Shown here: piece after piece, positions 1 through 64,000 of the stretch
Numbering within the stretch: the stretch's first letter is position 1
Layout: each line of letters opens with the position of its first letter
Source of the DNA: an uncultured Flavobacteriales bacterium
GTDB lineage: Bacteria; Bacteroidota; Bacteroidia; Flavobacteriales; Crocinitomicaceae
Reading direction: 5' to 3'
Length of the DNA stretch: 64,000 bases
Assembly (NCBI GenBank): GCA_946482515.1
Contig: CAMLRS010000010.1
Location: 57,922 to 121,921 of the forward strand
Notes under the pieces: generated by a model
Database searches by the model: none
The model's input: only the letters and a program-made list of their open reading frames with translations
Told to the model about the DNA's origin: nothing
Position numbers and translations under genes: made by a program

Positions 1-36
1 CAACTCGCTAACTCGCAACTTCTAACTTCCAACTAC
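1..36. repeat. AACTCGCAACTTC-like intergenic repeat (copy 1)
   Basis: Degenerate tandem AACTCGCAACTTCTAACTTCC units run up to and across the TAG stop of the marC gene. Related runs occur at 23938-23997 and 28885-28941, also next to gene 3' ends. The copy is cut by the window edge, so its full length is unknown. Confidence 0.7.
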
Positions 37-626
37 TTAAAAAGCATCTGCACATTCGCCGTAAACAGCTTCACAGCAATAGCCAGCAGGATGATCCCGA
101 ATACTTTTTTGAGGATGGCGATACCGCCCGGACCGAGGATGAGCTCGAGTCGTTTGGTGAGGCGGAGCACGATATAGACAATGATCACGTTGATCACAAT
201 CGCCAGTACGATATTGATGTTCTGGAACTCGGCGCGGAGGGAGATCAGCGTGGTCATCGTTCCGGCGCCGGCGATAATAGGGAAGGCGAGCGGTACGATA
301 CTGGCGGTTTTACCCGAAACACTGTCGCGGAAAAGGCGAACGCCCAGGATCATTTCGAGGCTCATGGCAAACAGAATGAACGAACCGGCTACGGCAAATG
401 AACGGATATCCACACCGAAAAGCTGAAGGATTGATTCTCCGAGGATCAGGAAACCGATCATGATGCCCAAAGAAACAACGCTGGTGCTCAGCGGGTGAAT
501 ATCGCCGGCCTGTTCCTTGATCTTAATAATAAGCGGAATAGAGCCCACGATATCGATCACGGCAAAAAGGACCATCGTTGTCTTGAACAATTCCGCGCTG
601 TCAAATCCTGCAAAATACGACCACAT
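33..626 (-). CDS. MarC family integral membrane protein
   Basis: A 197-residue, very hydrophobic protein with about six predicted membrane segments (roughly residues 10-35, 45-70, 75-95, 108-128, 135-155 and 170-190). Length and pattern, including the charged RLFRD stretch near residue 100 and the central glycine-rich PIIAGAGTMTT segment, fit the MarC/UPF0056 family of inner-membrane proteins. The family's transport substrate is not established, and the old link to multiple antibiotic resistance is not supported. The ATG start lies 4 nt after the purN stop, so the two are probably co-transcribed from the purN promoter. The stop codon falls inside an AACTCGC-type repeat. Confidence 0.9.
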   Translation of the reverse strand: MWSYFAGFDSAELFKTTMVLFAVIDIVGSIPLIIKIKEQAGDIHPLSTSVVSLGIMIGFLILGESILQLFGVDIRSFAVAGSFILFAMSLEMILGVRLFRDSVSGKTASIVPLAFPIIAGAGTMTTLISLRAEFQNINIVLAIVINVIIVYIVLRLTKRLELILGPGGIAILKKVFGIILLAIAVKLFTANVQMLFK

Positions 627-630
627 AACG

Positions 631-1206
631 TTAGTGTTTACTGATTATACGTTCCACGACGGCAGGAAAGTGGGTGTGTTCCAGCTCCTGCACTTTTTTC
701 GCCACGACTTCAGGTGTATCGGTGGCATCCAGCAGCACAGCAAATTGTTCCACGATCTCTCCCTTGTCGAACTCTTCGTTTACAAAATGGATGGTAATAC
801 CCGTTTCGCGCTCCTGAGCTTCCACCACAGCCTGGTGAACAAACATGCCGTACATGCCCTTTCCACCGAATTTCGGCAGCAGCGCCGGGTGAATATTAAT
901 GATGCGGTTTTCATAGGCACGGATCAGCGTCAGCGGAATTTTCCGGAGGAAACCGGCCAGGACGATCCAGTCGATATGGTGTTCGCGCAGTGAAGCAACG
1001 ATTTCCACCCCTTCTTCAAAGGAAGCATTGTCGGAAATCAGCACATCGACACCCAGCTCACGTGCTTTTGCAACGACCGGTGCATCGGCCTTGTTACAAA
1101 CAAGCAATCCGATTCGAATAGAAGCATGACCGTTGAAATGACGTACCAAATTGACGGCATTGGAGCCCGTTCCCGACGCAAAAATCGCTACCATTTGCTG
1201 TTTCAT
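631..1206 (-). CDS. purN: phosphoribosylglycinamide formyltransferase (GART)
   Basis: A 191-residue cytosolic enzyme that transfers the formyl group of 10-formyltetrahydrofolate to glycinamide ribonucleotide, the third step of purine synthesis. The phosphate-binding loop FASGTGSN ends at residue 16. The catalytic trio of the family is present as N104 and H106 (in NIHPALLP) and D147 (in EEFDKGE). The length is normal. It is first in a two-gene transcript with marC. Only 4 nt separate a TACCTTTA promoter-like box from the ATG, so the message may be leaderless. The gene is divergent from acpP across an inverted-repeat region. Confidence 0.96.
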   Translation of the reverse strand: MKQQMVAIFASGTGSNAVNLVRHFNGHASIRIGLLVCNKADAPVVAKARELGVDVLISDNASFEEGVEIVASLREHHIDWIVLAGFLRKIPLTLIRAYENRIINIHPALLPKFGGKGMYGMFVHQAVVEAQERETGITIHFVNEEFDKGEIVEQFAVLLDATDTPEVVAKKVQELEHTHFPAVVERIISKH

Positions 1207-1210
1207 GGCG

Positions 1211-1218
1211 TAAAGGTA
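1211..1218 (-). promoter_or_regulatory. -7 box of purN (TACCTTTA)
   Basis: Read on the minus strand this is TACCTTTA, one mismatch from the Bacteroidota TAnnTTTG box. It ends 4 nt before the purN ATG. The same geometry is seen at the SSP411 gene and prfB, suggesting transcription starts at or next to the start codon. Confidence 0.45.
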
Positions 1219-1245
1219 GTCAGTAAAAGAGATTTAAGAACAGTA

Positions 1246-1311
1246 AATAGGGATTGGGAAAGGGGACATTGAGGGGTTTAAGACCCCTATTTCCCATTCC
1301 CCGTCCCTGGG
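1246..1311. repeat. AATAGGGA-type inverted repeat in the purN/acpP divergent region
   Basis: The left arm AATAGGGATTGGGAA pairs approximately with the right arm TTCCCATTCCC. The core is a perfect AGGGGT (1272-1277)/ACCCCT (1283-1288) hairpin. It resembles the inverted repeats at 16431-16526 and 26488-26573. All three lie between divergent genes, just upstream of the plus-strand promoter. Confidence 0.65.
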
Positions 1312-1393
1312 CAACATTCGTTGTAAGTGCCAGTGTTTCAGGGCAAAAACCAGCGATTGACGTCTGTTCGGCGGCAATTATATTGCGATATAT

Positions 1394-1424
1394 TTTGTTT
1401 ATATGGGTTTTCCTTTTTTCTTTG
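1394..1424 (+). promoter_or_regulatory. acpP promoter (TTTG-N19-TTTCTTTG)
   Basis: TTTG at 1394-1397 is followed by exactly 19 nt and then TTTCTTTG at 1417-1424. This matches the Bacteroidota primary sigma consensus TTTG-N19-TAnnTTTG with one mismatch. It predicts a start near 1430 and a leader of about 25 nt before the acpP ATG. Confidence 0.65.
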
Positions 1425-1454
1425 CACACTGAAAAACCTTTAAACGATTTAGAG

Positions 1455-1691
1455 ATGTCTGATATCAAATCAAGAGTAATATCTATCATTGTAGATAAAT
1501 TAGGAGTTGAAGAAAGCGAAGTGACCAACGAGGCAAGCTTCACAAACGACCTGGGAGCTGACTCTCTGGATACTGTTGAGCTGATCATGGAGTTCGAAAA
1601 AGAATTCAACATTGCCATTCCGGACGATCAGGCTGAAAACATCCAAACAGTTGGTGACGCAGTATCTTACATCGAGAAGAACGCAAACTAA
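1455..1691 (+). CDS. acpP: acyl carrier protein
   Basis: A 78-residue acidic four-helix protein that carries growing fatty acyl chains on a 4'-phosphopantetheine arm. The attachment serine is S37 in the [10 protein letters not shown] motif. The ATG at 1455 gives the normal ACP length; upstream in-frame codons would add an atypical extension across the promoter region. fabF follows 51 nt downstream, the usual acpP-fabF arrangement, and rnc comes next, a gene order widely seen in Bacteroidota. Transcription probably begins at the promoter at 1394-1424. Confidence 0.97.
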
Positions 1692-1742
1692 GTCGACCCG
1701 AAATTCGCAGGATCAGGGCAGTTAATTAAGAAAAACGGATTT

Positions 1743-2996
1743 ATGGAGCTGAAGAGAGTGGTAGTGACCGGGCTGGGAGCTTTAACGCCGATCGGGAATA
1801 CTGTTCAGGAATACTGGGACGGTCTCTTGAACGGTAAAAGCGGTGCAGCACCTATACAACAATTTGACGCCTCTAAATTCAAAACACTGTTTGCCTGCGA
1901 AGTCAAAAATTTTGATGTCGAGCAATTCATCGACAGGAAGGAAGCAAGGAAATTAGACCAATTTTCACAATATGCCATGGTTTCTGCTGCAGAAGCCATG
2001 GCTGATTCCGGCCTGATGGAAACCAATCCGAATCTCGACAGAATCGGTGTGATCTGGGGCTCGGGTGTAGGTGGATTGAAAACCTTCCAGGACGAGTCGC
2101 AGAATTTCTTTGCGGGCGACGGAACCCCGAAATTCAATCCGTTCTTTATCCCGAAAATGATCGCCGACATTGCGGCAGGACACATTTCCATCAAATACGG
2201 TCTCCGTGGTCCAAACTACGTAACCGTTTCGGCTTGTGCTTCTTCCACCAATGCTATTATCGACGCTTTTAACCTCATTCGTCTCGGCAAAGCCGATGCG
2301 TTTGTTACCGGTGGATCGGAAGCCGCTGTCAATGAAATGGGAATGGGAGGTTTCAACGCCCTCAAAGCCCTTTCCACACGCAACGATTCGCCTGAAACCG
2401 CTTCCCGTCCATTCGATGTGGACCGCGATGGTTTCGTATTGGGAGAAGGTGCTGGCGCGCTGATCCTCGAAGAATACGAACACGCGAAAAAACGCGGAGC
2501 AAAAATCTATGCCGAAGTACTCGGCGGCGGCATGTCGGGCGATGCCTATCACATGACAGCTCCGCATCCGGAAGGAATCGGCGCCCGCAACGTAATGATC
2601 GCGGCACTCGAAGATGCTAACATCAGCCCGGAAGAAGTGGATTACGTGAACGTACACGGAACTTCCACACCACTGGGCGATATCGCTGAAACAAAAGCTA
2701 TTCTGCAGGTGTTCGGCGAGCATGCATACGATCTCAATATCAGCTCGACCAAATCTATGACCGGCCACTTATTGGGTGCTGCCGGGGCTATCGAAGCCAT
2801 TGCCTGCGTGCTGGCTGTAAAGCACGATGTTGTTCCTCCGACAATCAACCACTTCACAGATGATCCGGAAATCGATAATCGTTTGAATTTTACATTTAAC
2901 AAAGCACAGCACCGCACGGTCAATGTAGCTTTATCAAACACCTTTGGTTTCGGGGGTCACAATACATCTGTGATTGTTCGAAAATTCAAAGGCTAG
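1743..2996 (+). CDS. fabF: beta-ketoacyl-ACP synthase II
   Basis: A 417-residue thiolase-fold condensing enzyme that elongates acyl-ACP with malonyl-ACP in type II fatty acid synthesis. The Cys-His-His triad is visible: C165 in VTVSACASSTNA, H305 in VNVHGTSTPLGD and H342 in KSMTGHLLGAAGA. The C-terminal NTFGFGGHN motif is present. The length is typical for FabF and longer than FabH. It sits between acpP and rnc on one transcript. Confidence 0.97.
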   Translation: MELKRVVVTGLGALTPIGNTVQEYWDGLLNGKSGAAPIQQFDASKFKTLFACEVKNFDVEQFIDRKEARKLDQFSQYAMVSAAEAMADSGLMETNPNLDRIGVIWGSGVGGLKTFQDESQNFFAGDGTPKFNPFFIPKMIADIAAGHISIKYGLRGPNYVTVSACASSTNAIIDAFNLIRLGKADAFVTGGSEAAVNEMGMGGFNALKALSTRNDSPETASRPFDVDRDGFVLGEGAGALILEEYEHAKKRGAKIYAEVLGGGMSGDAYHMTAPHPEGIGARNVMIAALEDANISPEEVDYVNVHGTSTPLGDIAETKAILQVFGEHAYDLNISSTKSMTGHLLGAAGAIEAIACVLAVKHDVVPPTINHFTDDPEIDNRLNFTFNKAQHRTVNVALSNTFGFGGHNTSVIVRKFKG

Positions 2997-2997
2997 T

Positions 2998-3720
2998 TTG
3001 CGGTTCCGAGTTCCTTTCCTCGCCCCCCGGAGATCCAAGGAAGATCTGCAATTCATCCGGTTCTTTATCGATAAGTTCGGTTATCGACCGAAACGTCTTG
3101 ACCTTTTTTACGAAGCAACAACACACCGTTCGCTTACGTATTCAGCGTCGCGTGAATTTTCCAATGAACGACTCGAATTCCTCGGTGATGCCATCCTTGA
3201 TTCCATTATCGCCGAATTCCTGTTCCATAAATTCCCCGATCAGGACGAAGGCTACCTGACAAAAGTCAAATCCAAAGTCGTTTCGCGCAAAACCCTTTCG
3301 GAGATCGGCGAAGAGCTGGGCCTGCGGAAAATCATCCGCTACAACAAAGGCCGCTCCATCAATCTTTCTTCGCTCGAAGGAAACGCGTTTGAGGCCATTA
3401 TCGGCGCTATTTACCTCGACAGCTCCTACGAGACGGTGAAAAAGATCCTGCATCACCACATTTTCCGGAAATACGTCGACCTGAACAAAGTACTCGAAGA
3501 AGAAATCGACTTCAAATCCCGCTTGTTCATCTGGAGCCAGAAACGCCGTTTGCAGCTCGAATTCATCGTGCTCCGCGAAGAAAACCTCCACGGCAACTGG
3601 AAGTACGAAGTCGTGGCGCAGGTCAACGGCACTAACTACGGCAAAGGCATCGGCGCTTCGAAAAAAGTCGCCGAACAGGCCGCAGCACGGGAAACGCTGA
3701 TCCTGATGGGGGAAATGTAA
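2998..3720 (+). CDS. rnc: ribonuclease III
   Basis: Double-strand-specific endoribonuclease that processes rRNA precursors and structured RNAs. The RNase III signature NERLEFLGDAILD lies at about residues 56-68, and the second acidic cluster EGNAFEAIIGAIYLD near residue 125-139. A dsRNA-binding domain fills the last ~75 residues (KYEVVAQVNG...GIGASKKVAEQAAA). I chose the TTG directly after the fabF stop, giving 240 residues starting MRFRVPFL. A second in-frame TTG at 2974 overlaps the end of fabF and would add eight residues. No ATG is available upstream of the domain, so a TTG start is needed either way. Confidence 0.93.
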   Translation: MRFRVPFLAPRRSKEDLQFIRFFIDKFGYRPKRLDLFYEATTHRSLTYSASREFSNERLEFLGDAILDSIIAEFLFHKFPDQDEGYLTKVKSKVVSRKTLSEIGEELGLRKIIRYNKGRSINLSSLEGNAFEAIIGAIYLDSSYETVKKILHHHIFRKYVDLNKVLEEEIDFKSRLFIWSQKRRLQLEFIVLREENLHGNWKYEVVAQVNGTNYGKGIGASKKVAEQAAARETLILMGEM

Positions 3721-3725
3721 TCATC

Positions 3726-3813
3726 TGTTTCCTCCCTTGAGGGAGGACTAAGGAGGGTGGCTAACCACAATCCTGATTGCCACCTTCCTCGATCCCTCCT
3801 CAAGGAGGGAAGT
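3726..3813. repeat. paired inverted copies of a TCCCTCCTTGAGGAGGGA-like palindromic repeat
   Basis: One copy (TCCTCCCTTGAGGGAGGA then CTAAGGAGGGTGG) is followed about 18 nt later by a second copy in the opposite orientation (CCACCTTCCTCGATCCCTCC then TCAAGGAGGGA). Each copy is itself palindromic. A related single copy lies at 21072-21102. It sits after rnc and could also act as a transcript end, but no T-run follows. Confidence 0.7.
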
Positions 3814-3887
3814 TAGCACACCGTTATTCACACATTGATGATCATAACATAATACGCCAACTCTCAGGTTTTCCTGCCATTTATGTG

Positions 3888-3895
3888 TACTTTCG
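3888..3895 (+). promoter_or_regulatory. -7-like box (TACTTTCG) upstream of the IPExxxVDY gene
   Basis: TACTTTCG differs from TAnnTTTG at one position and ends 18 nt before the chosen GTG start. No clear -33 TTTG was found at 19-nt spacing. Confidence 0.35.
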
Positions 3896-3913
3896 GGAAT
3901 TAATCACTCGTCC

Positions 3914-4342
3914 GTGGGGAAACAGAAACGTCACGTATTGTCGCTGGAAGCCGAGATCGATTTTGAATTGATCGGCATTTGCTCCCACCACAGCGACTAC
4001 CGGCTGGCCTGGGGATTGAACCAGGGTTTAAGGCTTAATCTCGCCAAGAACGACGAGCTGTTTGTGATCACCAATAAAAAAGGACAGCCTGTTTCGGAAC
4101 ATTCGTATTACGAGTGGTACGATGAGGAAAACCAGGTCGATTATTACCTGATCAGGAACAAAAGCGAAGGCAAATTCCTGATCCCTGAAAAAAGTCAGAT
4201 CGACTACTTTCTGTTCCTGCGCAATAACGTGCTGCTCGACCCGGAAGAAGTCCTCGAAGACGTAAAGAAAATTACCAGCGTGATGGCTGCCTATCTGTTT
4301 GATCCGGCCGATCTGCCTTCCGCTGAACAAATTGTATTTTGA
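3914..4342 (+). CDS. IPExxxVDY family protein
   Basis: A 142-residue cytosolic protein containing IPEKSQIDYFLFLRNN near residue 92, the hallmark of the uncharacterised IPExxxVDY family common in Bacteroidota. The family is often found next to pyruvate kinase, as here, where the pyk ATG follows its stop with no gap. The start is GTG (MGKQKRHVLSLE); no suitable ATG precedes the conserved region. No catalytic residues are evident. Coupling to pyk suggests, but does not show, a link to central carbon metabolism. Confidence 0.85.
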   Translation: MGKQKRHVLSLEAEIDFELIGICSHHSDYRLAWGLNQGLRLNLAKNDELFVITNKKGQPVSEHSYYEWYDEENQVDYYLIRNKSEGKFLIPEKSQIDYFLFLRNNVLLDPEEVLEDVKKITSVMAAYLFDPADLPSAEQIVF

Positions 4343-5764
4343 ATGAAAAAAACGAAAATTGTAGCAACGCTCGGACCTGCTTCTACGACAGAAAAAGACG
4401 TGCTGCGCAAAATGATGCTGGAAGGCGTGAACGTGTGCAGATTGAACTGCTCACACGGCTCCCACGAAGATCATAAGCGGAACATCGACATGATCCGCGA
4501 GCTGAATGAAGAATTAGGATTTAACGTAGCCATCCTGGCCGATCTGCAAGGGCCGAAGATCCGTACCTACGAAATGGAAAACAACGGCGTGATGATGAAC
4601 GACGGAGCGCTGGTGACCATCGTAACGGAAAAGATCGTCGGAACAGCCGAAAAATTCGGGATCAGCTACAAATACATGCCGCAGGACGTAAAGCCCGGCG
4701 AGCGTATCCTGCTCGATGACGGTAAGCTCATGATGGAAATTATTTCCACCGATGGCGTACGCGAAATCAAAGCCAAAGTGCTTCACGGTGGTATCCTTTC
4801 ATCGAAGAAAGGGGTGAACCTGCCGAACACGACCATTTCATTGCCATCACTGACGGAAAAAGACCGCGAGGACCTCACGTTTGCGCTGGCAGAAGATGTG
4901 GATTGGATCGGTCTTTCCTTTGTGCGTTCAGCGCGCGATATCATCGAATTGAAGCACATCATTGCGCAGAACCAGGCGAAAGCCCGCGTGATCGCGAAGA
5001 TCGAAAAGCCGGAAGCGGTGGAAGACATCGACGAAATCATCAAGGTGAGCGACGCGCTGATGGTAGCCCGTGGCGACCTCGGTGTGGAAGTTCCTTACCA
5101 GAACGTGCCGCTGATCCAGAAAATGCTCATCCGCAAAGGCCACCAGCACGCCAAGCCGGTCATCGTAGCTACGCAGATGATGGAAAGCATGATCACCAAT
5201 ATTTCGCCAACGCGTGCGGAAGTAAACGACGTGGCGAATGCCGTACTCGACGGCGCCGATGCCGTGATGCTTTCCGGTGAAACATCCGTAGGGCGCTACC
5301 CGGTGGAAGTGATCCGCACCATGGCCAACATCGTGCACGAAATGGAAAACTTCGACGGCATTTACAACAAGGAGCAGCTGCCGGAAAAATCACAGGCGCG
5401 CTTCATTTCCGATTCGATTTGTTTCAACGCCTGCCGCCTCGCACAGCGCGTGGAAGCCGATGCGATCATCACCATGTCCTTTTCCGGGTATACGGCCTAT
5501 AAGATCGCTTCCCAGCGCCCGAATGCGCCGATTTACGTATTCACGGGCAACAAGAACATCCTTACGCAGCTCAACCTCGTCTGGGGCGTTCGCGCGTTCT
5601 ACTACGACAAGAAAGTGAGCACCGATCATACCATTGCCGATATCAAGTACCTGTTGACCAAAGAAGGATTGCTGAAACAAGGCGACCTGGTGATCAACAT
5701 TGCTTCCATTCCGATCGAAGAGAACGGAAAATCGAATATGTTGAAGCTGAGCTACGTGGAATAA
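4343..5764 (+). CDS. pyk: pyruvate kinase
   Basis: A 473-residue glycolytic enzyme converting phosphoenolpyruvate and ADP to pyruvate and ATP. N-terminal KIVATLGPAS and the R33/N35/S37/H38 cluster in CRLNCSHGSH bind phosphate and K+. The B domain follows, then the catalytic lysine/metal-ligand segment VIAKIEKPEAVEDID, and MVARGDLGVEVP with the acidic metal ligands. The signature VATQMMESMI is present. The C-terminal regulatory-type domain is complete. Translation appears coupled to the IPExxxVDY gene, and a strong terminator follows. Confidence 0.97.
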   Translation: MKKTKIVATLGPASTTEKDVLRKMMLEGVNVCRLNCSHGSHEDHKRNIDMIRELNEELGFNVAILADLQGPKIRTYEMENNGVMMNDGALVTIVTEKIVGTAEKFGISYKYMPQDVKPGERILLDDGKLMMEIISTDGVREIKAKVLHGGILSSKKGVNLPNTTISLPSLTEKDREDLTFALAEDVDWIGLSFVRSARDIIELKHIIAQNQAKARVIAKIEKPEAVEDIDEIIKVSDALMVARGDLGVEVPYQNVPLIQKMLIRKGHQHAKPVIVATQMMESMITNISPTRAEVNDVANAVLDGADAVMLSGETSVGRYPVEVIRTMANIVHEMENFDGIYNKEQLPEKSQARFISDSICFNACRLAQRVEADAIITMSFSGYTAYKIASQRPNAPIYVFTGNKNILTQLNLVWGVRAFYYDKKVSTDHTIADIKYLLTKEGLLKQGDLVINIASIPIEENGKSNMLKLSYVE

Positions 5765-5787
5765 TAACCCACGATCAAAACGATACA

Positions 5788-5812
5788 AGGACAGTTCAGG
5801 CTGTCCTTTTTT
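5788..5812 (+). terminator. Rho-independent terminator of pyk
   Basis: AGGACAG (5788-5794), loop TTCAGG, CTGTCCT (5801-5807) followed by a run of T to 5812. This is a 7-bp stem on the plus strand directly after pyk. Confidence 0.85.
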
Positions 5813-5824
5813 GTTGAAACAAAA

Positions 5825-5848
5825 AAAGCCGGTTTCAAAACCGGCTTT
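5825..5848 (-). terminator. Rho-independent terminator of the minus-strand beta-barrel gene
   Basis: On the minus strand, AAAGCCGGTTTTGAAACCGG then CTTTTTTTG forms a ~10-bp GC-rich stem followed by T. It lies just beyond the stop at 5870. The A-rich left flank makes it work best on the minus strand. Confidence 0.85.
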
Positions 5849-5869
5849 GACAATTCTATTGCTTGGTAT

Positions 5870-6355
5870 TTACTTGATCGCAAAACGCACCGCAAGGCTT
5901 CCGTAAATGTAGAATCCTACCCACGGGAACAAGCGGATTGTTGGTGTAGCATCCAGTGCGATGTTGATCGGCACCTGCTCGAACGTGTATTCCAGACCGA
6001 TGATGCCATCAATTCCGCCGAATACGCCGGTGTAATAACGATCATCATCCCAGTGTGGGTGACGATAGCGGTATCCGTTCGTCCAGAAACCTAGATCAGC
6101 ACCACCGCCGATGTACCAGTCCAGTCCGCCCTGGATGTTGAAATTCTTTTCGTATAAAGCCTGCAGCCACAGGTGACGGTAGCCACCACCGAGATTCGCT
6201 TCGAGGGCGCTGCTACCGCCAAAGAAGTGTTTCAAGCTTACAGAGCCATAACCCGGGAAACCTCCCTTAAGTCCGATCGCCGTTTGATATTGTTGCGCTG
6301 TGGTGAATTGCACCATTCCAAAAACGACAAAAAGCGCCAATAGTAATTTTCTCAT
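5870..6355 (-). CDS. small outer-membrane beta-barrel-like protein
   Basis: A 161-residue secreted protein. A signal peptide (MRKLLLALFVVFGMVQ, cleavage around TTA-QQ) is followed by alternating hydrophobic strands rich in Gly, Tyr and Trp (FPGYGSVSLKHFFGG, GGGYRHLWLQALYEKN, WYIGGGADLGFW). It ends with a strand (YGSLAVRFAIK) of the kind seen in small outer-membrane porin-like proteins. I chose the ATG at 6355 because it begins the signal peptide and lies downstream of a CATATTTG promoter-like box at 6373-6380 (minus strand). An earlier in-frame codon near 6403 would lie upstream of that box. The function is not known. Confidence 0.8.
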   Translation of the reverse strand: MRKLLLALFVVFGMVQFTTAQQYQTAIGLKGGFPGYGSVSLKHFFGGSSALEANLGGGYRHLWLQALYEKNFNIQGGLDWYIGGGADLGFWTNGYRYRHPHWDDDRYYTGVFGGIDGIIGLEYTFEQVPINIALDATPTIRLFPWVGFYIYGSLAVRFAIK

Positions 6356-6474
6356 AACCCATTTTCTTAAGCCAAATATGGACCTAATCCATTTTACCTG
6401 CAAGGGTTATGAGAAACGTTTAGAAAAATTAGCATTTCGGCAAAAAGTAGCTTTCCAATAGTTGCATAGCCGAA

Positions 6475-9048
6475 TCAATCCAGCTTCCCGGCCAGTGTGA
6501 AAGCGATGCGCTTGCTGAAATCAGCGTTACCGTCGACCGAAAAAGCCTCGATAACAGCCAGGTAAACACCCAGCTGTGCTTTGGTATTCTGATCATTGAT
6601 GCCGTCCCAGCTGAAATTGCCGAGCAAAGACAGTACTTCGCTTTTCACCAGCTCGCGTACCAGCCTCCCACGTTCGTCGTAAATCTTCACCGTAGCGATC
6701 ATTTCGCCCTGCGGCATGGTGTAGTAGAACAACAGCACGTCTTCAAAGCCGTCGTTGTCGGGCGAAAAGATAGAACTGATGGTGCCGAAATCGCCGTTTA
6801 CAGTAGCAATCATGTACTGCGAGTTCTGTCGGCCCGGCGTCCCAAAGCCGATGTTTTCGGCAGCCGTATGCCAGTTGGAAGCGCTGCTGGAAACACCGTT
6901 CGGATCGATGCGCTCGAGGGTTTTGTTTTCCGTATCGTCGATCAGGCTCAGGTGCCAGTCGGACGTGTAAGAAACGCGATCGAGTACAACGCCCTGGCAG
7001 ATCAGCAAAACAGTGGAAGAATCGTTGTTCATTAAAGGCAGATCCATTTGCAGGAAGGTGCCCGAAACAGCCTGCGGGAATTGCTGTAATTGAAAATTGC
7101 TGTCGGGTGTCAGGACAACATATTCACCCGGAAACAGCAGGTAGTGCGGTTCAATGAGCTCATTTCCGCTTATAGCACCGTCATCGTAGCGCGCCAGTTC
7201 GTACTGGTAGAGGTCGAGTACTTTGGCTGAGCGATTGTACAATTCCACGAAATCCGATCCTCCCGTTCCGGGATCAAACAGCAATTCGTTGATCACAAGA
7301 TCGCCGGGTTGCGGTGCTTCCGCCAGGGCGAATGTTCCGTTAACAGTCGTGCTGTTGCCCCAGCAATCGCTCACAGAACCGTAATTGAAACTGTAGAGCT
7401 GGCTTTGTGTAATCGCTTGTCCGAATGTGATGGTAACAGTGTCTGCAAAAGCAGCCGGTGCCGTGATGCCGGAAACGGTCAGCGAAGTGTTGGTCGTTAG
7501 CACGGCGTTGACCAGCGTGGTGGAATCCATTCCTTCGGAAAAAACGAGCTGTAATGTGGAAGGCGCCGTTGCCAGAACGGAAACGAGAGCAGGTGCTTCT
7601 GTATCCGGTGTGTCGTCGTAAACGCTGTTCTGCGCTCCGGGCGTCCCGCCGCTGATGGCATTGCTGGCAATCCAGTTGGAGCCATCCGGGCAGGGATCGT
7701 TGGGATTGATGAGCTCGAGGCTGTAACCGCCTTCCTGCTTGATCTCGTCGCGGTACCAATCGTCGGTGTAATTCACCCTGTTGATTTCAACCGAACCGGT
7801 ATCTTTCAGCACAACCGCATCGCTGGTGTTGTTGAGGCTTGGAAAAGCGCTCACCGTATAGCCGTCGGGATAAAAAGTAGCTGAAGAGGCTGCACACAGC
7901 ACTTTGTATTCGCCTGGCTGAATCCATCCGGAGACAATCGTACCATCGCCGGAAGCATCGCCGAGCTTCCAGCCCGTCAGATCGAAGTATTTCGTGCTGA
8001 CGTTATGAATTTCAACAAACTCGACGTCTGCGAGTCCCATCACAGGTGACGGATCGCACAAAAATTCGGTAATGATCACATCGCCCGGTTCCGGGATTTC
8101 ATTGACCAGGTATTCGAAACTGGTTACCAGATTGGTGGCCTGATTGCCGTTGGCGTCTTCGATCTCATTTACCGTCACGGTGTAGGTTTGCCCGTTGGAG
8201 AGCGAAGCGCCCAATTGCAGATGAATGAGCGACAGGTTGGAACCATCGAATGAAGCTGATGAAACAACGATAGCCGGCTCGAACGTATAATTTCCGGTCG
8301 TTACAGCTGCTGTACCTGCGATTGGCTCATCGAAGAGCAAATCGACCTGTGTTGGGGAAACAGCTGTTGCGGAAAGGAGTGCCGGGGCTTGTGTATCCAC
8401 GATTTCCGGACCGGCGTACAGATCGTCGAAGTAATACTTGGTAGCGTTGCTGGCTGTATAGGTTGCCCAAACGCCAGCATGCGTTCCGATGAGAGCTGTT
8501 ACATCCGTTCCGGAAGCCTGGAAAGCGAAATCGTTGCCACCGGCCGCATCGGTATAGAGCGACCACAATCCGGAGCCATCGCGAACAATGCGTATGCTAA
8601 TGTTAAACGAAGTAGCGATCTGGGCTGAAGGCCCGGCACAGATTTCCGTTTCCACGCCACCAACGATCTTTTTCAGACGAATAGCGTCTGTTGAGCCCGC
8701 TTCACCCAATTGCAGGAAGAAGCCATCGGGATTGGTTGTGAGATCAGCGGAAGTGCTGGTAAGATACACCCGGCCGAAATTTGCGGAAGACGGCGAAGTG
8801 ATGATTTTTACCCGAACGCGCCATTCCTGCCCGTCGAGTGTGGATAAGCCATGCGGTGTTGTGAGATACGAAGTAGCAGCAACGGTATTGGTCGTTTGCA
8901 GCTCCTGCGAAGCGTTAACGATGAAGGTTGTGCTCGTGCCTGTCCAAACCGGATTGGCGGTAAAATCGCCGTCGGAGAAGGATTCATTGAGTTGAGCGTT
9001 CAGAAGCAGCGGAAAAGCCAGCAGCAAAAGAGAGAAAAGCGGTTTCAT
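6475..9048 (-). CDS. secreted protein with two lamin-tail domains, Ig-like domains and a FlgD/CHU_C-like C-terminus
   Basis: An 857-residue exported protein. Signal peptide at about 1-19 (ending LLNAQ), then a concanavalin-like jelly roll (about 20-215). Next comes an Ig-like module starting DTQAPALLSATAVSP, then a lamin tail domain (GDVIITEFLCDPSP, VEFVEIHNVST, about 320-430). A second Ig-like module (DTEAPALVSVLA) and a second lamin tail domain (LVINELLFDPGTGGSDFVEL) follow. The tail contains IFSPDNDGFEDVLLFYY and VKIYDERGRLVREL, like FlgD-Ig/CHU_C tails of T9SS-exported proteins. It probably acts at the cell surface or outside the cell. Lamin-tail proteins are common in this phylum and usually uncharacterised. 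Confidence 0.85.
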   Translation of the reverse strand: MKPLFSLLLLAFPLLLNAQLNESFSDGDFTANPVWTGTSTTFIVNASQELQTTNTVAATSYLTTPHGLSTLDGQEWRVRVKIITSPSSANFGRVYLTSTSADLTTNPDGFFLQLGEAGSTDAIRLKKIVGGVETEICAGPSAQIATSFNISIRIVRDGSGLWSLYTDAAGGNDFAFQASGTDVTALIGTHAGVWATYTASNATKYYFDDLYAGPEIVDTQAPALLSATAVSPTQVDLLFDEPIAGTAAVTTGNYTFEPAIVVSSASFDGSNLSLIHLQLGASLSNGQTYTVTVNEIEDANGNQATNLVTSFEYLVNEIPEPGDVIITEFLCDPSPVMGLADVEFVEIHNVSTKYFDLTGWKLGDASGDGTIVSGWIQPGEYKVLCAASSATFYPDGYTVSAFPSLNNTSDAVVLKDTGSVEINRVNYTDDWYRDEIKQEGGYSLELINPNDPCPDGSNWIASNAISGGTPGAQNSVYDDTPDTEAPALVSVLATAPSTLQLVFSEGMDSTTLVNAVLTTNTSLTVSGITAPAAFADTVTITFGQAITQSQLYSFNYGSVSDCWGNSTTVNGTFALAEAPQPGDLVINELLFDPGTGGSDFVELYNRSAKVLDLYQYELARYDDGAISGNELIEPHYLLFPGEYVVLTPDSNFQLQQFPQAVSGTFLQMDLPLMNNDSSTVLLICQGVVLDRVSYTSDWHLSLIDDTENKTLERIDPNGVSSSASNWHTAAENIGFGTPGRQNSQYMIATVNGDFGTISSIFSPDNDGFEDVLLFYYTMPQGEMIATVKIYDERGRLVRELVKSEVLSLLGNFSWDGINDQNTKAQLGVYLAVIEAFSVDGNADFSKRIAFTLAGKLD

Positions 9049-9104
9049 AAATTCAGTTGTGCTAAAGATAGCAAAAACCGCTTATGTTGATCAGCTACTG
9101 CTGC

Positions 9105-9833
9105 TTACAGGTCGCGTATGGTTGGCGCGTCGTCTGTTTTCTTCTTTTTCTTTTTGGCTTTCTGATCGGCCGTTTTCCATTCATACGACCATTCGATCGA
9201 GAACAAATGCTCGTTGTAAGGATTGCCGGTATTGAAGCGGCGCCCGTAATAATACGTCAATCCGAGCTCCTGCGAATTGGGCAGGTCGATAGCGAGCGAC
9301 AAGCCATAACGTACGCGGTTGAAGCGGTCGCCGGTAGGACCGTTCTGCGGATTGTAGAAAAACTCGGTCGAGAATTCCGGCGTGAAGCGCGTGTCAGGAA
9401 TTTCCCAGGCAACGTAAGGCTTGATACGGAACGCCGGGTCGAGATCGGTTCCCGTAAGGACGTAATCGCCGAGAAAGATCTGGTAGCGGCCGCGTGCACC
9501 GAATTTGAAGTCGTTGATCTTATGACGGAAATCGGCATTGAAATTCAGTCGGTTGCCGTAAACCGTATTGCCGTTGTCTTCGTGCGAAGCGATGAACCGG
9601 TAATCGATCGAAGGGCGGAACCACTTGATGTGTTCGCTTTTCAGGCTGACTTCCTGGAACAGGGTTTGCCAGGTACCGGTGGTGCTGATCCGGGCATTCG
9701 TCTGGAAGCCGGCGGTAAGATCGTTGAAGATTTCCCGCTTGATACCGGCGCCGAGCCAGATTTCAGCGCGGTCCTGCGCATAGCCGTTCAGCACGAACAG
9801 GCAAATGCCGGCCAGGCAAGCAATGGATCTCAT
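9105..9833 (-). CDS. DUF2490 domain-containing outer-membrane protein
   Basis: A 242-residue protein with a signal peptide (MRSIACLAGICLFVLNGYAQ) and repeated amphipathic strands ending in aromatic residues (AEIWLGAGIKREIF, FRPSIDYRFIASHED, LGLTYYYGRRFN). This matches the DUF2490 family of predicted beta-barrel proteins. The C-terminal ~20 residues are lysine-rich (KAKKKKKKTDD), unusual for a barrel and perhaps periplasmic. The start overlaps the stop of the upstream lipoprotein gene by 4 nt (ATGA), so translation is probably coupled. No function is known for the family. Confidence 0.82.
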   Translation of the reverse strand: MRSIACLAGICLFVLNGYAQDRAEIWLGAGIKREIFNDLTAGFQTNARISTTGTWQTLFQEVSLKSEHIKWFRPSIDYRFIASHEDNGNTVYGNRLNFNADFRHKINDFKFGARGRYQIFLGDYVLTGTDLDPAFRIKPYVAWEIPDTRFTPEFSTEFFYNPQNGPTGDRFNRVRYGLSLAIDLPNSQELGLTYYYGRRFNTGNPYNEHLFSIEWSYEWKTADQKAKKKKKKTDDAPTIRDL

Positions 9834-10216
9834 TTTTTGAGGATGATTTCGCCCAGGTCAATCACCGACTTCTTCTTGTCGATGGTTACCGTGATCTTCA
9901 CTTCCTTTTCAGCGCTTGGACATTCTGCGCAGTCCTCGTAAGCAAAAATGGTATACGTACCGTTTTCGAGGTATTTGAATTCAAAAGAGCCATCGTAGCT
10001 GGCATCCATTTTATCATCGTAAGTCTGGTCCTTATCACCGTAGATGATGAACACATCTTCTTTTGCGCCGTCGTATTCGCTGATCAGCGTTCCGACAGAG
10101 TTGTAGTTATGAATGTAGATTTTGCCTTTGATGGTTGAGGTACCGCCTTCGCCTTCTACTTTCTTGCAGGCCGACAGCCCGAATGTCGCCGCAGCGATAA
10201 AGATCCATTGTTTCAT
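9830..10216 (-). CDS. small lipoprotein with a carboxypeptidase-regulatory-like fold
   Basis: A 128-residue protein with a lipoprotein signal (FGLSAC, lipid-modified Cys about residue 17). A single domain follows with the pattern SYDGSFEFKYLENGTYTIFAY, typical of small beta-sandwich modules of the CarboxypepD_reg/SpaA type. An ECAEC pair near residue 97 could form a disulfide. It is the first gene of a two-gene transcript with the DUF2490 barrel, so the two may work together at the outer membrane. Promoter-like TAACTTTA lies about 24 nt upstream. No specific function can be assigned. Confidence 0.75.
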   Translation of the reverse strand: MKQWIFIAAATFGLSACKKVEGEGGTSTIKGKIYIHNYNSVGTLISEYDGAKEDVFIIYGDKDQTYDDKMDASYDGSFEFKYLENGTYTIFAYEDCAECPSAEKEVKITVTIDKKKSVIDLGEIILKK

Positions 10217-10239
10217 ACAATAGTTTATTTGGAGAGCAT

Positions 10240-10247
10240 AAAGTTAC
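10240..10247 (-). promoter_or_regulatory. -7-like box (TAACTTTA) of the lipoprotein/DUF2490 pair
   Basis: Minus-strand TAACTTTA, one mismatch from TAnnTTTG. It would give a leader of about 15-18 nt before the ATG at 10216. Confidence 0.4.
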
Positions 10248-10391
10248 CAAGCATTTATCAAGCCCGGATACGGTATAGATGTAAAAACTTTAACCGTGGT
10301 TGTAAATAATGTGATCATTTTATTAAATAACCTTTAAATGATACAACCATTTCGTATAATTATCATCTATTATAGGTAAACTCTCCTACAC

Positions 10392-13364
10392 ATGATTACA
10401 CGCTTACCTCATTTCATTATCACTGCGTTAGCCTTATTTCTTCCGTTCTGGGGAAAATCGCAGGTGATCATTAACGAATATTCCTGTTCCAATGTTGCCG
10501 GGCCTACGGATGCTTTCGGCGAGCGGGAAGACTGGATCGAGCTCTACAACATGGGAGCTGCTGCTGTCGACCTGACAGGTTACTTTCTTTCCGATAAAGA
10601 AACAAACCTCGACAAATGGGAAATTCCTTCGGGGAATATCGCGCCGGGCGGCTATACAATGGTGTATTGCTCGGGCCGAAACACCGTTTCCGGGACACAG
10701 CTTCACCCGAATTTCAAGCTCACGCAAACCGAAGGCGAATGGATCATCCTCACACGTCCGAACGGCGTTGTACAGGATTCCATCAAGATCGTGCACATGA
10801 CGAAAGAAAACCATTCCGTTGGACGTGAAACCAATGCGGCCAGCACGTGGAAACTCTTTATGTCGCCAACGCCTGGAGCACCGAATTCTGGAGCCATCAA
10901 TTTTTACACACCGACGCCGGTCATGGATATCGCACCGGGATTCTATGGTGGCGCACAATCGGTAACGATTACCTGTTCCGCTCCGGGAGCAACGATCCGT
11001 TATACGACCAACGGTTCAGAGCCAACAGCCGCTTCAACGCTGTATGCCGGGCCGGTAGCCATTAATTCCACGACTGTTTTGCGGGCCAAAGCCTTCAGCG
11101 CGGACCAACCGAGCTTTTGTGCTTCCAATACTTACTTTATCAATGTGAGTCATACGATTCCGGTGGTTTCAGTTGCCGGAACACAAGTGTTTGACCTCAT
11201 TGCCAATGGTAACGGCTGGAGCACCAACTACAAAGGATGTTTCGAGTACTTCGAAGCCGACGGTTCCTTCATCGATGAAGGCGAAGGCGATTTCAACAAG
11301 CACGGAAACGACTCCTGGGCTTACGATCAGCGTGGTTTCGACTACATCATGCGCGACCAGTTTGGCTACAACGATGCCATCTCCCACCAGATTTTCCCGT
11401 TCAAAGACCGGGATGATTTCCAGAAAGTGATCCTCAAGCCGGCTGCCAACGATAACGTTTCGTTCGAAGACGGTGCGCATATCCGCGATGCCTTCGTACA
11501 CACGCTGTCCCAGAAAGCCGACCTGAAAATGGACGAGCGTACCTGGCAGCCTTGTATCGTTTACCTCAATGGCGAATACTGGGGCGTTTACGAAGTGCGT
11601 GAGAAAGTCGACGATTCAGACTTCACCGAACATTACTACCAGCAGGATAAATTCAACATCCAGTACCTCAAAACCTGGGGTGGAACGTGGGAAGAATACG
11701 GCGCGCCGAATGCCATTCCGGCATGGAACGCATTGCGTACCTTCATCAACACCAACAACATGGGTGTCGCGGCCAATTTCGAGAATGTCGATACGACATT
11801 GAACTGGGAATCGCTTATCGACTACTTCATTATCAATTCCTACATCGTAAGTCAGGACTGGTTGAATTACAACACCGGCTGGTGGCGTGGACTCGACCCT
11901 GCCGGCGATAAAGAGCGCTGGCGCTATACGCTTTGGGATATGGATGCGTCCTTCGGGCATTACATCAATTACACCGGTATTCCAGACCCAACTGCCAATG
12001 CCGATCCGTGTAACGTGGAAAACCTTCCAAACCCGGGAGGACAAGGCCATACGGATATTCTCGAGAAGCTCATCGACGAAAACCCGGTTGTGGAGCAATA
12101 CTACATTGCGCGCTATGCCGACCTTATCAATACACACTTCTCCTGTGATTACATGAATTTCCTGCTCGACAGTATGATCAATAAGATCGATCCGGAAATG
12201 AACGGACAGTGCACGAAATGGGGTGGAAATACCTACGCAGGCTGGCAGGCAAATGTTCAGCAGCTGCGCGATTTCATCGATGCGCGTTGCGTTGCACTCG
12301 AGCAGGGATTGATCGATTGTTACAGCCTTACCGGTCCGTATCAGCTGGTCGTAGACGTAGATCCTCCGGGGGCGGGCGAAGTGAAAGTGAACTCCATCTG
12401 GGCGCCAACTTACCCCTGGAATGCCGAATACTTTGGAGGCATGAACACCAACTTCATCGCACAGGCGAATACTGGTTATATGTTCTCGCACTGGGAATAC
12501 ACTACCGGTCCTATGCTGCTGCCGGATACCCAGGATACCAACTCCCTGGTGATGAACGGTCCTGAAAACGTAACGGCTGTGTTCATTGTCGAAAACCCGG
12601 ATATCGACGGCGACGGCATCCTGAACGAAGACGAGGCGACACATGGAACCGATCCGAATAATCCGGATACCGACGGCGATGGCATCAACGACGGACAGGA
12701 AGTTGCCAACGGTTCCGATCCGACCGATCCGTGCGATCCGGTGGATACCGACTGCGACCCTGACGGAGATGGCTTGACCAACGGCGAAGAAGCAACTACC
12801 GGAACCGATCCAAACAACCCGGATACTGACGGCGACGGCTTCAACGACGGAACGGAAGTCACAAATGGCTCCGATCCATTGAACCCTTGTGATCCGGATG
12901 ATTCCGATCCGGAATGCCAGATCGATACCGACGGTGACGGATTGACTGATAACTTTGAAATTGTGATCGGAACCGATCCGAACAATCCGGATACGGACGG
13001 CGATGGATTGACCGACGGTGCTGAAATTACCGGCGAATCCGATCCGCTTGATCCGTGTGATCCGCTTCCGATGGCTGATAACTGCTTCAACGGTATCTTC
13101 ATGCCAACCGGTTTCTCACCAAACGGCGACGGTCTGAACGATCTGCTTGCTCCGAAAGTGGGCCGCGACGTGAAGAAATTTACCTGGTACCTCTACGATC
13201 GCTGGGGCAACCGCATGGTGATGTCTTCAGATACAGCCTTCAAATGGGATGGACGCTTCAATGGCGTACTGATCAACACAGGAGTTTACGCCTACATGAT
13301 CGACGTAGAATTCGTCGACGGTCGCAAGGAAACATTGTCAGGTAACGTCACTGTAACACGCTAG
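10392..13364 (+). CDS. secreted CotH-kinase protein with lamin-tail, chitobiase-C, TSP3 repeats and T9SS type B tail
   Basis: A 990-residue exported protein. Signal peptide about 1-23. Lamin tail domain about 24-135 (VIINEYSC, EDWIELYNMGAAAVDLTGY). Chitobiase/hexosaminidase C-terminal-like module about 175-250 (ATIRYTTNGSEPTAA). CotH kinase-like domain about 260-640, with NGEYWGVYEVREKVDD and the acidic WDMDASFGH motif. An InlB-B-repeat-like segment follows (GYMFSHWEY). Four or more calcium-binding thrombospondin type 3 repeats come next (DPNNPDTDGDGINDGQEV). It ends in a gliding-motility-type CHU_C domain (GFSPNGDGLNDLL, WYLYDRWGNRM) that directs T9SS export. The porP/sprF-like gene follows after 2 nt, the common pairing for type B tails. 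The CotH module suggests phosphorylation of exported proteins, an inference from spore-coat CotH kinases. Confidence 0.9.
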   Translation: MITRLPHFIITALALFLPFWGKSQVIINEYSCSNVAGPTDAFGEREDWIELYNMGAAAVDLTGYFLSDKETNLDKWEIPSGNIAPGGYTMVYCSGRNTVSGTQLHPNFKLTQTEGEWIILTRPNGVVQDSIKIVHMTKENHSVGRETNAASTWKLFMSPTPGAPNSGAINFYTPTPVMDIAPGFYGGAQSVTITCSAPGATIRYTTNGSEPTAASTLYAGPVAINSTTVLRAKAFSADQPSFCASNTYFINVSHTIPVVSVAGTQVFDLIANGNGWSTNYKGCFEYFEADGSFIDEGEGDFNKHGNDSWAYDQRGFDYIMRDQFGYNDAISHQIFPFKDRDDFQKVILKPAANDNVSFEDGAHIRDAFVHTLSQKADLKMDERTWQPCIVYLNGEYWGVYEVREKVDDSDFTEHYYQQDKFNIQYLKTWGGTWEEYGAPNAIPAWNALRTFINTNNMGVAANFENVDTTLNWESLIDYFIINSYIVSQDWLNYNTGWWRGLDPAGDKERWRYTLWDMDASFGHYINYTGIPDPTANADPCNVENLPNPGGQGHTDILEKLIDENPVVEQYYIARYADLINTHFSCDYMNFLLDSMINKIDPEMNGQCTKWGGNTYAGWQANVQQLRDFIDARCVALEQGLIDCYSLTGPYQLVVDVDPPGAGEVKVNSIWAPTYPWNAEYFGGMNTNFIAQANTGYMFSHWEYTTGPMLLPDTQDTNSLVMNGPENVTAVFIVENPDIDGDGILNEDEATHGTDPNNPDTDGDGINDGQEVANGSDPTDPCDPVDTDCDPDGDGLTNGEEATTGTDPNNPDTDGDGFNDGTEVTNGSDPLNPCDPDDSDPECQIDTDGDGLTDNFEIVIGTDPNNPDTDGDGLTDGAEITGESDPLDPCDPLPMADNCFNGIFMPTGFSPNGDGLNDLLAPKVGRDVKKFTWYLYDRWGNRMVMSSDTAFKWDGRFNGVLINTGVYAYMIDVEFVDGRKETLSGNVTVTR

Positions 13365-13366
13365 TC

Positions 13367-14401
13367 ATGAAAAAGCTGTTCCTTTTCATTGCATCGGCCG
13401 GGATGGCTGCCGCAGTGTCGGCCCAGGACCTGCATTTCTCGCAGGTGCTGCAATCACCGGTTTTGCTTAATCCGGGCGCGGTGGGAGTTTACGACGGCTG
13501 GGAACGTGCGGTGATCCATCACCGCAACCAGTGGCTGGGCGCGAACACGCAATTCATGTCAACGGCCATTGCGGCAGACGTCACCTTCTTTAAAAATCCG
13601 CGCCGGAATACGGCTTACCTCGGAATGGGATTGTCGTTCTACAACGACGTCGGCGGCGATGCCAAGTTTGGTATCCAGACCGGTTCCATGACGTTTTCAG
13701 GAATTTTGCCTATCGGTTCGGCAAGCCAGCTTTCACTGGGGATCCAGGCCGGTTTTGGTTCGCGCAAAGGCGATATGTCGCGATTGTTATACGAAAGCCA
13801 GTGGACAGGCGCCGGATTTGATCCGACAGTTGCGTCCGGCGAAGGAGATGCGCTGAACGCGTTCCAATACCTCGATGCTTCAACAGGGATTTTCTACCAG
13901 TTCGATGGCGGACAATCGACTTTTGCCCGTAACAACGACATGAAATTCCAGGCGGGTCTGGCCGTTTACCATGCCAATGCCCCGCAGATGAAATACCGTT
14001 TGGGTGGAACGGAGAAACTGGCGCGCAAATACGTTGGTATGATGAACTACGCGATGGACCTTCCATCAACTTCCTGGGGATTTGATGTGCAATTCGTGCA
14101 GTTCATTCAGGGTGGTCATTACGAAACGATCTTCGGTGGTTTGCTCCGCAAGCGCTTCCGTGAAGGAACGAAACAGACCGGTTTCAGCCAGGATGCTTCG
14201 TTTGGTTTCGGTAGCTATTTCCGTATGAAAGATGCCATCATTCCGACCATTCAGATCGACTTCAAAGGTTTCCGTTTCGGTTTATCGTACGACATCACGG
14301 TTTCTGCCTTGCGCAAAGCCTACAGCGCCGGAAGTATCGAGCTTTCACTCAGCTACACGAACTTCCACCACGCGCTGTTCAAGCGTCGCAATACCTGGTA
14401 A
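13367..14401 (+). CDS. PorP/SprF family type IX secretion membrane protein
   Basis: A 344-residue outer-membrane beta-barrel with a signal peptide (about 1-19, ending VSAQ). The family start DLHFSQVLQSPVLLNPGAVG is followed by WERAVIHHRNQW, both typical of PorP/SprF proteins. The C-terminus is rich in aromatic strands (RFGLSYDITVSAL, IELSLSYTNFHHALF). SprF is needed for SprB secretion in Flavobacterium, and PorP for gingipain export in Porphyromonas. Here the gene is 2 nt after the CotH-kinase protein with a CHU_C tail, so it is probably its dedicated secretion or anchoring partner. Confidence 0.93.
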   Translation: MKKLFLFIASAGMAAAVSAQDLHFSQVLQSPVLLNPGAVGVYDGWERAVIHHRNQWLGANTQFMSTAIAADVTFFKNPRRNTAYLGMGLSFYNDVGGDAKFGIQTGSMTFSGILPIGSASQLSLGIQAGFGSRKGDMSRLLYESQWTGAGFDPTVASGEGDALNAFQYLDASTGIFYQFDGGQSTFARNNDMKFQAGLAVYHANAPQMKYRLGGTEKLARKYVGMMNYAMDLPSTSWGFDVQFVQFIQGGHYETIFGGLLRKRFREGTKQTGFSQDASFGFGSYFRMKDAIIPTIQIDFKGFRFGLSYDITVSALRKAYSAGSIELSLSYTNFHHALFKRRNTW

Positions 14402-14406
14402 CTTTA

Positions 14407-14452
14407 AAATTCAGAATGCATAATTGTGCATTCTGAATTATGCATTTTGCAT
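14407..14452. repeat. GCATTCTGAATTATGC-type repeat overlapping a stop codon
   Basis: Two inverted AATTCAGAATGCATAATT-like units followed by a decayed one (TATGCATTTTGCATT). The TAA stop of the convergent SSP411 gene lies within it, so its last residues (MQNA) are repeat-encoded. It is the same family as 25184-25217, 33390-33425 and the tandem array at 35447-35564. Confidence 0.8.
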
Positions 14453-16408
14453 TGAAGAAAGGGCTTCTTCGACAGTTGTCGTTCGTGGAAAACACATGGA
14501 ATCGCCGCACAAAACGTAGCTTTTGGCTTCATCCGGTAGATAGATCAGCTTGAACCGATGGGAAACATGCTGCTGTAATTCCTGGCGTTCTTCAAACGTA
14601 TGATTTCCGTAAACGTGCAGCACATAACGTGGCTGTAGAAAACGCTGCAATAACAACGCCCAGCTGGAATAGCCCGATCCGTATTGTTCCATGCCGTCGA
14701 GCATGTTTTGCAATTGCTGTCGCGCCATTTGCTCCCATTTTTCCTGTTCGGTGATCTGCGAAAGCGTTAAGAGATTATGCGCCATCACACCGTTGGTGGA
14801 AGGGATCACGTTGTCGTGCAATTCCATTTTTCGGGCAATCAGCTCATTATCCGATGAGGTGAAAAAGAACATCCCGGAAGCGCTGTCAAAGAAACGATCG
14901 ATTGCCGTTCCGGTCAATGCTTTTGCGTGTTCGAGCCAATCAGCATCACCGGTTGCCTGGTACAATTCCAGGAAAGCTTCAATGGTAAATGCATAGTCGT
15001 CTAGCAAACCTTCGATAAAGGATTTTCCGTTCTGTCGCGTGTGCCAGAGGCGGTTGTCTTCGCGCAGCTGGTGCTGAACGATCCATTTTCCGCAGCTCAG
15101 TGCTAACGACAAATAACTGCTGTCGTTCAGCGCCCGGAAAGCATCTGTGAGCCCGGTAATGGTCATCGCGTTCCACGCCGTTAAGCACTTGGTATCGGTA
15201 ACCGGTGCGATGCGGCGTTTCCGTTCGGCAAAAAGCTGATCGCAGGCCTGCTGGATGCGTTCATTCGTGATTTCAGGATGGCGGGCAGTGAATGCTTCCC
15301 AGGTTTCGTTGCGCAGCAACACCCACATTTCTTCTTCCCAGTAACCTTTGTTCTGCGGATTGTACAATTCGAGGAACCACGTGGCGTCGTTGCCAAGGAT
15401 AGCGCGGATTTCGTCGGGCGTCCAGACATAGTATTTCCCTTCCACGCCTTCGCTGTCGGCGTCCTGTGCGGCATACAAACCGCCTTCGGGCGATCGCATT
15501 TCGCGTTCCAGCCAGTGCAACGTTGTTTCGAGCACGCGCTGGTATTCGGGTTGTGGATCGTAGCGGTAAGCTTGTGCGTATAACGAAAGCAATTGGCCGT
15601 TGTCATAAAGCATTTTTTCGAAATGCGGGATCTTCCACAGCATATCGACTGAATAGCGGGAGAAACCGCCACCGAGTTGATCGTAAATGCCGCCCATGGC
15701 CATTTTTCGAAGCGTCAGGCTCACGTGATCGCGCACCAGGCCGTGTTGTTTCCATTCGGCGTAATGCAGCAGGAACAGGTAATTATTCGGCAACGGGAAT
15801 TTCGGTGCGTGCGTCGGGCCACCTTCCACGTTGTCCATTTTCGGCATCCAGCGACGAACCAGCTCGGGTAGCTTGTCTTCCGGCAGATCGCTCACAGGTG
15901 CTGCTACAGCGATCAGTTCACTGGCCGCAATGCCTTCGGTGAGCTGCGTAGCGTATTCGAGCATTTTTTCAGGTTTGGAAACGTGCATGTGCTGCAAGCT
16001 GCGCAGGATGTGCATCCATTGTTCTTTCGGGAAATACGTTCCTCCGTAAACAGGTCTTCCGTCTGGCAGGGTGAAGCAATTCAACGGCCAGCCGCCGCGC
16101 TGGGTCATGAGCTGAACGGCGTTCATGTACACCTGGTCCACATCCGGGCGCTCTTCGCGATCGACTTTGATGCAAACGAAGAATTTGTTCATCAAAGCAG
16201 CCACTTCTTCGTCTTCGAAGCTTTCGTGCTCCATCACGTGGCACCAGTGACAGGAAGAATAGCCAACCGATACCAGGACGAGCTTGTTTTCCTGCGTTGC
16301 GCGTTCAAAAGCCGCTTTCGACCAGGCCACCCAATTTACCGGATTGTGCGCATGCTGCTGCAGGTAAAGACTCGATTCCTGTATCAGATCGTTGGTGTAG
16401 TGTTCCAT
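14438..16408 (-). CDS. thioredoxin domain-containing protein, SSP411/YyaL family
   Basis: A 656-residue cytosolic protein. The N-terminal thioredoxin-like domain (DUF255, about 1-165) has the C53-H-W-C56 pair in [14 protein letters not shown] and the family-specific [20 protein letters not shown]. The remainder is an (alpha/alpha)6 glycosidase-like region (about 180-600) containing [17 protein letters not shown] and [13 protein letters not shown]. The family is widespread, related to mammalian spermatogenesis-associated protein 20, and its substrate is unknown. Four nt separate a TACTTTTA box from the ATG. The last codons and the stop come from an intergenic repeat. Divergent from the SGNH-MBOAT genes. 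Confidence 0.92.
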
Positions 16409-16412
16409 ATCG

Positions 16413-16420
16413 TAAAAGTA
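16413..16420 (-). promoter_or_regulatory. -7-like box (TACTTTTA) of the SSP411 gene
   Basis: Minus-strand TACTTTTA, then CGAT, then ATG. The 4-nt gap is the same as at purN and prfB, consistent with leaderless transcription. Confidence 0.45.
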
Positions 16421-16430
16421 AGGCTAATGA

Positions 16431-16526
16431 GAGGGAATAGGAAATAGGGAACAGGAAATGGCTTCGAAAGAAAAACTATTGCCTATTCCCTGTTCACTAT
16501 TCCCTTTTTGCTATTTCCTCTTCCCC
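16431..16526. repeat. AATAGGGAACAGG-type inverted repeat in a divergent region
   Basis: The left arm contains GGGAATAGGAAATAGGGAAC and AGGAAAT. The right arm contains CTATTCCCTGTTCACTATTC and GCTATTTCC, approximately its reverse complement. It is the same family as 26488-26573 and resembles 1246-1311. It lies between the SSP411 and SGNH genes, ending about 10 nt before a promoter box. Confidence 0.7.
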
Positions 16527-16536
16527 AAATACTTCG

Positions 16537-16544
16537 TACTTTTG
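16537..16544 (+). promoter_or_regulatory. -7 box (TACTTTTG) of the SGNH-SGNH-MBOAT operon
   Basis: Perfect TAnnTTTG match. Nineteen nt upstream lies TTTC (16514-16517), one mismatch from TTTG. It predicts a start near 16551 and rules out translation from the in-frame TTG at 16508, supporting the GTG at 16565. Confidence 0.6.
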
Positions 16545-16564
16545 CAGCCATATTTTTCGTTTCC

Positions 16565-18034
16565 GTGAAGCAATTCAAACCTGTCCATGTCCTCCTGTTT
16601 ACCGTAGGCGTTTTTGCACTGCTGGCCCCGCTTTCGTGGTTGGTGAAAGACGACGCGTTCAATATCGGCGATTTTTCGGTCCGTTTCCTGAGCTCTGAAG
16701 ACCTGCTCGATCCGAAAGAACCGGTGAAAAAAGACATTACCAATATCATCGCGAAGGTGGATACGACTTCCATCGAGCTGCCAACCGATCCTGGCGTGAA
16801 GCACGATTACGTTTCCGATGGCAAAATGGGCGCACCGAATGGCGGACAGCTTTCAGGCGAATCATCTACGATCATTCAATATGCCGAAGGTGGAAAACAG
16901 GCCCTGCACAATTTCTTCGCGAAGCTGGAAAATGCTTCCAAAGGAAAAAAGATCCGCATTCTGCACTACGGCGATTCGCAGATCGAAGGCGACCGTATGA
17001 CTTCTTACATCCGTCAGCGTTTGCAAAGCCAGTTTGGTGGCAACGGTCCGGGAATGATTCCGGCTAAAAACGAATACCACACGCAAACCTTCAAGCAAAC
17101 CTGTTCACCGAATTTCATTCGTTACACGGCTTTTGGCGGCGCGAAGCTGAAATCGAAGCGCTACGGTTCCATGTGTACGGCCGCCCGCTTTACACCGGAA
17201 TACGACAGTACTGAAATGGCCGGCATCACATCTGTGAAGGAAGCGTTTATCGAAATCGAGCCGTCACCTTCCGCTTATGAGCGTGCCCGCAACTACAACA
17301 ACGTGAAGCTCTATTATACCAGCTGCGTGAGACCATGTGCGGTGAAAGTGTACCAGAACGGCAACCTGATGCATGAAGACAGCCTGGTAATGGATGGCCG
17401 TTACCACGAATTGGCTTTGTCGTTTCCTTCTACGCCTGGCAAGCTGAAATACGTGTTCTCAGCAACGGTGAGCCCGACGATCATCGGTTTCTCACTCGAA
17501 GGAGATGTGGGCGTACAGGTCGACAATATCGGGATGCGTGGTTCCAGCGGAACATTCTTCGGAAAGATCGATCAGATCACGGCATCAAAAATGTATGCCG
17601 ATCTGAACGTGGAGATGGTGATCATGCAATTCGGCGGCAACAGTGTTCCGTACCTGGAAGATTCTGCAGATGTACGCAACTACGTACGCAATTTCCGCGG
17701 ACAATTGTTAACACTCAAAAAACTGCGTCCGTCGGCGGCAATTATGGTCATAGGGCCAAGTGATATGTCGACTTCCGGTTCAGGTGGAATGGTAACGTAT
17801 AAGATGTTGCCCGTTCTGGTGAATGAAATGCGGAAAGCAGTTAAAGATATCGGAGCCTGTTACTGGGATCTCTTCAACGCGATGGGTGGGGTGAATTCCA
17901 TGCCAAGCTGGGTAGAGCAGGGACTGGCCGGAAAAGATTACATCCATTTTACGCCGAAAGGCGCCAGCATCGCTTCACAGCTCTTCTTTGATGCATTTGC
18001 GGCAGAATATGTCCGCTGGAAAAATGGTAACTAA
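16565..18034 (+). CDS. membrane-anchored SGNH/GDSL-type hydrolase or acyltransferase (1)
   Basis: A 489-residue protein with an N-terminal membrane anchor (about 5-27, VHVLLFTVGVFALLAPLSWL) and a periplasmic SGNH domain. Block I is LHYGDSQIEGDRM (nucleophile about S138). A block III-like GGNS is in VIMQFGGNSVPY. The DxxH motif is in GKDYIHFTPKGAS near the C-terminus. An all-beta insertion separates the blocks, as in PatB/AlgX-type esterases and acetyltransferases. The GTG start agrees with the promoter position; an upstream TTG would begin inside an intergenic repeat. A second SGNH gene follows after 6 nt and then an MBOAT gene, so it probably transfers or removes acyl groups on a surface polymer. 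Confidence 0.82.
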   Translation: MKQFKPVHVLLFTVGVFALLAPLSWLVKDDAFNIGDFSVRFLSSEDLLDPKEPVKKDITNIIAKVDTTSIELPTDPGVKHDYVSDGKMGAPNGGQLSGESSTIIQYAEGGKQALHNFFAKLENASKGKKIRILHYGDSQIEGDRMTSYIRQRLQSQFGGNGPGMIPAKNEYHTQTFKQTCSPNFIRYTAFGGAKLKSKRYGSMCTAARFTPEYDSTEMAGITSVKEAFIEIEPSPSAYERARNYNNVKLYYTSCVRPCAVKVYQNGNLMHEDSLVMDGRYHELALSFPSTPGKLKYVFSATVSPTIIGFSLEGDVGVQVDNIGMRGSSGTFFGKIDQITASKMYADLNVEMVIMQFGGNSVPYLEDSADVRNYVRNFRGQLLTLKKLRPSAAIMVIGPSDMSTSGSGGMVTYKMLPVLVNEMRKAVKDIGACYWDLFNAMGGVNSMPSWVEQGLAGKDYIHFTPKGASIASQLFFDAFAAEYVRWKNGN

Positions 18035-18040
18035 AGGGCA

Positions 18041-19387
18041 ATGGGCCGCAAGAACTGGAAATACTGCGTGAGAATCTTTGGACAAATAGCACTTGTGATG
18101 GCGTTGGCTGTAGCCTGTACGGCACGCTCCCAATCTGTGTATAACGGTCCGAAGGATTCGCTCAACACGTATTTTTACCCGGCTTTCCTGGAGCTCGACA
18201 CCACTTTACAGAACACCTATCCCTTCATCAATTTTGCCGAAAACTGTTTCCGGTTCTATTCGCCGCGCAGCAAAAACTGGGAAAAGCTGTATTCCGACCT
18301 GAACAAAATGGTCGAATTCAAAGACCGCAAGCTGAATTTCTACCACATTGGCGGTTCGCACGTGCAAGCGGATCTGTATACGCATGATATCCGCACGTAT
18401 CTGCAAACCCAATGGCAGGGATTGCCCGGCGAGCGCGGACTGATCTTCCCGTTCAGCCTGGCGCATACCAATGGCCCGCGGAATTACCGTTTTTCATCGC
18501 CCAACCGCTGGCGTGATTACCGGAGCGTGGCCGCTGTGAAACCTTCGGGCCACCAATACGGGTTGATGGGAGCAGTGATCGAATGCCCGGATTCGGTGAT
18601 CACGATCCAGTTCAAATACGACAAAACGGAAGTAAAACCGGGCTTCACGCGTTTGCGTATTTACCACAACAAAGGCGAATTCCCTTACGAATTGAATTTC
18701 GGCCCGGATGAGATTCTGATCGTGGATCAGCACCGCAATTCCGTGCTTGGTTACACTGAAGCCGTTTTCACCGACAACATCGATACGTTCAACCTGCAAT
18801 TTGCGCGCACGACCAATCAGCCGTTCAATTTACAGATCCATGCTGTTCAGCTGTCCAATTCCCAGCCGGGAATTTCCTACACAGCTATCGGGATCAATGG
18901 AGCCGGCTTGTACACGTATCTCGGCAACGCCAATTTCGAAGAGCAGCTGAAAGAATCGCCACCGGATTTCTTCGCTTTCTCTGTCGGAACGAATGATGCG
19001 AACGTACCGTATGCGTCGTTCAATCCCCAGACGTATAAACACAATCTCGAGCTGATGATCCAGCGTGTGCTGCGCGCCAATCCCAATTGCGCGATCCTGC
19101 TCACGGTGCCCAACGATGCCGCTTACCGGCGCCGTTACCCGAATCAGAACGTTGCCCGTGAGCGCGATGTGATCATCGAGCTGGCCAAAAAATACGAATG
19201 TCCCGTTTGGGATTTCTACGCCATCATGGGCGGGCTCGGCTCGTCGCGCGTGTGGATGGTCAACGACCTGATGGGCGCAGACATGGTGCATTTTACGGCG
19301 CCGGGCTATCACCTGAAGGCACAGCTGTTCATCGACGCACTCGAGAAGTGGCGACAGCAAATGAGTACAATTAACAACCCTAAATAA
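18041..19387 (+). CDS. exported SGNH/GDSL-type hydrolase or acyltransferase (2)
   Basis: A 448-residue protein with an N-terminal signal or anchor (about 7-30). The SGNH blocks are FYHIGGSHVQADLYTHDIR (block I, Ser in GGSH), SVGTNDANVPY (block III, GxND) and GADMVHFTAPGYH (DxxH, about residue 425). It shares its architecture and spacing with the preceding gene, so the pair probably arose by duplication, though identity is low by eye. The MBOAT gene starts 14 nt downstream. It likely acts in the periplasm on acyl groups delivered by the MBOAT protein. Confidence 0.82.
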   Translation: MGRKNWKYCVRIFGQIALVMALAVACTARSQSVYNGPKDSLNTYFYPAFLELDTTLQNTYPFINFAENCFRFYSPRSKNWEKLYSDLNKMVEFKDRKLNFYHIGGSHVQADLYTHDIRTYLQTQWQGLPGERGLIFPFSLAHTNGPRNYRFSSPNRWRDYRSVAAVKPSGHQYGLMGAVIECPDSVITIQFKYDKTEVKPGFTRLRIYHNKGEFPYELNFGPDEILIVDQHRNSVLGYTEAVFTDNIDTFNLQFARTTNQPFNLQIHAVQLSNSQPGISYTAIGINGAGLYTYLGNANFEEQLKESPPDFFAFSVGTNDANVPYASFNPQTYKHNLELMIQRVLRANPNCAILLTVPNDAAYRRRYPNQNVARERDVIIELAKKYECPVWDFYAIMGGLGSSRVWMVNDLMGADMVHFTAPGYHLKAQLFIDALEKWRQQMSTINNPK

Positions 19388-19401
19388 GACGAATCGGATA
19401 G

Positions 19402-21063
19402 ATGGAACGCCTCCACGACATATTCAGTTTTAAGATGATGGATTCAATGGTCTTCAACCGCCTTGATTTCTGGCTCTTTTTCATTTTCATTATGATCATC
19501 TTCTCCGCGCTGCACAAATTCCAGCTCATGCGGAGCATTTTCATCACGGCGGTGAGCGTCTTCCTGTACTACAAAACGTCGGGGTTGTTCGTGCTGCTCC
19601 TGCTGCTTTCCATTACCGTCAACTTCGGACTCGGAAAATGGATCTACCGCTCGGAGACCGATCTCCGGCGCAAATGGATCATAGCCTTTTCCGCAATATT
19701 CAACGTGTTTTTCCTGGCGTACTTCAAATATGCGCTCTTTTTCACCGAATCGTTCAACGAGCTGTTCCATACCAAATACGAAATTTTCAACCAGTTTGCG
19801 TTGTGGGGGAATGGCTTCTTCGGCGATCAAACTTTTGAAACGCAGATCCTGCTTCCGGCGGGTGTAAGCTTCTTCACATTCCAGTCCATCAGCTACGTGG
19901 TCGATATCTACCGCAAGGAAATTCCGCCGGTAAAAAACTACTTCGATTACGCGTTCTACGTAACGTATTTCCCGCACGTGATCATGGGGCCTATCGTTCG
20001 TGCGCGCGATTTCATTCCACAGATTTACCAGAAATTCGAGCTCGATAAGCCAACCTTCAGTGCTTCCGTTTTCATGGTGGTAAAAGGTCTGGCGAAGAAA
20101 ATCATCATTGCCGATTACATCGCCGTTCAGTTTATCGACAAAGTGGTGGAAGCGCCGGAAGCCTATCCGGGTTTTGTGAGCATCCTCGCCATGTGGGGCT
20201 ATTCGCTGCAGATCTACGGTGATTTCTCTGGTTATACTGACATCGCCATTGGTTTGTCGCGCCTGATGGGCTTCGAGCTCTTACCGAACTTTAAATCGCC
20301 GTACAAAGCCGTAAGCGTAGCCGATTTCTGGCGCCGCTGGCACATTTCCCTTGGTTCGTGGCTCCGCGATTACCTCTACATTCCGCTCGGAGGGAACAAA
20401 AAAGGAAGCATCGGAACATACATCGCCATTCTCATCATTTTCACCTTCCTGATCTTCATCACCGGCTGGTACGACCTGATCTTCATCTACCTCGGCTTGA
20501 TGGCGCTATACGTGATCGGTGTATTGATCAGTCCCGGATTCAAGCAATTCATGCACCGCGATCTCAACCTGCTTATCACCATGGTCATCGGTGGTTTGTG
20601 GCACGGTTCCACGCAGAACTTCGTGATCTGGGGAACGATGAATGGGCTGGCGCTCATCATTTACAAATACTGGAAAAAGGTTTCACCCTACGAGAACAGT
20701 AACTGGTTCATCGTGCACTTCTGGAAGATTTTCCTGACCTTTAACTTCATCACCTTCACGCGGATCTGGTTCCGTCTGAAAGGCAACGATGAGCCGATGG
20801 AAATGCTCGATCACATCTGGAACCATTTCAACTTTACGTGGCAGGCGCTCTGGACCGTTCTCTGGAATTACGGCTCGGTGTTCATTATCATTTTCCTGGG
20901 ATTCTTTACGCACTGGATGCCGCAACGCTGGAAAGACGGCATCGTCGCCGGATTTACCTCCATGCCGCTTGCCATGCAGATGGTAAGCGTTTCAGTCACC
21001 ATTCTGCTCATGTACCAGGCCGTTTCGGATTCATTCAAACCATTTGTTTACTTTGAATTCTAA
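19402..21063 (+). CDS. MBOAT family O-acyltransferase (AlgI-like)
   Basis: A 553-residue polytopic membrane protein with about 11-12 hydrophobic segments. It has AlgI-family landmarks: LPAGVSFFTFQSISYVVDIY, VIMGPIVRARDFIPQ, YGDFSGYTDIAIGLSRLMG, and FWRRWHISLGSWLRDYLYIP. The catalytic histidine is in MVIGGLWHGSTQNFVIWG. AlgI-type MBOATs pass acetyl groups across the membrane to SGNH partners that acetylate polysaccharides or peptidoglycan. Here two SGNH genes precede it on the same strand with short gaps, a complete two-component O-acylation set. The target polymer cannot be read from the sequence. Confidence 0.93.
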   Translation: MERLHDIFSFKMMDSMVFNRLDFWLFFIFIMIIFSALHKFQLMRSIFITAVSVFLYYKTSGLFVLLLLLSITVNFGLGKWIYRSETDLRRKWIIAFSAIFNVFFLAYFKYALFFTESFNELFHTKYEIFNQFALWGNGFFGDQTFETQILLPAGVSFFTFQSISYVVDIYRKEIPPVKNYFDYAFYVTYFPHVIMGPIVRARDFIPQIYQKFELDKPTFSASVFMVVKGLAKKIIIADYIAVQFIDKVVEAPEAYPGFVSILAMWGYSLQIYGDFSGYTDIAIGLSRLMGFELLPNFKSPYKAVSVADFWRRWHISLGSWLRDYLYIPLGGNKKGSIGTYIAILIIFTFLIFITGWYDLIFIYLGLMALYVIGVLISPGFKQFMHRDLNLLITMVIGGLWHGSTQNFVIWGTMNGLALIIYKYWKKVSPYENSNWFIVHFWKIFLTFNFITFTRIWFRLKGNDEPMEMLDHIWNHFNFTWQALWTVLWNYGSVFIIIFLGFFTHWMPQRWKDGIVAGFTSMPLAMQMVSVSVTILLMYQAVSDSFKPFVYFEF

Positions 21064-21826
21064 CGACCATATCTCCCCCTTTGGAGGGGGGCAGGGGGGA
21101 GGAAATCCCGCTTCACCGTTTGAGAATGGAGGGGATAAAACCGTCGTCTTCCAGGACCTCGGTCTCATGGATTACAAAGAAGCGTGGGATTACCAGGAAA
21201 CGCTTTTTGCAAAGAACATCGCCCTGAAGATCGAGCACCGCAACGGAACAAGCGACGAGCCGACGACGAACCACCTGTTGTTCGTGGAACACCCGCATGT
21301 ATACACGTTGGGGAAAAGCGGAACCGAAGACCATTTGCTCCTCGATGAAGCCGGTCTGGAAACACACCACGCAACGTATTACAAAATCAACCGTGGTGGC
21401 GATATTACCTATCACGGTCCCGGCCAGTTGGTCGCTTATCCGATTTTCGACCTCGACTACTTTTTCACCGACATCCACAAGTACATGCGCTACCTCGAGG
21501 AAGCGGTGATCCTGACCCTGAAAGAATACGGTATTGAAGGAAGTCGTTCGGAAGGATTAACGGGTGTCTGGCTCGATCCCGAAACCGATCGTGCGCGGAA
21601 AATCTGCGCAATGGGCGTTAAGTCTTCCCGCTGGGTGACCATGCACGGTATCGGGTTCAATGTCAATTCCGACTTGTCTTATTTTTCCCATATCGTCCCT
21701 TGCGGAATTGAGGATAAAGCTGTAACTTCAATGCAACACGAATTGGGAAGACCGGTCGATATGCAGGAAGTAAAGCAGCTTCTGAAAGCAAAACTGGCAG
21801 AGCAGTTCGGCTACACCTATCAATAA
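21044..21826 (+). CDS. lipB: lipoyl(octanoyl) transferase
   Basis: Transfers octanoyl groups from octanoyl-ACP to lipoyl-dependent enzymes. LipB motifs are clear: LLFVEHPHVYTLGKSG, RGGDITYHGPGQLVAYPI, and MGVKSSRWVTMHGIGFNVN with the catalytic Cys in HIVPCGIEDKAVTS. The start is uncertain. The conserved first strand VVFQDLGL lies upstream of the first good ATG (21167). The only upstream in-frame starts are TTG codons at 21044 and 21053, inside the end of the MBOAT gene. Such a start reads through a palindromic repeat and adds about 30 residues of low-complexity sequence (SPFGGGQGGG) not expected in LipB. The serine hydrolase ATG follows the stop by 1 nt. Confidence 0.9.
   Translation: MFTLNSNDHISPFGGGQGGGNPASPFENGGDKTVVFQDLGLMDYKEAWDYQETLFAKNIALKIEHRNGTSDEPTTNHLLFVEHPHVYTLGKSGTEDHLLLDEAGLETHHATYYKINRGGDITYHGPGQLVAYPIFDLDYFFTDIHKYMRYLEEAVILTLKEYGIEGSRSEGLTGVWLDPETDRARKICAMGVKSSRWVTMHGIGFNVNSDLSYFSHIVPCGIEDKAVTSMQHELGRPVDMQEVKQLLKAKLAEQFGYTYQ
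21072..21102. repeat. TCCCCCTTTGGAGGGGG-type palindromic repeat at the lipB 5' end
   Basis: CTCCCCCTTTGGAGGGGGGC followed by AGGGGGGAGG is the same design as the paired copies at 3726-3813 (palindrome then AGGAGGGTGG). It lies between the MBOAT stop and the conserved part of lipB, and is in frame with lipB. Confidence 0.75.
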
Positions 21827-21827
21827 T

Positions 21828-23084
21828 ATGGCTAAAAAGACCGGCAAAAGCAAACTGGGAAAACTCCTTCGCGGTTTCCTGTGGTTTGTGGTGGCGATCC
21901 TCGTATCTGTCAACGTATTCATACTACTCAGCGGAAGGTTCTACCTCTACAAAGGCGTTTATTTTACGTACCTGTCGGGCGAAACCTCGCCGACCATCTA
22001 CGACAAGGACAAGTTTTATTCTTCGGAGCTTCCGGCGTCTCGTAAAAGCGAGCCGTGGGCCATGCACCCGAAGTTCGGTCGTTTGCAATTACCGGCCGCC
22101 GAGCGCAGCTATATCGAAAAACTGGGCACGCGTTCGCTGCTGGTGTTCAAAGGTGATAGCCTGCTCTACGAAGAATACTGGGACGAGCACAATCAAACTA
22201 CAGTTTCCAATTCCTTTTCCGCAGCCAAGACCGTGATCAGCATGCTCATCGGTATTGCGATCGAAGAAGGCCACATCAAAAGCCTCGACGATCCGGTTTG
22301 TCGCTACTTGCCTGAATTTTCCGGAAAAGGAAAGGAAAAGATCACCATCCGTCACCTGCTCATGATGGCATCCGGACTGGATTGGGAAGAAAGTGCCAGC
22401 GACCCTTTATCTGAAAACGCCGAATCGTATTACGGAAGCGACCTGTGGGGATTGGTCAACCGCCAGCAGGTAGTTGGTCCGCCGGGGAAAGCATTCGTGT
22501 ACCAAAGCGGCAATTCGCAGATCCTCGGATTCATCCTCGAAAAAGCCACCAAACAGGATCTAACGGCTTACGCCGATAAGAAGCTGTGGCAACCCATGGG
22601 CGCTGAATCCGACGCGTTCTGGAGCCTTGATAAAGAAAACGGCGATGAAAAAGCCTTCTGCTGTCTCTACAGTACCTCGCGCGATTTCGCCCGGTTAGGG
22701 AAGCTTATCAACAACGGCGGCAACTGGAATGGTAAACAGCTTATTCCAGCCTGGTATTTTGCCGAAATGGTCAAAAACCCGGAGATGGAAACGGAAGAGA
22801 AGGTAGCCAATACGCGCTACGGTTTGCACATCTGGACCTTCCTGGGCGGACCAAACCCGGTATACTATTGCCGCGGCATCCATGGCCAGTACATCATTTC
22901 CATTCCTGCTGAAGATCTGGTGATCGTGCGTACGGGCAGCAAACGCGCCGACAATTATGCGATTCCCCGGAAAAAGCAAAACGATGCTGCTTACCTGGCC
23001 AAAGTAACCGATTACATGGGGCACCCTTCCGATCTGTTTCACTACCTGAAGATCGCCCGCGCTATTGCCCGCCAGGCGGAATAG
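21828..23084 (+). CDS. serine hydrolase of the class C beta-lactamase family
   Basis: A 418-residue protein with an N-terminal membrane anchor or signal (about 13-35), placing it in the periplasm or envelope. The S-x-x-K motif is in NSFSAAKTVISMLIG. The Tyr motif is in VYQSGNSQILGFILEKAT. HGQYIISIPAEDLVIVRTGS takes the place of the KTG/HxG region. MASGLDWEE and the fold order match beta-lactamase-related esterases and 6-aminohexanoate-dimer hydrolase-like proteins rather than true AmpC enzymes. Its start is 1 nt after lipB, suggesting a shared transcript. The substrate is unknown. Confidence 0.88.
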   Translation: MAKKTGKSKLGKLLRGFLWFVVAILVSVNVFILLSGRFYLYKGVYFTYLSGETSPTIYDKDKFYSSELPASRKSEPWAMHPKFGRLQLPAAERSYIEKLGTRSLLVFKGDSLLYEEYWDEHNQTTVSNSFSAAKTVISMLIGIAIEEGHIKSLDDPVCRYLPEFSGKGKEKITIRHLLMMASGLDWEESASDPLSENAESYYGSDLWGLVNRQQVVGPPGKAFVYQSGNSQILGFILEKATKQDLTAYADKKLWQPMGAESDAFWSLDKENGDEKAFCCLYSTSRDFARLGKLINNGGNWNGKQLIPAWYFAEMVKNPEMETEEKVANTRYGLHIWTFLGGPNPVYYCRGIHGQYIISIPAEDLVIVRTGSKRADNYAIPRKKQNDAAYLAKVTDYMGHPSDLFHYLKIARAIARQAE

Positions 23085-23124
23085 TAAATCGCTTTCATGC
23101 AGCACGAATTGACGATCTATTCCG

Positions 23125-23132
23125 TAAATTTG
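23125..23132 (+). promoter_or_regulatory. -7 box (TAAATTTG) with an adjacent 5' hairpin
   Basis: Perfect TAnnTTTG match, followed after CA by the hairpin repeat at 23135-23155. The same order (box, CA, CCTG hairpin) occurs before the arginine decarboxylase gene at 33433-33464. Confidence 0.5.
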
Positions 23133-23134
23133 CA

Positions 23135-23155
23135 CCTGCTTGCCGCAAAGGCAGG
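23135..23155. repeat. CCTGCTTGCCGCAAAGGCAGG hairpin repeat
   Basis: Imperfect palindrome with a TGCC/GGCA core stem, related to 33443-33464 and 53903-53920. It would form the very 5' end of the message for the 136-residue protein gene. Confidence 0.6.
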
Positions 23156-23173
23156 GCTTCTAACAGAGAAACA

Positions 23174-23584
23174 ATGCGCGAAGAACTCAAAGGTCCGAAA
23201 GTAGAAAACGTGAAAATGGTAGTGGTGCCGGAAAAGAATGAAGAAGGCGCTATTCAGCATTATGTTTACCTGCTGAGCCTCCGCGACGACATCATGGAAG
23301 GCATTATCATTACCAGCAAAGGCTACGGACAAAACGTCTCTACAGGCGAAACCGTTCAGACCTCTATGCTGCGCCATTCCCTTGAAGTATTGCTGCCGAA
23401 CGAAGCAGCGCGTATTGAGCCGATCATGGAAGAGGTATTCGGTCTCACCAACGAATATTGGGTGAGCTTTTGGGCGGATGATGTGATGTACGACAAAAAA
23501 TTCATCTTCCTGCCCGAAACCATCAACGAAAAGAACTATCGCGAAATTCCTAAAATGGGCGGTATCGGGATTATGGTGGGCTGA
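23174..23584 (+). CDS. uncharacterised 136-residue protein
   Basis: A soluble protein without a signal peptide. It begins KGPKVENVKMVVVPEKNEEG and continues with a beta-rich pattern (YVYLLSLRDDIMEGIIITSKGYG). Its middle resembles small Bacteroidota proteins that are often mislabelled as phenylalanyl-tRNA synthetase alpha subunit. No synthetase motif is present, and I do not assign that function. A TAAATTTG promoter box and a 21-nt hairpin lie upstream. A short AT-rich stretch and a small microprotein gene follow. Confidence 0.75.
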   Translation: MREELKGPKVENVKMVVVPEKNEEGAIQHYVYLLSLRDDIMEGIIITSKGYGQNVSTGETVQTSMLRHSLEVLLPNEAARIEPIMEEVFGLTNEYWVSFWADDVMYDKKFIFLPETINEKNYREIPKMGGIGIMVG

Positions 23585-23762
23585 CCATTCGAAATATCTA
23601 AAAAACTAAAATTCTCAAAATTTCGAAAATTGACAGTCGTTATTGGACTGGTTCAATCCGTTCAGGATTAGTGTTTAGAATATAGTGACCGTACTTTTAT
23701 GAAGTCATGACCGCGTAACGATTCACGTGAAAGCCACTTATTCTTAACACATCCATTTTTCT
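23585..23762. other. AT-rich spacer with a promoter-like box and palindrome
   Basis: No coding sequence seen. It holds TACTTTTA at 23692-23699 (a -7-like box) and the 10-nt palindrome TTCACGTGAA at 23722-23731. Both lie upstream of the 23-residue ORF, so they could be its promoter and leader. Confidence 0.4.
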
Positions 23763-23834
23763 ATGAAACAAACACAAGTCATCGTAGTGCTGGGCGCTTT
23801 CGTGCTGGCTATCGCCATAGGATTCATTTCCTGA
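23763..23834 (+). CDS. possible 23-residue single-span membrane microprotein
   Basis: ATG to TGA, 23 residues: a short polar start (MKQTQ) then an uninterrupted hydrophobic stretch (VIVVLGAFVLAIAIGFIS) that would span the membrane once. It has a promoter-like TACTTTTA about 63 nt upstream and a bidirectional terminator about 50 nt downstream, so it sits in a self-contained transcription unit with no other gene. I do not recognise the sequence; KdpF- or CydX-like accessory peptides are similar in form only. It could be a chance ORF. Confidence 0.45.
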   Translation: MKQTQVIVVLGAFVLAIAIGFIS

Positions 23835-23882
23835 TAAAACCGTCTAAGCAAAATTTCGCCCTAAAACGAAATCAAAGAAAAA

Positions 23883-23910
23883 CCCCGCTCTCTTTTGGAA
23901 GCGGGGCTTT
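23883..23910. terminator. bidirectional Rho-independent terminator
   Basis: CCCCGCT (23883-23889) pairs with AGCGGGG (23900-23906). On the plus strand it is followed by CTTTCTATATTTTT, on the minus strand by TTTTTC. It can end both the microprotein unit and the hmgA-hppD message. Confidence 0.8.
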
Positions 23911-23937
23911 CTATATTTTTAAGTAATCAGAAACGCG

Positions 23938-23997
23938 CTAACTCATCAACTCGCACTAATAACTTCTAACTCGAAACTACCAACTAGTAACTAGTTA
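23938..23997. repeat. AACTCGCAACTTC-like repeat (copy 2)
   Basis: Degenerate AACTCATCAACTCGCACTAA-type units run into the TAA stop of hppD (23995-23997). Related to 1-36 and 28885-28941. Confidence 0.7.
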
Positions 23998-25155
23998 AAG
24001 CGTCCCGCGTTTCTCCTGCTCGCGCTCGATGGATTCGAACAGCGCTTTGAAGTTTCCGGCACCGAAGCCACGTGCACCCATGCGCTGAATGATTTCAAAG
24101 AACAGTGTCGGGCGGTCTTCTACCGGCTTGGTGAAGATCTGCAACAGGTAGCCTTCTTCGTCGGCGTCGATCATGATACCCAGCTTTTGCAGCTCGTTGA
24201 TATCTTCCTTGAATTTCGACATGTGGTCTTTCAGACGCTCAGGAATGGCATCGTAATACGCTTGTGGCGGTGTCGATAAGAATTCAACGCCACGTGAGCG
24301 CATATCGCTAACCGTTGTGATGATATCGTCAGTTGCAACGGCGATATGCTGCACACCCGGACTTTCATAGAAATCGAGGTATTCTTCGATCTGCGAGCGT
24401 TTCTTGCCTTCTGCCGGCTCGTTGATCGGGAATTTGATGCGGCCGTTTCCGTTCGACATCACTTTCGACATCAACGCCGAATATTCCGTCGTGATCTGTT
24501 TGTCGTCGAAGGAAAGGAAGTTCACGAATCCCATCACGTCTTCGTACCACTTCACCCACGTGTTCATTTCGCCCCAGCCAACGTTGCCTACCATGTGGTC
24601 GATGAATTTCAGACCTACAGGAGCCGGATTGTAATCCGATTCCCATTTCTGATAGCCTGGCAGGAACAAGCCGTTGTAGTTCTTGCGCTCCACGAACATA
24701 TGAACCGTTTCGCCATAGGTGTAAATTCCCGCGCGAACCGTCTCACCGTTTTCGTCCGTTTCTACCGTTGGCTCCATGTAAGAACGCGCACCGCGTTTGA
24801 TGGTTTCTTCGTACGATTTACGAGCGTCTTCCACCCACAGTGCAACGATTTTCACACCGTCGCCGTGCTTTTTTACGTGCTCACCAATCGGTGAATCGCT
24901 GTTGAGCGCCGTTGTCAGTACCAAACGGATTTTATCCTGCTTCAATACGTACGAAGCGCGGTCTCTCATACCCGTTTCCAGTCCGGCATAAGCGTATGAC
25001 TGAAAACCAAAAGCCGTTTTGTAAAAATGCGCCGCCTGCTTGGCGTTGCCCACATAAAATTCCACGTAATCGGTTCCCAGCAACGGCAGGAAATCCTGTG
25101 CGCCTTCGAAAATCTTCTCCAGACCGTATTCAACACTTTTTATTTCTTCTTTCAT
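23995..25155 (-). CDS. hppD: 4-hydroxyphenylpyruvate dioxygenase
   Basis: A non-haem Fe(II) enzyme that turns 4-hydroxyphenylpyruvate into homogentisate in tyrosine breakdown. Two VOC domains: the N-terminal one starts GTDYVEFYVGNAKQAAHFY. The C-terminal one holds the iron ligands: His in FIDHMVGNVGWGEM, His in PGVQHIAVATDDI and Glu in LFFEIIQRMGARGFG. The C-terminal GFGAGNFKALFESIE helix that closes the active site is present. I chose the ATG at 25155 (MKEEIKSVEYG) over a TTG six codons upstream. It lies downstream of hmgA with only a repeat between, so the two form a tyrosine-catabolic operon. Confidence 0.96.
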   Translation of the reverse strand: MKEEIKSVEYGLEKIFEGAQDFLPLLGTDYVEFYVGNAKQAAHFYKTAFGFQSYAYAGLETGMRDRASYVLKQDKIRLVLTTALNSDSPIGEHVKKHGDGVKIVALWVEDARKSYEETIKRGARSYMEPTVETDENGETVRAGIYTYGETVHMFVERKNYNGLFLPGYQKWESDYNPAPVGLKFIDHMVGNVGWGEMNTWVKWYEDVMGFVNFLSFDDKQITTEYSALMSKVMSNGNGRIKFPINEPAEGKKRSQIEEYLDFYESPGVQHIAVATDDIITTVSDMRSRGVEFLSTPPQAYYDAIPERLKDHMSKFKEDINELQKLGIMIDADEEGYLLQIFTKPVEDRPTLFFEIIQRMGARGFGAGNFKALFESIEREQEKRGTL

Positions 25156-25183
25156 CGTTTCTTTATTAATCAATTCATTAATT

Positions 25184-25217
25184 CAATTGTGCATTCTGAA
25201 TTCAGAATTATGCATTA
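25184..25217. repeat. GCATTCTGAATTCAGAATTATGC repeat between hmgA and hppD
   Basis: AATTGTGCATTCTGAATTCA followed by GAATTATGCATTAT forms an inverted repeat ending 1 nt before the hmgA stop codon. It is the same family as 14407-14452 and the 35447-35564 array. Confidence 0.75.
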
Positions 25218-26375
25218 TCACTCAAGCCAGGAAGTATGATAATTCCCATCAGCAATATCCAGTGCCGCCTGCGTTAATTTCAACGGACGGAACGTATCCA
25301 CCATTACTGCCAGCTCAGCCGTTTCTTTCTGACCGATACTGCGCTCATAAGCGCCCGGGTGCGGACCGTGCGGAATTCCGCCGGGATGTAAGGAAATATA
25401 GCCTTTTTCTACGTGATTGCGGCTCATGAAATCGCCGTCGACATAGTACAGCACTTCATCCGAATCGATGTTGCTGTGGTTGTACGGCGCCGGGATGGAT
25501 TTCGGGTGGTAATCGTACAAACGCGGACAGAACGAGCAGATCACGAAATTGTGTGCTTCGAACGTTTGGTGTACGGGAGGTGGCTGGTGAACGCGTCCGG
25601 TGATTGGCTCAAAATCGTGGATCGAAAAGGCATACGGGAAGTTGAAGCCGTCCCAGCCGATTACATCGAATGGATGCGAAGCGTATGTGAGCTCGTGCAT
25701 CACGTTTTCTTTCTTGATTTTGATGATGAAATCGCCTTTTTCGTCATGCGTTTCAAGCTCACTCGGCGGACGGAAATCGCGCTCGCAGAACGGTGAATGT
25801 TCGAGCAGCTGACCGAAATGATTGCGGTAGCGCTTCGGCGTTACGACCGGTGAAAACGATTCGACGATGAACAAGCGGTTGTCGTCTGTGTCGAACTCGA
25901 GCTGGTAAATAATCCCGCGCGGGATCACCAGGTAATCGCCATACGCGAACGGGATATTCCCAACCAGCGTGCGGAGCTTTCCGGAACCGCGGTGAACGAA
26001 GATCACTTCGTCGGCGTCGGCGTTTTTGTAGAAATACTCCTTCATCGACTTGCGCGGCGCAGCCAGTGCGATATTCAGGTCGTTGTTGAAGAGCACGATC
26101 ACGCGGCTTTCGAGGAAATCGTCTTTCGGTTTTACATCGAACCCGCGCAGCATTTGCGACGTGATGTTTTTATCGACAGCAGCTTTCGGGGCGCAATCCA
26201 CAGGTTTCTTCACCTCGCGCACCATCGTCGGGCGGTGCACATGATAGAGCAGGGAAGAGAATCCGTGGAAACCTTCCGTTCCGAACAGCTGTTCGTAATA
26301 CAAACCACCTTCCGGTTTTTCAAAAACCGTGTGCCGTTTGTGCGGGAACTTTCCCAGTGAGTGATAAAAAGGCAT
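25218..26375 (-). CDS. hmgA: homogentisate 1,2-dioxygenase
   Basis: A 385-residue cupin-fold Fe(II) enzyme that opens the homogentisate ring to maleylacetoacetate. Recognisable features are the N-terminal MPFYHSLGKFPHKRHTVF, the central cupin FVHRGSGKLRTLVGNIPFAYGDYLVIPRG, and the C-terminal metal region SNIDSDEVLYYVDGDF...SLHPGGIPHGPHPGA. It is somewhat shorter than the ~430-residue animal and proteobacterial enzymes, as is usual in Bacteroidota. First gene of the hmgA-hppD unit, with a TATCTTTG promoter box about 50 nt upstream. The next pathway enzyme, fumarylacetoacetase, is not in the window. Confidence 0.95.
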   Translation of the reverse strand: MPFYHSLGKFPHKRHTVFEKPEGGLYYEQLFGTEGFHGFSSLLYHVHRPTMVREVKKPVDCAPKAAVDKNITSQMLRGFDVKPKDDFLESRVIVLFNNDLNIALAAPRKSMKEYFYKNADADEVIFVHRGSGKLRTLVGNIPFAYGDYLVIPRGIIYQLEFDTDDNRLFIVESFSPVVTPKRYRNHFGQLLEHSPFCERDFRPPSELETHDEKGDFIIKIKKENVMHELTYASHPFDVIGWDGFNFPYAFSIHDFEPITGRVHQPPPVHQTFEAHNFVICSFCPRLYDYHPKSIPAPYNHSNIDSDEVLYYVDGDFMSRNHVEKGYISLHPGGIPHGPHPGAYERSIGQKETAELAVMVDTFRPLKLTQAALDIADGNYHTSWLE

Positions 26376-26423
26376 ACTTGAATGAATTTACAGCGGGAAT
26401 AAACCCGGCTATCCTTATCTAAA

Positions 26424-26431
26424 CAAAGATA
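26424..26431 (-). promoter_or_regulatory. -7 box (TATCTTTG) of hmgA-hppD
   Basis: Minus-strand TATCTTTG is a perfect TAnnTTTG match. AAAA instead of CAAA (complement of TTTG) lies at 19-nt spacing. Predicted leader about 40 nt. Confidence 0.55.
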
Positions 26432-26487
26432 GGGAAATCGATTTCGGCTAAAAAATGATTTTTATTAGGTTTTTGGAATGGAACTCA

Positions 26488-26573
26488 GTGAATAGGGAAC
26501 AGGAAACAGGGAATGCATATTCTGCTTGTTTACTCAGCTATTCCCGATTTCCTGTTTACCATTTCCTATTCAC
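26488..26573. repeat. GTGAATAGGGAACAGG-type inverted repeat in the hmgA/tdh divergent region
   Basis: The left arm begins GTGAATAGGGAACAGGAAAC. The right arm read in reverse complement begins GTGAATAGGAAATGGTAAAC. Both contain further AGGAAA and GGGAAT units. It ends about 18 nt before the tdh promoter box. Confidence 0.75.
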
Positions 26574-26591
26574 AATTCCTTCATAAATACT

Positions 26592-26599
26592 TATTTTTG
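26592..26599 (+). promoter_or_regulatory. -7 box (TATTTTTG) of the threonine dehydrogenase-like gene
   Basis: Perfect TAnnTTTG match ending 17 nt before the ATG. It supports the ATG at 26617 over an in-frame TTG two codons upstream. Confidence 0.55.
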
Positions 26600-26616
26600 C
26601 CCCGAAACACTTGCGA

Positions 26617-27573
26617 ATGAAAAAAATCCTGGTAATTGGGGCCTGTGGGCAGATTGGGACGGAGCTGGTATTGACTCTGCGTGCGAAATTTGGAAACGAT
26701 CAGGTAGTGGCCGCCGACGTCAAGGAAGCTTGTCCGGATGCATTGTCTGACGGACCTTATAAACACCTGGATGTATTGGACCGTTCCGGTGTGGAGGCAT
26801 TTATTCGTTCATCCCGATTCGATGATGTCTACCTGCTGGCGGCACTGCTTTCGGCTACAGCCGAGAAAAACCCCGATTTTGCCTGGAAGCTGAACATGGA
26901 AAGCCTGTTTACCATCCTCGATCTGGCCAAAGCCGGTGATATCAAGAAAATATTCTGGCCGAGCTCCATTGCCGTTTTCGGACCAACGACACCGCGTCAC
27001 AACACGCCGCAGTATACCGTGATGGAACCGAGCACTGTTTACGGAATTTCCAAGCAGGCCGGCGAGCGCTGGTGCGAATATTACTTTAATAAATTTGGTG
27101 TCGATGTGCGCAGCATCCGCTATCCCGGACTGATCTCTTATAAAAGCCTTCCGGGCGGTGGAACGACTGATTACGCCGTTGATATTTTTTACCAGGCCAA
27201 AGCCGGAAATAACTACACCTGTTTCCTGAAAGAAGACACCGCACTGCCGATGATGTTCATGGAAGACGCCATTCGCGCGACCATCGAGCTGATGGAAGCA
27301 CCTGCTGAAAAGCTGACCATTCGTTCCAGCTATAATTTGTCAGCGCTTTCTTTTACACCAGCTCAGCTTACATCGGCCATTCAGCAAATAATCCCCGACT
27401 TTAAGACCACCTACGAGCCTGATTTCCGTCAGGCTATCGCCGATTCATGGCCGGCATCTATAGATGACACTGTTGCCCGGACCGATTGGAATTGGCAGGA
27501 AGGTTATGATTTACAGCAAACTGTGAATGTCATGTTGAAAAATGTGAACCCTGAACTTTTATTTAACACGTAA
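26617..27573 (+). CDS. tdh: NAD-dependent epimerase-type L-threonine 3-dehydrogenase
   Basis: A 318-residue short-chain dehydrogenase. The Rossmann motif G8-x-x-G11-x-x-G14 is in VIGACGQIGTELV, Ser is in FWPSSIAVFGPTTP and the catalytic Y142-x3-K146 in TVYGISKQAGERW. FGPTTPRHNTPQ and RYPGLISYKSLPGGGTTDYAVDIFY are typical of the SDR-type threonine dehydrogenases that oxidise L-threonine to 2-amino-3-ketobutyrate. These differ from zinc-dependent Tdh. No 2-amino-3-ketobutyrate CoA ligase gene lies next to it. Own promoter at 26592-26599. Confidence 0.9.
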   Translation: MKKILVIGACGQIGTELVLTLRAKFGNDQVVAADVKEACPDALSDGPYKHLDVLDRSGVEAFIRSSRFDDVYLLAALLSATAEKNPDFAWKLNMESLFTILDLAKAGDIKKIFWPSSIAVFGPTTPRHNTPQYTVMEPSTVYGISKQAGERWCEYYFNKFGVDVRSIRYPGLISYKSLPGGGTTDYAVDIFYQAKAGNNYTCFLKEDTALPMMFMEDAIRATIELMEAPAEKLTIRSSYNLSALSFTPAQLTSAIQQIIPDFKTTYEPDFRQAIADSWPASIDDTVARTDWNWQEGYDLQQTVNVMLKNVNPELLFNT

Positions 27574-27648
27574 GGTGTTTTTCATCGATCGATTTCCACT
27601 TTTTATCGAAATTAATTCACACAACCGACAACCGTTTGAAAAAAAATC

Positions 27649-27656
27649 TATCTTTA
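27649..27656 (+). promoter_or_regulatory. -7-like box (TATCTTTA) of the MORN-repeat gene
   Basis: One mismatch from TAnnTTTG, 22 nt before the ATG. The upstream TTTG at 27635 is too close to be its partner. Confidence 0.35.
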
Positions 27657-27678
27657 GAATGCGCTACTAAACTAATTT

Positions 27679-28572
27679 ATGTTAACCATGTGGAAGGTAA
27701 AACGATTACCACTTCTGATTCTCTTCTTAGCATTTGTTAACCACGGCTTGTCCAACGATCTGAACCTGAATAACGATCAGGATGGAAAAGGCACGGTTGA
27801 CAGCCAGGGAAGAAAACAGGGAAAGTGGGTCTACTACGGGAAAGACCGTCCCGAATCGGGTGTCCCGCCCGAAGGGAAAGTGGAGGAAGGAACTTATAAA
27901 GACGACCGTAAGGAAGGTGTCTGGATCAAGTACCACAACGACGGAATTACACCAAAGCTGAAAGGCGAGTATGTGAACAACCGTCCGATGGGCAGCTATA
28001 CGAAATACCACGCCAATGGTAAGGTCAAGGAGGTTGGTATTTATATTAAGAATCAATACCACGATTCGCTGAAACGTTTCCATGAAAATGGCAAGCTCGA
28101 ATACGAAGCGAACTATAATGCTAACGGTAAAGAGGAAGGCAAGGTAAAGTACTATTATGCCAACGGACAAGTCGAGTTCGAATACGTGTCTAACAACGGT
28201 ATTCCGACTGGGAAAGCTGTACGCTATTACGAAAACGGCGATGTGAAGGAAATTATCCAGTACAATGCCGACGGAAGCGTAGCATCCAGCGTTCAGAAAG
28301 AAATGGTGAGCCCTGCTGTTAGTGTGAAAGACCCTGGAGGAAGTACTGAACGAGCCCCTGCGATTACCGGAACGCCAAACACGGCCGGTATCAAATGGAT
28401 GCCGAACGGCTACAACAAAGTCTACAACTCCGATAAAGAGATCTGGCAGGATGGTATCTTCAAAGACGGCAAGCTCTGGGATGGTAAAGTCTACGTCTAC
28501 GACCGCGACGGTATCCTCCTCAAAGTAAAAGTCTACAAAGGCGGCGTCTACCACTCCGACGGACAACTTTAA
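27679..28572 (+). CDS. exported MORN-repeat (YwqK-like) protein
   Basis: A 297-residue protein with a signal peptide (KRLPLLILFLAFVNHGLS) and a run of MORN-variant repeats. Examples are SQGRKQGKWVYYGK, GTYKDDRKEGVWIKYHNDG, NRPMGSYTKYHANGKVKEVG, HENGKLEYEANYNANGKEEG, YANGQVEFEYVSNNG and YENGDVKEIIQYNADG. Proteins of this type are often labelled YwqK antitoxin-like in databases. Nothing here supports a toxin-antitoxin role; it is monocistronic, exported and has no partner gene. A proline- and alanine-rich linker (about 215-245) separates a C-terminal module containing NKVYNSDKEIWQDG. A strong terminator follows. Confidence 0.85.
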   Translation: MLTMWKVKRLPLLILFLAFVNHGLSNDLNLNNDQDGKGTVDSQGRKQGKWVYYGKDRPESGVPPEGKVEEGTYKDDRKEGVWIKYHNDGITPKLKGEYVNNRPMGSYTKYHANGKVKEVGIYIKNQYHDSLKRFHENGKLEYEANYNANGKEEGKVKYYYANGQVEFEYVSNNGIPTGKAVRYYENGDVKEIIQYNADGSVASSVQKEMVSPAVSVKDPGGSTERAPAITGTPNTAGIKWMPNGYNKVYNSDKEIWQDGIFKDGKLWDGKVYVYDRDGILLKVKVYKGGVYHSDGQL

Positions 28573-28593
28573 ACGATACGTGTATAAATACGA

Positions 28594-28619
28594 AGGGCAG
28601 TCTCAGACTGCCCTTTTTT
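28594..28619 (+). terminator. Rho-independent terminator of the MORN-repeat gene
   Basis: GGGCAGTC (28595-28602), loop TCA, GACTGCCC (28606-28613), then TTTTTT. Confidence 0.9.
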
Positions 28620-28622
28620 GTT

Positions 28623-28950
28623 CCCATTAATTCAGTCCTCTGTCTCCGGTTACTCTGTCTTCAGTCGACTGTCAGGTGGTGTTTCGATCGTTTCTGTTAG
28701 AATTAAGTAAAGCTGATGGGTTCGGATAAAATAAACCTCAACGCCAGCCTGTAATATTTCGAATAGCCAGTATCAAGTTGTGTATTCCTATGTCTAATCC
28801 TATAACAGATTCTGACAGGAAACTGCTCGACTGCAAACCAAACGACTCCAACATAAGAGCTCGTCAACCCTGAAACTCACCCCTCAGAAACCCGCAAACT
28901 CAGCAACTCGCAACTTCCAACTCGCAACTTCCAACTTCAAACTAAAACAA
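28623..28950. other. non-coding convergent spacer with degenerate repeats
   Basis: No open frame with coding character on either strand. A TCTGTCTCCGG/TCTGTCTTCAG near-duplicate sits at about 28638-28670. The AACTCGCAACTTCC-type run occupies 28885-28941. The rest shows nothing I can name. Confidence 0.5.
28885..28941. repeat. AACTCGCAACTTCC-like repeat (copy 3)
   Basis: Contains two near-perfect AACTCGCAACTTCC units after more degenerate AAACCCGCAAACTCAGC units. It lies just beyond the terminator of the cyclophilin-FKBP gene, at its 3' side. Confidence 0.7.
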
Positions 28951-28973
28951 AAGCGGCCCCATTGGAACCGCTT
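28951..28973 (-). terminator. terminator of the cyclophilin-FKBP gene
   Basis: On the minus strand AAGCGGTTCCAATGGGGCCG then CTTTTGTTTT: an AAGCGG/CCGCTT stem with partial extension, followed by a T-rich tail. Confidence 0.7.
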
Positions 28974-29011
28974 CGTATCGTAAAAACCGCCTGCGCGGCA
29001 AATATGCTTAC

Positions 29012-30232
29012 TTATTCGTGATCGTGGTTGTGACCTTCATGGCCATGTCCTTCGTGACCGTGACCTTCGTGTCCTTGCTGTGGTTGTTTCTCCTGTGGAT
29101 TCGCATTTACGCTTACCATTTCCAGGTCGAAAATCAGGTCTGTGTACGGCCCGATTCCACGACTCCCGGTCTTGCCGTAAGCCAGGAAATAAGGCAGGAT
29201 GAACTTACCTTTACCACCTTGCTGCAGCATATCAAGCGCTTCGTAGAAACCAGCGATCAACGGCTGTACTTTGTATTTGAAGCTCAGCGGCTGATTGCGA
29301 TCGTAAGACGCATCAAATTTGTTGCCGTCCATAAATGTTCCGAGGTAATGTACACCTACCTGCCAGCCAACCTGTGGCTTCAGGCCTGTACCAGGTGTTT
29401 CGATGATGTAGATCAATCCTGTTGGCGACTGCTTTGCATTCGGGTATTTTTTCTTTACTTCTTCAAACAGGTAAGCTTTGTATTCAGCTTCCGTCATTTT
29501 AGAAATGCGGTCAACGCGCTCCTTTTCAATAGCATCCAATTTGGCACGCTCGGCACGCATTTGCTCCATTTTAGCCTGCTCAGCTGCTTTCTGTGCTTCG
29601 AATTCCGCTTTCTTGATTTCGTAGTTTGCAGCGTATACAGCCGTTGCATTCCATTTTTTAGCCACTTTTCCTTTTCGGATAATTGTGACTTTGGTCATCA
29701 CGTCGTCCTGCTCGATAGCGTTCACAACATCCTGTCCCTGGATTACGTGTCCGAATACCGTGTGCTTGTTGTCGAGCCATGGTGTAGCCACGTGTGTAAT
29801 GAAGAACTGGCTGCCATTGGTAGCCGGTCCGGAATTGGCCATAGAAAGGATACCCGGTCCGGAGTGCTTCAGGTCAGGATGGAATTCATCGTAGAAACGG
29901 TGTTCAGGTCCGCCCATGCCCGTTCCTTGCGGATCGCCGCCCTGGATCATGAAATCCTTGATCACGCGGTGAAACTTCAGTCCGTTGAAGAACGGAGTCG
30001 TATATTCTTTATCGCCAGCTTTGAATTTTCCTTCCGCCAGTCCAACGAAATTTGCTACCGTCATCGGTGCTTTTTCGTATTCGAGCTGCACGAGGATCGT
30101 TCCTTTCGTGGTTTCAAATTTGGCATAGATGCCCGGTTCCAGTTTCGGAGCCTTTGGCTTTCCTGCGAAAGCAGTCGTGGCAAAGCCTGCCATCAGGAGA
30201 ATGCTCAACAGAGCAGTGTGGATACGGTTCAT
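29012..30232 (-). CDS. exported dual peptidyl-prolyl isomerase (cyclophilin-FKBP fusion) with His-rich tail
   Basis: A 406-residue protein with a signal peptide (MNRIHTALLSILLMAGFATTAFA). The cyclophilin domain (about 30-185) keeps FHRVIKDFMIQGGDPQGTG, MANSGPATNGSQFFITH and WLDNKHTVFGHV. A charged helical linker (about 190-250, rich in EAQKAAEQAKMEQMRAERAK) leads to an FKBP-type domain (about 265-375: VGVHYLGTFMDGNKFDASYD, PYFLAYG, YTDLIFDLEMVSV). The last ~20 residues alternate GHEGH and NHDHE, a likely metal-binding tail. It probably acts as a periplasmic folding factor. Cyclophilin-FKBP fusions have been described in Flavobacterium and Treponema. The ATG at 30232 begins the signal peptide; an upstream TTG is less likely. 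Confidence 0.92.
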   Translation of the reverse strand: MNRIHTALLSILLMAGFATTAFAGKPKAPKLEPGIYAKFETTKGTILVQLEYEKAPMTVANFVGLAEGKFKAGDKEYTTPFFNGLKFHRVIKDFMIQGGDPQGTGMGGPEHRFYDEFHPDLKHSGPGILSMANSGPATNGSQFFITHVATPWLDNKHTVFGHVIQGQDVVNAIEQDDVMTKVTIIRKGKVAKKWNATAVYAANYEIKKAEFEAQKAAEQAKMEQMRAERAKLDAIEKERVDRISKMTEAEYKAYLFEEVKKKYPNAKQSPTGLIYIIETPGTGLKPQVGWQVGVHYLGTFMDGNKFDASYDRNQPLSFKYKVQPLIAGFYEALDMLQQGGKGKFILPYFLAYGKTGSRGIGPYTDLIFDLEMVSVNANPQEKQPQQGHEGHGHEGHGHEGHNHDHE

Positions 30233-30390
30233 GTGTATATTTTGTGCTAAAATACAAATTTCCAAATACCCTGCCGGTTTTCAAAGGAGTGAGCATCAAC
30301 TTAGGAAAACAATAGTTACCATGGAATATACTACAATTTGTTGCCTTATGACTAAAATTTCCGCACCTTTGCAGGACTAATTTGTCCATT

Positions 30391-31788
30391 ATGCGCGTTG
30401 AGCAACTCTATACCAAATGCCTGGCAGAAGCTGCCTATTTCATCGAAAGTGAAGGTGAGATCGCTGTGATCGATCCCTTGCGCGAAGTACAGCCCTATCT
30501 CGATTTGGCGAAAGAATGGAATGGAAAGATCAAGTACATTTTTGAAACCCATTTCCACGCGGATTTTGTTTCCGGTCACCTCGACCTGTCCAAAAATACC
30601 GGTGCGCCTATTATTTACGGTCCGGATTCGCATCCTTCTTTCGATTGCATCATCGCACACGACAACCAGGAATTCAAGCTGGGCAAAATTACCATCCGCG
30701 TACTCCACACACCCGGACACACGCCGGAATCGGTAACCTATTTGCTCCTCGATGAAAACGGGAAAGAACACGCCATTTTTACAGGCGACACCTTATTCCT
30801 CGGTGATGTTGGCCGTCCGGATCTGGCGATCAAAGGCAACCTGACACAGGAAGAGCTGGCGGGGATGCTCTACGATTCACTGCGCAACAAGATCATGACG
30901 CTGCCGGATACCGTAACTGTTTACCCGGGACATGGCGCAGGCAGCTCCTGCGGGAAAAACATGAGCTCGGAAACCGTTGGTACGCTGGGTGAACAGAAAC
31001 AAACCAATTACGCCCTCCGCGCAGGTTTGTCGAAAGAAGACTTTATTAAAGAAGTAACAGAAGGCATTTTGCCTCCGCCGCAATACTTCCCGAAAAACGC
31101 GATGATGAACAAAACCGGCTACGACAGCTACGAAGATGTGGCGAACCGTGGCAACACCGCATTATCCGTTGAAGAAGTGAAGCAGGCTGTACAGCAGGGC
31201 GCGCTGGTGCTCGACGTACGCCCGCAGGATGAATTCATCAAAGGACACATTCCTTCCAGCCTGTTCATCGGGTTGAACGGAACCTTCGCGATGTGGGTCG
31301 GAGCGTTGATTGAAAACATCAAGCAGCCGCTGGTACTCGTTGTTCCTGAAGGAAAAGAAGAAGAAGCCGTGATGCGTTTGGCACGCGTGGGCTACGATCA
31401 TGCCATCGGTTTCCTGAATGGCGGCATCGAAAGCTGGAGAGCAGCCGGCGAACCGGTTGAAACCATCACTTCCATTCCAGCTACCGAGCTCGAGCAGATT
31501 TTCGATACAGTTGCACTCGTCGACGTGCGCAAACCAGGCGAATGGGATGCCGAGCACGTTGCAGGCGCACAGCATTATCCGCTCGATTTCATGCTCAGCA
31601 ACCCGGAAACGCTCGACCATGCGAAAACCTACCACATCCACTGTGCAGGCGGCTACCGAAGCGTTATTGCGATCTCTTTGCTGAAGCGCTGGGGTTACAA
31701 GAATCTCATCGACATTGCCGGTGGATTCGGTGCCATCAAAAAAACAGCGCTGCCCGTGACGGATTTCGTTTGCGGGTCGCAGAAGTAA
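30391..31788 (+). CDS. persulfide dioxygenase (metallo-beta-lactamase fold) with two rhodanese domains
   Basis: A 465-residue cytosolic protein. The metallo-beta-lactamase domain (about 1-245) has THFHADFVSGH, HTPGHTPES and FTGDTLFLGDVGRPDL, the ETHE1/glyoxalase II-like metal sites used to oxidise glutathione or low-molecular persulfides to sulfite. Two rhodanese domains follow. The first (about 265-360) has VLDVRPQDEFIKGHIP but no cysteine at the active-loop position (LVVPEGKEEE). The second (about 365-460) has the active Cys in YHIHCAGGYRSVIA. ATG chosen at 30391, three codons after an in-frame TTG and shortly after a CACCTTTG promoter-like box (30364-30371). It suggests sulfide or thiol-sulfur detoxification. 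Confidence 0.92.
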   Translation: MRVEQLYTKCLAEAAYFIESEGEIAVIDPLREVQPYLDLAKEWNGKIKYIFETHFHADFVSGHLDLSKNTGAPIIYGPDSHPSFDCIIAHDNQEFKLGKITIRVLHTPGHTPESVTYLLLDENGKEHAIFTGDTLFLGDVGRPDLAIKGNLTQEELAGMLYDSLRNKIMTLPDTVTVYPGHGAGSSCGKNMSSETVGTLGEQKQTNYALRAGLSKEDFIKEVTEGILPPPQYFPKNAMMNKTGYDSYEDVANRGNTALSVEEVKQAVQQGALVLDVRPQDEFIKGHIPSSLFIGLNGTFAMWVGALIENIKQPLVLVVPEGKEEEAVMRLARVGYDHAIGFLNGGIESWRAAGEPVETITSIPATELEQIFDTVALVDVRKPGEWDAEHVAGAQHYPLDFMLSNPETLDHAKTYHIHCAGGYRSVIAISLLKRWGYKNLIDIAGGFGAIKKTALPVTDFVCGSQK

Positions 31789-31873
31789 CGGGTTTTAATA
31801 GACTTAAGAGCACTAATTTCCGGAATGCCTTATGAAGAGCATTTTGCGAAGCCGTCATAATAGGCAAATCTGC

Positions 31874-31881
31874 TAACTTTG
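31874..31881 (+). promoter_or_regulatory. -7 box (TAACTTTG) of prfB, 4 nt from the ATG
   Basis: Perfect TAnnTTTG match, followed by CACC and then ATG. A start about 5-8 nt downstream would coincide with the initiation codon, predicting a leaderless message. Confidence 0.6.
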
Positions 31882-31885
31882 CACC

Positions 31886-32968
31886 ATGATTACGAATGAG
31901 CAATTCAAAGCCGTTGGTCAGCGAATCGACGCGATCGCGAGCTATTTGAAAATTCCTGAAAAAGAGCTGGAGCTGAGAGAAAGCGAACTGAAAACGCAGG
32001 ATCCCGGTTTTTGGGACGATCCGAAAAGGGCGGAAGCTGACATGAAAGTGATTCGCTCGCTGAAATACTGGATCGAATCCTATACAACGCTCAAAAGTCA
32101 GCTCGACGACCTGGAAGTGCTCATCGATTTCGTGAAAGAAGAAGCGGCTACCGAAGAAGAAGTGGACGAAGCTTACGAAAAACTCGTTCAGCAGATCGAT
32201 GAAGTGGAGCTCAAAAACATGCTTTCCGGTGAAGAAGATGCCCTGAGCGCTGTTTTGCAGATCACGGCCGGTGCCGGTGGTACGGAAGCGTGCGACTGGG
32301 CGGGAATGCTCATGCGGATGTACATCATGTGGGCCGAGAAAAACGGCTACAAAGTAAAAGAGCTCAACTACCAGGAGGGCGATGTGGCCGGAATCAAAAC
32401 CGTGACGCTGGAAATCGAAGGGGAATTTGCATTCGGTTACCTGAAAGGCGAAAACGGCATTCACCGCCTCGTGCGCGTGAGTCCTTATAACTCACAAGGA
32501 AAACGGATGACGTCGTTTGCTTCGGCTTATGTCTATCCTTCCGTTGATGATACCATCGAAATCTATGTCAATCCGGCCGATATCAGCTTTGAAACGTTCC
32601 GTTCGGGCGGTGCCGGTGGACAGAACGTGAACAAGGTAGAAACGGCGGTTCGTTTGCGACATGCGCCTTCCGGGATCATCATTGAAAACTCCGAGTCGCG
32701 CTCCCAGCTGGCCAATAAAGAAAAAGCGATGCAATTGCTCCGCTCACAGCTCTACGAGATCGAATTGCGCAAACGCGCCGAATCACGCGAGCAGATCGAG
32801 GCCGGCAAGAAGAAAATCGAGTGGGGATCGCAGATCAGAAGTTACGTTCTGGACGACCGTCGCGTAAAAGACCATCGAACGGATTACACCGTAAACGACC
32901 CGGATAAAGTGTTGGACGGCGAGATCAACGAATTCCTGAAATCGTACCTGATGACCTATGGTAGTTAA
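31886..32968 (+). CDS. prfB: peptide chain release factor 2
   Basis: A 360-residue class I release factor for UGA and UAA stops. Domain 3 carries the GGQ tripeptide in [22 protein letters not shown], the site of peptidyl-tRNA hydrolysis. The stop-recognition region reads [19 protein letters not shown], with SPY in place of the SPF of E. coli RF2. The frame is continuous from the ATG. At the position where many bacteria have the autoregulatory CTTTGA frameshift, this gene reads TAT TTG AAA in frame, so the programmed +1 shift is absent. The ATG is 4 nt after a promoter box. Confidence 0.96.
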
Positions 32969-33031
32969 TGATTAATTATCAATTACGAATTAGCAAGATC
33001 TTTATAATTCATAATTGCACATTGATAATTG
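32967..33031. repeat. AT-rich inverted-repeat spacer between prfB and the ArsC-family gene
   Basis: AATTATCAATTACGAATTAG and TAATTCATAATTGCACATTG then ATAATTGAATG form overlapping inverted repeats. It resembles a decayed GCATTCTGAATT-family element and directly follows the prfB stop codon. Confidence 0.5.
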
Positions 33032-33032
33032 A

Positions 33033-33383
33033 ATGAAGACCCTTATTTACCACAATACCATGTGTTCCAAAAGCCGCGATGGCCTGTGTGAGCTCGAGAC
33101 GCTGAGCAACGATTTCGAAGTCGTGGAATACATGAAAAATCCCTTCACGGAAGAAAGTTTGACTGAGCTGATCAACCTGCTTGGCATCAAGCCGAAAGAA
33201 CTGGTTCGCACCAATGAAGACGTGTACAAACAACGCTTCGCACACCGCAAAATCTACGGCAAGGAATGGATTCGCATCATGGTGAAATACCCCGAGCTGA
33301 TCCAGCGCCCGATCGTGGTGAAAGACGGAAAAGCGGTTATCGGAAGGCCGATTGAGCTGATTCGCGAATTGATCGCCGTATAA
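33033..33383 (+). CDS. ArsC-family arsenate reductase
   Basis: A 116-residue thioredoxin-fold protein of the ArsC/Spx/YffB superfamily. C11 lies in the loop [12 protein letters not shown]. Arginines corresponding to the arsenate-binding residues of E. coli ArsC are in place: R60 (ELVRTNE), R92 (QRPIVV) and R105 (IGRPIEL). This favours a real glutaredoxin-linked arsenate reductase over Spx or YffB, though many such chromosomal genes have untested function. No arsenite efflux or arsR gene is nearby, so arsenic resistance is inference only. It follows prfB after a 64-nt AT-rich spacer. Confidence 0.85.
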
Positions 33384-33389
33384 GAATAT

Positions 33390-33425
33390 AGATTTCTGCA
33401 TTTTGCATTCAGCATTGTGCAGTAT
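33390..33425. repeat. decayed GCATTTTGCATTCAGCATTG repeat
   Basis: TTTCTGCATTTTGCATTCAG then CATTGTGCAGT, 7 nt after the ArsC-family stop, is a degenerate member of the GCATTCTGAATT family. Confidence 0.5.
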
Positions 33426-33432
33426 TTCATTA

Positions 33433-33440
33433 TACCTTTG
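33433..33440 (+). promoter_or_regulatory. -7 box (TACCTTTG) of arginine decarboxylase
   Basis: Perfect TAnnTTTG match. CA and then a CCTG...CAGG hairpin follow. Predicted leader about 65 nt. Confidence 0.55.
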
Positions 33441-33442
33441 CA

Positions 33443-33464
33443 CCTGTCTGCCGACGAAGGCAGG
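33443..33464. repeat. CCTGTCTGCCGACGAAGGCAGG hairpin repeat
   Basis: A CTGCC/GGCAG stem around GACGAA within a CCTG...CAGG frame. It is placed 2 nt after the promoter box, as at 23135-23155, and related to 53903-53920. Confidence 0.65.
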
Positions 33465-33510
33465 CCAAAAAATTTAGAATAATGATAGCCCGAAGCTGTC
33501 GCCGAACTGG

Positions 33511-34908
33511 ATGAGAACGAAATACATTGACCTTATCGATCAGACTTTCGATTTCCCGCAGGACGAATTCAACCTGCGCGAAGACCGTCTGATCTTTCAC
33601 GGGATCGACCTGATGCGCCTGATTGACGAATACGGTACGCCGTTAAAATTCAATTACCTGCCCCAGATTTCGAATAACATCCAGAGGGCGAAAGGCTGGT
33701 TCCGCGAAGCAATGAACAACCTCGGTTATTCGGGCTCGTATTTCTATTCTTACTGTACGAAAAGCTCCCACTTTTCTTTCGTGCTCGATGAGGTGCTCAA
33801 AAACGACGTACACATCGAGACATCTTCAGCGTTCGATATCGACATCGTGAAGAACCTGCTCGAAACGGGCAAGCTGAAAGAAGGCAGCTTTGTGATTTGC
33901 AACGGGTTCAAGCCACCTCAATACATCCAGAACATCGCCGACATCATCGACGGTGGCCAGCTGAATGTGATCCCGGTAGTAGACAACACCACGGAAATCC
34001 ACGAATTGCTGGCGGCTTCCGAAAGCAACAATATCAAGATCGGCATCCGTATCGCATCGGAGGAAGAGCCGAAATTCGAGTTTTATACCTCGCGTCTGGG
34101 CATTCGTTACCGCGAGATCGTGCCGTTCTACAAAGCTTTTATTCAGGACAACCCGCGCGTAGAGATCAAGATGCTGCATTTCTTCATCAACACCGGTATC
34201 AATGACACAGCGTACTACTGGAACGAATTGACGAAATGTCTCCGGATCTATTCCGATCTGAAGAAAGTCTGCCCGACGCTTGACTCGCTCAACATCGGCG
34301 GAGGCTTCCCGATCAAGAAATCGCTCGCATTCGATTACGACTACGCCTACATGGTGCGCGAGATCCTTATGCAGGTAAAGCGCGTATGCAGCGACAACGA
34401 CATTCCCGAACCCAACATTTTCACCGAATTCGGTTCGTTTACCGTGGGTGAGAGCGGAGGCGCGATCTTCAACGTATTGCACCAGAAACAGCAGAACGAC
34501 CGTGAGAAATGGAACATGATCGACAGTTCCTTCATGACCAACCTGCCGGATACGTGGGCGATCAACCAGCGTTTCATTATGCTGCCGATCAACCGCTGGA
34601 ACGATGATTACGAGCGCGTACTGCTGGGTGGATTGACCTGCGACAGCGATGATTATTACAACTCCGAGCAGCACTCGAATGCGATCTACCTGCCGAAATT
34701 CGACAAGAGCAAACCGCTGTTTATCGGGTTCTTCAATACCGGCGCTTACCAGGAAACCATCGGAGGATTCGGAGGTCTGAAACACTGTCTGATTCCCGAA
34801 CCGAAACATGTGCTTATTCGTCGTGATGAGGAAGGAAAAATCCGAACGGAGCTCTTTTCTGAGGAACAAACAGCAGATGATTACCTCCGGATTCTGGGTT
34901 ATCGGTGA
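33511..34908 (+). CDS. speA: arginine decarboxylase (PLP, alanine-racemase fold)
   Basis: A 465-residue fold-type III PLP enzyme that converts arginine to agmatine for polyamine synthesis. The PLP lysine is K84 in YFYSYCTKSSHFSF. Supporting motifs are IETSSAFDIDIVKNLL, FEFYTSRLGIRYREI, LNIGGGFPIK (phosphate-binding), FTEFGSFTVGESGGAIF and a C-terminal FFNTGAYQETIGGFGGLKHC. It is the shorter form found in Flavobacteria, not the ~630-residue E. coli SpeA. The ATG starts MRTKYIDLID. Own promoter with a 5' hairpin repeat. Confidence 0.88.
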   Translation: MRTKYIDLIDQTFDFPQDEFNLREDRLIFHGIDLMRLIDEYGTPLKFNYLPQISNNIQRAKGWFREAMNNLGYSGSYFYSYCTKSSHFSFVLDEVLKNDVHIETSSAFDIDIVKNLLETGKLKEGSFVICNGFKPPQYIQNIADIIDGGQLNVIPVVDNTTEIHELLAASESNNIKIGIRIASEEEPKFEFYTSRLGIRYREIVPFYKAFIQDNPRVEIKMLHFFINTGINDTAYYWNELTKCLRIYSDLKKVCPTLDSLNIGGGFPIKKSLAFDYDYAYMVREILMQVKRVCSDNDIPEPNIFTEFGSFTVGESGGAIFNVLHQKQQNDREKWNMIDSSFMTNLPDTWAINQRFIMLPINRWNDDYERVLLGGLTCDSDDYYNSEQHSNAIYLPKFDKSKPLFIGFFNTGAYQETIGGFGGLKHCLIPEPKHVLIRRDEEGKIRTELFSEEQTADDYLRILGYR

Positions 34909-34980
34909 AACTAAATCGTTTTACTAAAGAAACGTTGATAAATTTTAGTGCGATGCTGTAACGATGGCTGAAGAAAGCAC

Positions 34981-34988
34981 TATTTTTG
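34981..34988 (+). promoter_or_regulatory. -7 box (TATTTTTG) upstream of a 123-residue protein gene
   Basis: Perfect TAnnTTTG match, 46 nt before the ATG at 35035. No clear -33 box. Confidence 0.45.
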
Positions 34989-35034
34989 CACCGCACTAAT
35001 TTACCGGGCCCAAAACAGTTAAATCGCCGTTGGC

Positions 35035-35406
35035 ATGACACCACACGATAGTACCATATACTTACAAGAGAAAACGGCTTTTGCTGCCTCTGTTCGCCCT
35101 TCATTAACCGACCGTGGGTTTACTACGGTTGCTTTTGATGAATCCCAGATAGAGTATATCGACGGCGTTGTATTGTTCCACGACAATCACAACTTCGATA
35201 AATCCGTTGCTGAGCTGCGCGATGTATTCGAAACCCGCCAGGTAGCGATGCACAAGATCGATCTGAGCGGCACCCTCAATGTGGCCCTTTCGCATCTTTC
35301 CCTTTTCTTCGACCGCACGAAATGCAAAAAAGTGCTGTTCCTGGGCTCCGAGAGCCTGAAAGATCATCCGAAGATGGAAATCTTTAATGAGAAGTGGACC
35401 CTCTGA
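35035..35406 (+). CDS. uncharacterised 123-residue protein
   Basis: A soluble protein without a signal peptide or known motif. Predicted alpha/beta pattern: IEYIDGVVLFHDNHNFDKSV, VALSHLSLFFDRTKCKKVLF and LGSESLKDHPKMEIF. It has its own promoter-like box. It ends 41 nt before the tandem 14-nt repeat array and is convergent with a zinc-ribbon gene. I do not recognise the family. Confidence 0.65.
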   Translation: MTPHDSTIYLQEKTAFAASVRPSLTDRGFTTVAFDESQIEYIDGVVLFHDNHNFDKSVAELRDVFETRQVAMHKIDLSGTLNVALSHLSLFFDRTKCKKVLFLGSESLKDHPKMEIFNEKWTL

Positions 35407-35446
35407 TTAATTCATAATGCAGAATTCAAAATTCAGAATTGGTTTG

Positions 35447-35564
35447 AATTATGCATTCTGAATTATGCATTCTGAATTATGCATTCTGAATTATGCATTC
35501 TGAATTATGCATTCTGAATTATGCATTCTGAATTATGCATTCTGAATTATGCATTCTGAATTAT
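35447..35564. repeat. tandem array: eight perfect copies of AATTATGCATTCTG
   Basis: Eight uninterrupted identical 14-nt units (35447-35558) plus a 6-nt partial unit, preceded by degenerate related sequence from 35408. Each unit contains the palindrome ATGCAT. The last partial unit overlaps the stop codon of the convergent zinc-ribbon gene. There are no unique spacers, so it is not a CRISPR array. Dispersed single members lie at 14407-14452, 25184-25217 and 33390-33425. Confidence 0.97.
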
Positions 35565-35932
35565 TTAACGTAGTCCTGTTTCTGTACTAACATATACTGG
35601 TCATTCTCCGTGCGCAGGTAGCCCTGGTCGTAGCAGAAAAAATAGGTGCTTCCCTTTTGTGTTGTGTAAGTGTTTGTGAAGTAGTGAAAGTTGAAACCTT
35701 CTTCCGCCAGCGTAATGGCATCTACGGTGCGTTTCCCGGTTGGATTCAATGCTAACAAAATCCGGCGGTTCTTCCGTAAGATATTGTTAATCCGGCGCAT
35801 GTAATTCGTGCTGTCTTCGTTAAGCCGGTTGTTGTAGGTGTTCCGGCAATAATCCGAACAAAACTTCTGATCCTTTCTGCCGGAGATTTTCTGATGGCAT
35901 TCCAGGCATTCCCTTACGTTCATTCCATTCAT
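35561..35932 (-). CDS. small zinc-ribbon protein of unknown function
   Basis: A 123-residue protein whose N-terminus has C9-x2-C12 and C25-x3-C29 (ECLECHQK, KFCSDYCRNTYNN), a treble-clef/zinc-ribbon arrangement. A basic helical segment (YMRRINNILRKNRRILLAL) follows, suggesting nucleic-acid binding or a coiled segment. Then comes a C-terminal beta-rich part (YTTQKGSTYFFCYDQGY). ATG at 35932; an ATG three codons later is also possible. The stop falls in the tandem repeat array. Function unknown. Confidence 0.75.
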   Translation of the reverse strand: MNGMNVRECLECHQKISGRKDQKFCSDYCRNTYNNRLNEDSTNYMRRINNILRKNRRILLALNPTGKRTVDAITLAEEGFNFHYFTNTYTTQKGSTYFFCYDQGYLRTENDQYMLVQKQDYVK

Positions 35933-36069
35933 TTTCAGTGTCTAGTGTGAAACAATGTTAACATAAATTAACAGCACCTGCAAGCCGGCCGGGTCATTCT
36001 TTTTCATTTTTGCAACGTTCCCCGTGGATAACATGCACCACACGAATCGGTTTTCACCGGTTCTATGTG

Positions 36070-36077
36070 TATCTTCG
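36070..36077 (+). promoter_or_regulatory. -7-like box (TATCTTCG) of the moxR-bat operon
   Basis: One mismatch from TAnnTTTG, 36 nt before the moxR ATG. It favours the ATG at 36114 over an earlier in-frame ATG at 36024. Confidence 0.4.
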
Positions 36078-36113
36078 GAAACGTTACACAACAAAAACAC
36101 TAATTCAGACGCA

Positions 36114-37130
<1,017 letters not shown>

Positions 37131-37142
37131 TCAGTTTCCTTT

Positions 37143-38012
37143 ATGGACCACCAGGCTTTGCTGAAACGGGTTCGGACCATCGAACTGAAAACGCGCGGAT
37201 TGACCCAGCAGGTCTTTTCGGGCGAATACCAGTCTGCGTTCAAAGGCCGGGGAATGTCGTTCAGCGAAGTGCGCAATTACCATTTTGGCGACGACGTGCG
37301 CTCCATCGACTGGAACGTAACGGCGCGTTTTCGCGAGCCTTATGTGAAGGTTTTCGAAGAAGAACGCGAGCTGACCGTGATGCTGGTGATCGATGTTTCC
37401 GGTTCGATGTATTTCGGGCAAACGGAACATTCCAAATTCGCAACAGCTGTGGAAGCTGCGGCGACCATTGCTTTTTCAGCAGCTAAAAAGAACGATAAAG
37501 TAGGCGCAGTTTTCGTGACCGATAAAGTGGAGAAACACATTCCGGCGCAAAAAGGCATCAAGCATGTCTACGCCATCTTGAAATCGCTTATTTACTTTGA
37601 GCCGAAAAATGGGGCGACCGATCTCGAAGCCGGTTTGAAATTCGCCGTCAACATCAGTAAGCAGCGCAGCGTTTGTTTCCTGATCAGCGATTTCATCGAT
37701 GCACCGGCTATCCGCGACGGGCTTGTAACCGCTGCGGGCAAACACGACCTGATCGCTTTGCAGATCGAAGACGAAGGTGAGCACCAGCTTCCGAATGTGG
37801 GGTTTGTGCAGTGGAAAAATGCTGAAACCGGTCGTACGACATGGGTCGATACTTCTTCGGCCAAAGTGCGCGAGGAATACAACGCCCGACAGGAACAGCG
37901 AAAAGCGGCGAACGAAAAGCTATTCCGCTCGCTGGGCATCGACAATTGTGTTTTGAAAAGCAATGAGCCGGTCTTTATGCCGCTCATGAATTTATTCCGC
38001 CAGCGCCGATGA
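37143..38012 (+). CDS. DUF58 domain-containing (VWA-like) protein
   Basis: A 289-residue protein. The DUF58 core GRGMSFSEVRNYHFGDDVRSIDWNVTARFREPYVKVFEEERE is typical. A VWA-like fold follows with a MIDAS motif in VIDVSGSMYFG and SVCFLISDFID. It lies 12 nt after moxR and overlaps the next gene by 4 nt. DUF58-MoxR pairs are conserved, with a proposed role in assembly or metal insertion of protein complexes. No membrane segment is seen, so it is probably cytosolic or membrane-associated through partners. Confidence 0.92.
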   Translation: MDHQALLKRVRTIELKTRGLTQQVFSGEYQSAFKGRGMSFSEVRNYHFGDDVRSIDWNVTARFREPYVKVFEEERELTVMLVIDVSGSMYFGQTEHSKFATAVEAAATIAFSAAKKNDKVGAVFVTDKVEKHIPAQKGIKHVYAILKSLIYFEPKNGATDLEAGLKFAVNISKQRSVCFLISDFIDAPAIRDGLVTAAGKHDLIALQIEDEGEHQLPNVGFVQWKNAETGRTTWVDTSSAKVREEYNARQEQRKAANEKLFRSLGIDNCVLKSNEPVFMPLMNLFRQRR

Positions 38013-38917
38013 GGTTTGTAGCAGTCATAGCGTTTTTGGTACTTTCTACCACTGTTTTTGGTCAGCGGGCTTCGGTGAAATGGGACCGTTCGACGATACA
38101 GATCGGTGAGCAGGCCGTTTTGCGCATCCGCATCAAAAATGCACCGAAAAAAGTGCAGCACAGTCCGTTGGAAGGCGAAATTTCCTGTGGTATGCGTTCC
38201 GATTCTTCTACGCTGACGGTTAACGGGACACTGGAAGCCGTTCGTCCGTTTGCCGATACAACTTACCTCAAGAACAACCAGCAGATCTGGGAAGGTATTT
38301 ACACTGTGACGGCCTGGGATACGGGCGTATACGTGATGCCGGTGCTGTCTGTGGGACTACCGGATACGACCCTGAACATCCAGGCGCCAGATTTGAACGT
38401 GGTGTTTTCCAAACAAGCCCTCGACGATGAGCTGCAGGAAATGACAGCCGAAGTTCCCGATGAACCATCGTGGTTCGAAAGCTACTGGTGGCTCGTGTTC
38501 ATTCCGCTTGCCGTGGTGATCGTTTTATTGATCCGAAAAAAGAACCAGGTCAGGATCGTCAAGCAGCTTTCCCTGAAACAGCGTACGCAGATCGCCATCG
38601 ACGCACTGAAAAAACAGGCTTATTGGAAACAGGGGAAGATCAATGAGCATTACATCGAATTTTCTTTCCTGCTGCGATCGTTCCTTTCTGCACGGTACGA
38701 ATTGAACCTTACCGAGCGCACGACCTACGAAACCATGCTGCTGCTTGGAAAAAAAGGCATTCCGGACGATACGCTCCGCAAAATACGTTCCCTGCTGCAG
38801 GAATCCGATATGGTGAAATTTGCCAAAGGCATTCCCGGTGAAACGGAAACCGAGCTCAGTTTGCTGCGCTTCGAAGAACTGGTTGTTGAACTCAGTCCGC
38901 TGGATATCGTCGAATGA
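38009..38917 (+). CDS. BatD/DUF4381-like membrane protein of the Bat operon
   Basis: A 302-residue protein with a signal peptide (VIAFLVLSTTVFG-Q) and an N-terminal beta-sandwich (SVKWDRSTIQIGEQAVLRI), similar in layout to the start of BatD. One membrane span lies at about 154-172 (YWWLVFIPLAVVIVLLI), with a cytoplasmic helical tail (KQLSLKQRTQIAIDAL, FLLRSFLSARYELNLTERTTYE). This is like a small BatD, with oxygen-independent assembly not demonstrated. It overlaps DUF58 and batA by 4 nt each, implying coupled translation. The operon thus has two BatD-like proteins. Confidence 0.78.
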   Translation: MRFVAVIAFLVLSTTVFGQRASVKWDRSTIQIGEQAVLRIRIKNAPKKVQHSPLEGEISCGMRSDSSTLTVNGTLEAVRPFADTTYLKNNQQIWEGIYTVTAWDTGVYVMPVLSVGLPDTTLNIQAPDLNVVFSKQALDDELQEMTAEVPDEPSWFESYWWLVFIPLAVVIVLLIRKKNQVRIVKQLSLKQRTQIAIDALKKQAYWKQGKINEHYIEFSFLLRSFLSARYELNLTERTTYETMLLLGKKGIPDDTLRKIRSLLQESDMVKFAKGIPGETETELSLLRFEELVVELSPLDIVE

Positions 38918-39942
38918 GCCGTTACTGGAACATAGCCGTTTGGGAATATGAATTCTACGCACCGCTCTGGTTGTGGTCGCTGGTGCTTGTTCCGGTGGTT
39001 TTCCTGCTGTATTTCTATCTGCACCGCAAATCTTCCGGGCATTTGCGCTTTTCGCGTGCCGAAAGCGAACAACAGGAATTGGGAACATCGTGGGTGCGCT
39101 ATTTCCGCTGGGGAATTACCACTTCGCTGGCACTTTCCATGAGCTGTATGCTGATCGCGCTGGCCCGGCCGTTCCATCCGGCATTCGATCCGCCCCGCAT
39201 CGATTACAAAAACGGGATCGATATCATTCTGGCCATCGATGTTTCGGGTTCCATGCTGGCGCAGGATTTCCAGCCCAACCGGCTCGAAGTGGCCAAAACG
39301 GTTGCACAGGATTTCGTCGACAGCCGCAAAGGAGACCGGGTAGGATTAGTGGTATACGAAGGCGAAGCTTATACAGCTTGTCCGGCCACACTCGATTATG
39401 CGATGCTGAAAAAACAGATTGCTGATCTGCAACCGGGAAATCTTGAACCCGGAACAGCCATTGGAAACGGATTGGGTGTTGCCGTAACGCGTTTGCGCAG
39501 CGACAGCCTGAAATCAAAAGTCATTATTCTGCTTACCGACGGCAGTAACAACGCCGGTACGATCGAGCCGCTGGAAGCCGCACAACTGGCGAAAAATAAA
39601 AAATGCCGTGTGTATACCATTGGTGTGGGCTCGGATGGGATGGCGCCAACGCCGGTCCTGACGCCCATGGGTATTTCCTACGAAAACCTGCCCGTCGACA
39701 TCGATGAAGGAACTTTGCGCGATATAGCAGAAGAAACAGGTGGCAAATACTTTCGCGCCACCGATGAAAAGAGCCTCGAAACGATCTACAAAGACATCGA
39801 TAAGCTGGAAAAACGGAAGATGGAAGACATGCATTTCGGCGCTGAGCCTCCGGTAACGATCGTTCCATTCCTGTTGTGGTCGCTGATCTTCCTGCTCAGC
39901 GCATGGTTGTTGAAATCCATTAAATTCAAACTGGATGACTGA
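38914..39942 (+). CDS. batA: BatA, VWA domain membrane protein
   Basis: A 342-residue protein with two N-terminal membrane spans (about 16-35, 68-90), a VWA domain with intact MIDAS (IILAIDVSGSMLAQDF, then the conserved Thr in CPATLDY and VIILLTDGSNNAG), and a C-terminal span (about 310-330). Bat proteins are known in Bacteroides and Leptospira, where deletion has been linked to reduced aerotolerance or stress survival, with some conflicting results. It overlaps batB by 8 nt. Confidence 0.92.
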   Translation: MSRYWNIAVWEYEFYAPLWLWSLVLVPVVFLLYFYLHRKSSGHLRFSRAESEQQELGTSWVRYFRWGITTSLALSMSCMLIALARPFHPAFDPPRIDYKNGIDIILAIDVSGSMLAQDFQPNRLEVAKTVAQDFVDSRKGDRVGLVVYEGEAYTACPATLDYAMLKKQIADLQPGNLEPGTAIGNGLGVAVTRLRSDSLKSKVIILLTDGSNNAGTIEPLEAAQLAKNKKCRVYTIGVGSDGMAPTPVLTPMGISYENLPVDIDEGTLRDIAEETGGKYFRATDEKSLETIYKDIDKLEKRKMEDMHFGAEPPVTIVPFLLWSLIFLLSAWLLKSIKFKLDD

Positions 39943-41050
39943 GCCGTACAACAGCCGTTTCCGCAAGCTTATGCAGCTGACACTCGTCGCTGAAGCTAGC
40001 TTCTGGGGAGCTGTGATTTTGCTGTACACGTTCGTGAAGCCGCGCTCGATGGATTTCCTGCATCCGGGCATGTTCTGGTTCTTTTTGCTCATTCCGGTGC
40101 TGTTTGTCGTTTTCGTGCTGCGCTGGCAGTGGAAAAGCAAGCTCTACGATACCTATCGCGGCATGGGAAAAACCCGCATGATCCGCGTGCGGTTCCAGCC
40201 GATCCGTTACTTTTTACAGTACTTCCTGCTGCGCTGCGTCGTCTTCTTCATCGTTACAGCCATGGCCCAGCCGGTAATGGGCTCGCGCAAGGTGAAAGGA
40301 TCGCGCCGTGTGCTCGACCTGGTGATCTGCCTCGATATTTCCGCTTCGATGAACACCATGGACATCGCGCCGAATACGAGTCGACTGGACGTAGCCAAGC
40401 GCGGCATTATTCAACTGCTCAACAACCTGAAAGGCGAACGGATTTCCGTGGTCATTTTCGCCAACGAAGCGTATACACAGCTGCCGCTGACCATGGATTA
40501 CGGCGCGGCGAAAATGTTCATCCAGGAAATCGAGACAGCTATGATCTCCGACCAGGGAACGAATGTCGGTGCTGCACTGGAAGTGGCCCAGGAACAATTC
40601 CGCGACAGCGAATCGGGACACGCGATTGTGGTAATAACGGATGGCGAAGACCACGAACAGCAATGGCGTGACCAGGTGGCGAAAATCCGTGAATCGAAAG
40701 TAGAATTGAGCTATTACGGTATTGGCACTACGAAAGGCGGACTGATTCCGAATGATCCCGACGATCTTTCGGCTGGCTACAAGCGCGAAAACGGTGTGGC
40801 TGTCGTTTCACGGCTCGATCAGGACGGCTTGCGCAAAATGGCCGCGGCGACCAATAGCAATGTGGAGTTTTCCAATGCTGCTTTCCCCGATATGACCGGC
40901 CTGATTGCCGAATTGTCGTCCGTACAGAATAAAACCGTCAAGGAAATGGAATTCCAGATACGGCATAATTATTTCCAGGTGCCGCTTTTTGTGGCATTTT
41001 GTTGCTTTTTGGCGTATCTTTTTGTTCCCTTACTCGTAAATCGCGAATGA
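39935..41050 (+). CDS. batB: BatB, VWA domain membrane protein
   Basis: A 371-residue paralogue of BatA with N-terminal membrane spans (about 20-35, 45-65, 90-110). Its MIDAS motif is LVICLDISASMNTMDIAPN, with Ser-Ala-Ser in place of the usual Ser-Gly-Ser. The metal-site Thr region is LPLTMDYGAAKMF, then VVITDGEDHEQQW. A C-terminal membrane span is VPLFVAFCCFLAYLFVPLLV. Presumably partners BatA in a membrane complex driven by MoxR. Confidence 0.92.
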   Translation: MTEPYNSRFRKLMQLTLVAEASFWGAVILLYTFVKPRSMDFLHPGMFWFFLLIPVLFVVFVLRWQWKSKLYDTYRGMGKTRMIRVRFQPIRYFLQYFLLRCVVFFIVTAMAQPVMGSRKVKGSRRVLDLVICLDISASMNTMDIAPNTSRLDVAKRGIIQLLNNLKGERISVVIFANEAYTQLPLTMDYGAAKMFIQEIETAMISDQGTNVGAALEVAQEQFRDSESGHAIVVITDGEDHEQQWRDQVAKIRESKVELSYYGIGTTKGGLIPNDPDDLSAGYKRENGVAVVSRLDQDGLRKMAAATNSNVEFSNAAFPDMTGLIAELSSVQNKTVKEMEFQIRHNYFQVPLFVAFCCFLAYLFVPLLVNRE

Positions 41051-41051
41051 T

Positions 41052-41801
41052 ATGAAACTAGTGCTCTTTTTTCTGGCAATTATGCTGGGCTCTGCAAGCT
41101 GGTCGCAGGAATGGCGTGATTCGCTTTCGCACGCACGTTCGCTTTACAAAAAAGGGGACTACGAGAAAGCGTTAAAGTATTATAAATCAGCACAGAATTT
41201 AGCGCCTGAAGATGTAGATTTGTCGGAAGAGGAAGGTCAGACAGCTTACCGAGCCGGAAAATATCCCGAAGCGGAAAAAGCCTTCGGAAGAGCAACGGTC
41301 AGACAGAAAGATGCCAAACGAAAATCGGCGGCATACAACAACCTGGGCAGTGCGCGGATGAAGCAGGAGAATTTTTCGGGTGCCGAAGAATCATTCAAAG
41401 AAGCGCTCCGCCTTGATCCTTCCAATGAAACGGCGCGCCAAAACCTGGCAGAGGCCAAGCGTAAACGGAAACAGAAAGAACAAGAACAGAACCAGCAACA
41501 GTGCAATAATAATCAGCAACAGCAGAATCAACAGCAAAACCAGAATCAGCAGCAACAACAATCATCCGGCCAGCAGGAAAAGCAACAACAGCAGCAAAAC
41601 CAGCAGCAACAACAAAACTCCCAGAACCAGAACCAGCAGAATAGCAATGCTGAAAAACAGGGGAAGGAACAACAGAAACTGGCGGATAAACAAACAGACA
41701 GGAAGCTTGATGATCTGATGCGCCAGGAAATGGACACCAAGAAACGGTTGGATGGTTCAAAAGGGAACTCAAATGGAAAAGCTGCAAAAAAGGATTGGTA
41801 G
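41052..41801 (+). CDS. batC: BatC, TPR protein with Gln/Asn-rich tail
   Basis: A 249-residue exported protein: signal peptide (about 1-19), TPR units (about 20-135: ARSLYKKGDYEKALKYYKSA, YRAGKYPEAEKAFGRA, GSARMKQENFSGAEESFKEA). A low-complexity Gln/Asn tract fills about residues 141-209 (roughly two thirds Gln or Asn), with a lone Cys at 151. A charged C-terminus follows. Poly-Q regions occur in other BatC proteins, but this one is long. The DNA is mostly CAA/CAG repeats, so length may vary between strains. The batD ATG overlaps its 3' end by 29 nt. Confidence 0.9.
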   Translation: MKLVLFFLAIMLGSASWSQEWRDSLSHARSLYKKGDYEKALKYYKSAQNLAPEDVDLSEEEGQTAYRAGKYPEAEKAFGRATVRQKDAKRKSAAYNNLGSARMKQENFSGAEESFKEALRLDPSNETARQNLAEAKRKRKQKEQEQNQQQCNNNQQQQNQQQNQNQQQQQSSGQQEKQQQQQNQQQQQNSQNQNQQNSNAEKQGKEQQKLADKQTDRKLDDLMRQEMDTKKRLDGSKGNSNGKAAKKDW

Positions 41802-43476
41802 CACTCTAACCATCCTTTTCATCTTACTCACTTCTACCACCTTCGCCCAGCGACCTGTGCTGAGCGTGGATGATCATCAGGTAGCACCCGACGATCCGAT
41901 CACGATTACAGTAAGTACCACACTCAACGGAACCATCAAAGTCGATTATCCGCTCGAATTCACCGTTGATTACGGACTGCTGAACGGGATGGAGCAAAAA
42001 ATGGATCCCACGAGCGGGAAAATCCGCACCAATTATTACATCCAGCAATCGGGCTCTTTCCGCAAGCCGGGAACGTATTCGTTCTACGCCTATGTACGCT
42101 ACAAAGGCAAAAACATTCGCTCCAATAAAGTGACCGTAGTGGTTAAGGAAGACGCCGTCGACGACAGCAATACCGGACTGAATTCGAAAGAACCGGTTTT
42201 CGGGATCATTCAAACCAAAAAGACGTCCGTTTATGAAGGCGAACCGCTGTTGCTGAAAGCCAAAGTCTTTTCCGAGCTGGAAATTTATTTCCTCGAAGGC
42301 TACAGCCCGTTCAAGCCCGATAAAAACGCCGAAGAACACGTCTTTCAGAACCAGCGCTACCAGGTGGAGCAGGTGCGTTTCAAAGGAAAAGACATGCTCA
42401 CGTTCGAATATGGCAAACAGTTGTTATTTCCTATCACAACGGGGAAATGCAAGATCCGTCCGTTCGAAATGTCGCTGAAATGCCATGGAACGTTCTTCGA
42501 TAAAACCGTTTCCTTCCGTTCGTCTTCGGCAACCATTACTATCAAACCATTGCCCGATGGGGCCCCGGCCGATTTCATTGGCGCTGTGGGAACCTATCAG
42601 TTGAAACAGGAGCTGGGCAAAACAACGCTCAAACAGGGCGATGTCTTTTCATTGACGCTGGTCGTGGAAGGATTGGGCAACCTGCACAACAGCAATCCAC
42701 CTATTCTGAACCTGCCAGCCGGTTGTTCCGTTTACGGCGATCCGGAGCGGAAGGAAAACATCGTTTTCACCGACGAAGGCGTTGAAGGAACGATCACGTA
42801 TGTGTACAATATCCAGGTAACGCGCAGCGGAAAAATTCCGTTTGCAGCACCCTCCATTTCCTATTTCAATCCGGCTACGGAAGCCTATGTAACAGTCAAA
42901 GGGGAGCCGTTTACGCTGGACGTTGAAAAAAACGCCGCTTTCCAGGCGATCGTCGACAGTACGCAACCGAAAAATGGCAGTGCAGATGTCACCGCTGGTA
43001 AGACCGATCCCGACAAAACTACCGACAAATCGAATCAAACGGCTTTGATCATCGGCATTACGACACCGGTTTGCCTATTGGGCTTATTGCTATTCCTGTT
43101 GTTCAAGCGTAAGAAAAACGGTTCCGAACAGCAACCGGAAGCTGAACATACAACCGGTAAGCCGTCGGTTGTGATCCCACCGCTACCTACACGCGATTTC
43201 TGGCAGGAAACGCTGGAGTCGAAAGATAATCCGGGTGCTTTTTCCGTGCTGCTCCCTAAAGCCATTGTGTTTGAGCTGGAAAAACGCCTGGGCCAATCCG
43301 GCCTGTCGCGAGAAAAAGCCTTCTCCATTCTTTCGGACAAGCATTACGAAGAGGCAAAGGAATTGAAAGAAATCATTGCCATCTGCGATCAGTTCCGCTA
43401 CGGTTTTGGCGATGAGGTGCTCGATACTTCCGGGTTGCTGGCGCGTACCAAAGCTTTGCTCGACCAGATCCGCTAA
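41773..43476 (+). CDS. batD: BatD family protein
   Basis: A 567-residue exported membrane protein. Signal peptide (IGSTLTILFILLTSTTFAQ), several beta-sandwich modules typical of BatD (VDDHQVAPDDPITITVSTTL, KTSVYEGEPLLLKAKVFSEL, QGDVFSLTLVVEGLGNLHN). One membrane span at about 415-435 (TALIIGITTPVCLLGLLLFL) and a cytoplasmic helical tail. ATG at 41773 chosen because it starts the signal peptide; an ATG seven codons upstream is possible. The lipoprotein gene begins 1 nt after the stop. Confidence 0.9.
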   Translation: MEKLQKRIGSTLTILFILLTSTTFAQRPVLSVDDHQVAPDDPITITVSTTLNGTIKVDYPLEFTVDYGLLNGMEQKMDPTSGKIRTNYYIQQSGSFRKPGTYSFYAYVRYKGKNIRSNKVTVVVKEDAVDDSNTGLNSKEPVFGIIQTKKTSVYEGEPLLLKAKVFSELEIYFLEGYSPFKPDKNAEEHVFQNQRYQVEQVRFKGKDMLTFEYGKQLLFPITTGKCKIRPFEMSLKCHGTFFDKTVSFRSSSATITIKPLPDGAPADFIGAVGTYQLKQELGKTTLKQGDVFSLTLVVEGLGNLHNSNPPILNLPAGCSVYGDPERKENIVFTDEGVEGTITYVYNIQVTRSGKIPFAAPSISYFNPATEAYVTVKGEPFTLDVEKNAAFQAIVDSTQPKNGSADVTAGKTDPDKTTDKSNQTALIIGITTPVCLLGLLLFLLFKRKKNGSEQQPEAEHTTGKPSVVIPPLPTRDFWQETLESKDNPGAFSVLLPKAIVFELEKRLGQSGLSREKAFSILSDKHYEEAKELKEIIAICDQFRYGFGDEVLDTSGLLARTKALLDQIR

Positions 43477-43477
43477 G

Positions 43478-44035
43478 ATGTTGTATTTTCCCGCTATGAT
43501 TTTCAGAATGCTGTATGTTGTTGTTTTCCTGTCGCTGGCAGCCTGTTCGACCGTTCCCACGGATGAGTACCTGGACCAGCTCGCCGAATTGCAGCAATCT
43601 TCCGACAGCACGGCAGCCGAGCTTAAAACAATCAGCCTTGCAGAGGCGGAAAGCCTGTATCAGCAGTCTTCCGAATGGAAAGAACGTTTTCGTCCGTTTG
43701 CCAACGACACGCTCGAGCTCGATTTTGCCCGCAAGCTCGATGCCTACCTGCAAGCGCATCAGCAATTGCTGTATTTGCTCACCGAAAAAGACATTTGCCA
43801 GCACCAGAATGAGCTCGTTTCCTTACGAATGAAGCTACTGCGCAAGGATATTGAGCTGGGAGCCGGCGAGCGCGGCTCTTACGCAAAAAGCCTTCAGCGC
43901 GAAACCAGAGAAGTGAAGAAGATCCGCGAACACAGCCGCAGCCTTAAAACCCGCTTCGAAGCTGCTAAAACAGCTATCTCGGACAACCAGGCAGTAATCG
44001 AGCAGTTCGTGATAGCCAGAGAAAGCAAATTGTGA
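43478..44035 (+). CDS. Bat operon lipoprotein with coiled-coil
   Basis: A 185-residue protein, with the lipobox LSLAACSTVPTDE giving a lipidated Cys near residue 22 (ATG at 43478; ATGs at 43496 and 43508 also fit and would shorten the signal). The rest is almost all helical, charged and heptad-like (LDQLAELQQSSDSTAAELKT, KSLQRETREVKKIREHSRSL), so a coiled-coil is likely. It begins 1 nt after batD and ends the operon just before the GxxExxY unit. I do not recognise a family; it is not the usual BatE. Confidence 0.72.
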   Translation: MLYFPAMIFRMLYVVVFLSLAACSTVPTDEYLDQLAELQQSSDSTAAELKTISLAEAESLYQQSSEWKERFRPFANDTLELDFARKLDAYLQAHQQLLYLLTEKDICQHQNELVSLRMKLLRKDIELGAGERGSYAKSLQRETREVKKIREHSRSLKTRFEAAKTAISDNQAVIEQFVIARESKL

Positions 44036-44044
44036 AAGAGACTT

Positions 44045-44068
44045 TTTTCACCACAAAAGGCACAAAAG
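44045..44068 (+). repeat. left terminal inverted repeat of the GxxExxY unit
   Basis: A 24-nt arm starting TTTTCACCACAAAAGG and ending CACAAAAG. The right arm at 44656-44678 is its reverse complement apart from one A. It starts 9 nt after the lipoprotein stop codon. Confidence 0.85.
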
Positions 44069-44141
44069 TTTCTTTTGGATGCGCTGGGTTTGGTTCGAAG
44101 CATCCGCCTCAGGCGGATTACACAAAAGACGAACTTCGATT

Positions 44142-44543
44142 TTAGTATGCCGGGTATAATCCATTCACCATCGTTTTCTGACCGGATTTCAACAGATTCG
44201 TTGCATTGAAATTGTACAGGATTCCTTTCGGAGCACTTAGTAATTGCATGTAGGTCAGCAATTGTGCCTGATGAACAACCAGAAGCTCGGCAACTGTTTT
44301 CGTTTCAATAACGATGCAATCTTCAACAAAAAAATCGCATCGAAGCAGGCCATCTAAAGCCTTTCCTTTATAGACAATAGGAATCGAAAGCTCCGATTTA
44401 AAGCGGATGTTCCTATTATTGAGTTCTTCTTCCAAACATTTCTGATAGATATTTTCCAGTAAGCCTGGCCCAAGAAATTTGTGGACTTCAAGTGCAGCCG
44501 CGTTCAATTCGTAAGTAAGATCGTACAAGAATTGCTTATTCAT
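44142..44543 (-). CDS. GxxExxY protein (PDDEXK_3-type nuclease-like)
   Basis: A 133-residue protein with the family signature G27-L-L-E30-N-I-Y33 in FLGPGLLENIYQKCLEEEL. A PD-(D/E)xK-like core follows: D70 in LLRCDFFVED, E80-T-K82 in CIVIETKTVAEL, then HQAQLLTYM. The C-terminal KGILYNFNATNLLKSG is standard for the family. The fold implies a nuclease-like domain, but no activity or role is established. It is transcribed opposite to the bat and TPR genes and is enclosed by inverted repeats. Confidence 0.92.
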   Translation of the reverse strand: MNKQFLYDLTYELNAAALEVHKFLGPGLLENIYQKCLEEELNNRNIRFKSELSIPIVYKGKALDGLLRCDFFVEDCIVIETKTVAELLVVHQAQLLTYMQLLSAPKGILYNFNATNLLKSGQKTMVNGLYPAY

Positions 44544-44655
44544 GTAAACAGAGGTTTACTTGAATATACGGATTAATTATCAGAAAACCAATCCCTTTTG
44601 TGTAGGCTTCCGCTGTGGCGGGAGGCGCTTTCAATTACGCCAGTATGTCACCTGT

Positions 44656-44678
44656 CTTTTGTGCCTTTGTGGTGAAAA
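44656..44678 (-). repeat. right terminal inverted repeat of the GxxExxY unit
   Basis: A 23-nt arm, CTTTTGTGCCTTTGTGGTGA then AAA, the reverse complement of 44045-44068 with a single missing A. Confidence 0.85.
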
Positions 44679-44750
44679 CTATTAAGAGTCCAGTCATCGT
44701 CCGAATCCCTGATCCTGCACAATTAAGGGCCTTATCGAACGTTTTATTTG

Positions 44751-44758
44751 TACGTTTG
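44751..44758 (+). promoter_or_regulatory. -7 box (TACGTTTG) of the TPR gene
   Basis: Perfect TAnnTTTG match, 18 nt before the ATG at 44777. It supports that start over an in-frame start at 44615, which would begin inside the inverted-repeat unit. Confidence 0.55.
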
Positions 44759-44776
44759 TACAACCATCATAGCTTC

Positions 44777-46603
44777 ATGAAGATCATAGCGCTTTTTTGT
44801 CTGACCGTCCTGGTAACGTTTTCCGGCTATTCGCAGGGAAACACCGATCAGCAATTGGCCAATCTTTACTACAGCAACGGCGAATACGAGAAGGCGCTCG
44901 GCTATTTTGAGAAAATCCTTTCCAAGCAAAGCACCAAATTCGACTTGTTACGCTATGTGGAATGCCTCGAGAAAACCAACAACATCAAGGATGCCGAGAA
45001 AGTGCTGAAAAAAGCACGCTCGCAATCGCCTTCCGATCTGGAATACCCGATTTTGCTGGGCGAATTGTATGAGCGCACCGATCGTGGCGAACAAGCCCAG
45101 AAACTTTACAACGAGCTTATCAAAGAAACGGCCCCGAACGGCTACCAGGTCGTGGAGCTGGCCAACCTGTTCCGCCGGAAAACACGCTACGATTATGCGC
45201 TCAAAAGCCTCGAGGCCGGTCGAAAAGAGCTGAAAAAAGCATTCCCGCTCAACGTGCAGTTTGCCGAGATCTACTACCTCATGGGCAAAACCGATGAGAT
45301 GATCGCCGAATACTTCGACCTGCTGGACGAGTTCCCGAACTACCGCAGTAATATCGAAGCCACGCTGTCGAAACAAATAGACTTTACGAACGACCAGAAC
45401 GATACCTACACCAAGCTGAAGGAAAAGCTGTTGCAGCGTATTCAGAAGCGTCCGAATGAAACCATTTATACGGAAATGCTCATCTGGCTGTTCGTACAGA
45501 AGAAGGAATTCAAAAGTGCGCTCGTTCAGGCACAGGCGCTCGATCGCCGGGAAAACGGTTCGGGCGAACGTGTGATGGAGCTCGCAGCCACCTGCGTAGA
45601 GAACGGCGATTATGCAACGGCCCGCAATGCCTATAAATACGTCGTCGACCAGGGCGAAGACGGTCAGAACTTCAATCGCGCTTACAACGCCATACTGAAC
45701 GTCCGTTTCCGCGAGATCACGTTTGAGAAGAACTATACGCAGGAAGACATCCGCGCTGCCGAATCCGAATATAGAACCGCACTGAAACTCATTGGCTGGA
45801 ACCGCAACGCCATTCCGATTGCGCGTGAGCTGGCCATTATCAAAGCCTATTACGGTAACGATGCGGAAGGTGCACGCCAATTGCTCGACAGCTGCCTGGT
45901 GGTTCCCGGCCTCACCGATATGCAAAAAGCCGAGCTGAAAATGAACCTGGCAGATGTACTCGTTTTGCAGGATGATATCTGGCAGGCTTCGCTGTATTAC
46001 ATGCAGGTCGACAAGGATTTCAAATACGAGACCATCGGTCACGAAGCGAAATACAAAAACGCTCGTATTTTCTACTACGACGGCGATTTCAAGTTCGCGC
46101 AGTCGCAGCTCGATGTACTGAAACAATCGACTTCCAAGCTCATTGCCAACGACGCCATGAAATTGTCGATCCTGATTACCGACAACCTCGGTCTCGACAG
46201 CAATTACGTGGCCATGAACCTCTTCGCCAATGCCGACTTATTGCTCGAGCAGCACCGGTATGAGCAAGCCTTTGGATTGTACGATTCCATCTTAACGTCT
46301 TTTCCTTACCACGGCCTGGCCGATGAGATTTACCTCCGCAAAGCCCAAGCCATGCAGCAACAGGGCAAATGGCAGGAAGCCGTTTCGTTCCTGGAAAAGA
46401 TCGTGAGCCAGCACGGCGACGACATCCTGGCCGACGATGCCTTGTTCCAATTGGGCGAGCTCTACGAAAAGCACCTGAACGATAAAGAAAAAGCAGCCGA
46501 GTACTATAAAAAGATCCTGTTCGACTACAAAGGCAGCCTGCTCACCGTAGAGGCACGGAAGCGTTTCCGGGCGCTGCGGGGTGATGCGGTGGAGGAGATT
46601 TGA
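44777..46603 (+). CDS. exported tetratricopeptide-repeat protein
   Basis: A 608-residue protein with a signal peptide (IIALFCLTVLVTFSGYSQ) and TPR-like repeats along its whole length, clearest at the start (QQLANLYYSNGEYEKALGYF) and end (LRKAQAMQQQGKWQEAVSFL, FQLGELYEKHLNDKEKAAEY). It probably lies in the periplasm or on the outer membrane as a scaffold. It follows the bat operon but has its own promoter and is separated by the GxxExxY unit. It may be functionally tied to the Bat cluster. No specific function assigned. Confidence 0.85.
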   Translation: MKIIALFCLTVLVTFSGYSQGNTDQQLANLYYSNGEYEKALGYFEKILSKQSTKFDLLRYVECLEKTNNIKDAEKVLKKARSQSPSDLEYPILLGELYERTDRGEQAQKLYNELIKETAPNGYQVVELANLFRRKTRYDYALKSLEAGRKELKKAFPLNVQFAEIYYLMGKTDEMIAEYFDLLDEFPNYRSNIEATLSKQIDFTNDQNDTYTKLKEKLLQRIQKRPNETIYTEMLIWLFVQKKEFKSALVQAQALDRRENGSGERVMELAATCVENGDYATARNAYKYVVDQGEDGQNFNRAYNAILNVRFREITFEKNYTQEDIRAAESEYRTALKLIGWNRNAIPIARELAIIKAYYGNDAEGARQLLDSCLVVPGLTDMQKAELKMNLADVLVLQDDIWQASLYYMQVDKDFKYETIGHEAKYKNARIFYYDGDFKFAQSQLDVLKQSTSKLIANDAMKLSILITDNLGLDSNYVAMNLFANADLLLEQHRYEQAFGLYDSILTSFPYHGLADEIYLRKAQAMQQQGKWQEAVSFLEKIVSQHGDDILADDALFQLGELYEKHLNDKEKAAEYYKKILFDYKGSLLTVEARKRFRALRGDAVEEI

Positions 46604-46666
46604 ATGAACTCTATCGATCAACCTGAGCTATGTGGCTCAATGCTTGAATTTTACAGGCGAATAGTT

Positions 46667-46674
46667 TAGATTTG
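46667..46674 (+). promoter_or_regulatory. -7 box (TAGATTTG) of the 229-residue lipoprotein gene
   Basis: Perfect TAnnTTTG match; CTTG at 46643-46646 gives a -33-like element at 20-nt spacing. The ATG is 37 nt downstream. Confidence 0.5.
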
Positions 46675-46711
46675 TTTCCCAACCTAAGGGAAAACGATTT
46701 AAATCGACTGT

Positions 46712-47401
46712 ATGAACATCCACCTCTTTCCTCTTCCAAATGTTCAGCGACGTGCTTTGAGCCTGTTGTTACTGCTGTTTTTCGTCTTCGGTCTTTCGTC
46801 CCTGACTTCCTGCTCGAAGGGTCGCACGATTCGTATCAAAGCAATCAATGCAGCCACGGGACAGCCCTATGCAGGCCTGGAATACAAAATAGCTTCCTCA
46901 CGCACAACATACAACGGCGAGAAATTCCGTACTGAAGCAAGTGGCACATTGAATAGCAATGGAGAAGCGGCTGTGAAAATTCGGCAAAAGAAAGGAAGAA
47001 CCTACCATGTGTATGTAGTTCAACCTGAGAACACCTGTTACAACAAGGCTGATGTGCAATATTTTGACAGCCCTTATGATAAAGACGGAACGTTTACGTT
47101 TGAGTTTGCAGGTTGTGCTTTATTAAAACTCCATATTGAAAACCAGAATTGTGCAGGTGAAGAAGATAAAATGCAGTTTCAAAACAGAACCGCTTACACC
47201 GACTGGCCAGGCGCAGGACTAGCAAGCTGGTCGACAGAACGGCTAGGATGCTATGAATACACATCACCATCAGCATTTAGTACTCCGGCCGGACTCATCA
47301 TTTACAGATGGCGAGTTACAAGGGCGGGTATAACGAGTGAATTTTCCGACAGTATTTACTTAGAAGCCGGACAAGAAGGTGTTATGAATTTAATTTATTA
47401 A
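46712..47401 (+). CDS. uncharacterised lipoprotein
   Basis: A 229-residue protein with a long hydrophobic signal and lipobox (FGLSSLTSCSKG, lipidated Cys about residue 34). A carboxypeptidase-regulatory-like beta-sandwich follows (IRIKAINAATGQPYAGLEYK, ASGTLNSNGEAAVKIRQKKG). The second half has four cysteines and a beta-rich pattern ending IYLEAGQEGVMNLIY. The gene is visibly more AT-rich than the bat and nuo genes. Unknown function, probably outer-membrane anchored. Confidence 0.72.
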   Translation: MNIHLFPLPNVQRRALSLLLLLFFVFGLSSLTSCSKGRTIRIKAINAATGQPYAGLEYKIASSRTTYNGEKFRTEASGTLNSNGEAAVKIRQKKGRTYHVYVVQPENTCYNKADVQYFDSPYDKDGTFTFEFAGCALLKLHIENQNCAGEEDKMQFQNRTAYTDWPGAGLASWSTERLGCYEYTSPSAFSTPAGLIIYRWRVTRAGITSEFSDSIYLEAGQEGVMNLIY

Positions 47402-47485
47402 TAATCAAGTTTACTTTTCAGCAATTCTCGTGCGTATTCGTGTCGCTAAACAGCCTCAATAAAATGGGGTTTCAGTGTTTTCGAC

Positions 47486-50400
47486 TTACTGTTTAACGAC
47501 TCTAACCGTAGTAAATGTCTTGTCAGCTGCCTGAACATTTAGCAGGTAAATACCACTCTCTAAGTCTTCAAGATCCAACTCTGTTTCACTAACGTTCACA
47601 ACGGATTTTTGAAGAATTGTTTTCCCTTGCAGGTCCATCAGCGTTAGTGAAGCGCCATTCAGTTTTTCAGATTGAATAGTGACGTTCCCGTTTGTTGGAT
47701 TCGGGAATAGTATCAGGGACAGGTTATCATTTTCTCCAATTCCAGCTGCTGCACAGTTGTAATCCTCAAAATTTCCAGCATCATAAATCGTATTTGCGAC
47801 GGTGTTCGTTACTACAGCCGGGTTGTAGTCGAAATAAATCGCCACTTTGTTGCTGATATTAGTGTTATGGGCCAATCCGGCCATCGGTTTTGCTTCAAAA
47901 ATTACGTAGCCATGACTTTCAGATTCATTGCTGGTGCTGTCGGCGAGGTGGATATTGTCGAAATGAAACTTGAGCACATTACCGGGAAGCACTTCTGTCC
48001 ACATATCATGACTTTTTCCAATCACATGAATGCTATTCAGATCGAGATCTGTATCCAATGAATCGACCACAGCGATGTTGATCGCTTCGGAATTACCGGT
48101 GTTTTGGAAACGGATGGTGTAAGTCAGCAACTGATCCGGTACGATGTAACCTATATCACACTTTCCAACAGGGTATACAGCTTTGTCGTTCGGATCATAG
48201 CCATTAACCACTGGAAACGCATAGTGCTTCACGTTGTTAGTTGTGTCTGTGTCTCCTGATATTGGTGTCATGATCAGGGTGAAGTGTACCGTATCGCCAA
48301 TTGCCGCGGTTTCGGGTGTGTTGAATTCAATTTGCGGCGTTACATGCACAGAATCGTAGGTCAGATCGGTGAAGTTCCAGATGAGTGTGTCATCTGAAAT
48401 AGCATCCGGAGTTGGATCGGCACTCAAAAAATCGATCAGTGGATCAATCGCCAGTTTGAGTTGGCCGGTGACCGGAATGCAGCCGTCGTTGAAACCGTCG
48501 AGTGCAATTGAAGCCGGAAATCCTGGTCTGAAATCATTCGCTGAGATCATAAATGACTTCATGTCGAATCCGTTTGCTGCGGCAGGTGCGGAAGCGAGTA
48601 TAGAAATGCTGCGTGTGAGTCCGAGCGCGTCCGTAACGGTACACATATAAATTCCAGCGGTGTCAAAGGTTATATCGGCAGTAGTCTGAACGGGTATCAT
48701 CTGCCATTCATAAGAGTAAGGTGTTGTACCTCCGTTAACTTGTAGTGATAAGAATCCATCTGTATCGCAGTTCACGTCCGACAGTGAATCGACACTTACG
48801 GAAAGAGTATTAGGTGGTTCGGCGTCAGTAATCATACGGAACACGCCATTAACCACGGTATCCTGATATTCATTGAATCCGCCACCTACCAGTAGCTTGC
48901 CATCGGGTTGAACTGCTATATGATAAACAGCCCAGTCGGAGTAACCGACATGCATGGAAAGGTCGTGTGAACCATCCGGCATCATCCGTGTAATATGATG
49001 GTTCATATTGGGACCTTCACTAGTGAAGCTTCCTCCGACGATGATCTTGTCATCGGCCTGGATGCAAATATCATATACTGGATTATTAAAGCCGATGGTT
49101 CCAAATGAATTATCCGGCGTTCCGTCTCCATTAAAGCGAACAATTTGATAGCCCATCACAGCCAGTATTTTTCCATCTGATTGTCTTCGGATAAGCTCAA
49201 TTTCATCAGGAAGAGGTGGTGTTGGTGATATAAATGTAGGGTCATTGGTTCCGTTGGCATTCAGGCGCACCAAATTAAAAGCACCTTGTCCGTTTACATT
49301 ATTAAAGCTCCCCGCAACCAAAATTTTCCCGTCTTCCTGAATTAGAATATCATAGACGCTAGCTCCATTATTGAATATTGGGTTGAACGTATTGTCGCGC
49401 GAGCCGTCGGTATTCAATCGGGTAAGCAGAACACAAGAAATACCATCCAGTTCGGTAAAGGAACCACCGACAAGTATCTTTTGATCGGGTTGTACAACAA
49501 TTTTGTTAACAATATCATTGAATCCGGCTGTCATAGTGAAGGTTGGATCTGCAGATCCGTCAGCGTTCCTTCGAACAATATGATCTATGCTGGAACCCGA
49601 AAAACCAGTGAATTCTCCTCCTGCTAGTATTTTTCCATCTGATTGTATTGCAATAGTTAATACATTCCCATTGGCAATGGTTGGTGGTATAAAATTATTA
49701 TCGATAGTTCCATCACTATTGAGACGAGCCATTTTATCAGTCTTTACCTGGTTATATGAGGTAAATGCTCCACCTATCAGGATTTTGCCATCGGGCTGTG
49801 TACAACTTGTTAAAACATCGTCATCTGTTCCAAATCGAGCATTAAAGGTCAGATCAAGCTCACCTAGGGGGGAAAGTCTTGCTATATTGTTGCTGGTACG
49901 ATAATTCTCAAAATTTCCGAATACAATAATCTTACCATCTGAAGCAATGCTTGCTCCCAAATACTCTTCGGTAGCATCAAGTGTTGAATAGAAAGAGTCA
50001 TCGATAGTTCCATCAGAGTTTAGCTTTACAATTAGTGGATGATCCTCACCATTAAAAACCGGAAATGTTCCTGTGACAATAATTTTCTGATCGGTTGTAA
50101 GAGACACAGACGAAGCATTATACTCCCAGGAGAAAGGGGTTCCCACATTAAATGACGCGTCGAGAGATCCGTCAGTGTTGATACGATTAACGCAACGTGA
50201 GTCGACGTTGTTGTAAAAGGTAAAATTTCCACAAGCAACGATTTTGCCATCATCTTGTAGTATAATTTTTTTAACTATACCATTATAGCCTGATCCATTC
50301 AGAAAAGCACTGTCAAGTTGACCAGTTGTATCAAGACGGACAAGGCGGTTGTATGTGATACCGTTAAACGTAGTAAAATTTCCTGCAACAAGAACTTTCC

Positions 50401-51019
50401 CATCAGGTTGAAGAGCAATTGATGTGATACCGGAATTTGGTCCGCTTCCGGGGTCAAAAGTCAGATCTAATGAGCCATCACTATTAAGGCGAGCGATATT
50501 TTTGCGTGCAACACCATTATATGAGGTAAATACACCTGCAATGATAATTTTTCCATCTGGTTGTACAATTATTTCCTGAATGGTCCCGCCTATTCCAACA
50601 CCACTCCCCGGATCAAATGTTTCATCTGGCATCCCATCCTCAAACATACGCCCTAAAGCTGGGTAACCACTCTGATAAGTTCCGCCTAACAGGATTTTTC
50701 CATCACCCTGAACTGCCATTGTCAGAATATTCTGCACAATTGTGATAGGATAGGAATACATGTTGTTACCAGCTTGATCAATCCGTATCAGGGAAGTGCC
50801 GTCTTTACAATTATAGTCACTACCAGGTGAGGTACAAAAATAAATAGTGCCATTATCGTGTTGAATTACATCCTTTACCATACCGACAGTTCCATATCCA
50901 CAGTTATGGTGTAGAAAACCTTCGGCATTAAAGTTGGTGTCAATACTCCCAGCCTGCCCAAAAGCAACGGTAACACTCAGAAAAAAAATGGCTAAGAAAA
51001 AGCGCTTAAGATGGTTCAT
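47486..51019 (-). CDS. delta-60 repeat protein with T9SS type A sorting domain
   Basis: A 1177-residue exported protein. Signal peptide (RFFLAIFFLSVTVAFGQ), then about 13 delta-60 repeats of ~55 residues (about 25-760), each like QPDGKILVGGSFTSYNG then RLNSDGSLDLTF, forming a predicted beta-propeller-like array. A PKD/SprB-like segment follows (VNCDTDGFLSLQVNGGTTPY), then a DUF11-like beta module (YTIRFQNTGNSEAINIAVVD). The type A tail LILFPNPTNGNVTIQSEKLN ends in VRVVKQ. ATG at 51019 begins the signal peptide and lies 21 nt after a TATCTTTG box. Composition is markedly AT-richer than neighbouring operons. Ligand unknown. Confidence 0.9.
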   Translation of the reverse strand: MNHLKRFFLAIFFLSVTVAFGQAGSIDTNFNAEGFLHHNCGYGTVGMVKDVIQHDNGTIYFCTSPGSDYNCKDGTSLIRIDQAGNNMYSYPITIVQNILTMAVQGDGKILLGGTYQSGYPALGRMFEDGMPDETFDPGSGVGIGGTIQEIIVQPDGKIIIAGVFTSYNGVARKNIARLNSDGSLDLTFDPGSGPNSGITSIALQPDGKVLVAGNFTTFNGITYNRLVRLDTTGQLDSAFLNGSGYNGIVKKIILQDDGKIVACGNFTFYNNVDSRCVNRINTDGSLDASFNVGTPFSWEYNASSVSLTTDQKIIVTGTFPVFNGEDHPLIVKLNSDGTIDDSFYSTLDATEEYLGASIASDGKIIVFGNFENYRTSNNIARLSPLGELDLTFNARFGTDDDVLTSCTQPDGKILIGGAFTSYNQVKTDKMARLNSDGTIDNNFIPPTIANGNVLTIAIQSDGKILAGGEFTGFSGSSIDHIVRRNADGSADPTFTMTAGFNDIVNKIVVQPDQKILVGGSFTELDGISCVLLTRLNTDGSRDNTFNPIFNNGASVYDILIQEDGKILVAGSFNNVNGQGAFNLVRLNANGTNDPTFISPTPPLPDEIELIRRQSDGKILAVMGYQIVRFNGDGTPDNSFGTIGFNNPVYDICIQADDKIIVGGSFTSEGPNMNHHITRMMPDGSHDLSMHVGYSDWAVYHIAVQPDGKLLVGGGFNEYQDTVVNGVFRMITDAEPPNTLSVSVDSLSDVNCDTDGFLSLQVNGGTTPYSYEWQMIPVQTTADITFDTAGIYMCTVTDALGLTRSISILASAPAAANGFDMKSFMISANDFRPGFPASIALDGFNDGCIPVTGQLKLAIDPLIDFLSADPTPDAISDDTLIWNFTDLTYDSVHVTPQIEFNTPETAAIGDTVHFTLIMTPISGDTDTTNNVKHYAFPVVNGYDPNDKAVYPVGKCDIGYIVPDQLLTYTIRFQNTGNSEAINIAVVDSLDTDLDLNSIHVIGKSHDMWTEVLPGNVLKFHFDNIHLADSTSNESESHGYVIFEAKPMAGLAHNTNISNKVAIYFDYNPAVVTNTVANTIYDAGNFEDYNCAAAGIGENDNLSLILFPNPTNGNVTIQSEKLNGASLTLMDLQGKTILQKSVVNVSETELDLEDLESGIYLLNVQAADKTFTTVRVVKQ

Positions 51020-51040
51020 TTGTTGGTTCGATTTCAGCGG

Positions 51041-51048
51041 CAAAGATA
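51041..51048 (-). promoter_or_regulatory. -7 box (TATCTTTG) of the delta-60 repeat gene
   Basis: Minus-strand TATCTTTG, a perfect TAnnTTTG match identical to the hmgA box. Leader about 15 nt. Confidence 0.5.
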
Positions 51049-51189
51049 GCAGTTTTCAAGTATGTCGTTTTCCTTCCGCTCAACTTAACGTTTTCTAAGA
51101 GAAACCGCCACTTCCCATCGACTAAAAACACCTAATTTAGAACCAGTTTAAATAGCCTTTTCCGCTCTTCAGAAGATGTTAATTTGTAT

Positions 51190-51197
51190 TAAATTCG
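51190..51197 (+). promoter_or_regulatory. -7-like box (TAAATTCG) of the nuo operon
   Basis: One mismatch from TAnnTTTG, 22 nt before the nuoA ATG, the only candidate in the 200-nt region between the divergent delta-60 and nuoA genes. Confidence 0.4.
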
Positions 51198-51219
51198 CAG
51201 GTCTGAAAAAATGTAGACT

Positions 51220-51585
51220 ATGTCTTCAGCAAAAGATTATATTCCAATTCTGATCCAAGCCTTTGTGGCTCTGGGGTTTGTGGTATCGACACTCGTCATC
51301 ACTCACGTTCTTGGACCGCGCCTGAAAGGCAAGAAAAAAGACGCCAGCTGGGAGTGCGGGATCGAAGAAGTGGGGAACGCACGTTTCCCGGTATCCATTC
51401 GCTACTTCATGACAGCCATTCTTTTTGTGCTGTTCGATGTCGAAGTGATCTTCTTCTACCCGTATGCAGTGAATTTCCATGAGCTGAAAGCAGAAGGTCT
51501 GCTGGCAGTGATCATGTTCGTCGGGTTCTTCCTGACCGGATTCTTTTATGTACTCAAGAAAGGTGCGCTCGAATGGGAAAAGTAG
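51220..51585 (+). CDS. nuoA: NADH-quinone oxidoreductase subunit A
   Basis: A 121-residue membrane subunit of respiratory complex I with three spans (about 7-28, 63-85, 90-112). The conserved loop WECGIEEVGNARFPVSIRYF carries the Cys near the quinone site, and FLVFDVE-like ALFVLFDVEVIFFYPYAV follows. First gene of the nuo operon. It overlaps nuoB by 13 nt. Confidence 0.96.
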   Translation: MSSAKDYIPILIQAFVALGFVVSTLVITHVLGPRLKGKKKDASWECGIEEVGNARFPVSIRYFMTAILFVLFDVEVIFFYPYAVNFHELKAEGLLAVIMFVGFFLTGFFYVLKKGALEWEK

Positions 51586-52127
51586 CAGTAGTTAACGAAA
51601 ACGACGCTTTCAACGGCGAAGGTTTCCAGCTCACGATGCTCGATAAGGTCATCGCCGCTGCCCGTATGAATTCTGTATGGCCGCTTCCGTTTGCAACTTC
51701 CTGCTGCGGAATCGAATACATGGCCACCATGGGAAGTAACTACGACCTCGCCCGTTTCGGGATGGAGCGTATGTCCTTCTCGCCGCGCCAGGCCGATCTG
51801 CTGATCGTGGCCGGTACCATTTCCAAAAAACTGGCACCTATCCTCAAGCAGGTTTACGAACAAATGGCTGAGCCAAAATGGGTGCTTTCCGTTGGAGCCT
51901 GCGCTTCTTCGGGCGGTATTTTCGATACCTATTCCGTTTTGCAGGGCATCGACCGCGTGATTCCGGTTGACGTTTACGTGCCGGGCTGTCCGCCGCGACC
52001 AGAACAAATCATCGAAGGCTGTATGAACATCCACCGCCTCGTGAAAAACGAATCGCTGCGTCGTCGCTATTCCGATGAATACAAGCATTTGCTGAAAAAA
52101 TACAATCTGAACCAGGATGAAGAGTGA
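51573..52127 (+). CDS. nuoB: NADH-quinone oxidoreductase subunit B
   Basis: A 184-residue peripheral-arm subunit that holds cluster N2 next to the quinone site. Ligands are the tandem Cys pair in FATSCCGIEYMATMG and cysteines in LSVGACASSGG and VYVPGCPPRPEQ. Normal length. Overlaps nuoA by 13 nt and nuoC by 11 nt, suggesting tight translational coupling. Confidence 0.97.
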   Translation: MGKVAVVNENDAFNGEGFQLTMLDKVIAAARMNSVWPLPFATSCCGIEYMATMGSNYDLARFGMERMSFSPRQADLLIVAGTISKKLAPILKQVYEQMAEPKWVLSVGACASSGGIFDTYSVLQGIDRVIPVDVYVPGCPPRPEQIIEGCMNIHRLVKNESLRRRYSDEYKHLLKKYNLNQDEE

Positions 52128-52626
52128 GGTAAACAGCGAGCTCGTCCTGCTGCGCCTGAGCGAACGCTTTGGCGAGGCCGTGATCGCACACGAAACACCG
52201 TACGGCCTGCTGACGGTCGAAATTGCACCGGCAGCCGTACACGATATCATTCACTGGCTCAAAAACGACGAGGAGCTGGCAGTGAGCTTCCTGACACTGA
52301 TCGGCGCGGTTCATTACCCGGACGATAAAGGTCGCGAGCTCGCAGTGGTGTACCACCTGCACAGCCTGATCCACAACGTGCGCCTCCGCCTGAAAGCCTT
52401 CATTCCGATCGATAACCCGGTGATTCCGTCGATCACGGATATTTATGTAGGCGCCAACTGGCAGGAACGCGAAACCTTCGATTTCTTCGGGGTACAGTTC
52501 CAGGGCCACCCGAACCTGGTGCGCATCCTCAACGAAGATTCCATGGATTACTTCCCGATGCGGAAAGAATACCACCTCGAAGACGGAACACGTGAAGACA
52601 AAGATGATCGCTTCTTCGGAAGGTAA
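52117..52626 (+). CDS. nuoC: NADH-quinone oxidoreductase subunit C
   Basis: A 169-residue peripheral subunit (30 kDa subunit family) with the signature NWQERETFDFFGVQFQGHPN and a C-terminal FPMRKEYHLEDG. Separate from nuoD here, unlike the nuoCD fusion of enterobacteria. It overlaps nuoB and is 11 nt before nuoD. Confidence 0.95.
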   Translation: MKSEVNSELVLLRLSERFGEAVIAHETPYGLLTVEIAPAAVHDIIHWLKNDEELAVSFLTLIGAVHYPDDKGRELAVVYHLHSLIHNVRLRLKAFIPIDNPVIPSITDIYVGANWQERETFDFFGVQFQGHPNLVRILNEDSMDYFPMRKEYHLEDGTREDKDDRFFGR

Positions 52627-52637
52627 TATCCCGCAAC

Positions 52638-53873
52638 ATGAGTGAAAGTAAGAACGCAGCACATTTCAAGCAAAAAGCGAGTCTCTTCTCGAACGAAACG
52701 ATCGATGGCGAAATCGCAACGCTGAACCTCGGGCCAACGCACCCGGCCACGCACGGGATTTTCCAGAACATCCTGACCGTTGATGGTGAAAAGATCCTGG
52801 CTTCCGAGCAAACGGTGGGCTACATCCACCGCGCATTTGAAAAACTGGCCGAGCGCCGTCCGTATAACCAGATCACACCTATTACCGACCGGTTGAACTA
52901 CTGTTCTTCGCCGATCAACAACATAGGCTGGCACATGACCGTTGAAAAGCTCATCGGTGCCGAATTGCCGAAGCGTGTGGAATACATGCGCGTGATCATT
53001 ATGGAGCTGGCGCGTATCGCCGACCACCTCGTGTGTAACTCCGTAATCGGGGTCGACACCGGAGCATTGACAGGATTTACCTATATGTTCCAGCAGCGCG
53101 AGGCCATCTATGAATTGTATGAAGAAGTGTGCGGGGCGCGCCTCACAACGAATATCGGCCGTATCGGCGGATTTGAGCGCGATTTCTCACCGACCTTCCA
53201 TAAAAAACTGCAGGCATTCCTGAAGAACTTCCCGAAAGCTTTCGCGGAATTCGACAACCTGCTTACGCGTAACCGGATCTTCATGGACCGTACCATTGGT
53301 GCAGGACCGATCTCCGGTGATCGTGCGCTGGATTACGGCTTCGTTGGTCCGAACCTGCGTGCAGCGGGCGTGGATTACGACGTTCGCGTGATGGAACCGT
53401 ATTCCTCTTACCAGGATTTCGATTTCATCGTACCGGTAGGAACACATGGTGATACGTATGATCGCTTCCAGGTTCGCCAGGAAGAGATCCGTCAGAGCCT
53501 CGAGATCATCAAACAAGCTTACAACAACCTGCCGGAAGGCAAGTATTTCGCGCCGGATGTGCCGGAATTCTACCTGCCTTCCAAGGAAGATGTCTATACG
53601 AAAATGGAAGCGCTGATCTACCACTTCAAGATCGTGATGGGCGAAACGCCTGTTCCGGTTGGCGAAGTTTACCACAGCGTGGAAGGTGGAAACGGCGAAT
53701 TGGGTTACTACCTGATCAGCGACGGCGGACGCAGTCCTTACCGTTTGCAGTTCCGCAGACCTTGTTTTATTTATTACCAGGCATACCCGGAAATGATCAC
53801 CGGGCAAAACATCTCAGACGCCGTATTGACGCTGAGTAGTTTGAATGTCATTGCCGGAGAATTGGACGCATAA
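52638..53873 (+). CDS. nuoD: NADH-quinone oxidoreductase subunit D
   Basis: A 411-residue 49 kDa-type subunit at the quinone-binding cleft. Motifs are LNLGPTHPATHGIFQNIL, GYIHRAFEKLAERRPYNQITP, DRLNYCSSPINN and a C-terminal PYRLQFRRPCFIYYQ. Some sequences in the family keep the nickel-hydrogenase Cys ligands; they are absent here, as expected for complex I. Three nt before nuoE. Confidence 0.97.
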   Translation: MSESKNAAHFKQKASLFSNETIDGEIATLNLGPTHPATHGIFQNILTVDGEKILASEQTVGYIHRAFEKLAERRPYNQITPITDRLNYCSSPINNIGWHMTVEKLIGAELPKRVEYMRVIIMELARIADHLVCNSVIGVDTGALTGFTYMFQQREAIYELYEEVCGARLTTNIGRIGGFERDFSPTFHKKLQAFLKNFPKAFAEFDNLLTRNRIFMDRTIGAGPISGDRALDYGFVGPNLRAAGVDYDVRVMEPYSSYQDFDFIVPVGTHGDTYDRFQVRQEEIRQSLEIIKQAYNNLPEGKYFAPDVPEFYLPSKEDVYTKMEALIYHFKIVMGETPVPVGEVYHSVEGGNGELGYYLISDGGRSPYRLQFRRPCFIYYQAYPEMITGQNISDAVLTLSSLNVIAGELDA

Positions 53874-53876
53874 GTT

Positions 53877-54425
53877 ATGAGTACAGCCGTATCAAACGAG
53901 AACCTGTCTGCCGAGGCAGGACCGCAATTCAGCCCGGAACGCATGGCTGAGGTGCAGCGCATCATTGCCCAGTTTCCGGAAGGGAAGCACAAAAGTGCAC
54001 TCATCCGCATCCTGCACATGGCCGAAGAAGATTTCGGCGGATGGCTGAGCGTGCCAACCATGAACTACGTTGCGGAAATCCTGAATATCCAGCCGATCGA
54101 AGTCTACGAAGTAGCTACTTTCTATACGATGTTCAACGTCGACAAGCCGGGGAAAGTCGTACTGGAAGTTTGCCGTACCGGACCTTGCATGCTGGTGGGC
54201 AGCGATCAGATCATCGATCACCTGAAGCAAAAGCTGGGTGTTGAAGTGGGCGGAACGTCCGCAGACGGGATGTTTACGCTGAAAACAGCCGAATGTCTTG
54301 GAGCCTGTGGCTACGGACCGATGCTGCAATGCGGCAAGCATTTCCACGAGCACCTGACCAACGACAAAGTAGACGAGCTGCTCGAAACCCTTCGAAAAGA
54401 ACATTCAACTTCACCGAACGCGTAA
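53877..54425 (+). CDS. nuoE: NADH-quinone oxidoreductase subunit E
   Basis: A 182-residue 24 kDa-type subunit with the [2Fe-2S] cluster N1a. Ligands lie in VCRTGPCMLVG and ECLGACGYGPMLQCGKH. The N-terminus (SNENLSAEAGPQFSPERM) is encoded partly by a CCTGTCTGCCGAGGCAGG hairpin repeat, inserted in frame before the conserved domain. The stop overlaps the nuoF start (TAATG). Confidence 0.96.
   Translation: MSTAVSNENLSAEAGPQFSPERMAEVQRIIAQFPEGKHKSALIRILHMAEEDFGGWLSVPTMNYVAEILNIQPIEVYEVATFYTMFNVDKPGKVVLEVCRTGPCMLVGSDQIIDHLKQKLGVEVGGTSADGMFTLKTAECLGACGYGPMLQCGKHFHEHLTNDKVDELLETLRKEHSTSPNA
53903..53920. repeat. CCTGTCTGCCGAGGCAGG repeat inside nuoE
   Basis: Palindrome of the same family as 23135-23155 and 33443-33464. 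Here it lies within the coding sequence of the poorly conserved nuoE N-terminus and keeps the frame. Confidence 0.7.
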
Positions 54426-55768
54426 TGGGAAGAAAGATCTTGTTGGAACACGTTGATGTTCCTGGAATCGAAACATACGAAGTGTACCGCCAGAAAGGTG
54501 GATACCGCTCAGTGGAAAAGGCATTGAAGACCATGTCGCCGCAAAACGTGGTAGAGGAAGTTCAGGCTTCCGGACTACGCGGTCGTGGTGGTGCCGGCTT
54601 CCCGACAGGAATGAAATGGTCGTTCCTGGCCAAGCCTGAGGGCGTTCCGCGCTACCTGCTCTGCAATGCAGACGAAAGTGAGCCGGGAACCTTCAAGGAC
54701 CGTTACCTGATGGAAAAAATCCCGCATTTGCTGGTAGAAGGAATGATCACGTCGAGCTACGCGCTGGGCTGCAACAAATCCTTCATCTACATCCGCGGTG
54801 AATATATGTGGGTCCTCGAGATCCTCGAAAAAGCCATTGCTGAAGCTTATGCAAACGGCTGGCTTGGAAAAAATATCCTCGGCTCAGGCTTCGACCTCGA
54901 CCTGCACGTAGCGCCGGGAGGTGGTGCCTATATCTGCGGGGAAGAAACAGCTCTGATCGAATCACTGGAAGGCAAGCGCGGAAACCCGCGTATCAAGCCG
55001 CCATTCCCGGCCGTTAAAGGTCTGTGGGGCTGCCCGACAGTAGTCAACAACGTTGAAACAATCGCTGCAGTCGTTCCGATCGTGAACGATGGAGGTGCAG
55101 AATATGCGAAAATCGGTATCGGGAAAAGTACCGGTACGAAGCTCATTTCTGCTTGCGGAAACCTGGCGCGTCCGGGCGTTTACGAGATCGATCTCGGCGT
55201 TTCGGTCGAAGAATTTATCTACGGTGATGAGTGGTGCCGCGGTATCGCTAACGGCAAGAAGCTGAAAGCATGCGTACCGGGTGGTTCCTCCGTTCCGATC
55301 CTACCGGCCAACCTGATCTGCAAGACAGCGGAAGGCAACGATCGTCTGATGACTTACGAAAGCCTCGCTGACGGTGGTTTCGCTACCGGTTCCATGCTCG
55401 GTTCAGGTGGTTTCATCATTTTCGATGAAGACCAGTGCATCGTGCGCAATACCTGGAACTTTGCCCGTTTCTATGCTCACGAATCCTGCGGACAATGCTC
55501 GCCATGCCGCGAAGGAACAGGCTGGATGGAAAAAGTACTCCACCGTCTCGAAACCGGTCGCGGACAGATGCACGACATCGACCTGCTGGCCGAGATCAAC
55601 AAGAAAATTGAAGGAAATACGATCTGTCCGCTCGGTGATGCTGCTGCATGGCCGGTAGCTGCGGCGATCCGTCATTTCCGCGAAGAATTTGAATGGCACG
55701 TGACACACCCGCAGGAAGCGACGACCCGCAATTTCGGGATTGCCTCCTCACACATGCCTTTAGTATAG
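54425..55768 (+). CDS. nuoF: NADH-quinone oxidoreductase subunit F
   Basis: A 447-residue 51 kDa-type subunit that binds FMN and NADH and carries cluster N3. The glycine-rich NADH/FMN site is GLRGRGGAGFPTGMKW and GGGAYICGEETALIES; the [4Fe-4S] ligands are in ESCGQCSPCREGT with a fourth Cys in NTICPLGDAAA. The start is the ATG overlapping the nuoE stop (MGRKILLEHVDV); in-frame codons farther upstream would lie within nuoE. Confidence 0.97.
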   Translation: MGRKILLEHVDVPGIETYEVYRQKGGYRSVEKALKTMSPQNVVEEVQASGLRGRGGAGFPTGMKWSFLAKPEGVPRYLLCNADESEPGTFKDRYLMEKIPHLLVEGMITSSYALGCNKSFIYIRGEYMWVLEILEKAIAEAYANGWLGKNILGSGFDLDLHVAPGGGAYICGEETALIESLEGKRGNPRIKPPFPAVKGLWGCPTVVNNVETIAAVVPIVNDGGAEYAKIGIGKSTGTKLISACGNLARPGVYEIDLGVSVEEFIYGDEWCRGIANGKKLKACVPGGSSVPILPANLICKTAEGNDRLMTYESLADGGFATGSMLGSGGFIIFDEDQCIVRNTWNFARFYAHESCGQCSPCREGTGWMEKVLHRLETGRGQMHDIDLLAEINKKIEGNTICPLGDAAAWPVAAAIRHFREEFEWHVTHPQEATTRNFGIASSHMPLV

Positions 55769-55783
55769 ATTAAACCATCGGTT

Positions 55784-56758
55784 ATGGTAAAAGTTATCGT
55801 TGACGATATAGAAGTTGAAGTAGAACCGGGGACAACCATCCTCAATGCCGCTCGCAAGATCGGTGGCGATGTGGTGCCGCCTGCGATGTGCTACTACAGC
55901 AAGCTCGAGGGAAGCGGCGGAAAATGCCGTACCTGCCTCGTAGAAGTGACGCAGGGTTCTGCAAACGACCCGCGCCCGATGCCGAAGCTGGTGGCTTCCT
56001 GCTCCACACCTGTCATGGACGGAATGGTGGTGAAGAACAAAACCAGCGAACGTGTAAAAGACGGCCGTGGTGCTGTAACGGAATTCCTCCTGATCAACCA
56101 CCCGCTCGATTGCCCGATCTGCGACCAGGCCGGCGAATGCCACCTGCAGGATCTCGGTTTTGAGCACGGAAATGCCGGAACGCGTTACGAAGAAAAGCGT
56201 CGTACTTACGATCCGATCGATATCGGCAACAGGATCAAGCTCCACATGAATCGCTGTATTCTTTGCTACCGCTGCGTTTATGTTGCAAATCAGCTCACGG
56301 ATAAGCGTGTGCACGGTATACTGCACCGCGGTGACCATGCCGAGATCAGCACGTATATCGAGAACGCGATCGAGAACGATTTCTCCGGAAACATGATCGA
56401 TGTGTGCCCGGTAGGAGCGCTGACCGATAAAACATTCCGTTTCAAGAGCCGTGTATGGTTCCTCAAGCCGATGAACGCTTCATGCAGCTGTGGCAAATGT
56501 GCCGGAAAAGCCGTTGTGTGGATGTTCGGAAACGAGATCATGCGCGTAACTGGTCGCAAAGACCAGTACGGCGAAGTAGAAGATGTAGACGGCAAACCAG
56601 GCTGGATCTGCAACGACTGCCGCTTCGAGAAAAAAGATGTCAATCAGTGGACGATTGAAGGACCGCGCGTCATCAACCGCCATTCTGTTATTTCACAGGG
56701 TCACTACCTGAAAGACCCGCAACACGGCCAAAAAAAGATCGTCAATGGAAACAGCTGA
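55784..56758 (+). CDS. nuoG: short NADH-quinone oxidoreductase subunit G (iron-sulfur part only)
   Basis: A 324-residue protein with the N-terminal cluster modules of NuoG. There is a [2Fe-2S] ferredoxin-like domain (MCYYSKLEGSGGKCRTCLVEV), then the His-Cys3 region (DCPICDQAGECHLQDLGFEHG), CILCYRCVYV and IDVCPVGALTDK. A further CSCGKCAGK and WICNDCRF cluster follows. The large molybdopterin-type domain of E. coli NuoG (~900 residues) is missing. The frame ends cleanly and overlaps nuoH by 14 nt, so this is a natural short form, as in other Flavobacteriia, not a broken gene. Confidence 0.92.
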   Translation: MVKVIVDDIEVEVEPGTTILNAARKIGGDVVPPAMCYYSKLEGSGGKCRTCLVEVTQGSANDPRPMPKLVASCSTPVMDGMVVKNKTSERVKDGRGAVTEFLLINHPLDCPICDQAGECHLQDLGFEHGNAGTRYEEKRRTYDPIDIGNRIKLHMNRCILCYRCVYVANQLTDKRVHGILHRGDHAEISTYIENAIENDFSGNMIDVCPVGALTDKTFRFKSRVWFLKPMNASCSCGKCAGKAVVWMFGNEIMRVTGRKDQYGEVEDVDGKPGWICNDCRFEKKDVNQWTIEGPRVINRHSVISQGHYLKDPQHGQKKIVNGNS

Positions 56759-57773
56759 GATCATTGAAAAACTCATCCTGGTTGTCGCGCTGTTTGCCGT
56801 GACCCTTGGAATTGCTGCGTACCTTACGCTGGCAGAACGTAAAGTGGCTTCCTGGCTGCAGGATCGTGTAGGTCCGAACAGGGCGGGGCCGCTGGGCTTG
56901 CTTCAGCCATTGGCCGATGGAGGAAAGTTCTTCTTTAAGGAAGATTTCATTCCAGCAAACGCCGACAAATGGCTCTTCATCATCGGACCTGGAATCGCGA
57001 TGTTTACGGCGTTGATCACCGGTGCGGTGATTCCGTGGGGACCAGATTTCGAAGCTTTCGGCAGAACGATTTCGCTCCAGGTAGCGCATGTGAATGTGGG
57101 TATTCTGTTCATCATGGGAATCGTTTCCATCGGTGTTTACGGAATCATGATCGGTGGCTGGGCTTCCAACAACAAATTCTCGCTTTTCGGAGCCATCCGT
57201 GCATCCTCCCAGATGATCTCTTACGAGCTCGCGATGGGGGTTTCGGTGATTACCATCGTAATGCTGTCGGGAAGCCTCGACCTTTCTGTGATCGTAAAAC
57301 AACAGCACGGCGGCAACTGGAATATCTGGTACCAGCCGGTTTGCTTCCTGGTGTTCTTCATTTGTGCACTGGCCGAGTGTAACCGCGCACCGTTCGACCT
57401 TCCGGAATGTGAAAGCGAGCTCATCGGTGGTTACCACACAGAATACGGTTCCATGAAGCTTGGTTTCTACCTGTTTGCGGAATACACCAACATGTTCATT
57501 TCCTGTGCAGTGATTTCGGCACTCTTCCTCGGCGGTTACAACTTCCCGGGAATGGATGCCTTCTCAGGAGCAACGCTGGCCATCCTTGGAACGCTGGTGT
57601 TCTTTGCGAAAATTTTCTTCCTGATCTTTGTTTTCATGTGGATCCGCTGGACATTGCCGCGCTTCCGTTACGATCAGCTCATGCATTTGGGATGGAAGAG
57701 CCTGATTCCTATCGCGCTGATCAACATGCTGATCACCGGGGTAGTGGTGGCGCTTTACAACGACTGGTTCTAA
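56745..57773 (+). CDS. nuoH: NADH-quinone oxidoreductase subunit H
   Basis: A 342-residue membrane subunit with eight or nine spans at the junction of the two arms. Signatures are YLTLAERKVASWLQDRVGPN, GPLGLLQPLADGGKFFFKED and the acidic loop ECNRAPFDLPECESELIGGY. Normal length, start overlapping nuoG. Confidence 0.97.
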   Translation: METAEIIEKLILVVALFAVTLGIAAYLTLAERKVASWLQDRVGPNRAGPLGLLQPLADGGKFFFKEDFIPANADKWLFIIGPGIAMFTALITGAVIPWGPDFEAFGRTISLQVAHVNVGILFIMGIVSIGVYGIMIGGWASNNKFSLFGAIRASSQMISYELAMGVSVITIVMLSGSLDLSVIVKQQHGGNWNIWYQPVCFLVFFICALAECNRAPFDLPECESELIGGYHTEYGSMKLGFYLFAEYTNMFISCAVISALFLGGYNFPGMDAFSGATLAILGTLVFFAKIFFLIFVFMWIRWTLPRFRYDQLMHLGWKSLIPIALINMLITGVVVALYNDWF

Positions 57774-57801
57774 CAAAACGATATTTAACCTTTCAAGAGG
57801 T

Positions 57802-58347
57802 ATGCAACAATTAACGAATCGAAGTAAAGTAGTATCGGACAAGAAGATGACCTTCATGGAGAAGCTCTACTTGCCGGCTATTTTAAGCGGGATGTGGATT
57901 ACCATCAAGCACTTGTTCCGCAAAAACAACACGATCAAGTACCCGGAGCAACAGCGCGAATTCGCACCTGTTTACCGCGGAATGCACGTGCTCAAGCGCG
58001 ATGAAGAAGGTCGTGAGAACTGTACGGCCTGCGGTTTGTGCGCCGTAGCTTGTCCGGCGGAAGCCATTACAATGGTAGCCGATGAGCGCAAAAAAGGCGA
58101 AGAACACCTTTACCGCGAGGAAAAGTATGCTTCGACCTACGAGATCAACATGCTGCGCTGCATTTTCTGCGGTTTGTGCGAGGAAGCCTGCCCGAAAGAG
58201 GCTATTTTCCTGACCGATCGTATCGTTCCGACGTATTTCGAGCGCGGAAACTTCATTTACGGAAAAGACAAGCTGGTGGAATCGGTAGACAACCGCATCG
58301 ATATCAGCAAACGACAATTAACCGGTAAACGACCTGCGAACTCATGA
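57802..58347 (+). CDS. nuoI: NADH-quinone oxidoreductase subunit I
   Basis: A 181-residue subunit with two ferredoxin-type [4Fe-4S] motifs: CTACGLCAVACPAEAI and CIFCGLCEEACPKEAI (clusters N6a and N6b). The N-terminal ~40 residues are slightly extended with an amphipathic membrane-associating helix. It overlaps nuoJ by 4 nt. Confidence 0.96.
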   Translation: MQQLTNRSKVVSDKKMTFMEKLYLPAILSGMWITIKHLFRKNNTIKYPEQQREFAPVYRGMHVLKRDEEGRENCTACGLCAVACPAEAITMVADERKKGEEHLYREEKYASTYEINMLRCIFCGLCEEACPKEAIFLTDRIVPTYFERGNFIYGKDKLVESVDNRIDISKRQLTGKRPANS

Positions 58348-58862
58348 GCATAGAAGCCTTGTTATTCTTCATTCTCGGAGGCCTGACCATTGGTTCGGCT
58401 TTGATGGTGGTGCTGAGCAATCACCCGATCCGGAGCGTATTATACCTTGTGGTGACCTTCTTTTTGATCACTGCACATTACATCATGCTGAACGCGCAAT
58501 TCATTGCCGTGGTGAACATCATCGTGTACGCTGGAGCGATCATGGTTTTGTTCCTCTTTGTGCTCATGTTGCTGAATCTCAGTAAAGAAAACGAGCCCCG
58601 AAGCGGTGTAATGCCGAAAGTGATTGCAGCCATAGCCGGCGGATCGCTGTTCGTAGTGCTGTTCGCGGCTTTCAAAGATGCGGTCGTAGCAACGCCTGCT
58701 CTGACAGAAGTTGGAACCGAGAACATCGGTCTGGTGGAAAGCCTTGGTCAATTGCTCTTTACAAAATACGTGTTGCCGTTCGAGATTTCCTCGGTGCTGT
58801 TCATCGCTGCGATGGTGGGCGCCGTGCTTCTGGCAAAACGCGATAAACAAATAACAGAATAA
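58344..58862 (+). CDS. nuoJ: NADH-quinone oxidoreductase subunit J
   Basis: A 172-residue membrane subunit with five spans. The conserved third span [20 protein letters not shown] is present. It starts with the ATGA overlap of nuoI and is 2 nt before nuoK. Confidence 0.95.
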
Positions 58863-58864
58863 GG

Positions 58865-59194
58865 ATGGTACTAGCTACTCTATTTGACTCCGGGGTCAAG
58901 ATCGAATACTACATGCTGCTGGCGACGGTTTTGTTCGTCATCGGGGTATTCGGTGTGCTTTCCCGTAAGAATGCGATCGTTCTGCTGATGTGCATCGAAT
59001 TGATGCTGAATGCCGTGAACCTGCTGCTGGTGGCTTTTTCAAGCTATTTCGGCAAGGGCGATGCACAGGTATTCGTGTTTTTTATCATGGTCGTGGCCGC
59101 CGCAGAAGCAACCGTCGGGTTGTCCATCCTCGTGTTGCTGTTCCGCAATACGCGCTCGGTCGATATCCGTCTGTTTAACAAATTAAAGGATTAA
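58865..59194 (+). CDS. nuoK: NADH-quinone oxidoreductase subunit K
   Basis: A 109-residue three-span subunit. The buried glutamates of the proton path are in [17 protein letters not shown] and [17 protein letters not shown]. Two nt before nuoL. Confidence 0.96.
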
Positions 59195-59196
59195 GC

Positions 59197-61107
59197 ATGT
59201 CGACAGCACAGTTAGTTCCCCTGATTATCCTCCTGCCGCTCCTCGGAGCGCTGATCAACGGCCTGTTCGGAAAGAAGCTTTCCAAAGTAGTGGTCGGATC
59301 GATTGCCACCGGTGTGATGGCGATCGCTTTCGGACTGGCACTGGCCGTTTTCCCGAATGTTCACGAGCCGATCCAGGTCAACCTGTTCACCATGCTCGAT
59401 ATGACCGATTTCTCGCTTCATGCGCGTTTGCTGGTCGATAACCTGTCTATCTGGATGACGCTCATCGTGACCGGGGTCGGTACGCTGATCCACCTGTTCT
59501 CTATGGGCTACATGAAGCACGACGCGGGTTATTACAAGTTCTTCGTTTACCTGAACCTGTTCATCTTCGCAATGTTGATCCTCGTGCTCGGCAGTAACTA
59601 CTTCATGCTGTTCTTCGGCTGGGAAGGTGTGGGAATCTGCTCTTACCTCCTGATCGGATTCTGGTACGGCGATTTCAAAAACACCGTTGCTGCACGCAAG
59701 GCATTCATCATGAACCGTATCGGTGACCTCGGTCTGCTGATCGGCTTGTTCCTGCTGCTGATTCAGTACGGAACACTCGAATACCAGGAGCTGGCCAACG
59801 CAGTTTTGGTTCAGAAAGTTCCGGTAAGTGAATGCATGATCTTCGGTATTACGATCTGTCTCTTTATCGGTGCAACCGGTAAATCGGCACAAATCCCGCT
59901 ATTTACGTGGCTTCCTGATGCGATGGCCGGACCAACGCCTGTTTCTGCACTCATCCACGCTGCAACGATGGTAACGGCCGGTATTTTCCTCACCGTTCGT
60001 TCCAATTACCTCTTCGAGCTCGCGCCAATGACGCAGGACATCATGCTCTATATCGGCCTGGCGACTTCGATCGTGGCGGCATTCATTGCAATGCGTCAGA
60101 ACGACATCAAGAAAGTATTGGCTTATTCGACCGTTTCCCAGCTCGGAATGCTCTTCGTAGCACTCGGCATGGGCGCTTACACGGCGGCGATGTTCCACGT
60201 AACTACACACGCCTTCTTCAAAGCTTTGCTGTTCCTCGGTTCCGGTAGCGTGATCCACGCCATGTCGGACGAGCAGGATATTCGCCGAATGGGTGGTTTA
60301 CGCAAGAAAATTCCGGTAACGCACATCACGTTCCTGATCGGTACGCTGGCGATTTCCGGTATTCCACTGCTTTCCGGTTTCTACTCGAAAGATGAGATCA
60401 TCGCACATGCCTTCGTTCACGCTAAGTGGCTGTATGTCGCTTTGATGATCAGTGCAGCGCTGACGGCAATCTACATGTTCCGTTTGTATTTTGTCGTATT
60501 CCACGGTTCATTCCGCGGAACACACGAGCAGGAGCACCATCTTCACGAAGGTCCTGCTTCGATGAACGTGCCGTTGATCATTCTCGCCGTATTGTCCGTT
60601 TTCGGTGGTATTTTGAACCTGCCGGGCATTTGGCTGCATAACGCGGCTCACTGGATGACACATCATTTCGAACACAACGTAAGCGGATTGAACGTACTCA
60701 AAACGCACATGCCTGATGGGAATACATCGCTGATGCTGATGATCGCTGCTTCCGTTATGTCGGTAGTGATCCTGGTGGTGACTTACCTCGTTTACGGCAA
60801 GAAAAACAGCATTCCGGCAGAAGACAACCAGGTTTCCGGCTGGGAAAAGCTGTCGATGAACAAATTGTATTTCGATGAATTGTACAACGCCCTGTTCGTA
60901 CGTCCGATAGAGTGGCTATCAAAGCAGGGAGCGCACTACTTTGAAGGCCTGTTCCTGCACCGTTCGGTGGTAGGCGTGGGTCAGCTGATCGGTAAATCCG
61001 GGCAGCTGGTGCGAAAATGGCAAACGGGCCGCACAGACAGCTACATCCTGTGGATGGTCTTCGGTCTCGTCGGTTTAGTTGTGTATTTCCTCATTTATAA
61101 AAACTGA
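59197..61107 (+). CDS. nuoL: NADH-quinone oxidoreductase subunit L
   Basis: A 636-residue Mrp-type antiporter-like subunit with about 16 spans. Signatures are FFGWEGVGICSYLLIGFWYG, GATGKSAQIPLFTWLPDAMAGPTPVSALIHAATMVTAG (proton-channel Lys and broken helix) and VLAYSTVSQLGMLFVALG. The C-terminal extension that runs along the membrane arm is present. Confidence 0.97.
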   Translation: MSTAQLVPLIILLPLLGALINGLFGKKLSKVVVGSIATGVMAIAFGLALAVFPNVHEPIQVNLFTMLDMTDFSLHARLLVDNLSIWMTLIVTGVGTLIHLFSMGYMKHDAGYYKFFVYLNLFIFAMLILVLGSNYFMLFFGWEGVGICSYLLIGFWYGDFKNTVAARKAFIMNRIGDLGLLIGLFLLLIQYGTLEYQELANAVLVQKVPVSECMIFGITICLFIGATGKSAQIPLFTWLPDAMAGPTPVSALIHAATMVTAGIFLTVRSNYLFELAPMTQDIMLYIGLATSIVAAFIAMRQNDIKKVLAYSTVSQLGMLFVALGMGAYTAAMFHVTTHAFFKALLFLGSGSVIHAMSDEQDIRRMGGLRKKIPVTHITFLIGTLAISGIPLLSGFYSKDEIIAHAFVHAKWLYVALMISAALTAIYMFRLYFVVFHGSFRGTHEQEHHLHEGPASMNVPLIILAVLSVFGGILNLPGIWLHNAAHWMTHHFEHNVSGLNVLKTHMPDGNTSLMLMIAASVMSVVILVVTYLVYGKKNSIPAEDNQVSGWEKLSMNKLYFDELYNALFVRPIEWLSKQGAHYFEGLFLHRSVVGVGQLIGKSGQLVRKWQTGRTDSYILWMVFGLVGLVVYFLIYKN

Positions 61108-61111
61108 TACG

Positions 61112-62614
61112 TTGGAACACTTACTTTTTATCATTCCGGTTTTCTTTGCGCTTTCCGTTTTCGCGGTTCCGCAGCGCATCGTCCGTGCATACGGGTTAGT
61201 GGGCGGTATTGCCTCGCTGGTCCTGACGGCGGTATTGCTGATGAATTACACGACACCGGTAGCAGACGGTCCTTACCATCTCTTCCTGCAAAAACGTGAT
61301 GTTTTTGGTTACGGAGTTACATTGTCATTCGGCTACGATGCGATTTCCCTGATCATGGTGCTGCTTACCAACGTATTGGTGCCGCTGATTCTGTTGAGCA
61401 ACTACGCTCGTGAGCTGGCTTCCAACAAGCTGTTCACCAGCATGGTATTCCTGATGCAGCTCGGACTGGTGGGCGTTTTCGTATCACTCGACGGGATCTG
61501 GTTCTACATTTTCTGGGAAATCACCCTCATTCCGATCTACCTGATCGCCTACTGGTTCGGTGAGCCGGAGCGCAAAGCTGCCCTGACGAAATTCTTCATT
61601 TATACTTTCTTCGGATCGCTGTTCATGCTGGCATCCTTCATCGGTTTGTACCTGTACAAAGGTGAAGGTTTGATGGACTTGTTCGGTATGCTGGGCGGAC
61701 GCAGCTTCTATATCAATGATCTGTACCTCAAAGCATCCTTCACGGAATTGCCGTTCTGGATCATGGGCGGTTTCTTCGTGGCATTCGCCGTGAAAATTCC
61801 GATCTTCCCGTTCCATACCTGGCAGCCGGCAACGTATTCCAAATCGCCAATGGCAGGAACTATGCTCCTTTCTGGTATCATGCTGAAAATGGCGCTGTAC
61901 GGAATGATGCGCTGGATGCTTCCGCTGGCTTCTGTTGAAACACGCCAGGAGTTCTCCTGTGTGATCATTGTGCTGTGTTTGATCGGTGTTGTTTACGGAG
62001 CCATTCTCGCTATCAAGCAGGACGATCTGAAGCGCCTCTTTGCTTTTGCTTCTATTTCGCACGTCGGTTTGATCGCTGCGGGGATTATGGTATTTGACAA
62101 AGACACGCTTTCCGGAAGTATCATCCAGATCATCAACCACGGTCTGGTAGCAGTGGGCTTGTTCCTTGCAGCTGATGTTATCGAACGTCGTCTGGGGACA
62201 CGCAAGCTGAGTGAGCTGGGCGGTATTGCCAAACAGGCACCGCGCTTTGCCTTCTGGTTTGCAGCGCTGGCTTTTGCTTCGGTTTCCGTTCCGTTTACCA
62301 GCGGTTTCATCGGTGAATTCCTCCTGATCAAAGGATTGTACGGTTACAACGCCATCATCGGTATCGTAGCCGGAACAACGCTGATCCTGGGAGCTGTTTA
62401 TACTTTCCGTGCTTACCAGTTGAGTATGTTCGGACCGGTGCAGACGCAGCAATTCTCCGATCTGACGTGGAGCGAAACACTTGCCTTTGTGATCATCATC
62501 GGACTCACGGTATTCCTGGGTGTCTACCCGAAAGCAGTCATTGATTTCATCAGTCCAAGCCTCGACTTCCTGATGACATTTGCCAAACCCCTCGAGCTTA
62601 ATTTTGGATTCTAA
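61112..62614 (+). CDS. nuoM: NADH-quinone oxidoreductase subunit M
   Basis: A 500-residue antiporter-like subunit with about 14 spans. Motifs are IFWEITLIPIYLIAYWFG, AVKIPIFPFHTWQPATYSKSPMAGTMLLSGIMLKM and FAFASISHVGLIAAGIMVF. The start is a TTG four nt after the nuoL stop (MEHLLFIIPVFF). Another TTG eleven codons earlier lies inside nuoL and is less likely. No ATG is available near the start. Confidence 0.95.
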   Translation: MEHLLFIIPVFFALSVFAVPQRIVRAYGLVGGIASLVLTAVLLMNYTTPVADGPYHLFLQKRDVFGYGVTLSFGYDAISLIMVLLTNVLVPLILLSNYARELASNKLFTSMVFLMQLGLVGVFVSLDGIWFYIFWEITLIPIYLIAYWFGEPERKAALTKFFIYTFFGSLFMLASFIGLYLYKGEGLMDLFGMLGGRSFYINDLYLKASFTELPFWIMGGFFVAFAVKIPIFPFHTWQPATYSKSPMAGTMLLSGIMLKMALYGMMRWMLPLASVETRQEFSCVIIVLCLIGVVYGAILAIKQDDLKRLFAFASISHVGLIAAGIMVFDKDTLSGSIIQIINHGLVAVGLFLAADVIERRLGTRKLSELGGIAKQAPRFAFWFAALAFASVSVPFTSGFIGEFLLIKGLYGYNAIIGIVAGTTLILGAVYTFRAYQLSMFGPVQTQQFSDLTWSETLAFVIIIGLTVFLGVYPKAVIDFISPSLDFLMTFAKPLELNFGF

Positions 62615-62629
62615 TTCATTCGTGCCGTA

Positions 62630-64000
62630 ATGGAAGTTCTCATCATCATATTTATTAGTGCGCTTTTAGCCCTGTTTACTTCGTTTGCTAAAAAGCCCGC
62701 GGTGGTCCTTTCCGTCGCAACGGGTGGCTTGCTGCTCTCGCTGGCGGCCTATGCCGGCAGGATTTTCAACCACAAGTGGCTCATTAACCTGGATTACCAG
62801 GGATTGGCATTCGACGAAAACTTCGTGTTTTTCGGGGCACCGCTGATCATTTTCGGCTTGCTGGTCATCCATGTAGGCTATGAGCGTTTCAAGGAAGATG
62901 TACAGCATACCGGTGAATACATCGCCCTCTTGCTGTTCTCGCTTACAGGCGCACTCATCATGACGGCGTTTACCGACCTGTTCATGTTCTTCCTCGGTCT
63001 CGAAATCCTGTCTATTCCAATCTACGTAATGGCGGGAAGCCGCAAGCACGACCTGCGTTCCAACGAAGCATCACTGAAATATTTCCTCACAGGATCGTTT
63101 GCAACAGGTATGCTCCTGTTCGGTATCGCCTGGTTATATGGATCAACACAAAGCTTTACGCTCCAGGGTATCCGCAGCGCGATTGCGATGATGGAAGATC
63201 CGATGTCGCCAATGCTGCTGATCGGTTTGTTGCTGGTAATGGCGGCATTCATTTTCAAAGTTGGTGCTGCTCCGTTCCATTTCTGGAGCCCGGATGTATA
63301 CGACGGTTCTCCGCATGCCGTAACCGCTTTCATGGCGTCTATCGTGAAGCTGGCGGCGTTTACCGCTTTCCTGAAAATCTTCAGTATTTTCGGTTTCGAG
63401 CCACTGGCCGACTTCTGGCAACCTGCTCTGGCCGTACTCATTATCATCACGCTGTTCGTCGGGAACCTTTCCGCTTTGCGCCAGGTGCGCCTGAAGCGTT
63501 TGCTCGCTTATTCCAGCATTACACACGTAGGTTATACATTGCTGACGTTCCTGACTTCACCGATGACAGGTTTCAGCTTGTGGTTCTACTTGGTGGCTTA
63601 TGGTTTCTCGATCATCGCGATCCTGACCGTAGCTCTGCTGGTGAACGACGAAGAAGACCGTATTGATGCCCTGCGCGGCCTCGCGAAACGCAATCCATTC
63701 CTGGCTATCGTTGCCATGATTTCCATCCTGTCGCTTGCAGGTATTCCACCAACAGCCGGATTCTTCGGTAAGTACATGGTGTTTACCAGCGCCTGGGAAG
63801 ACTGGTGGTGGCTGGTGATCATTGCGCTCATCAATTCGGCGATCAGTATTTATTACTACCTGCGCCTCATCGGTGCAGTGGTTGATCGTGAGACCGAAGC
63901 CGGAGAGAAAATCCGCGTGAGTTTGCCGGTAACTATCGTGCTGGTGATCTGCGTGATTGGAATGCTCTTCCTGACGCTCGTTCCGGCGGTGATGAAGTGG
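62630..64000 (+). CDS. nuoN: NADH-quinone oxidoreductase subunit N (cut by window end)
   Basis: The first 457 residues of the third antiporter-like subunit; the frame is open to the window edge, so the 3' end lies beyond it. Signatures are DLFMFFLGLEILSIPIYVMA, VGAAPFHFWSPDVYDGSPHAVTAFMA and KRLLAYSSITHVGYTLLTFL, then SLAGIPPTAGFFGKYMVF. ATG 15 nt after the nuoM stop (MEVLIIIFISALLALF). Last gene of the canonical nuoA-N order. Confidence 0.96.
   Translation, partial: MEVLIIIFISALLALFTSFAKKPAVVLSVATGGLLLSLAAYAGRIFNHKWLINLDYQGLAFDENFVFFGAPLIIFGLLVIHVGYERFKEDVQHTGEYIALLLFSLTGALIMTAFTDLFMFFLGLEILSIPIYVMAGSRKHDLRSNEASLKYFLTGSFATGMLLFGIAWLYGSTQSFTLQGIRSAIAMMEDPMSPMLLIGLLLVMAAFIFKVGAAPFHFWSPDVYDGSPHAVTAFMASIVKLAAFTAFLKIFSIFGFEPLADFWQPALAVLIIITLFVGNLSALRQVRLKRLLAYSSITHVGYTLLTFLTSPMTGFSLWFYLVAYGFSIIAILTVALLVNDEEDRIDALRGLAKRNPFLAIVAMISILSLAGIPPTAGFFGKYMVFTSAWEDWWWLVIIALINSAISIYYYLRLIGAVVDRETEAGEKIRVSLPVTIVLVICVIGMLFLTLVPAVMKW

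What the first reader, a model, noticed from the sequence alone, without database searches (positions are those of the whole stretch)
44045..44678. GxxExxY gene enclosed by near-perfect terminal inverted repeats with nested repeats: candidate undescribed mini-element
Seen: 24- and 23-nt outer arms that are reverse complements except for one A; a perfect inner inverted pair (TACACAAAAG/CTTTTGTGTA); and a mini-palindrome between outer and inner arm on each side. The single gene inside encodes a PDDEXK-like GxxExxY protein on the strand opposite to its neighbours, in more AT-rich DNA. Known: GxxExxY proteins (PF13366-like) are widespread in Bacteroidota and lack an assigned role. Inference: the protein may be a nuclease that maintains or moves this repeat-bounded unit, or a domesticated homing-type system. 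No transposase and no obvious target-site duplication were seen.
Basis: partly seen in the sequence, partly recalled or inferred. Interest (0 to 1): 0.72.

Follow-up and report, generated by a model that had tools for sequence, protein, structure and literature searches.

The report
Repeat-bounded mobile nuclease gene unit
A small protein of unknown role with the fold of DNA-cutting enzymes, found in many bacterial phyla, turns out to sit inside a mobile unit whose two ends are mirror-image rows of short repeats, and short copies without the gene are scattered through some genomes.

Summary
The arms are real, far beyond chance, and recur across the family. GxxExxY genes (TIGR04256/PF13366) are often bracketed by inverted arrays of 2-4 tandem units of about 8-10 nt. 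Unit type differs between elements but is shared by both arms of each: 111 of 154 loci pass the arm threshold, against 42 of 1,848 mismatched flank pairs. The window's unit is CACAAAAG. Between elements at unrelated sites homology stops at the outer arms. At orthologous sites in Flavobacterium and Chryseobacterium the unit is present, replaced by another GxxExxY unit, gene-less, or (Flavobacterium) absent. Window-type arms also end 113-193-bp gene-less elements in Chryseobacterium. Three unit positions follow the protein tree. The protein (predicted Cas4-like fold, conserved catalytic residues, dN/dS about 0.05) is constrained. Best reading: a mobile element with miniature derivatives, working like REPIN-RAYT but built on a PD-(D/E)XK nuclease and tandem-unit ends. 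Mobility as a unit is well supported. That GxxExxY moves it is inference: no target duplication was found and arm-type/gene-type matching across genomes is only partial. The window's own site could not be tested for an empty allele. No paper found in my searches describes the association.

The parts
44045..44068 (+). Left outer arm: TTTTC + units ACCACAAAAG, GCACAAAAG
   Evidence: sequence; inverted repeats I4 and I5
44102..44118 (.). Perfect mini-palindrome ATCCGCC-TCA-GGCGGAT in the 50-nt spacer of the left arm; its 13-nt core CCGCCTCAGGCGG occurs once in the window
44119..44128 (+). Left inner unit TACACAAAAG
   Evidence: I14
44142..44543 (-). GxxExxY gene, 133 aa, PD-(D/E)XK fold with D70, E80-x-K82, Q94-x3-Y98 conserved
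44595..44604 (-). Right inner unit (reverse complement TACACAAAAG)
   Evidence: I14
44605..44626 (.). Imperfect mini-palindrome in the 51-nt spacer of the right arm
   Evidence: read
44656..44678 (-). Right outer arm: reverse complement TTTTC + ACCACAAAG, GCACAAAAG (one A fewer than the left arm)

Best explanation
The 634-bp unit is one copy of a family of mobile elements. Shown for the family: a single gene for a small PD-(D/E)XK (Cas4/RecB-like) protein lies between two inverted arrays of tandem 8-10-nt units; the outer arms are the ends of the block that is shared between unrelated sites; orthologous sites differ by presence, replacement or absence of the unit; gene-less copies with the same ends are dispersed. 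Inferred: several GxxExxY molecules bind the tandem units of both arms (about one per helical turn), bring the ends together and cut at or near the outer units, after which host repair or replication copies the unit into AT-rich intergenic DNA without a fixed target duplication. The protein acts in trans on gene-less arms, as RAYT transposases are thought to act on REPINs. Each clade of the protein has its own unit sequence because protein and units change together.
Against: No target-site duplication was detected (92 loci), and the closest empty/full pair is not clean at the junction. Among the fetched loci no near-identical GxxExxY genes at different sites of one genome were seen, apart from a tandem pair in L145; several elements are old, vertically kept residents. 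Arm-type/gene-type matching between genomes is partial: 54 window-type arms in G012, where none of its three GxxExxY loci shows that arm type; 122 CACGAAG-type arms in G013, where no GxxExxY locus with such arms passed my threshold (CACGAAG-like units do lie beside L145); only 2 each, the element's own, in G001 and G002. Unit-tree agreement would also arise if gene and arms simply travel together. dS near 1.1 is close to saturation. 43 of 154 loci, the window among them because of its one-base indel, fail the ungapped arm threshold. TIGR02436 genes have the same architecture without this protein.
Confidence: 0.6

Rival explanations
1. The arms belong to a mobile repeat system driven by some other, unlinked enzyme or by host replication slippage; GxxExxY (and separately the four-helix-bundle gene) is a passenger that gains by riding in it.
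For: TIGR02436 four-helix-bundle genes also lie between inverted tandem-unit arrays, with other units of about 7-8 nt (18 of 30 loci at score 14 or more vs 5 of 320 mismatched). Gene-less arms are numerous, also where no matching GxxExxY was recognised. Some arms in Flavobacterium enclose ordinary-looking genes.
Against: Unit sequence follows the GxxExxY protein tree at three positions; catalytic residues and purifying selection are kept. The window unit holds no other gene.
Confidence: 0.25
2. GxxExxY is a resident host nuclease regulated through the arrays (autoregulation, or transcript ends), and the arrays are regulatory or terminator sequences rather than transposon ends.
For: Strong purifying selection and long residence at one site across a genus; arms often lie close to gene ends and some look like terminator hairpins (by eye).
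Against: Homology stops at the arms between unrelated sites; empty and replaced alleles; dispersed gene-less elements with similar interiors.
Confidence: 0.1
3. A homing-type system: GxxExxY cuts the uninterrupted site and the unit is copied in by repair.
For: Alternative GxxExxY units occupy the same site; PD-(D/E)XK homing nucleases exist (I-Bth0305I appears, E 0.17).
Against: GxxExxY genes lie at many sites in one genome and the empty sites read show no array.
Confidence: 0.05

Closest known systems
REPIN-RAYT (TnpA-REP) systems
   Same: Distinctive single-copy nuclease genes with little lateral transfer at species level, flanked by short repeats; many gene-less inverted pairs of the same repeat elsewhere; proposed action in trans and coevolution (PMC3116915, part of abstract and passages read)
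   Different: RAYTs are tyrosine (Y1) enzymes and the repeats are single palindromes; here the enzyme has a PD-(D/E)XK fold and the ends are inverted arrays of tandem 8-10-nt units that differ from clade to clade
Insertion sequences with MITE derivatives
   Same: Terminal inverted repeats, gene-less derivatives, empty sites
   Different: No known transposase domain in the window unit; no target duplication found; ends are tandem arrays
Cas4 / RecB-type PD-(D/E)XK nucleases (SSO0001, 4ic1)
   Same: Nearest solved fold and, from recalled motif knowledge, the pattern D...ExK...Q-x3-Y
   Different: About two thirds of the size (133 vs about 203 residues) and carried inside a repeat-bounded unit; CRISPR linkage not examined
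23S rRNA intervening-sequence proteins / four-helix-bundle family TIGR02436
   Same: Small gene between inverted tandem-unit arrays, multi-copy in the same genomes
   Different: Unrelated protein fold (recalled) and other units, mostly about 7-8 nt period
TnsA of Tn7 and PD-(D/E)XK homing endonucleases (recalled, not tested)
   Same: PD-(D/E)XK nucleases that take part in DNA mobility
   Different: TnsA works with TnsB/TnsC; homing nucleases usually act at one site

Membership tests
TIGR04256 / PF13366 GxxExxY | Score above curated cut-off over nearly the whole model | tested here: met
   124.1 bits vs 35; 120.8 vs 22
TIGR04256 / PF13366 GxxExxY | GxxExxY motif and PD-(D/E)XK catalytic residues | tested here: met
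   G27, E30, Y33, D70, E80, K82, Q94, Y98 invariant or nearly so in 59 sequences
Insertion sequence / MITE | Terminal inverted repeats marking the ends of homology | tested here: met
   (for relatives; the window's own ends have only the inverted repeats)
Insertion sequence / MITE | Target-site duplication | tested here: inconclusive
   No excess of direct repeats outside arms, 92 loci; arm ends defined only by the inverted match; junction of the closest empty site not clean
Insertion sequence / MITE | Empty sites in relatives | tested here: met
   8 of 30 classified loci; 14 of 25 complete loci for a gene-less copy; not testable at the window's own site
Insertion sequence / MITE | Transposase of a known catalytic class | tested here: not met
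   The only gene in the window unit is GxxExxY
REPIN-RAYT | Tyrosine (Y1) transposase | tested here: not met
   Profile hits and fold are PD-(D/E)XK
REPIN-RAYT | Gene-less inverted pairs of the gene's flanking repeat elsewhere in the genome | tested here: met
   In some genomes: arms 35+34 in G007 (20 pairs read) and 34+34 in G003; but only 1-2 per strand in G001, G002, G004
Cas4 | Fe-S cluster cysteines and linkage to Cas1/Cas2 | not tested
   No cysteine or cas-neighbourhood analysis was done; only the fold resembles Cas4

The most novel reading that the evidence does not exclude
GxxExxY is the founding enzyme of a new class of transposable element: a stand-alone PD-(D/E)XK nuclease that recognises clade-specific tandem unit arrays at both ends and mobilises its own gene and a population of miniature elements in many bacterial phyla, with a parallel class built on four-helix-bundle proteins.
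Probability: 0.4. Interest if true: 0.93.

Novelty: new variant of a known kind. Interest (0 to 1): 0.8.

Why it matters
A widespread protein family without an assigned role gets a genomic context and a testable function. The clade-specific units that follow the protein tree give ready-made specificity pairs for DNA-binding assays. If the nuclease moves the unit, it adds a catalytic class to transposable elements and could explain many intergenic inverted repeats of Bacteroidota and other phyla.

Tried and rejected

Fetched loci are the best matches, or were picked by me, so site-state counts are not frequencies. Rows dropped: of 158 nonredundant loci, 4 had too short flanks; 79 of 158 had no unit chain called in both flanks, and the caller looks only for C-A/G-C/T-type units; 59 flank-distinct representatives became 55 tree rows; L282 was not classifiable; 5 of 30 loci were incomplete; L277, L283 and L291 gave no intact frame; four Flavobacterium arms gave no test string. 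That the 31 longer inserts hold GxxExxY rests on reading their ends and, for the 30 loci fetched, on DNA alignment to L014, not on a profile search of each. For six of the nine genomes the GxxExxY genes were not examined.

Full report
OBSERVATION. The right-arm sequence has no other match in 64 kb within 3 mismatches, and shuffles give 0.00. The protein is TIGR04256/PF13366. GC is about 0.40-0.42 inside and about 0.50 outside. Seen closely, each arm is a short tandem array: ACCACAAAAG (ACCACAAAG on the right), GCACAAAAG and, after the spacer, TACACAAAAG.

FAMILY-WIDE ANATOMY. One scan of genome contigs gave 75 loci with relatives. In most, the gene is bracketed by inverted arrays of a unit that reads roughly C-R-Y-N-N-A-G/T, 2 to 4 copies per arm, often after an outer T run: CACAAAAG, CACATAG, CATTAAG, CACAGAG, CACGAAG, CACGAATT, CACAGATT and others (core by reading). 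The gene is multi-copy: 30 of 30 genomes, chosen because they hold a locus, had 1 to 11 matches including fragments. I fetched 80 further regions from some of them. Of 158 nonredundant loci 154 had both flanks; 111 of 154 score 14 or more for inverted arms against 42 of 1,848 mismatched flank pairings. The window itself scores 13 because its arms carry a one-base indel. Where unit chains were called in both flanks (79 of 158), the two arms agree at 6.24 of 7 positions, shuffled partners at 4.75, at most 5.01. Paralogues in one genome mostly have different units. Among the loci, 9 of 10 named phyla have at least one locus over the threshold; many are MAGs, so single-locus phyla are weak.

THE ARMS ARE THE ENDS OF A SHARED BLOCK. 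L033 and L049/L051 (unrelated flanks; L049 and L051 are orthologous to each other) are about 80% identical over a block that begins and ends within about 6 nt of the outer arms. L047/L068 breaks at the left arm; L068 lacks the right side. L008/L013 (a Flavobacterium and a Chitinophagales genome) is 74% identical over a block that starts at the left arm; L008 ends at its contig end. L033/L071 (93%) is less clean, with some similarity beyond the right arm and none at the left arm. Of 697 gene pairs with DNA similarity, 618 show no flank homology.

SITE STATES. The site of L114 was followed in 121 Flavobacterium genomes. Among 31 loci examined (the 30 best plus L080; one unclassifiable), 17 carry element A, 4 a different GxxExxY element B with CRCARAG-like units between flanks 88-96% identical to those of A, 8 are empty with 19-36 nt between the flank anchors, and 1 is a 150-nt remnant. 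Within element A the units shift broadly together in both arms, from CACGAATT-like to CACAGATT-like, between orthologues, with exceptions such as the right arm of L276. At the L089 site one relative has only 55 nt with a plain hairpin and others hold inverted arrays of another unit and no GxxExxY gene. The site of L014, which has the window's unit, was followed in 118 Chryseobacterium genomes. Of 50 loci read, 30 best and 20 picked for a short gap, 27 have a window-type unit, 4 another GxxExxY unit, 19 a 141-300-nt stretch without the gene, often with other repeats.

MINIATURE COPIES. The window-type arm ACCACAAAAGNCACAAAAG (up to 2 mismatches) occurs 35+34 times in G007 and 29+25 in G012, with 0 for the reversed-pattern control there; 13 in G025 and 9 each in G009 and G016, where the control gives 1-2; and 0-4 in the other 11 of 16 genomes. 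Twenty short inverted pairs that I picked from G007, 113-193 bp, have similar interiors in 122 of 190 pairs but similar left flanks in 0 of 190 (right flanks not compared). All 20 have a match in L014, the GxxExxY unit of the same genome with that arm, and 15 of 20 match the L417-type unit, in the rows I read near its inner hairpins. L423 aligns to L417 at the same site except for about 440 bp holding the gene, with 19-nt repeats at the break; deletion is the likely direction but was not shown. Another arm, ACCATATAAGTNATATAAG, occurs 34+34 times in G003 and 24+26 in G005, which hold a broken and an intact gene with that arm, and 1+1 in G004; six further genomes have 29-114, their genes unexamined. 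In 780 kb of G003, 41 inverted pairs were kept; GxxExxY matches lie at two places only, one intact and one broken. The pattern extends beyond Bacteroidota: CACGAAG arms 54+68 times in the Desulfobacterales MAG G013.

WHAT DOES NOT FIT WELL. Arm-type/gene-type matching is partial: G012 and G013 (and G015 with 39 CACGAAG arms) have many arms without a recognised matching gene, G001 and G002 a gene but no other arms. In the 780 kb of G003, arms of its own seven GxxExxY loci have 0-16 further hits (median 7), 17 arms of other genomes 0-18 (median 2); the highest foreign values are of unit types that G003 also has. No target duplication was detected. A gene-less copy at the L379 site has 14 empty relatives among 25 complete loci, but the junction is not clean even with flanks 96 and 91% identical.

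A SECOND FAMILY. TIGR02436 four-helix-bundle genes in the same genomes are also bracketed by inverted arrays, with other units: 18 of 30 at score 14 or more vs 5 of 320 mismatched. So the architecture is shared by two different small proteins, which keeps the passenger reading alive.

MECHANISM AND VERDICT. Shown for the family: a repeat-bounded unit shared between unrelated sites, present, absent or replaced at orthologous sites, with dispersed gene-less copies. Inferred: GxxExxY binds the tandem units of both ends and cuts there, in cis and in trans, with host repair completing the copy. The nearest known way of working is REPIN-RAYT (PMC3116915, passages). It is not a member, since the enzyme class differs. 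No paper found in the searches listed describes GxxExxY with these arms; the library lacks most subscription journals.

Noticed in passing
L234-L263 (regions around TIGR02436 genes): Four-helix-bundle (23S intervening-sequence type) genes are often bracketed by inverted arrays of other tandem units, mostly 7-8 nt: a parallel to the GxxExxY units.
   Followed up: partly
G003 C10 (L194-L233): about 270520-271409, 768968-769758, 774133-775096 of the concatenated 780 kb: Inverted tandem-unit arms of GxxExxY type enclose ordinary-looking host genes instead of GxxExxY.
   Followed up: no
L419-L434 (Chryseobacterium site): A different palindrome (AGATGCTTCGAC...GTCGAAGCATCT) fills the same intergenic site in many of the fetched species lacking the GxxExxY unit.
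   Followed up: no
L145 (Desulfobacterales MAG G013, contig C99): Two identical GxxExxY copies about 870 bp apart in a tandemly duplicated stretch rich in other repeats, possibly an assembly or amplification event.
   Followed up: no
L028 vs L086: Flanks are homologous by tblastx in swapped orientation while the two GxxExxY genes show no DNA similarity: a site perhaps occupied independently by two units.
   Followed up: no
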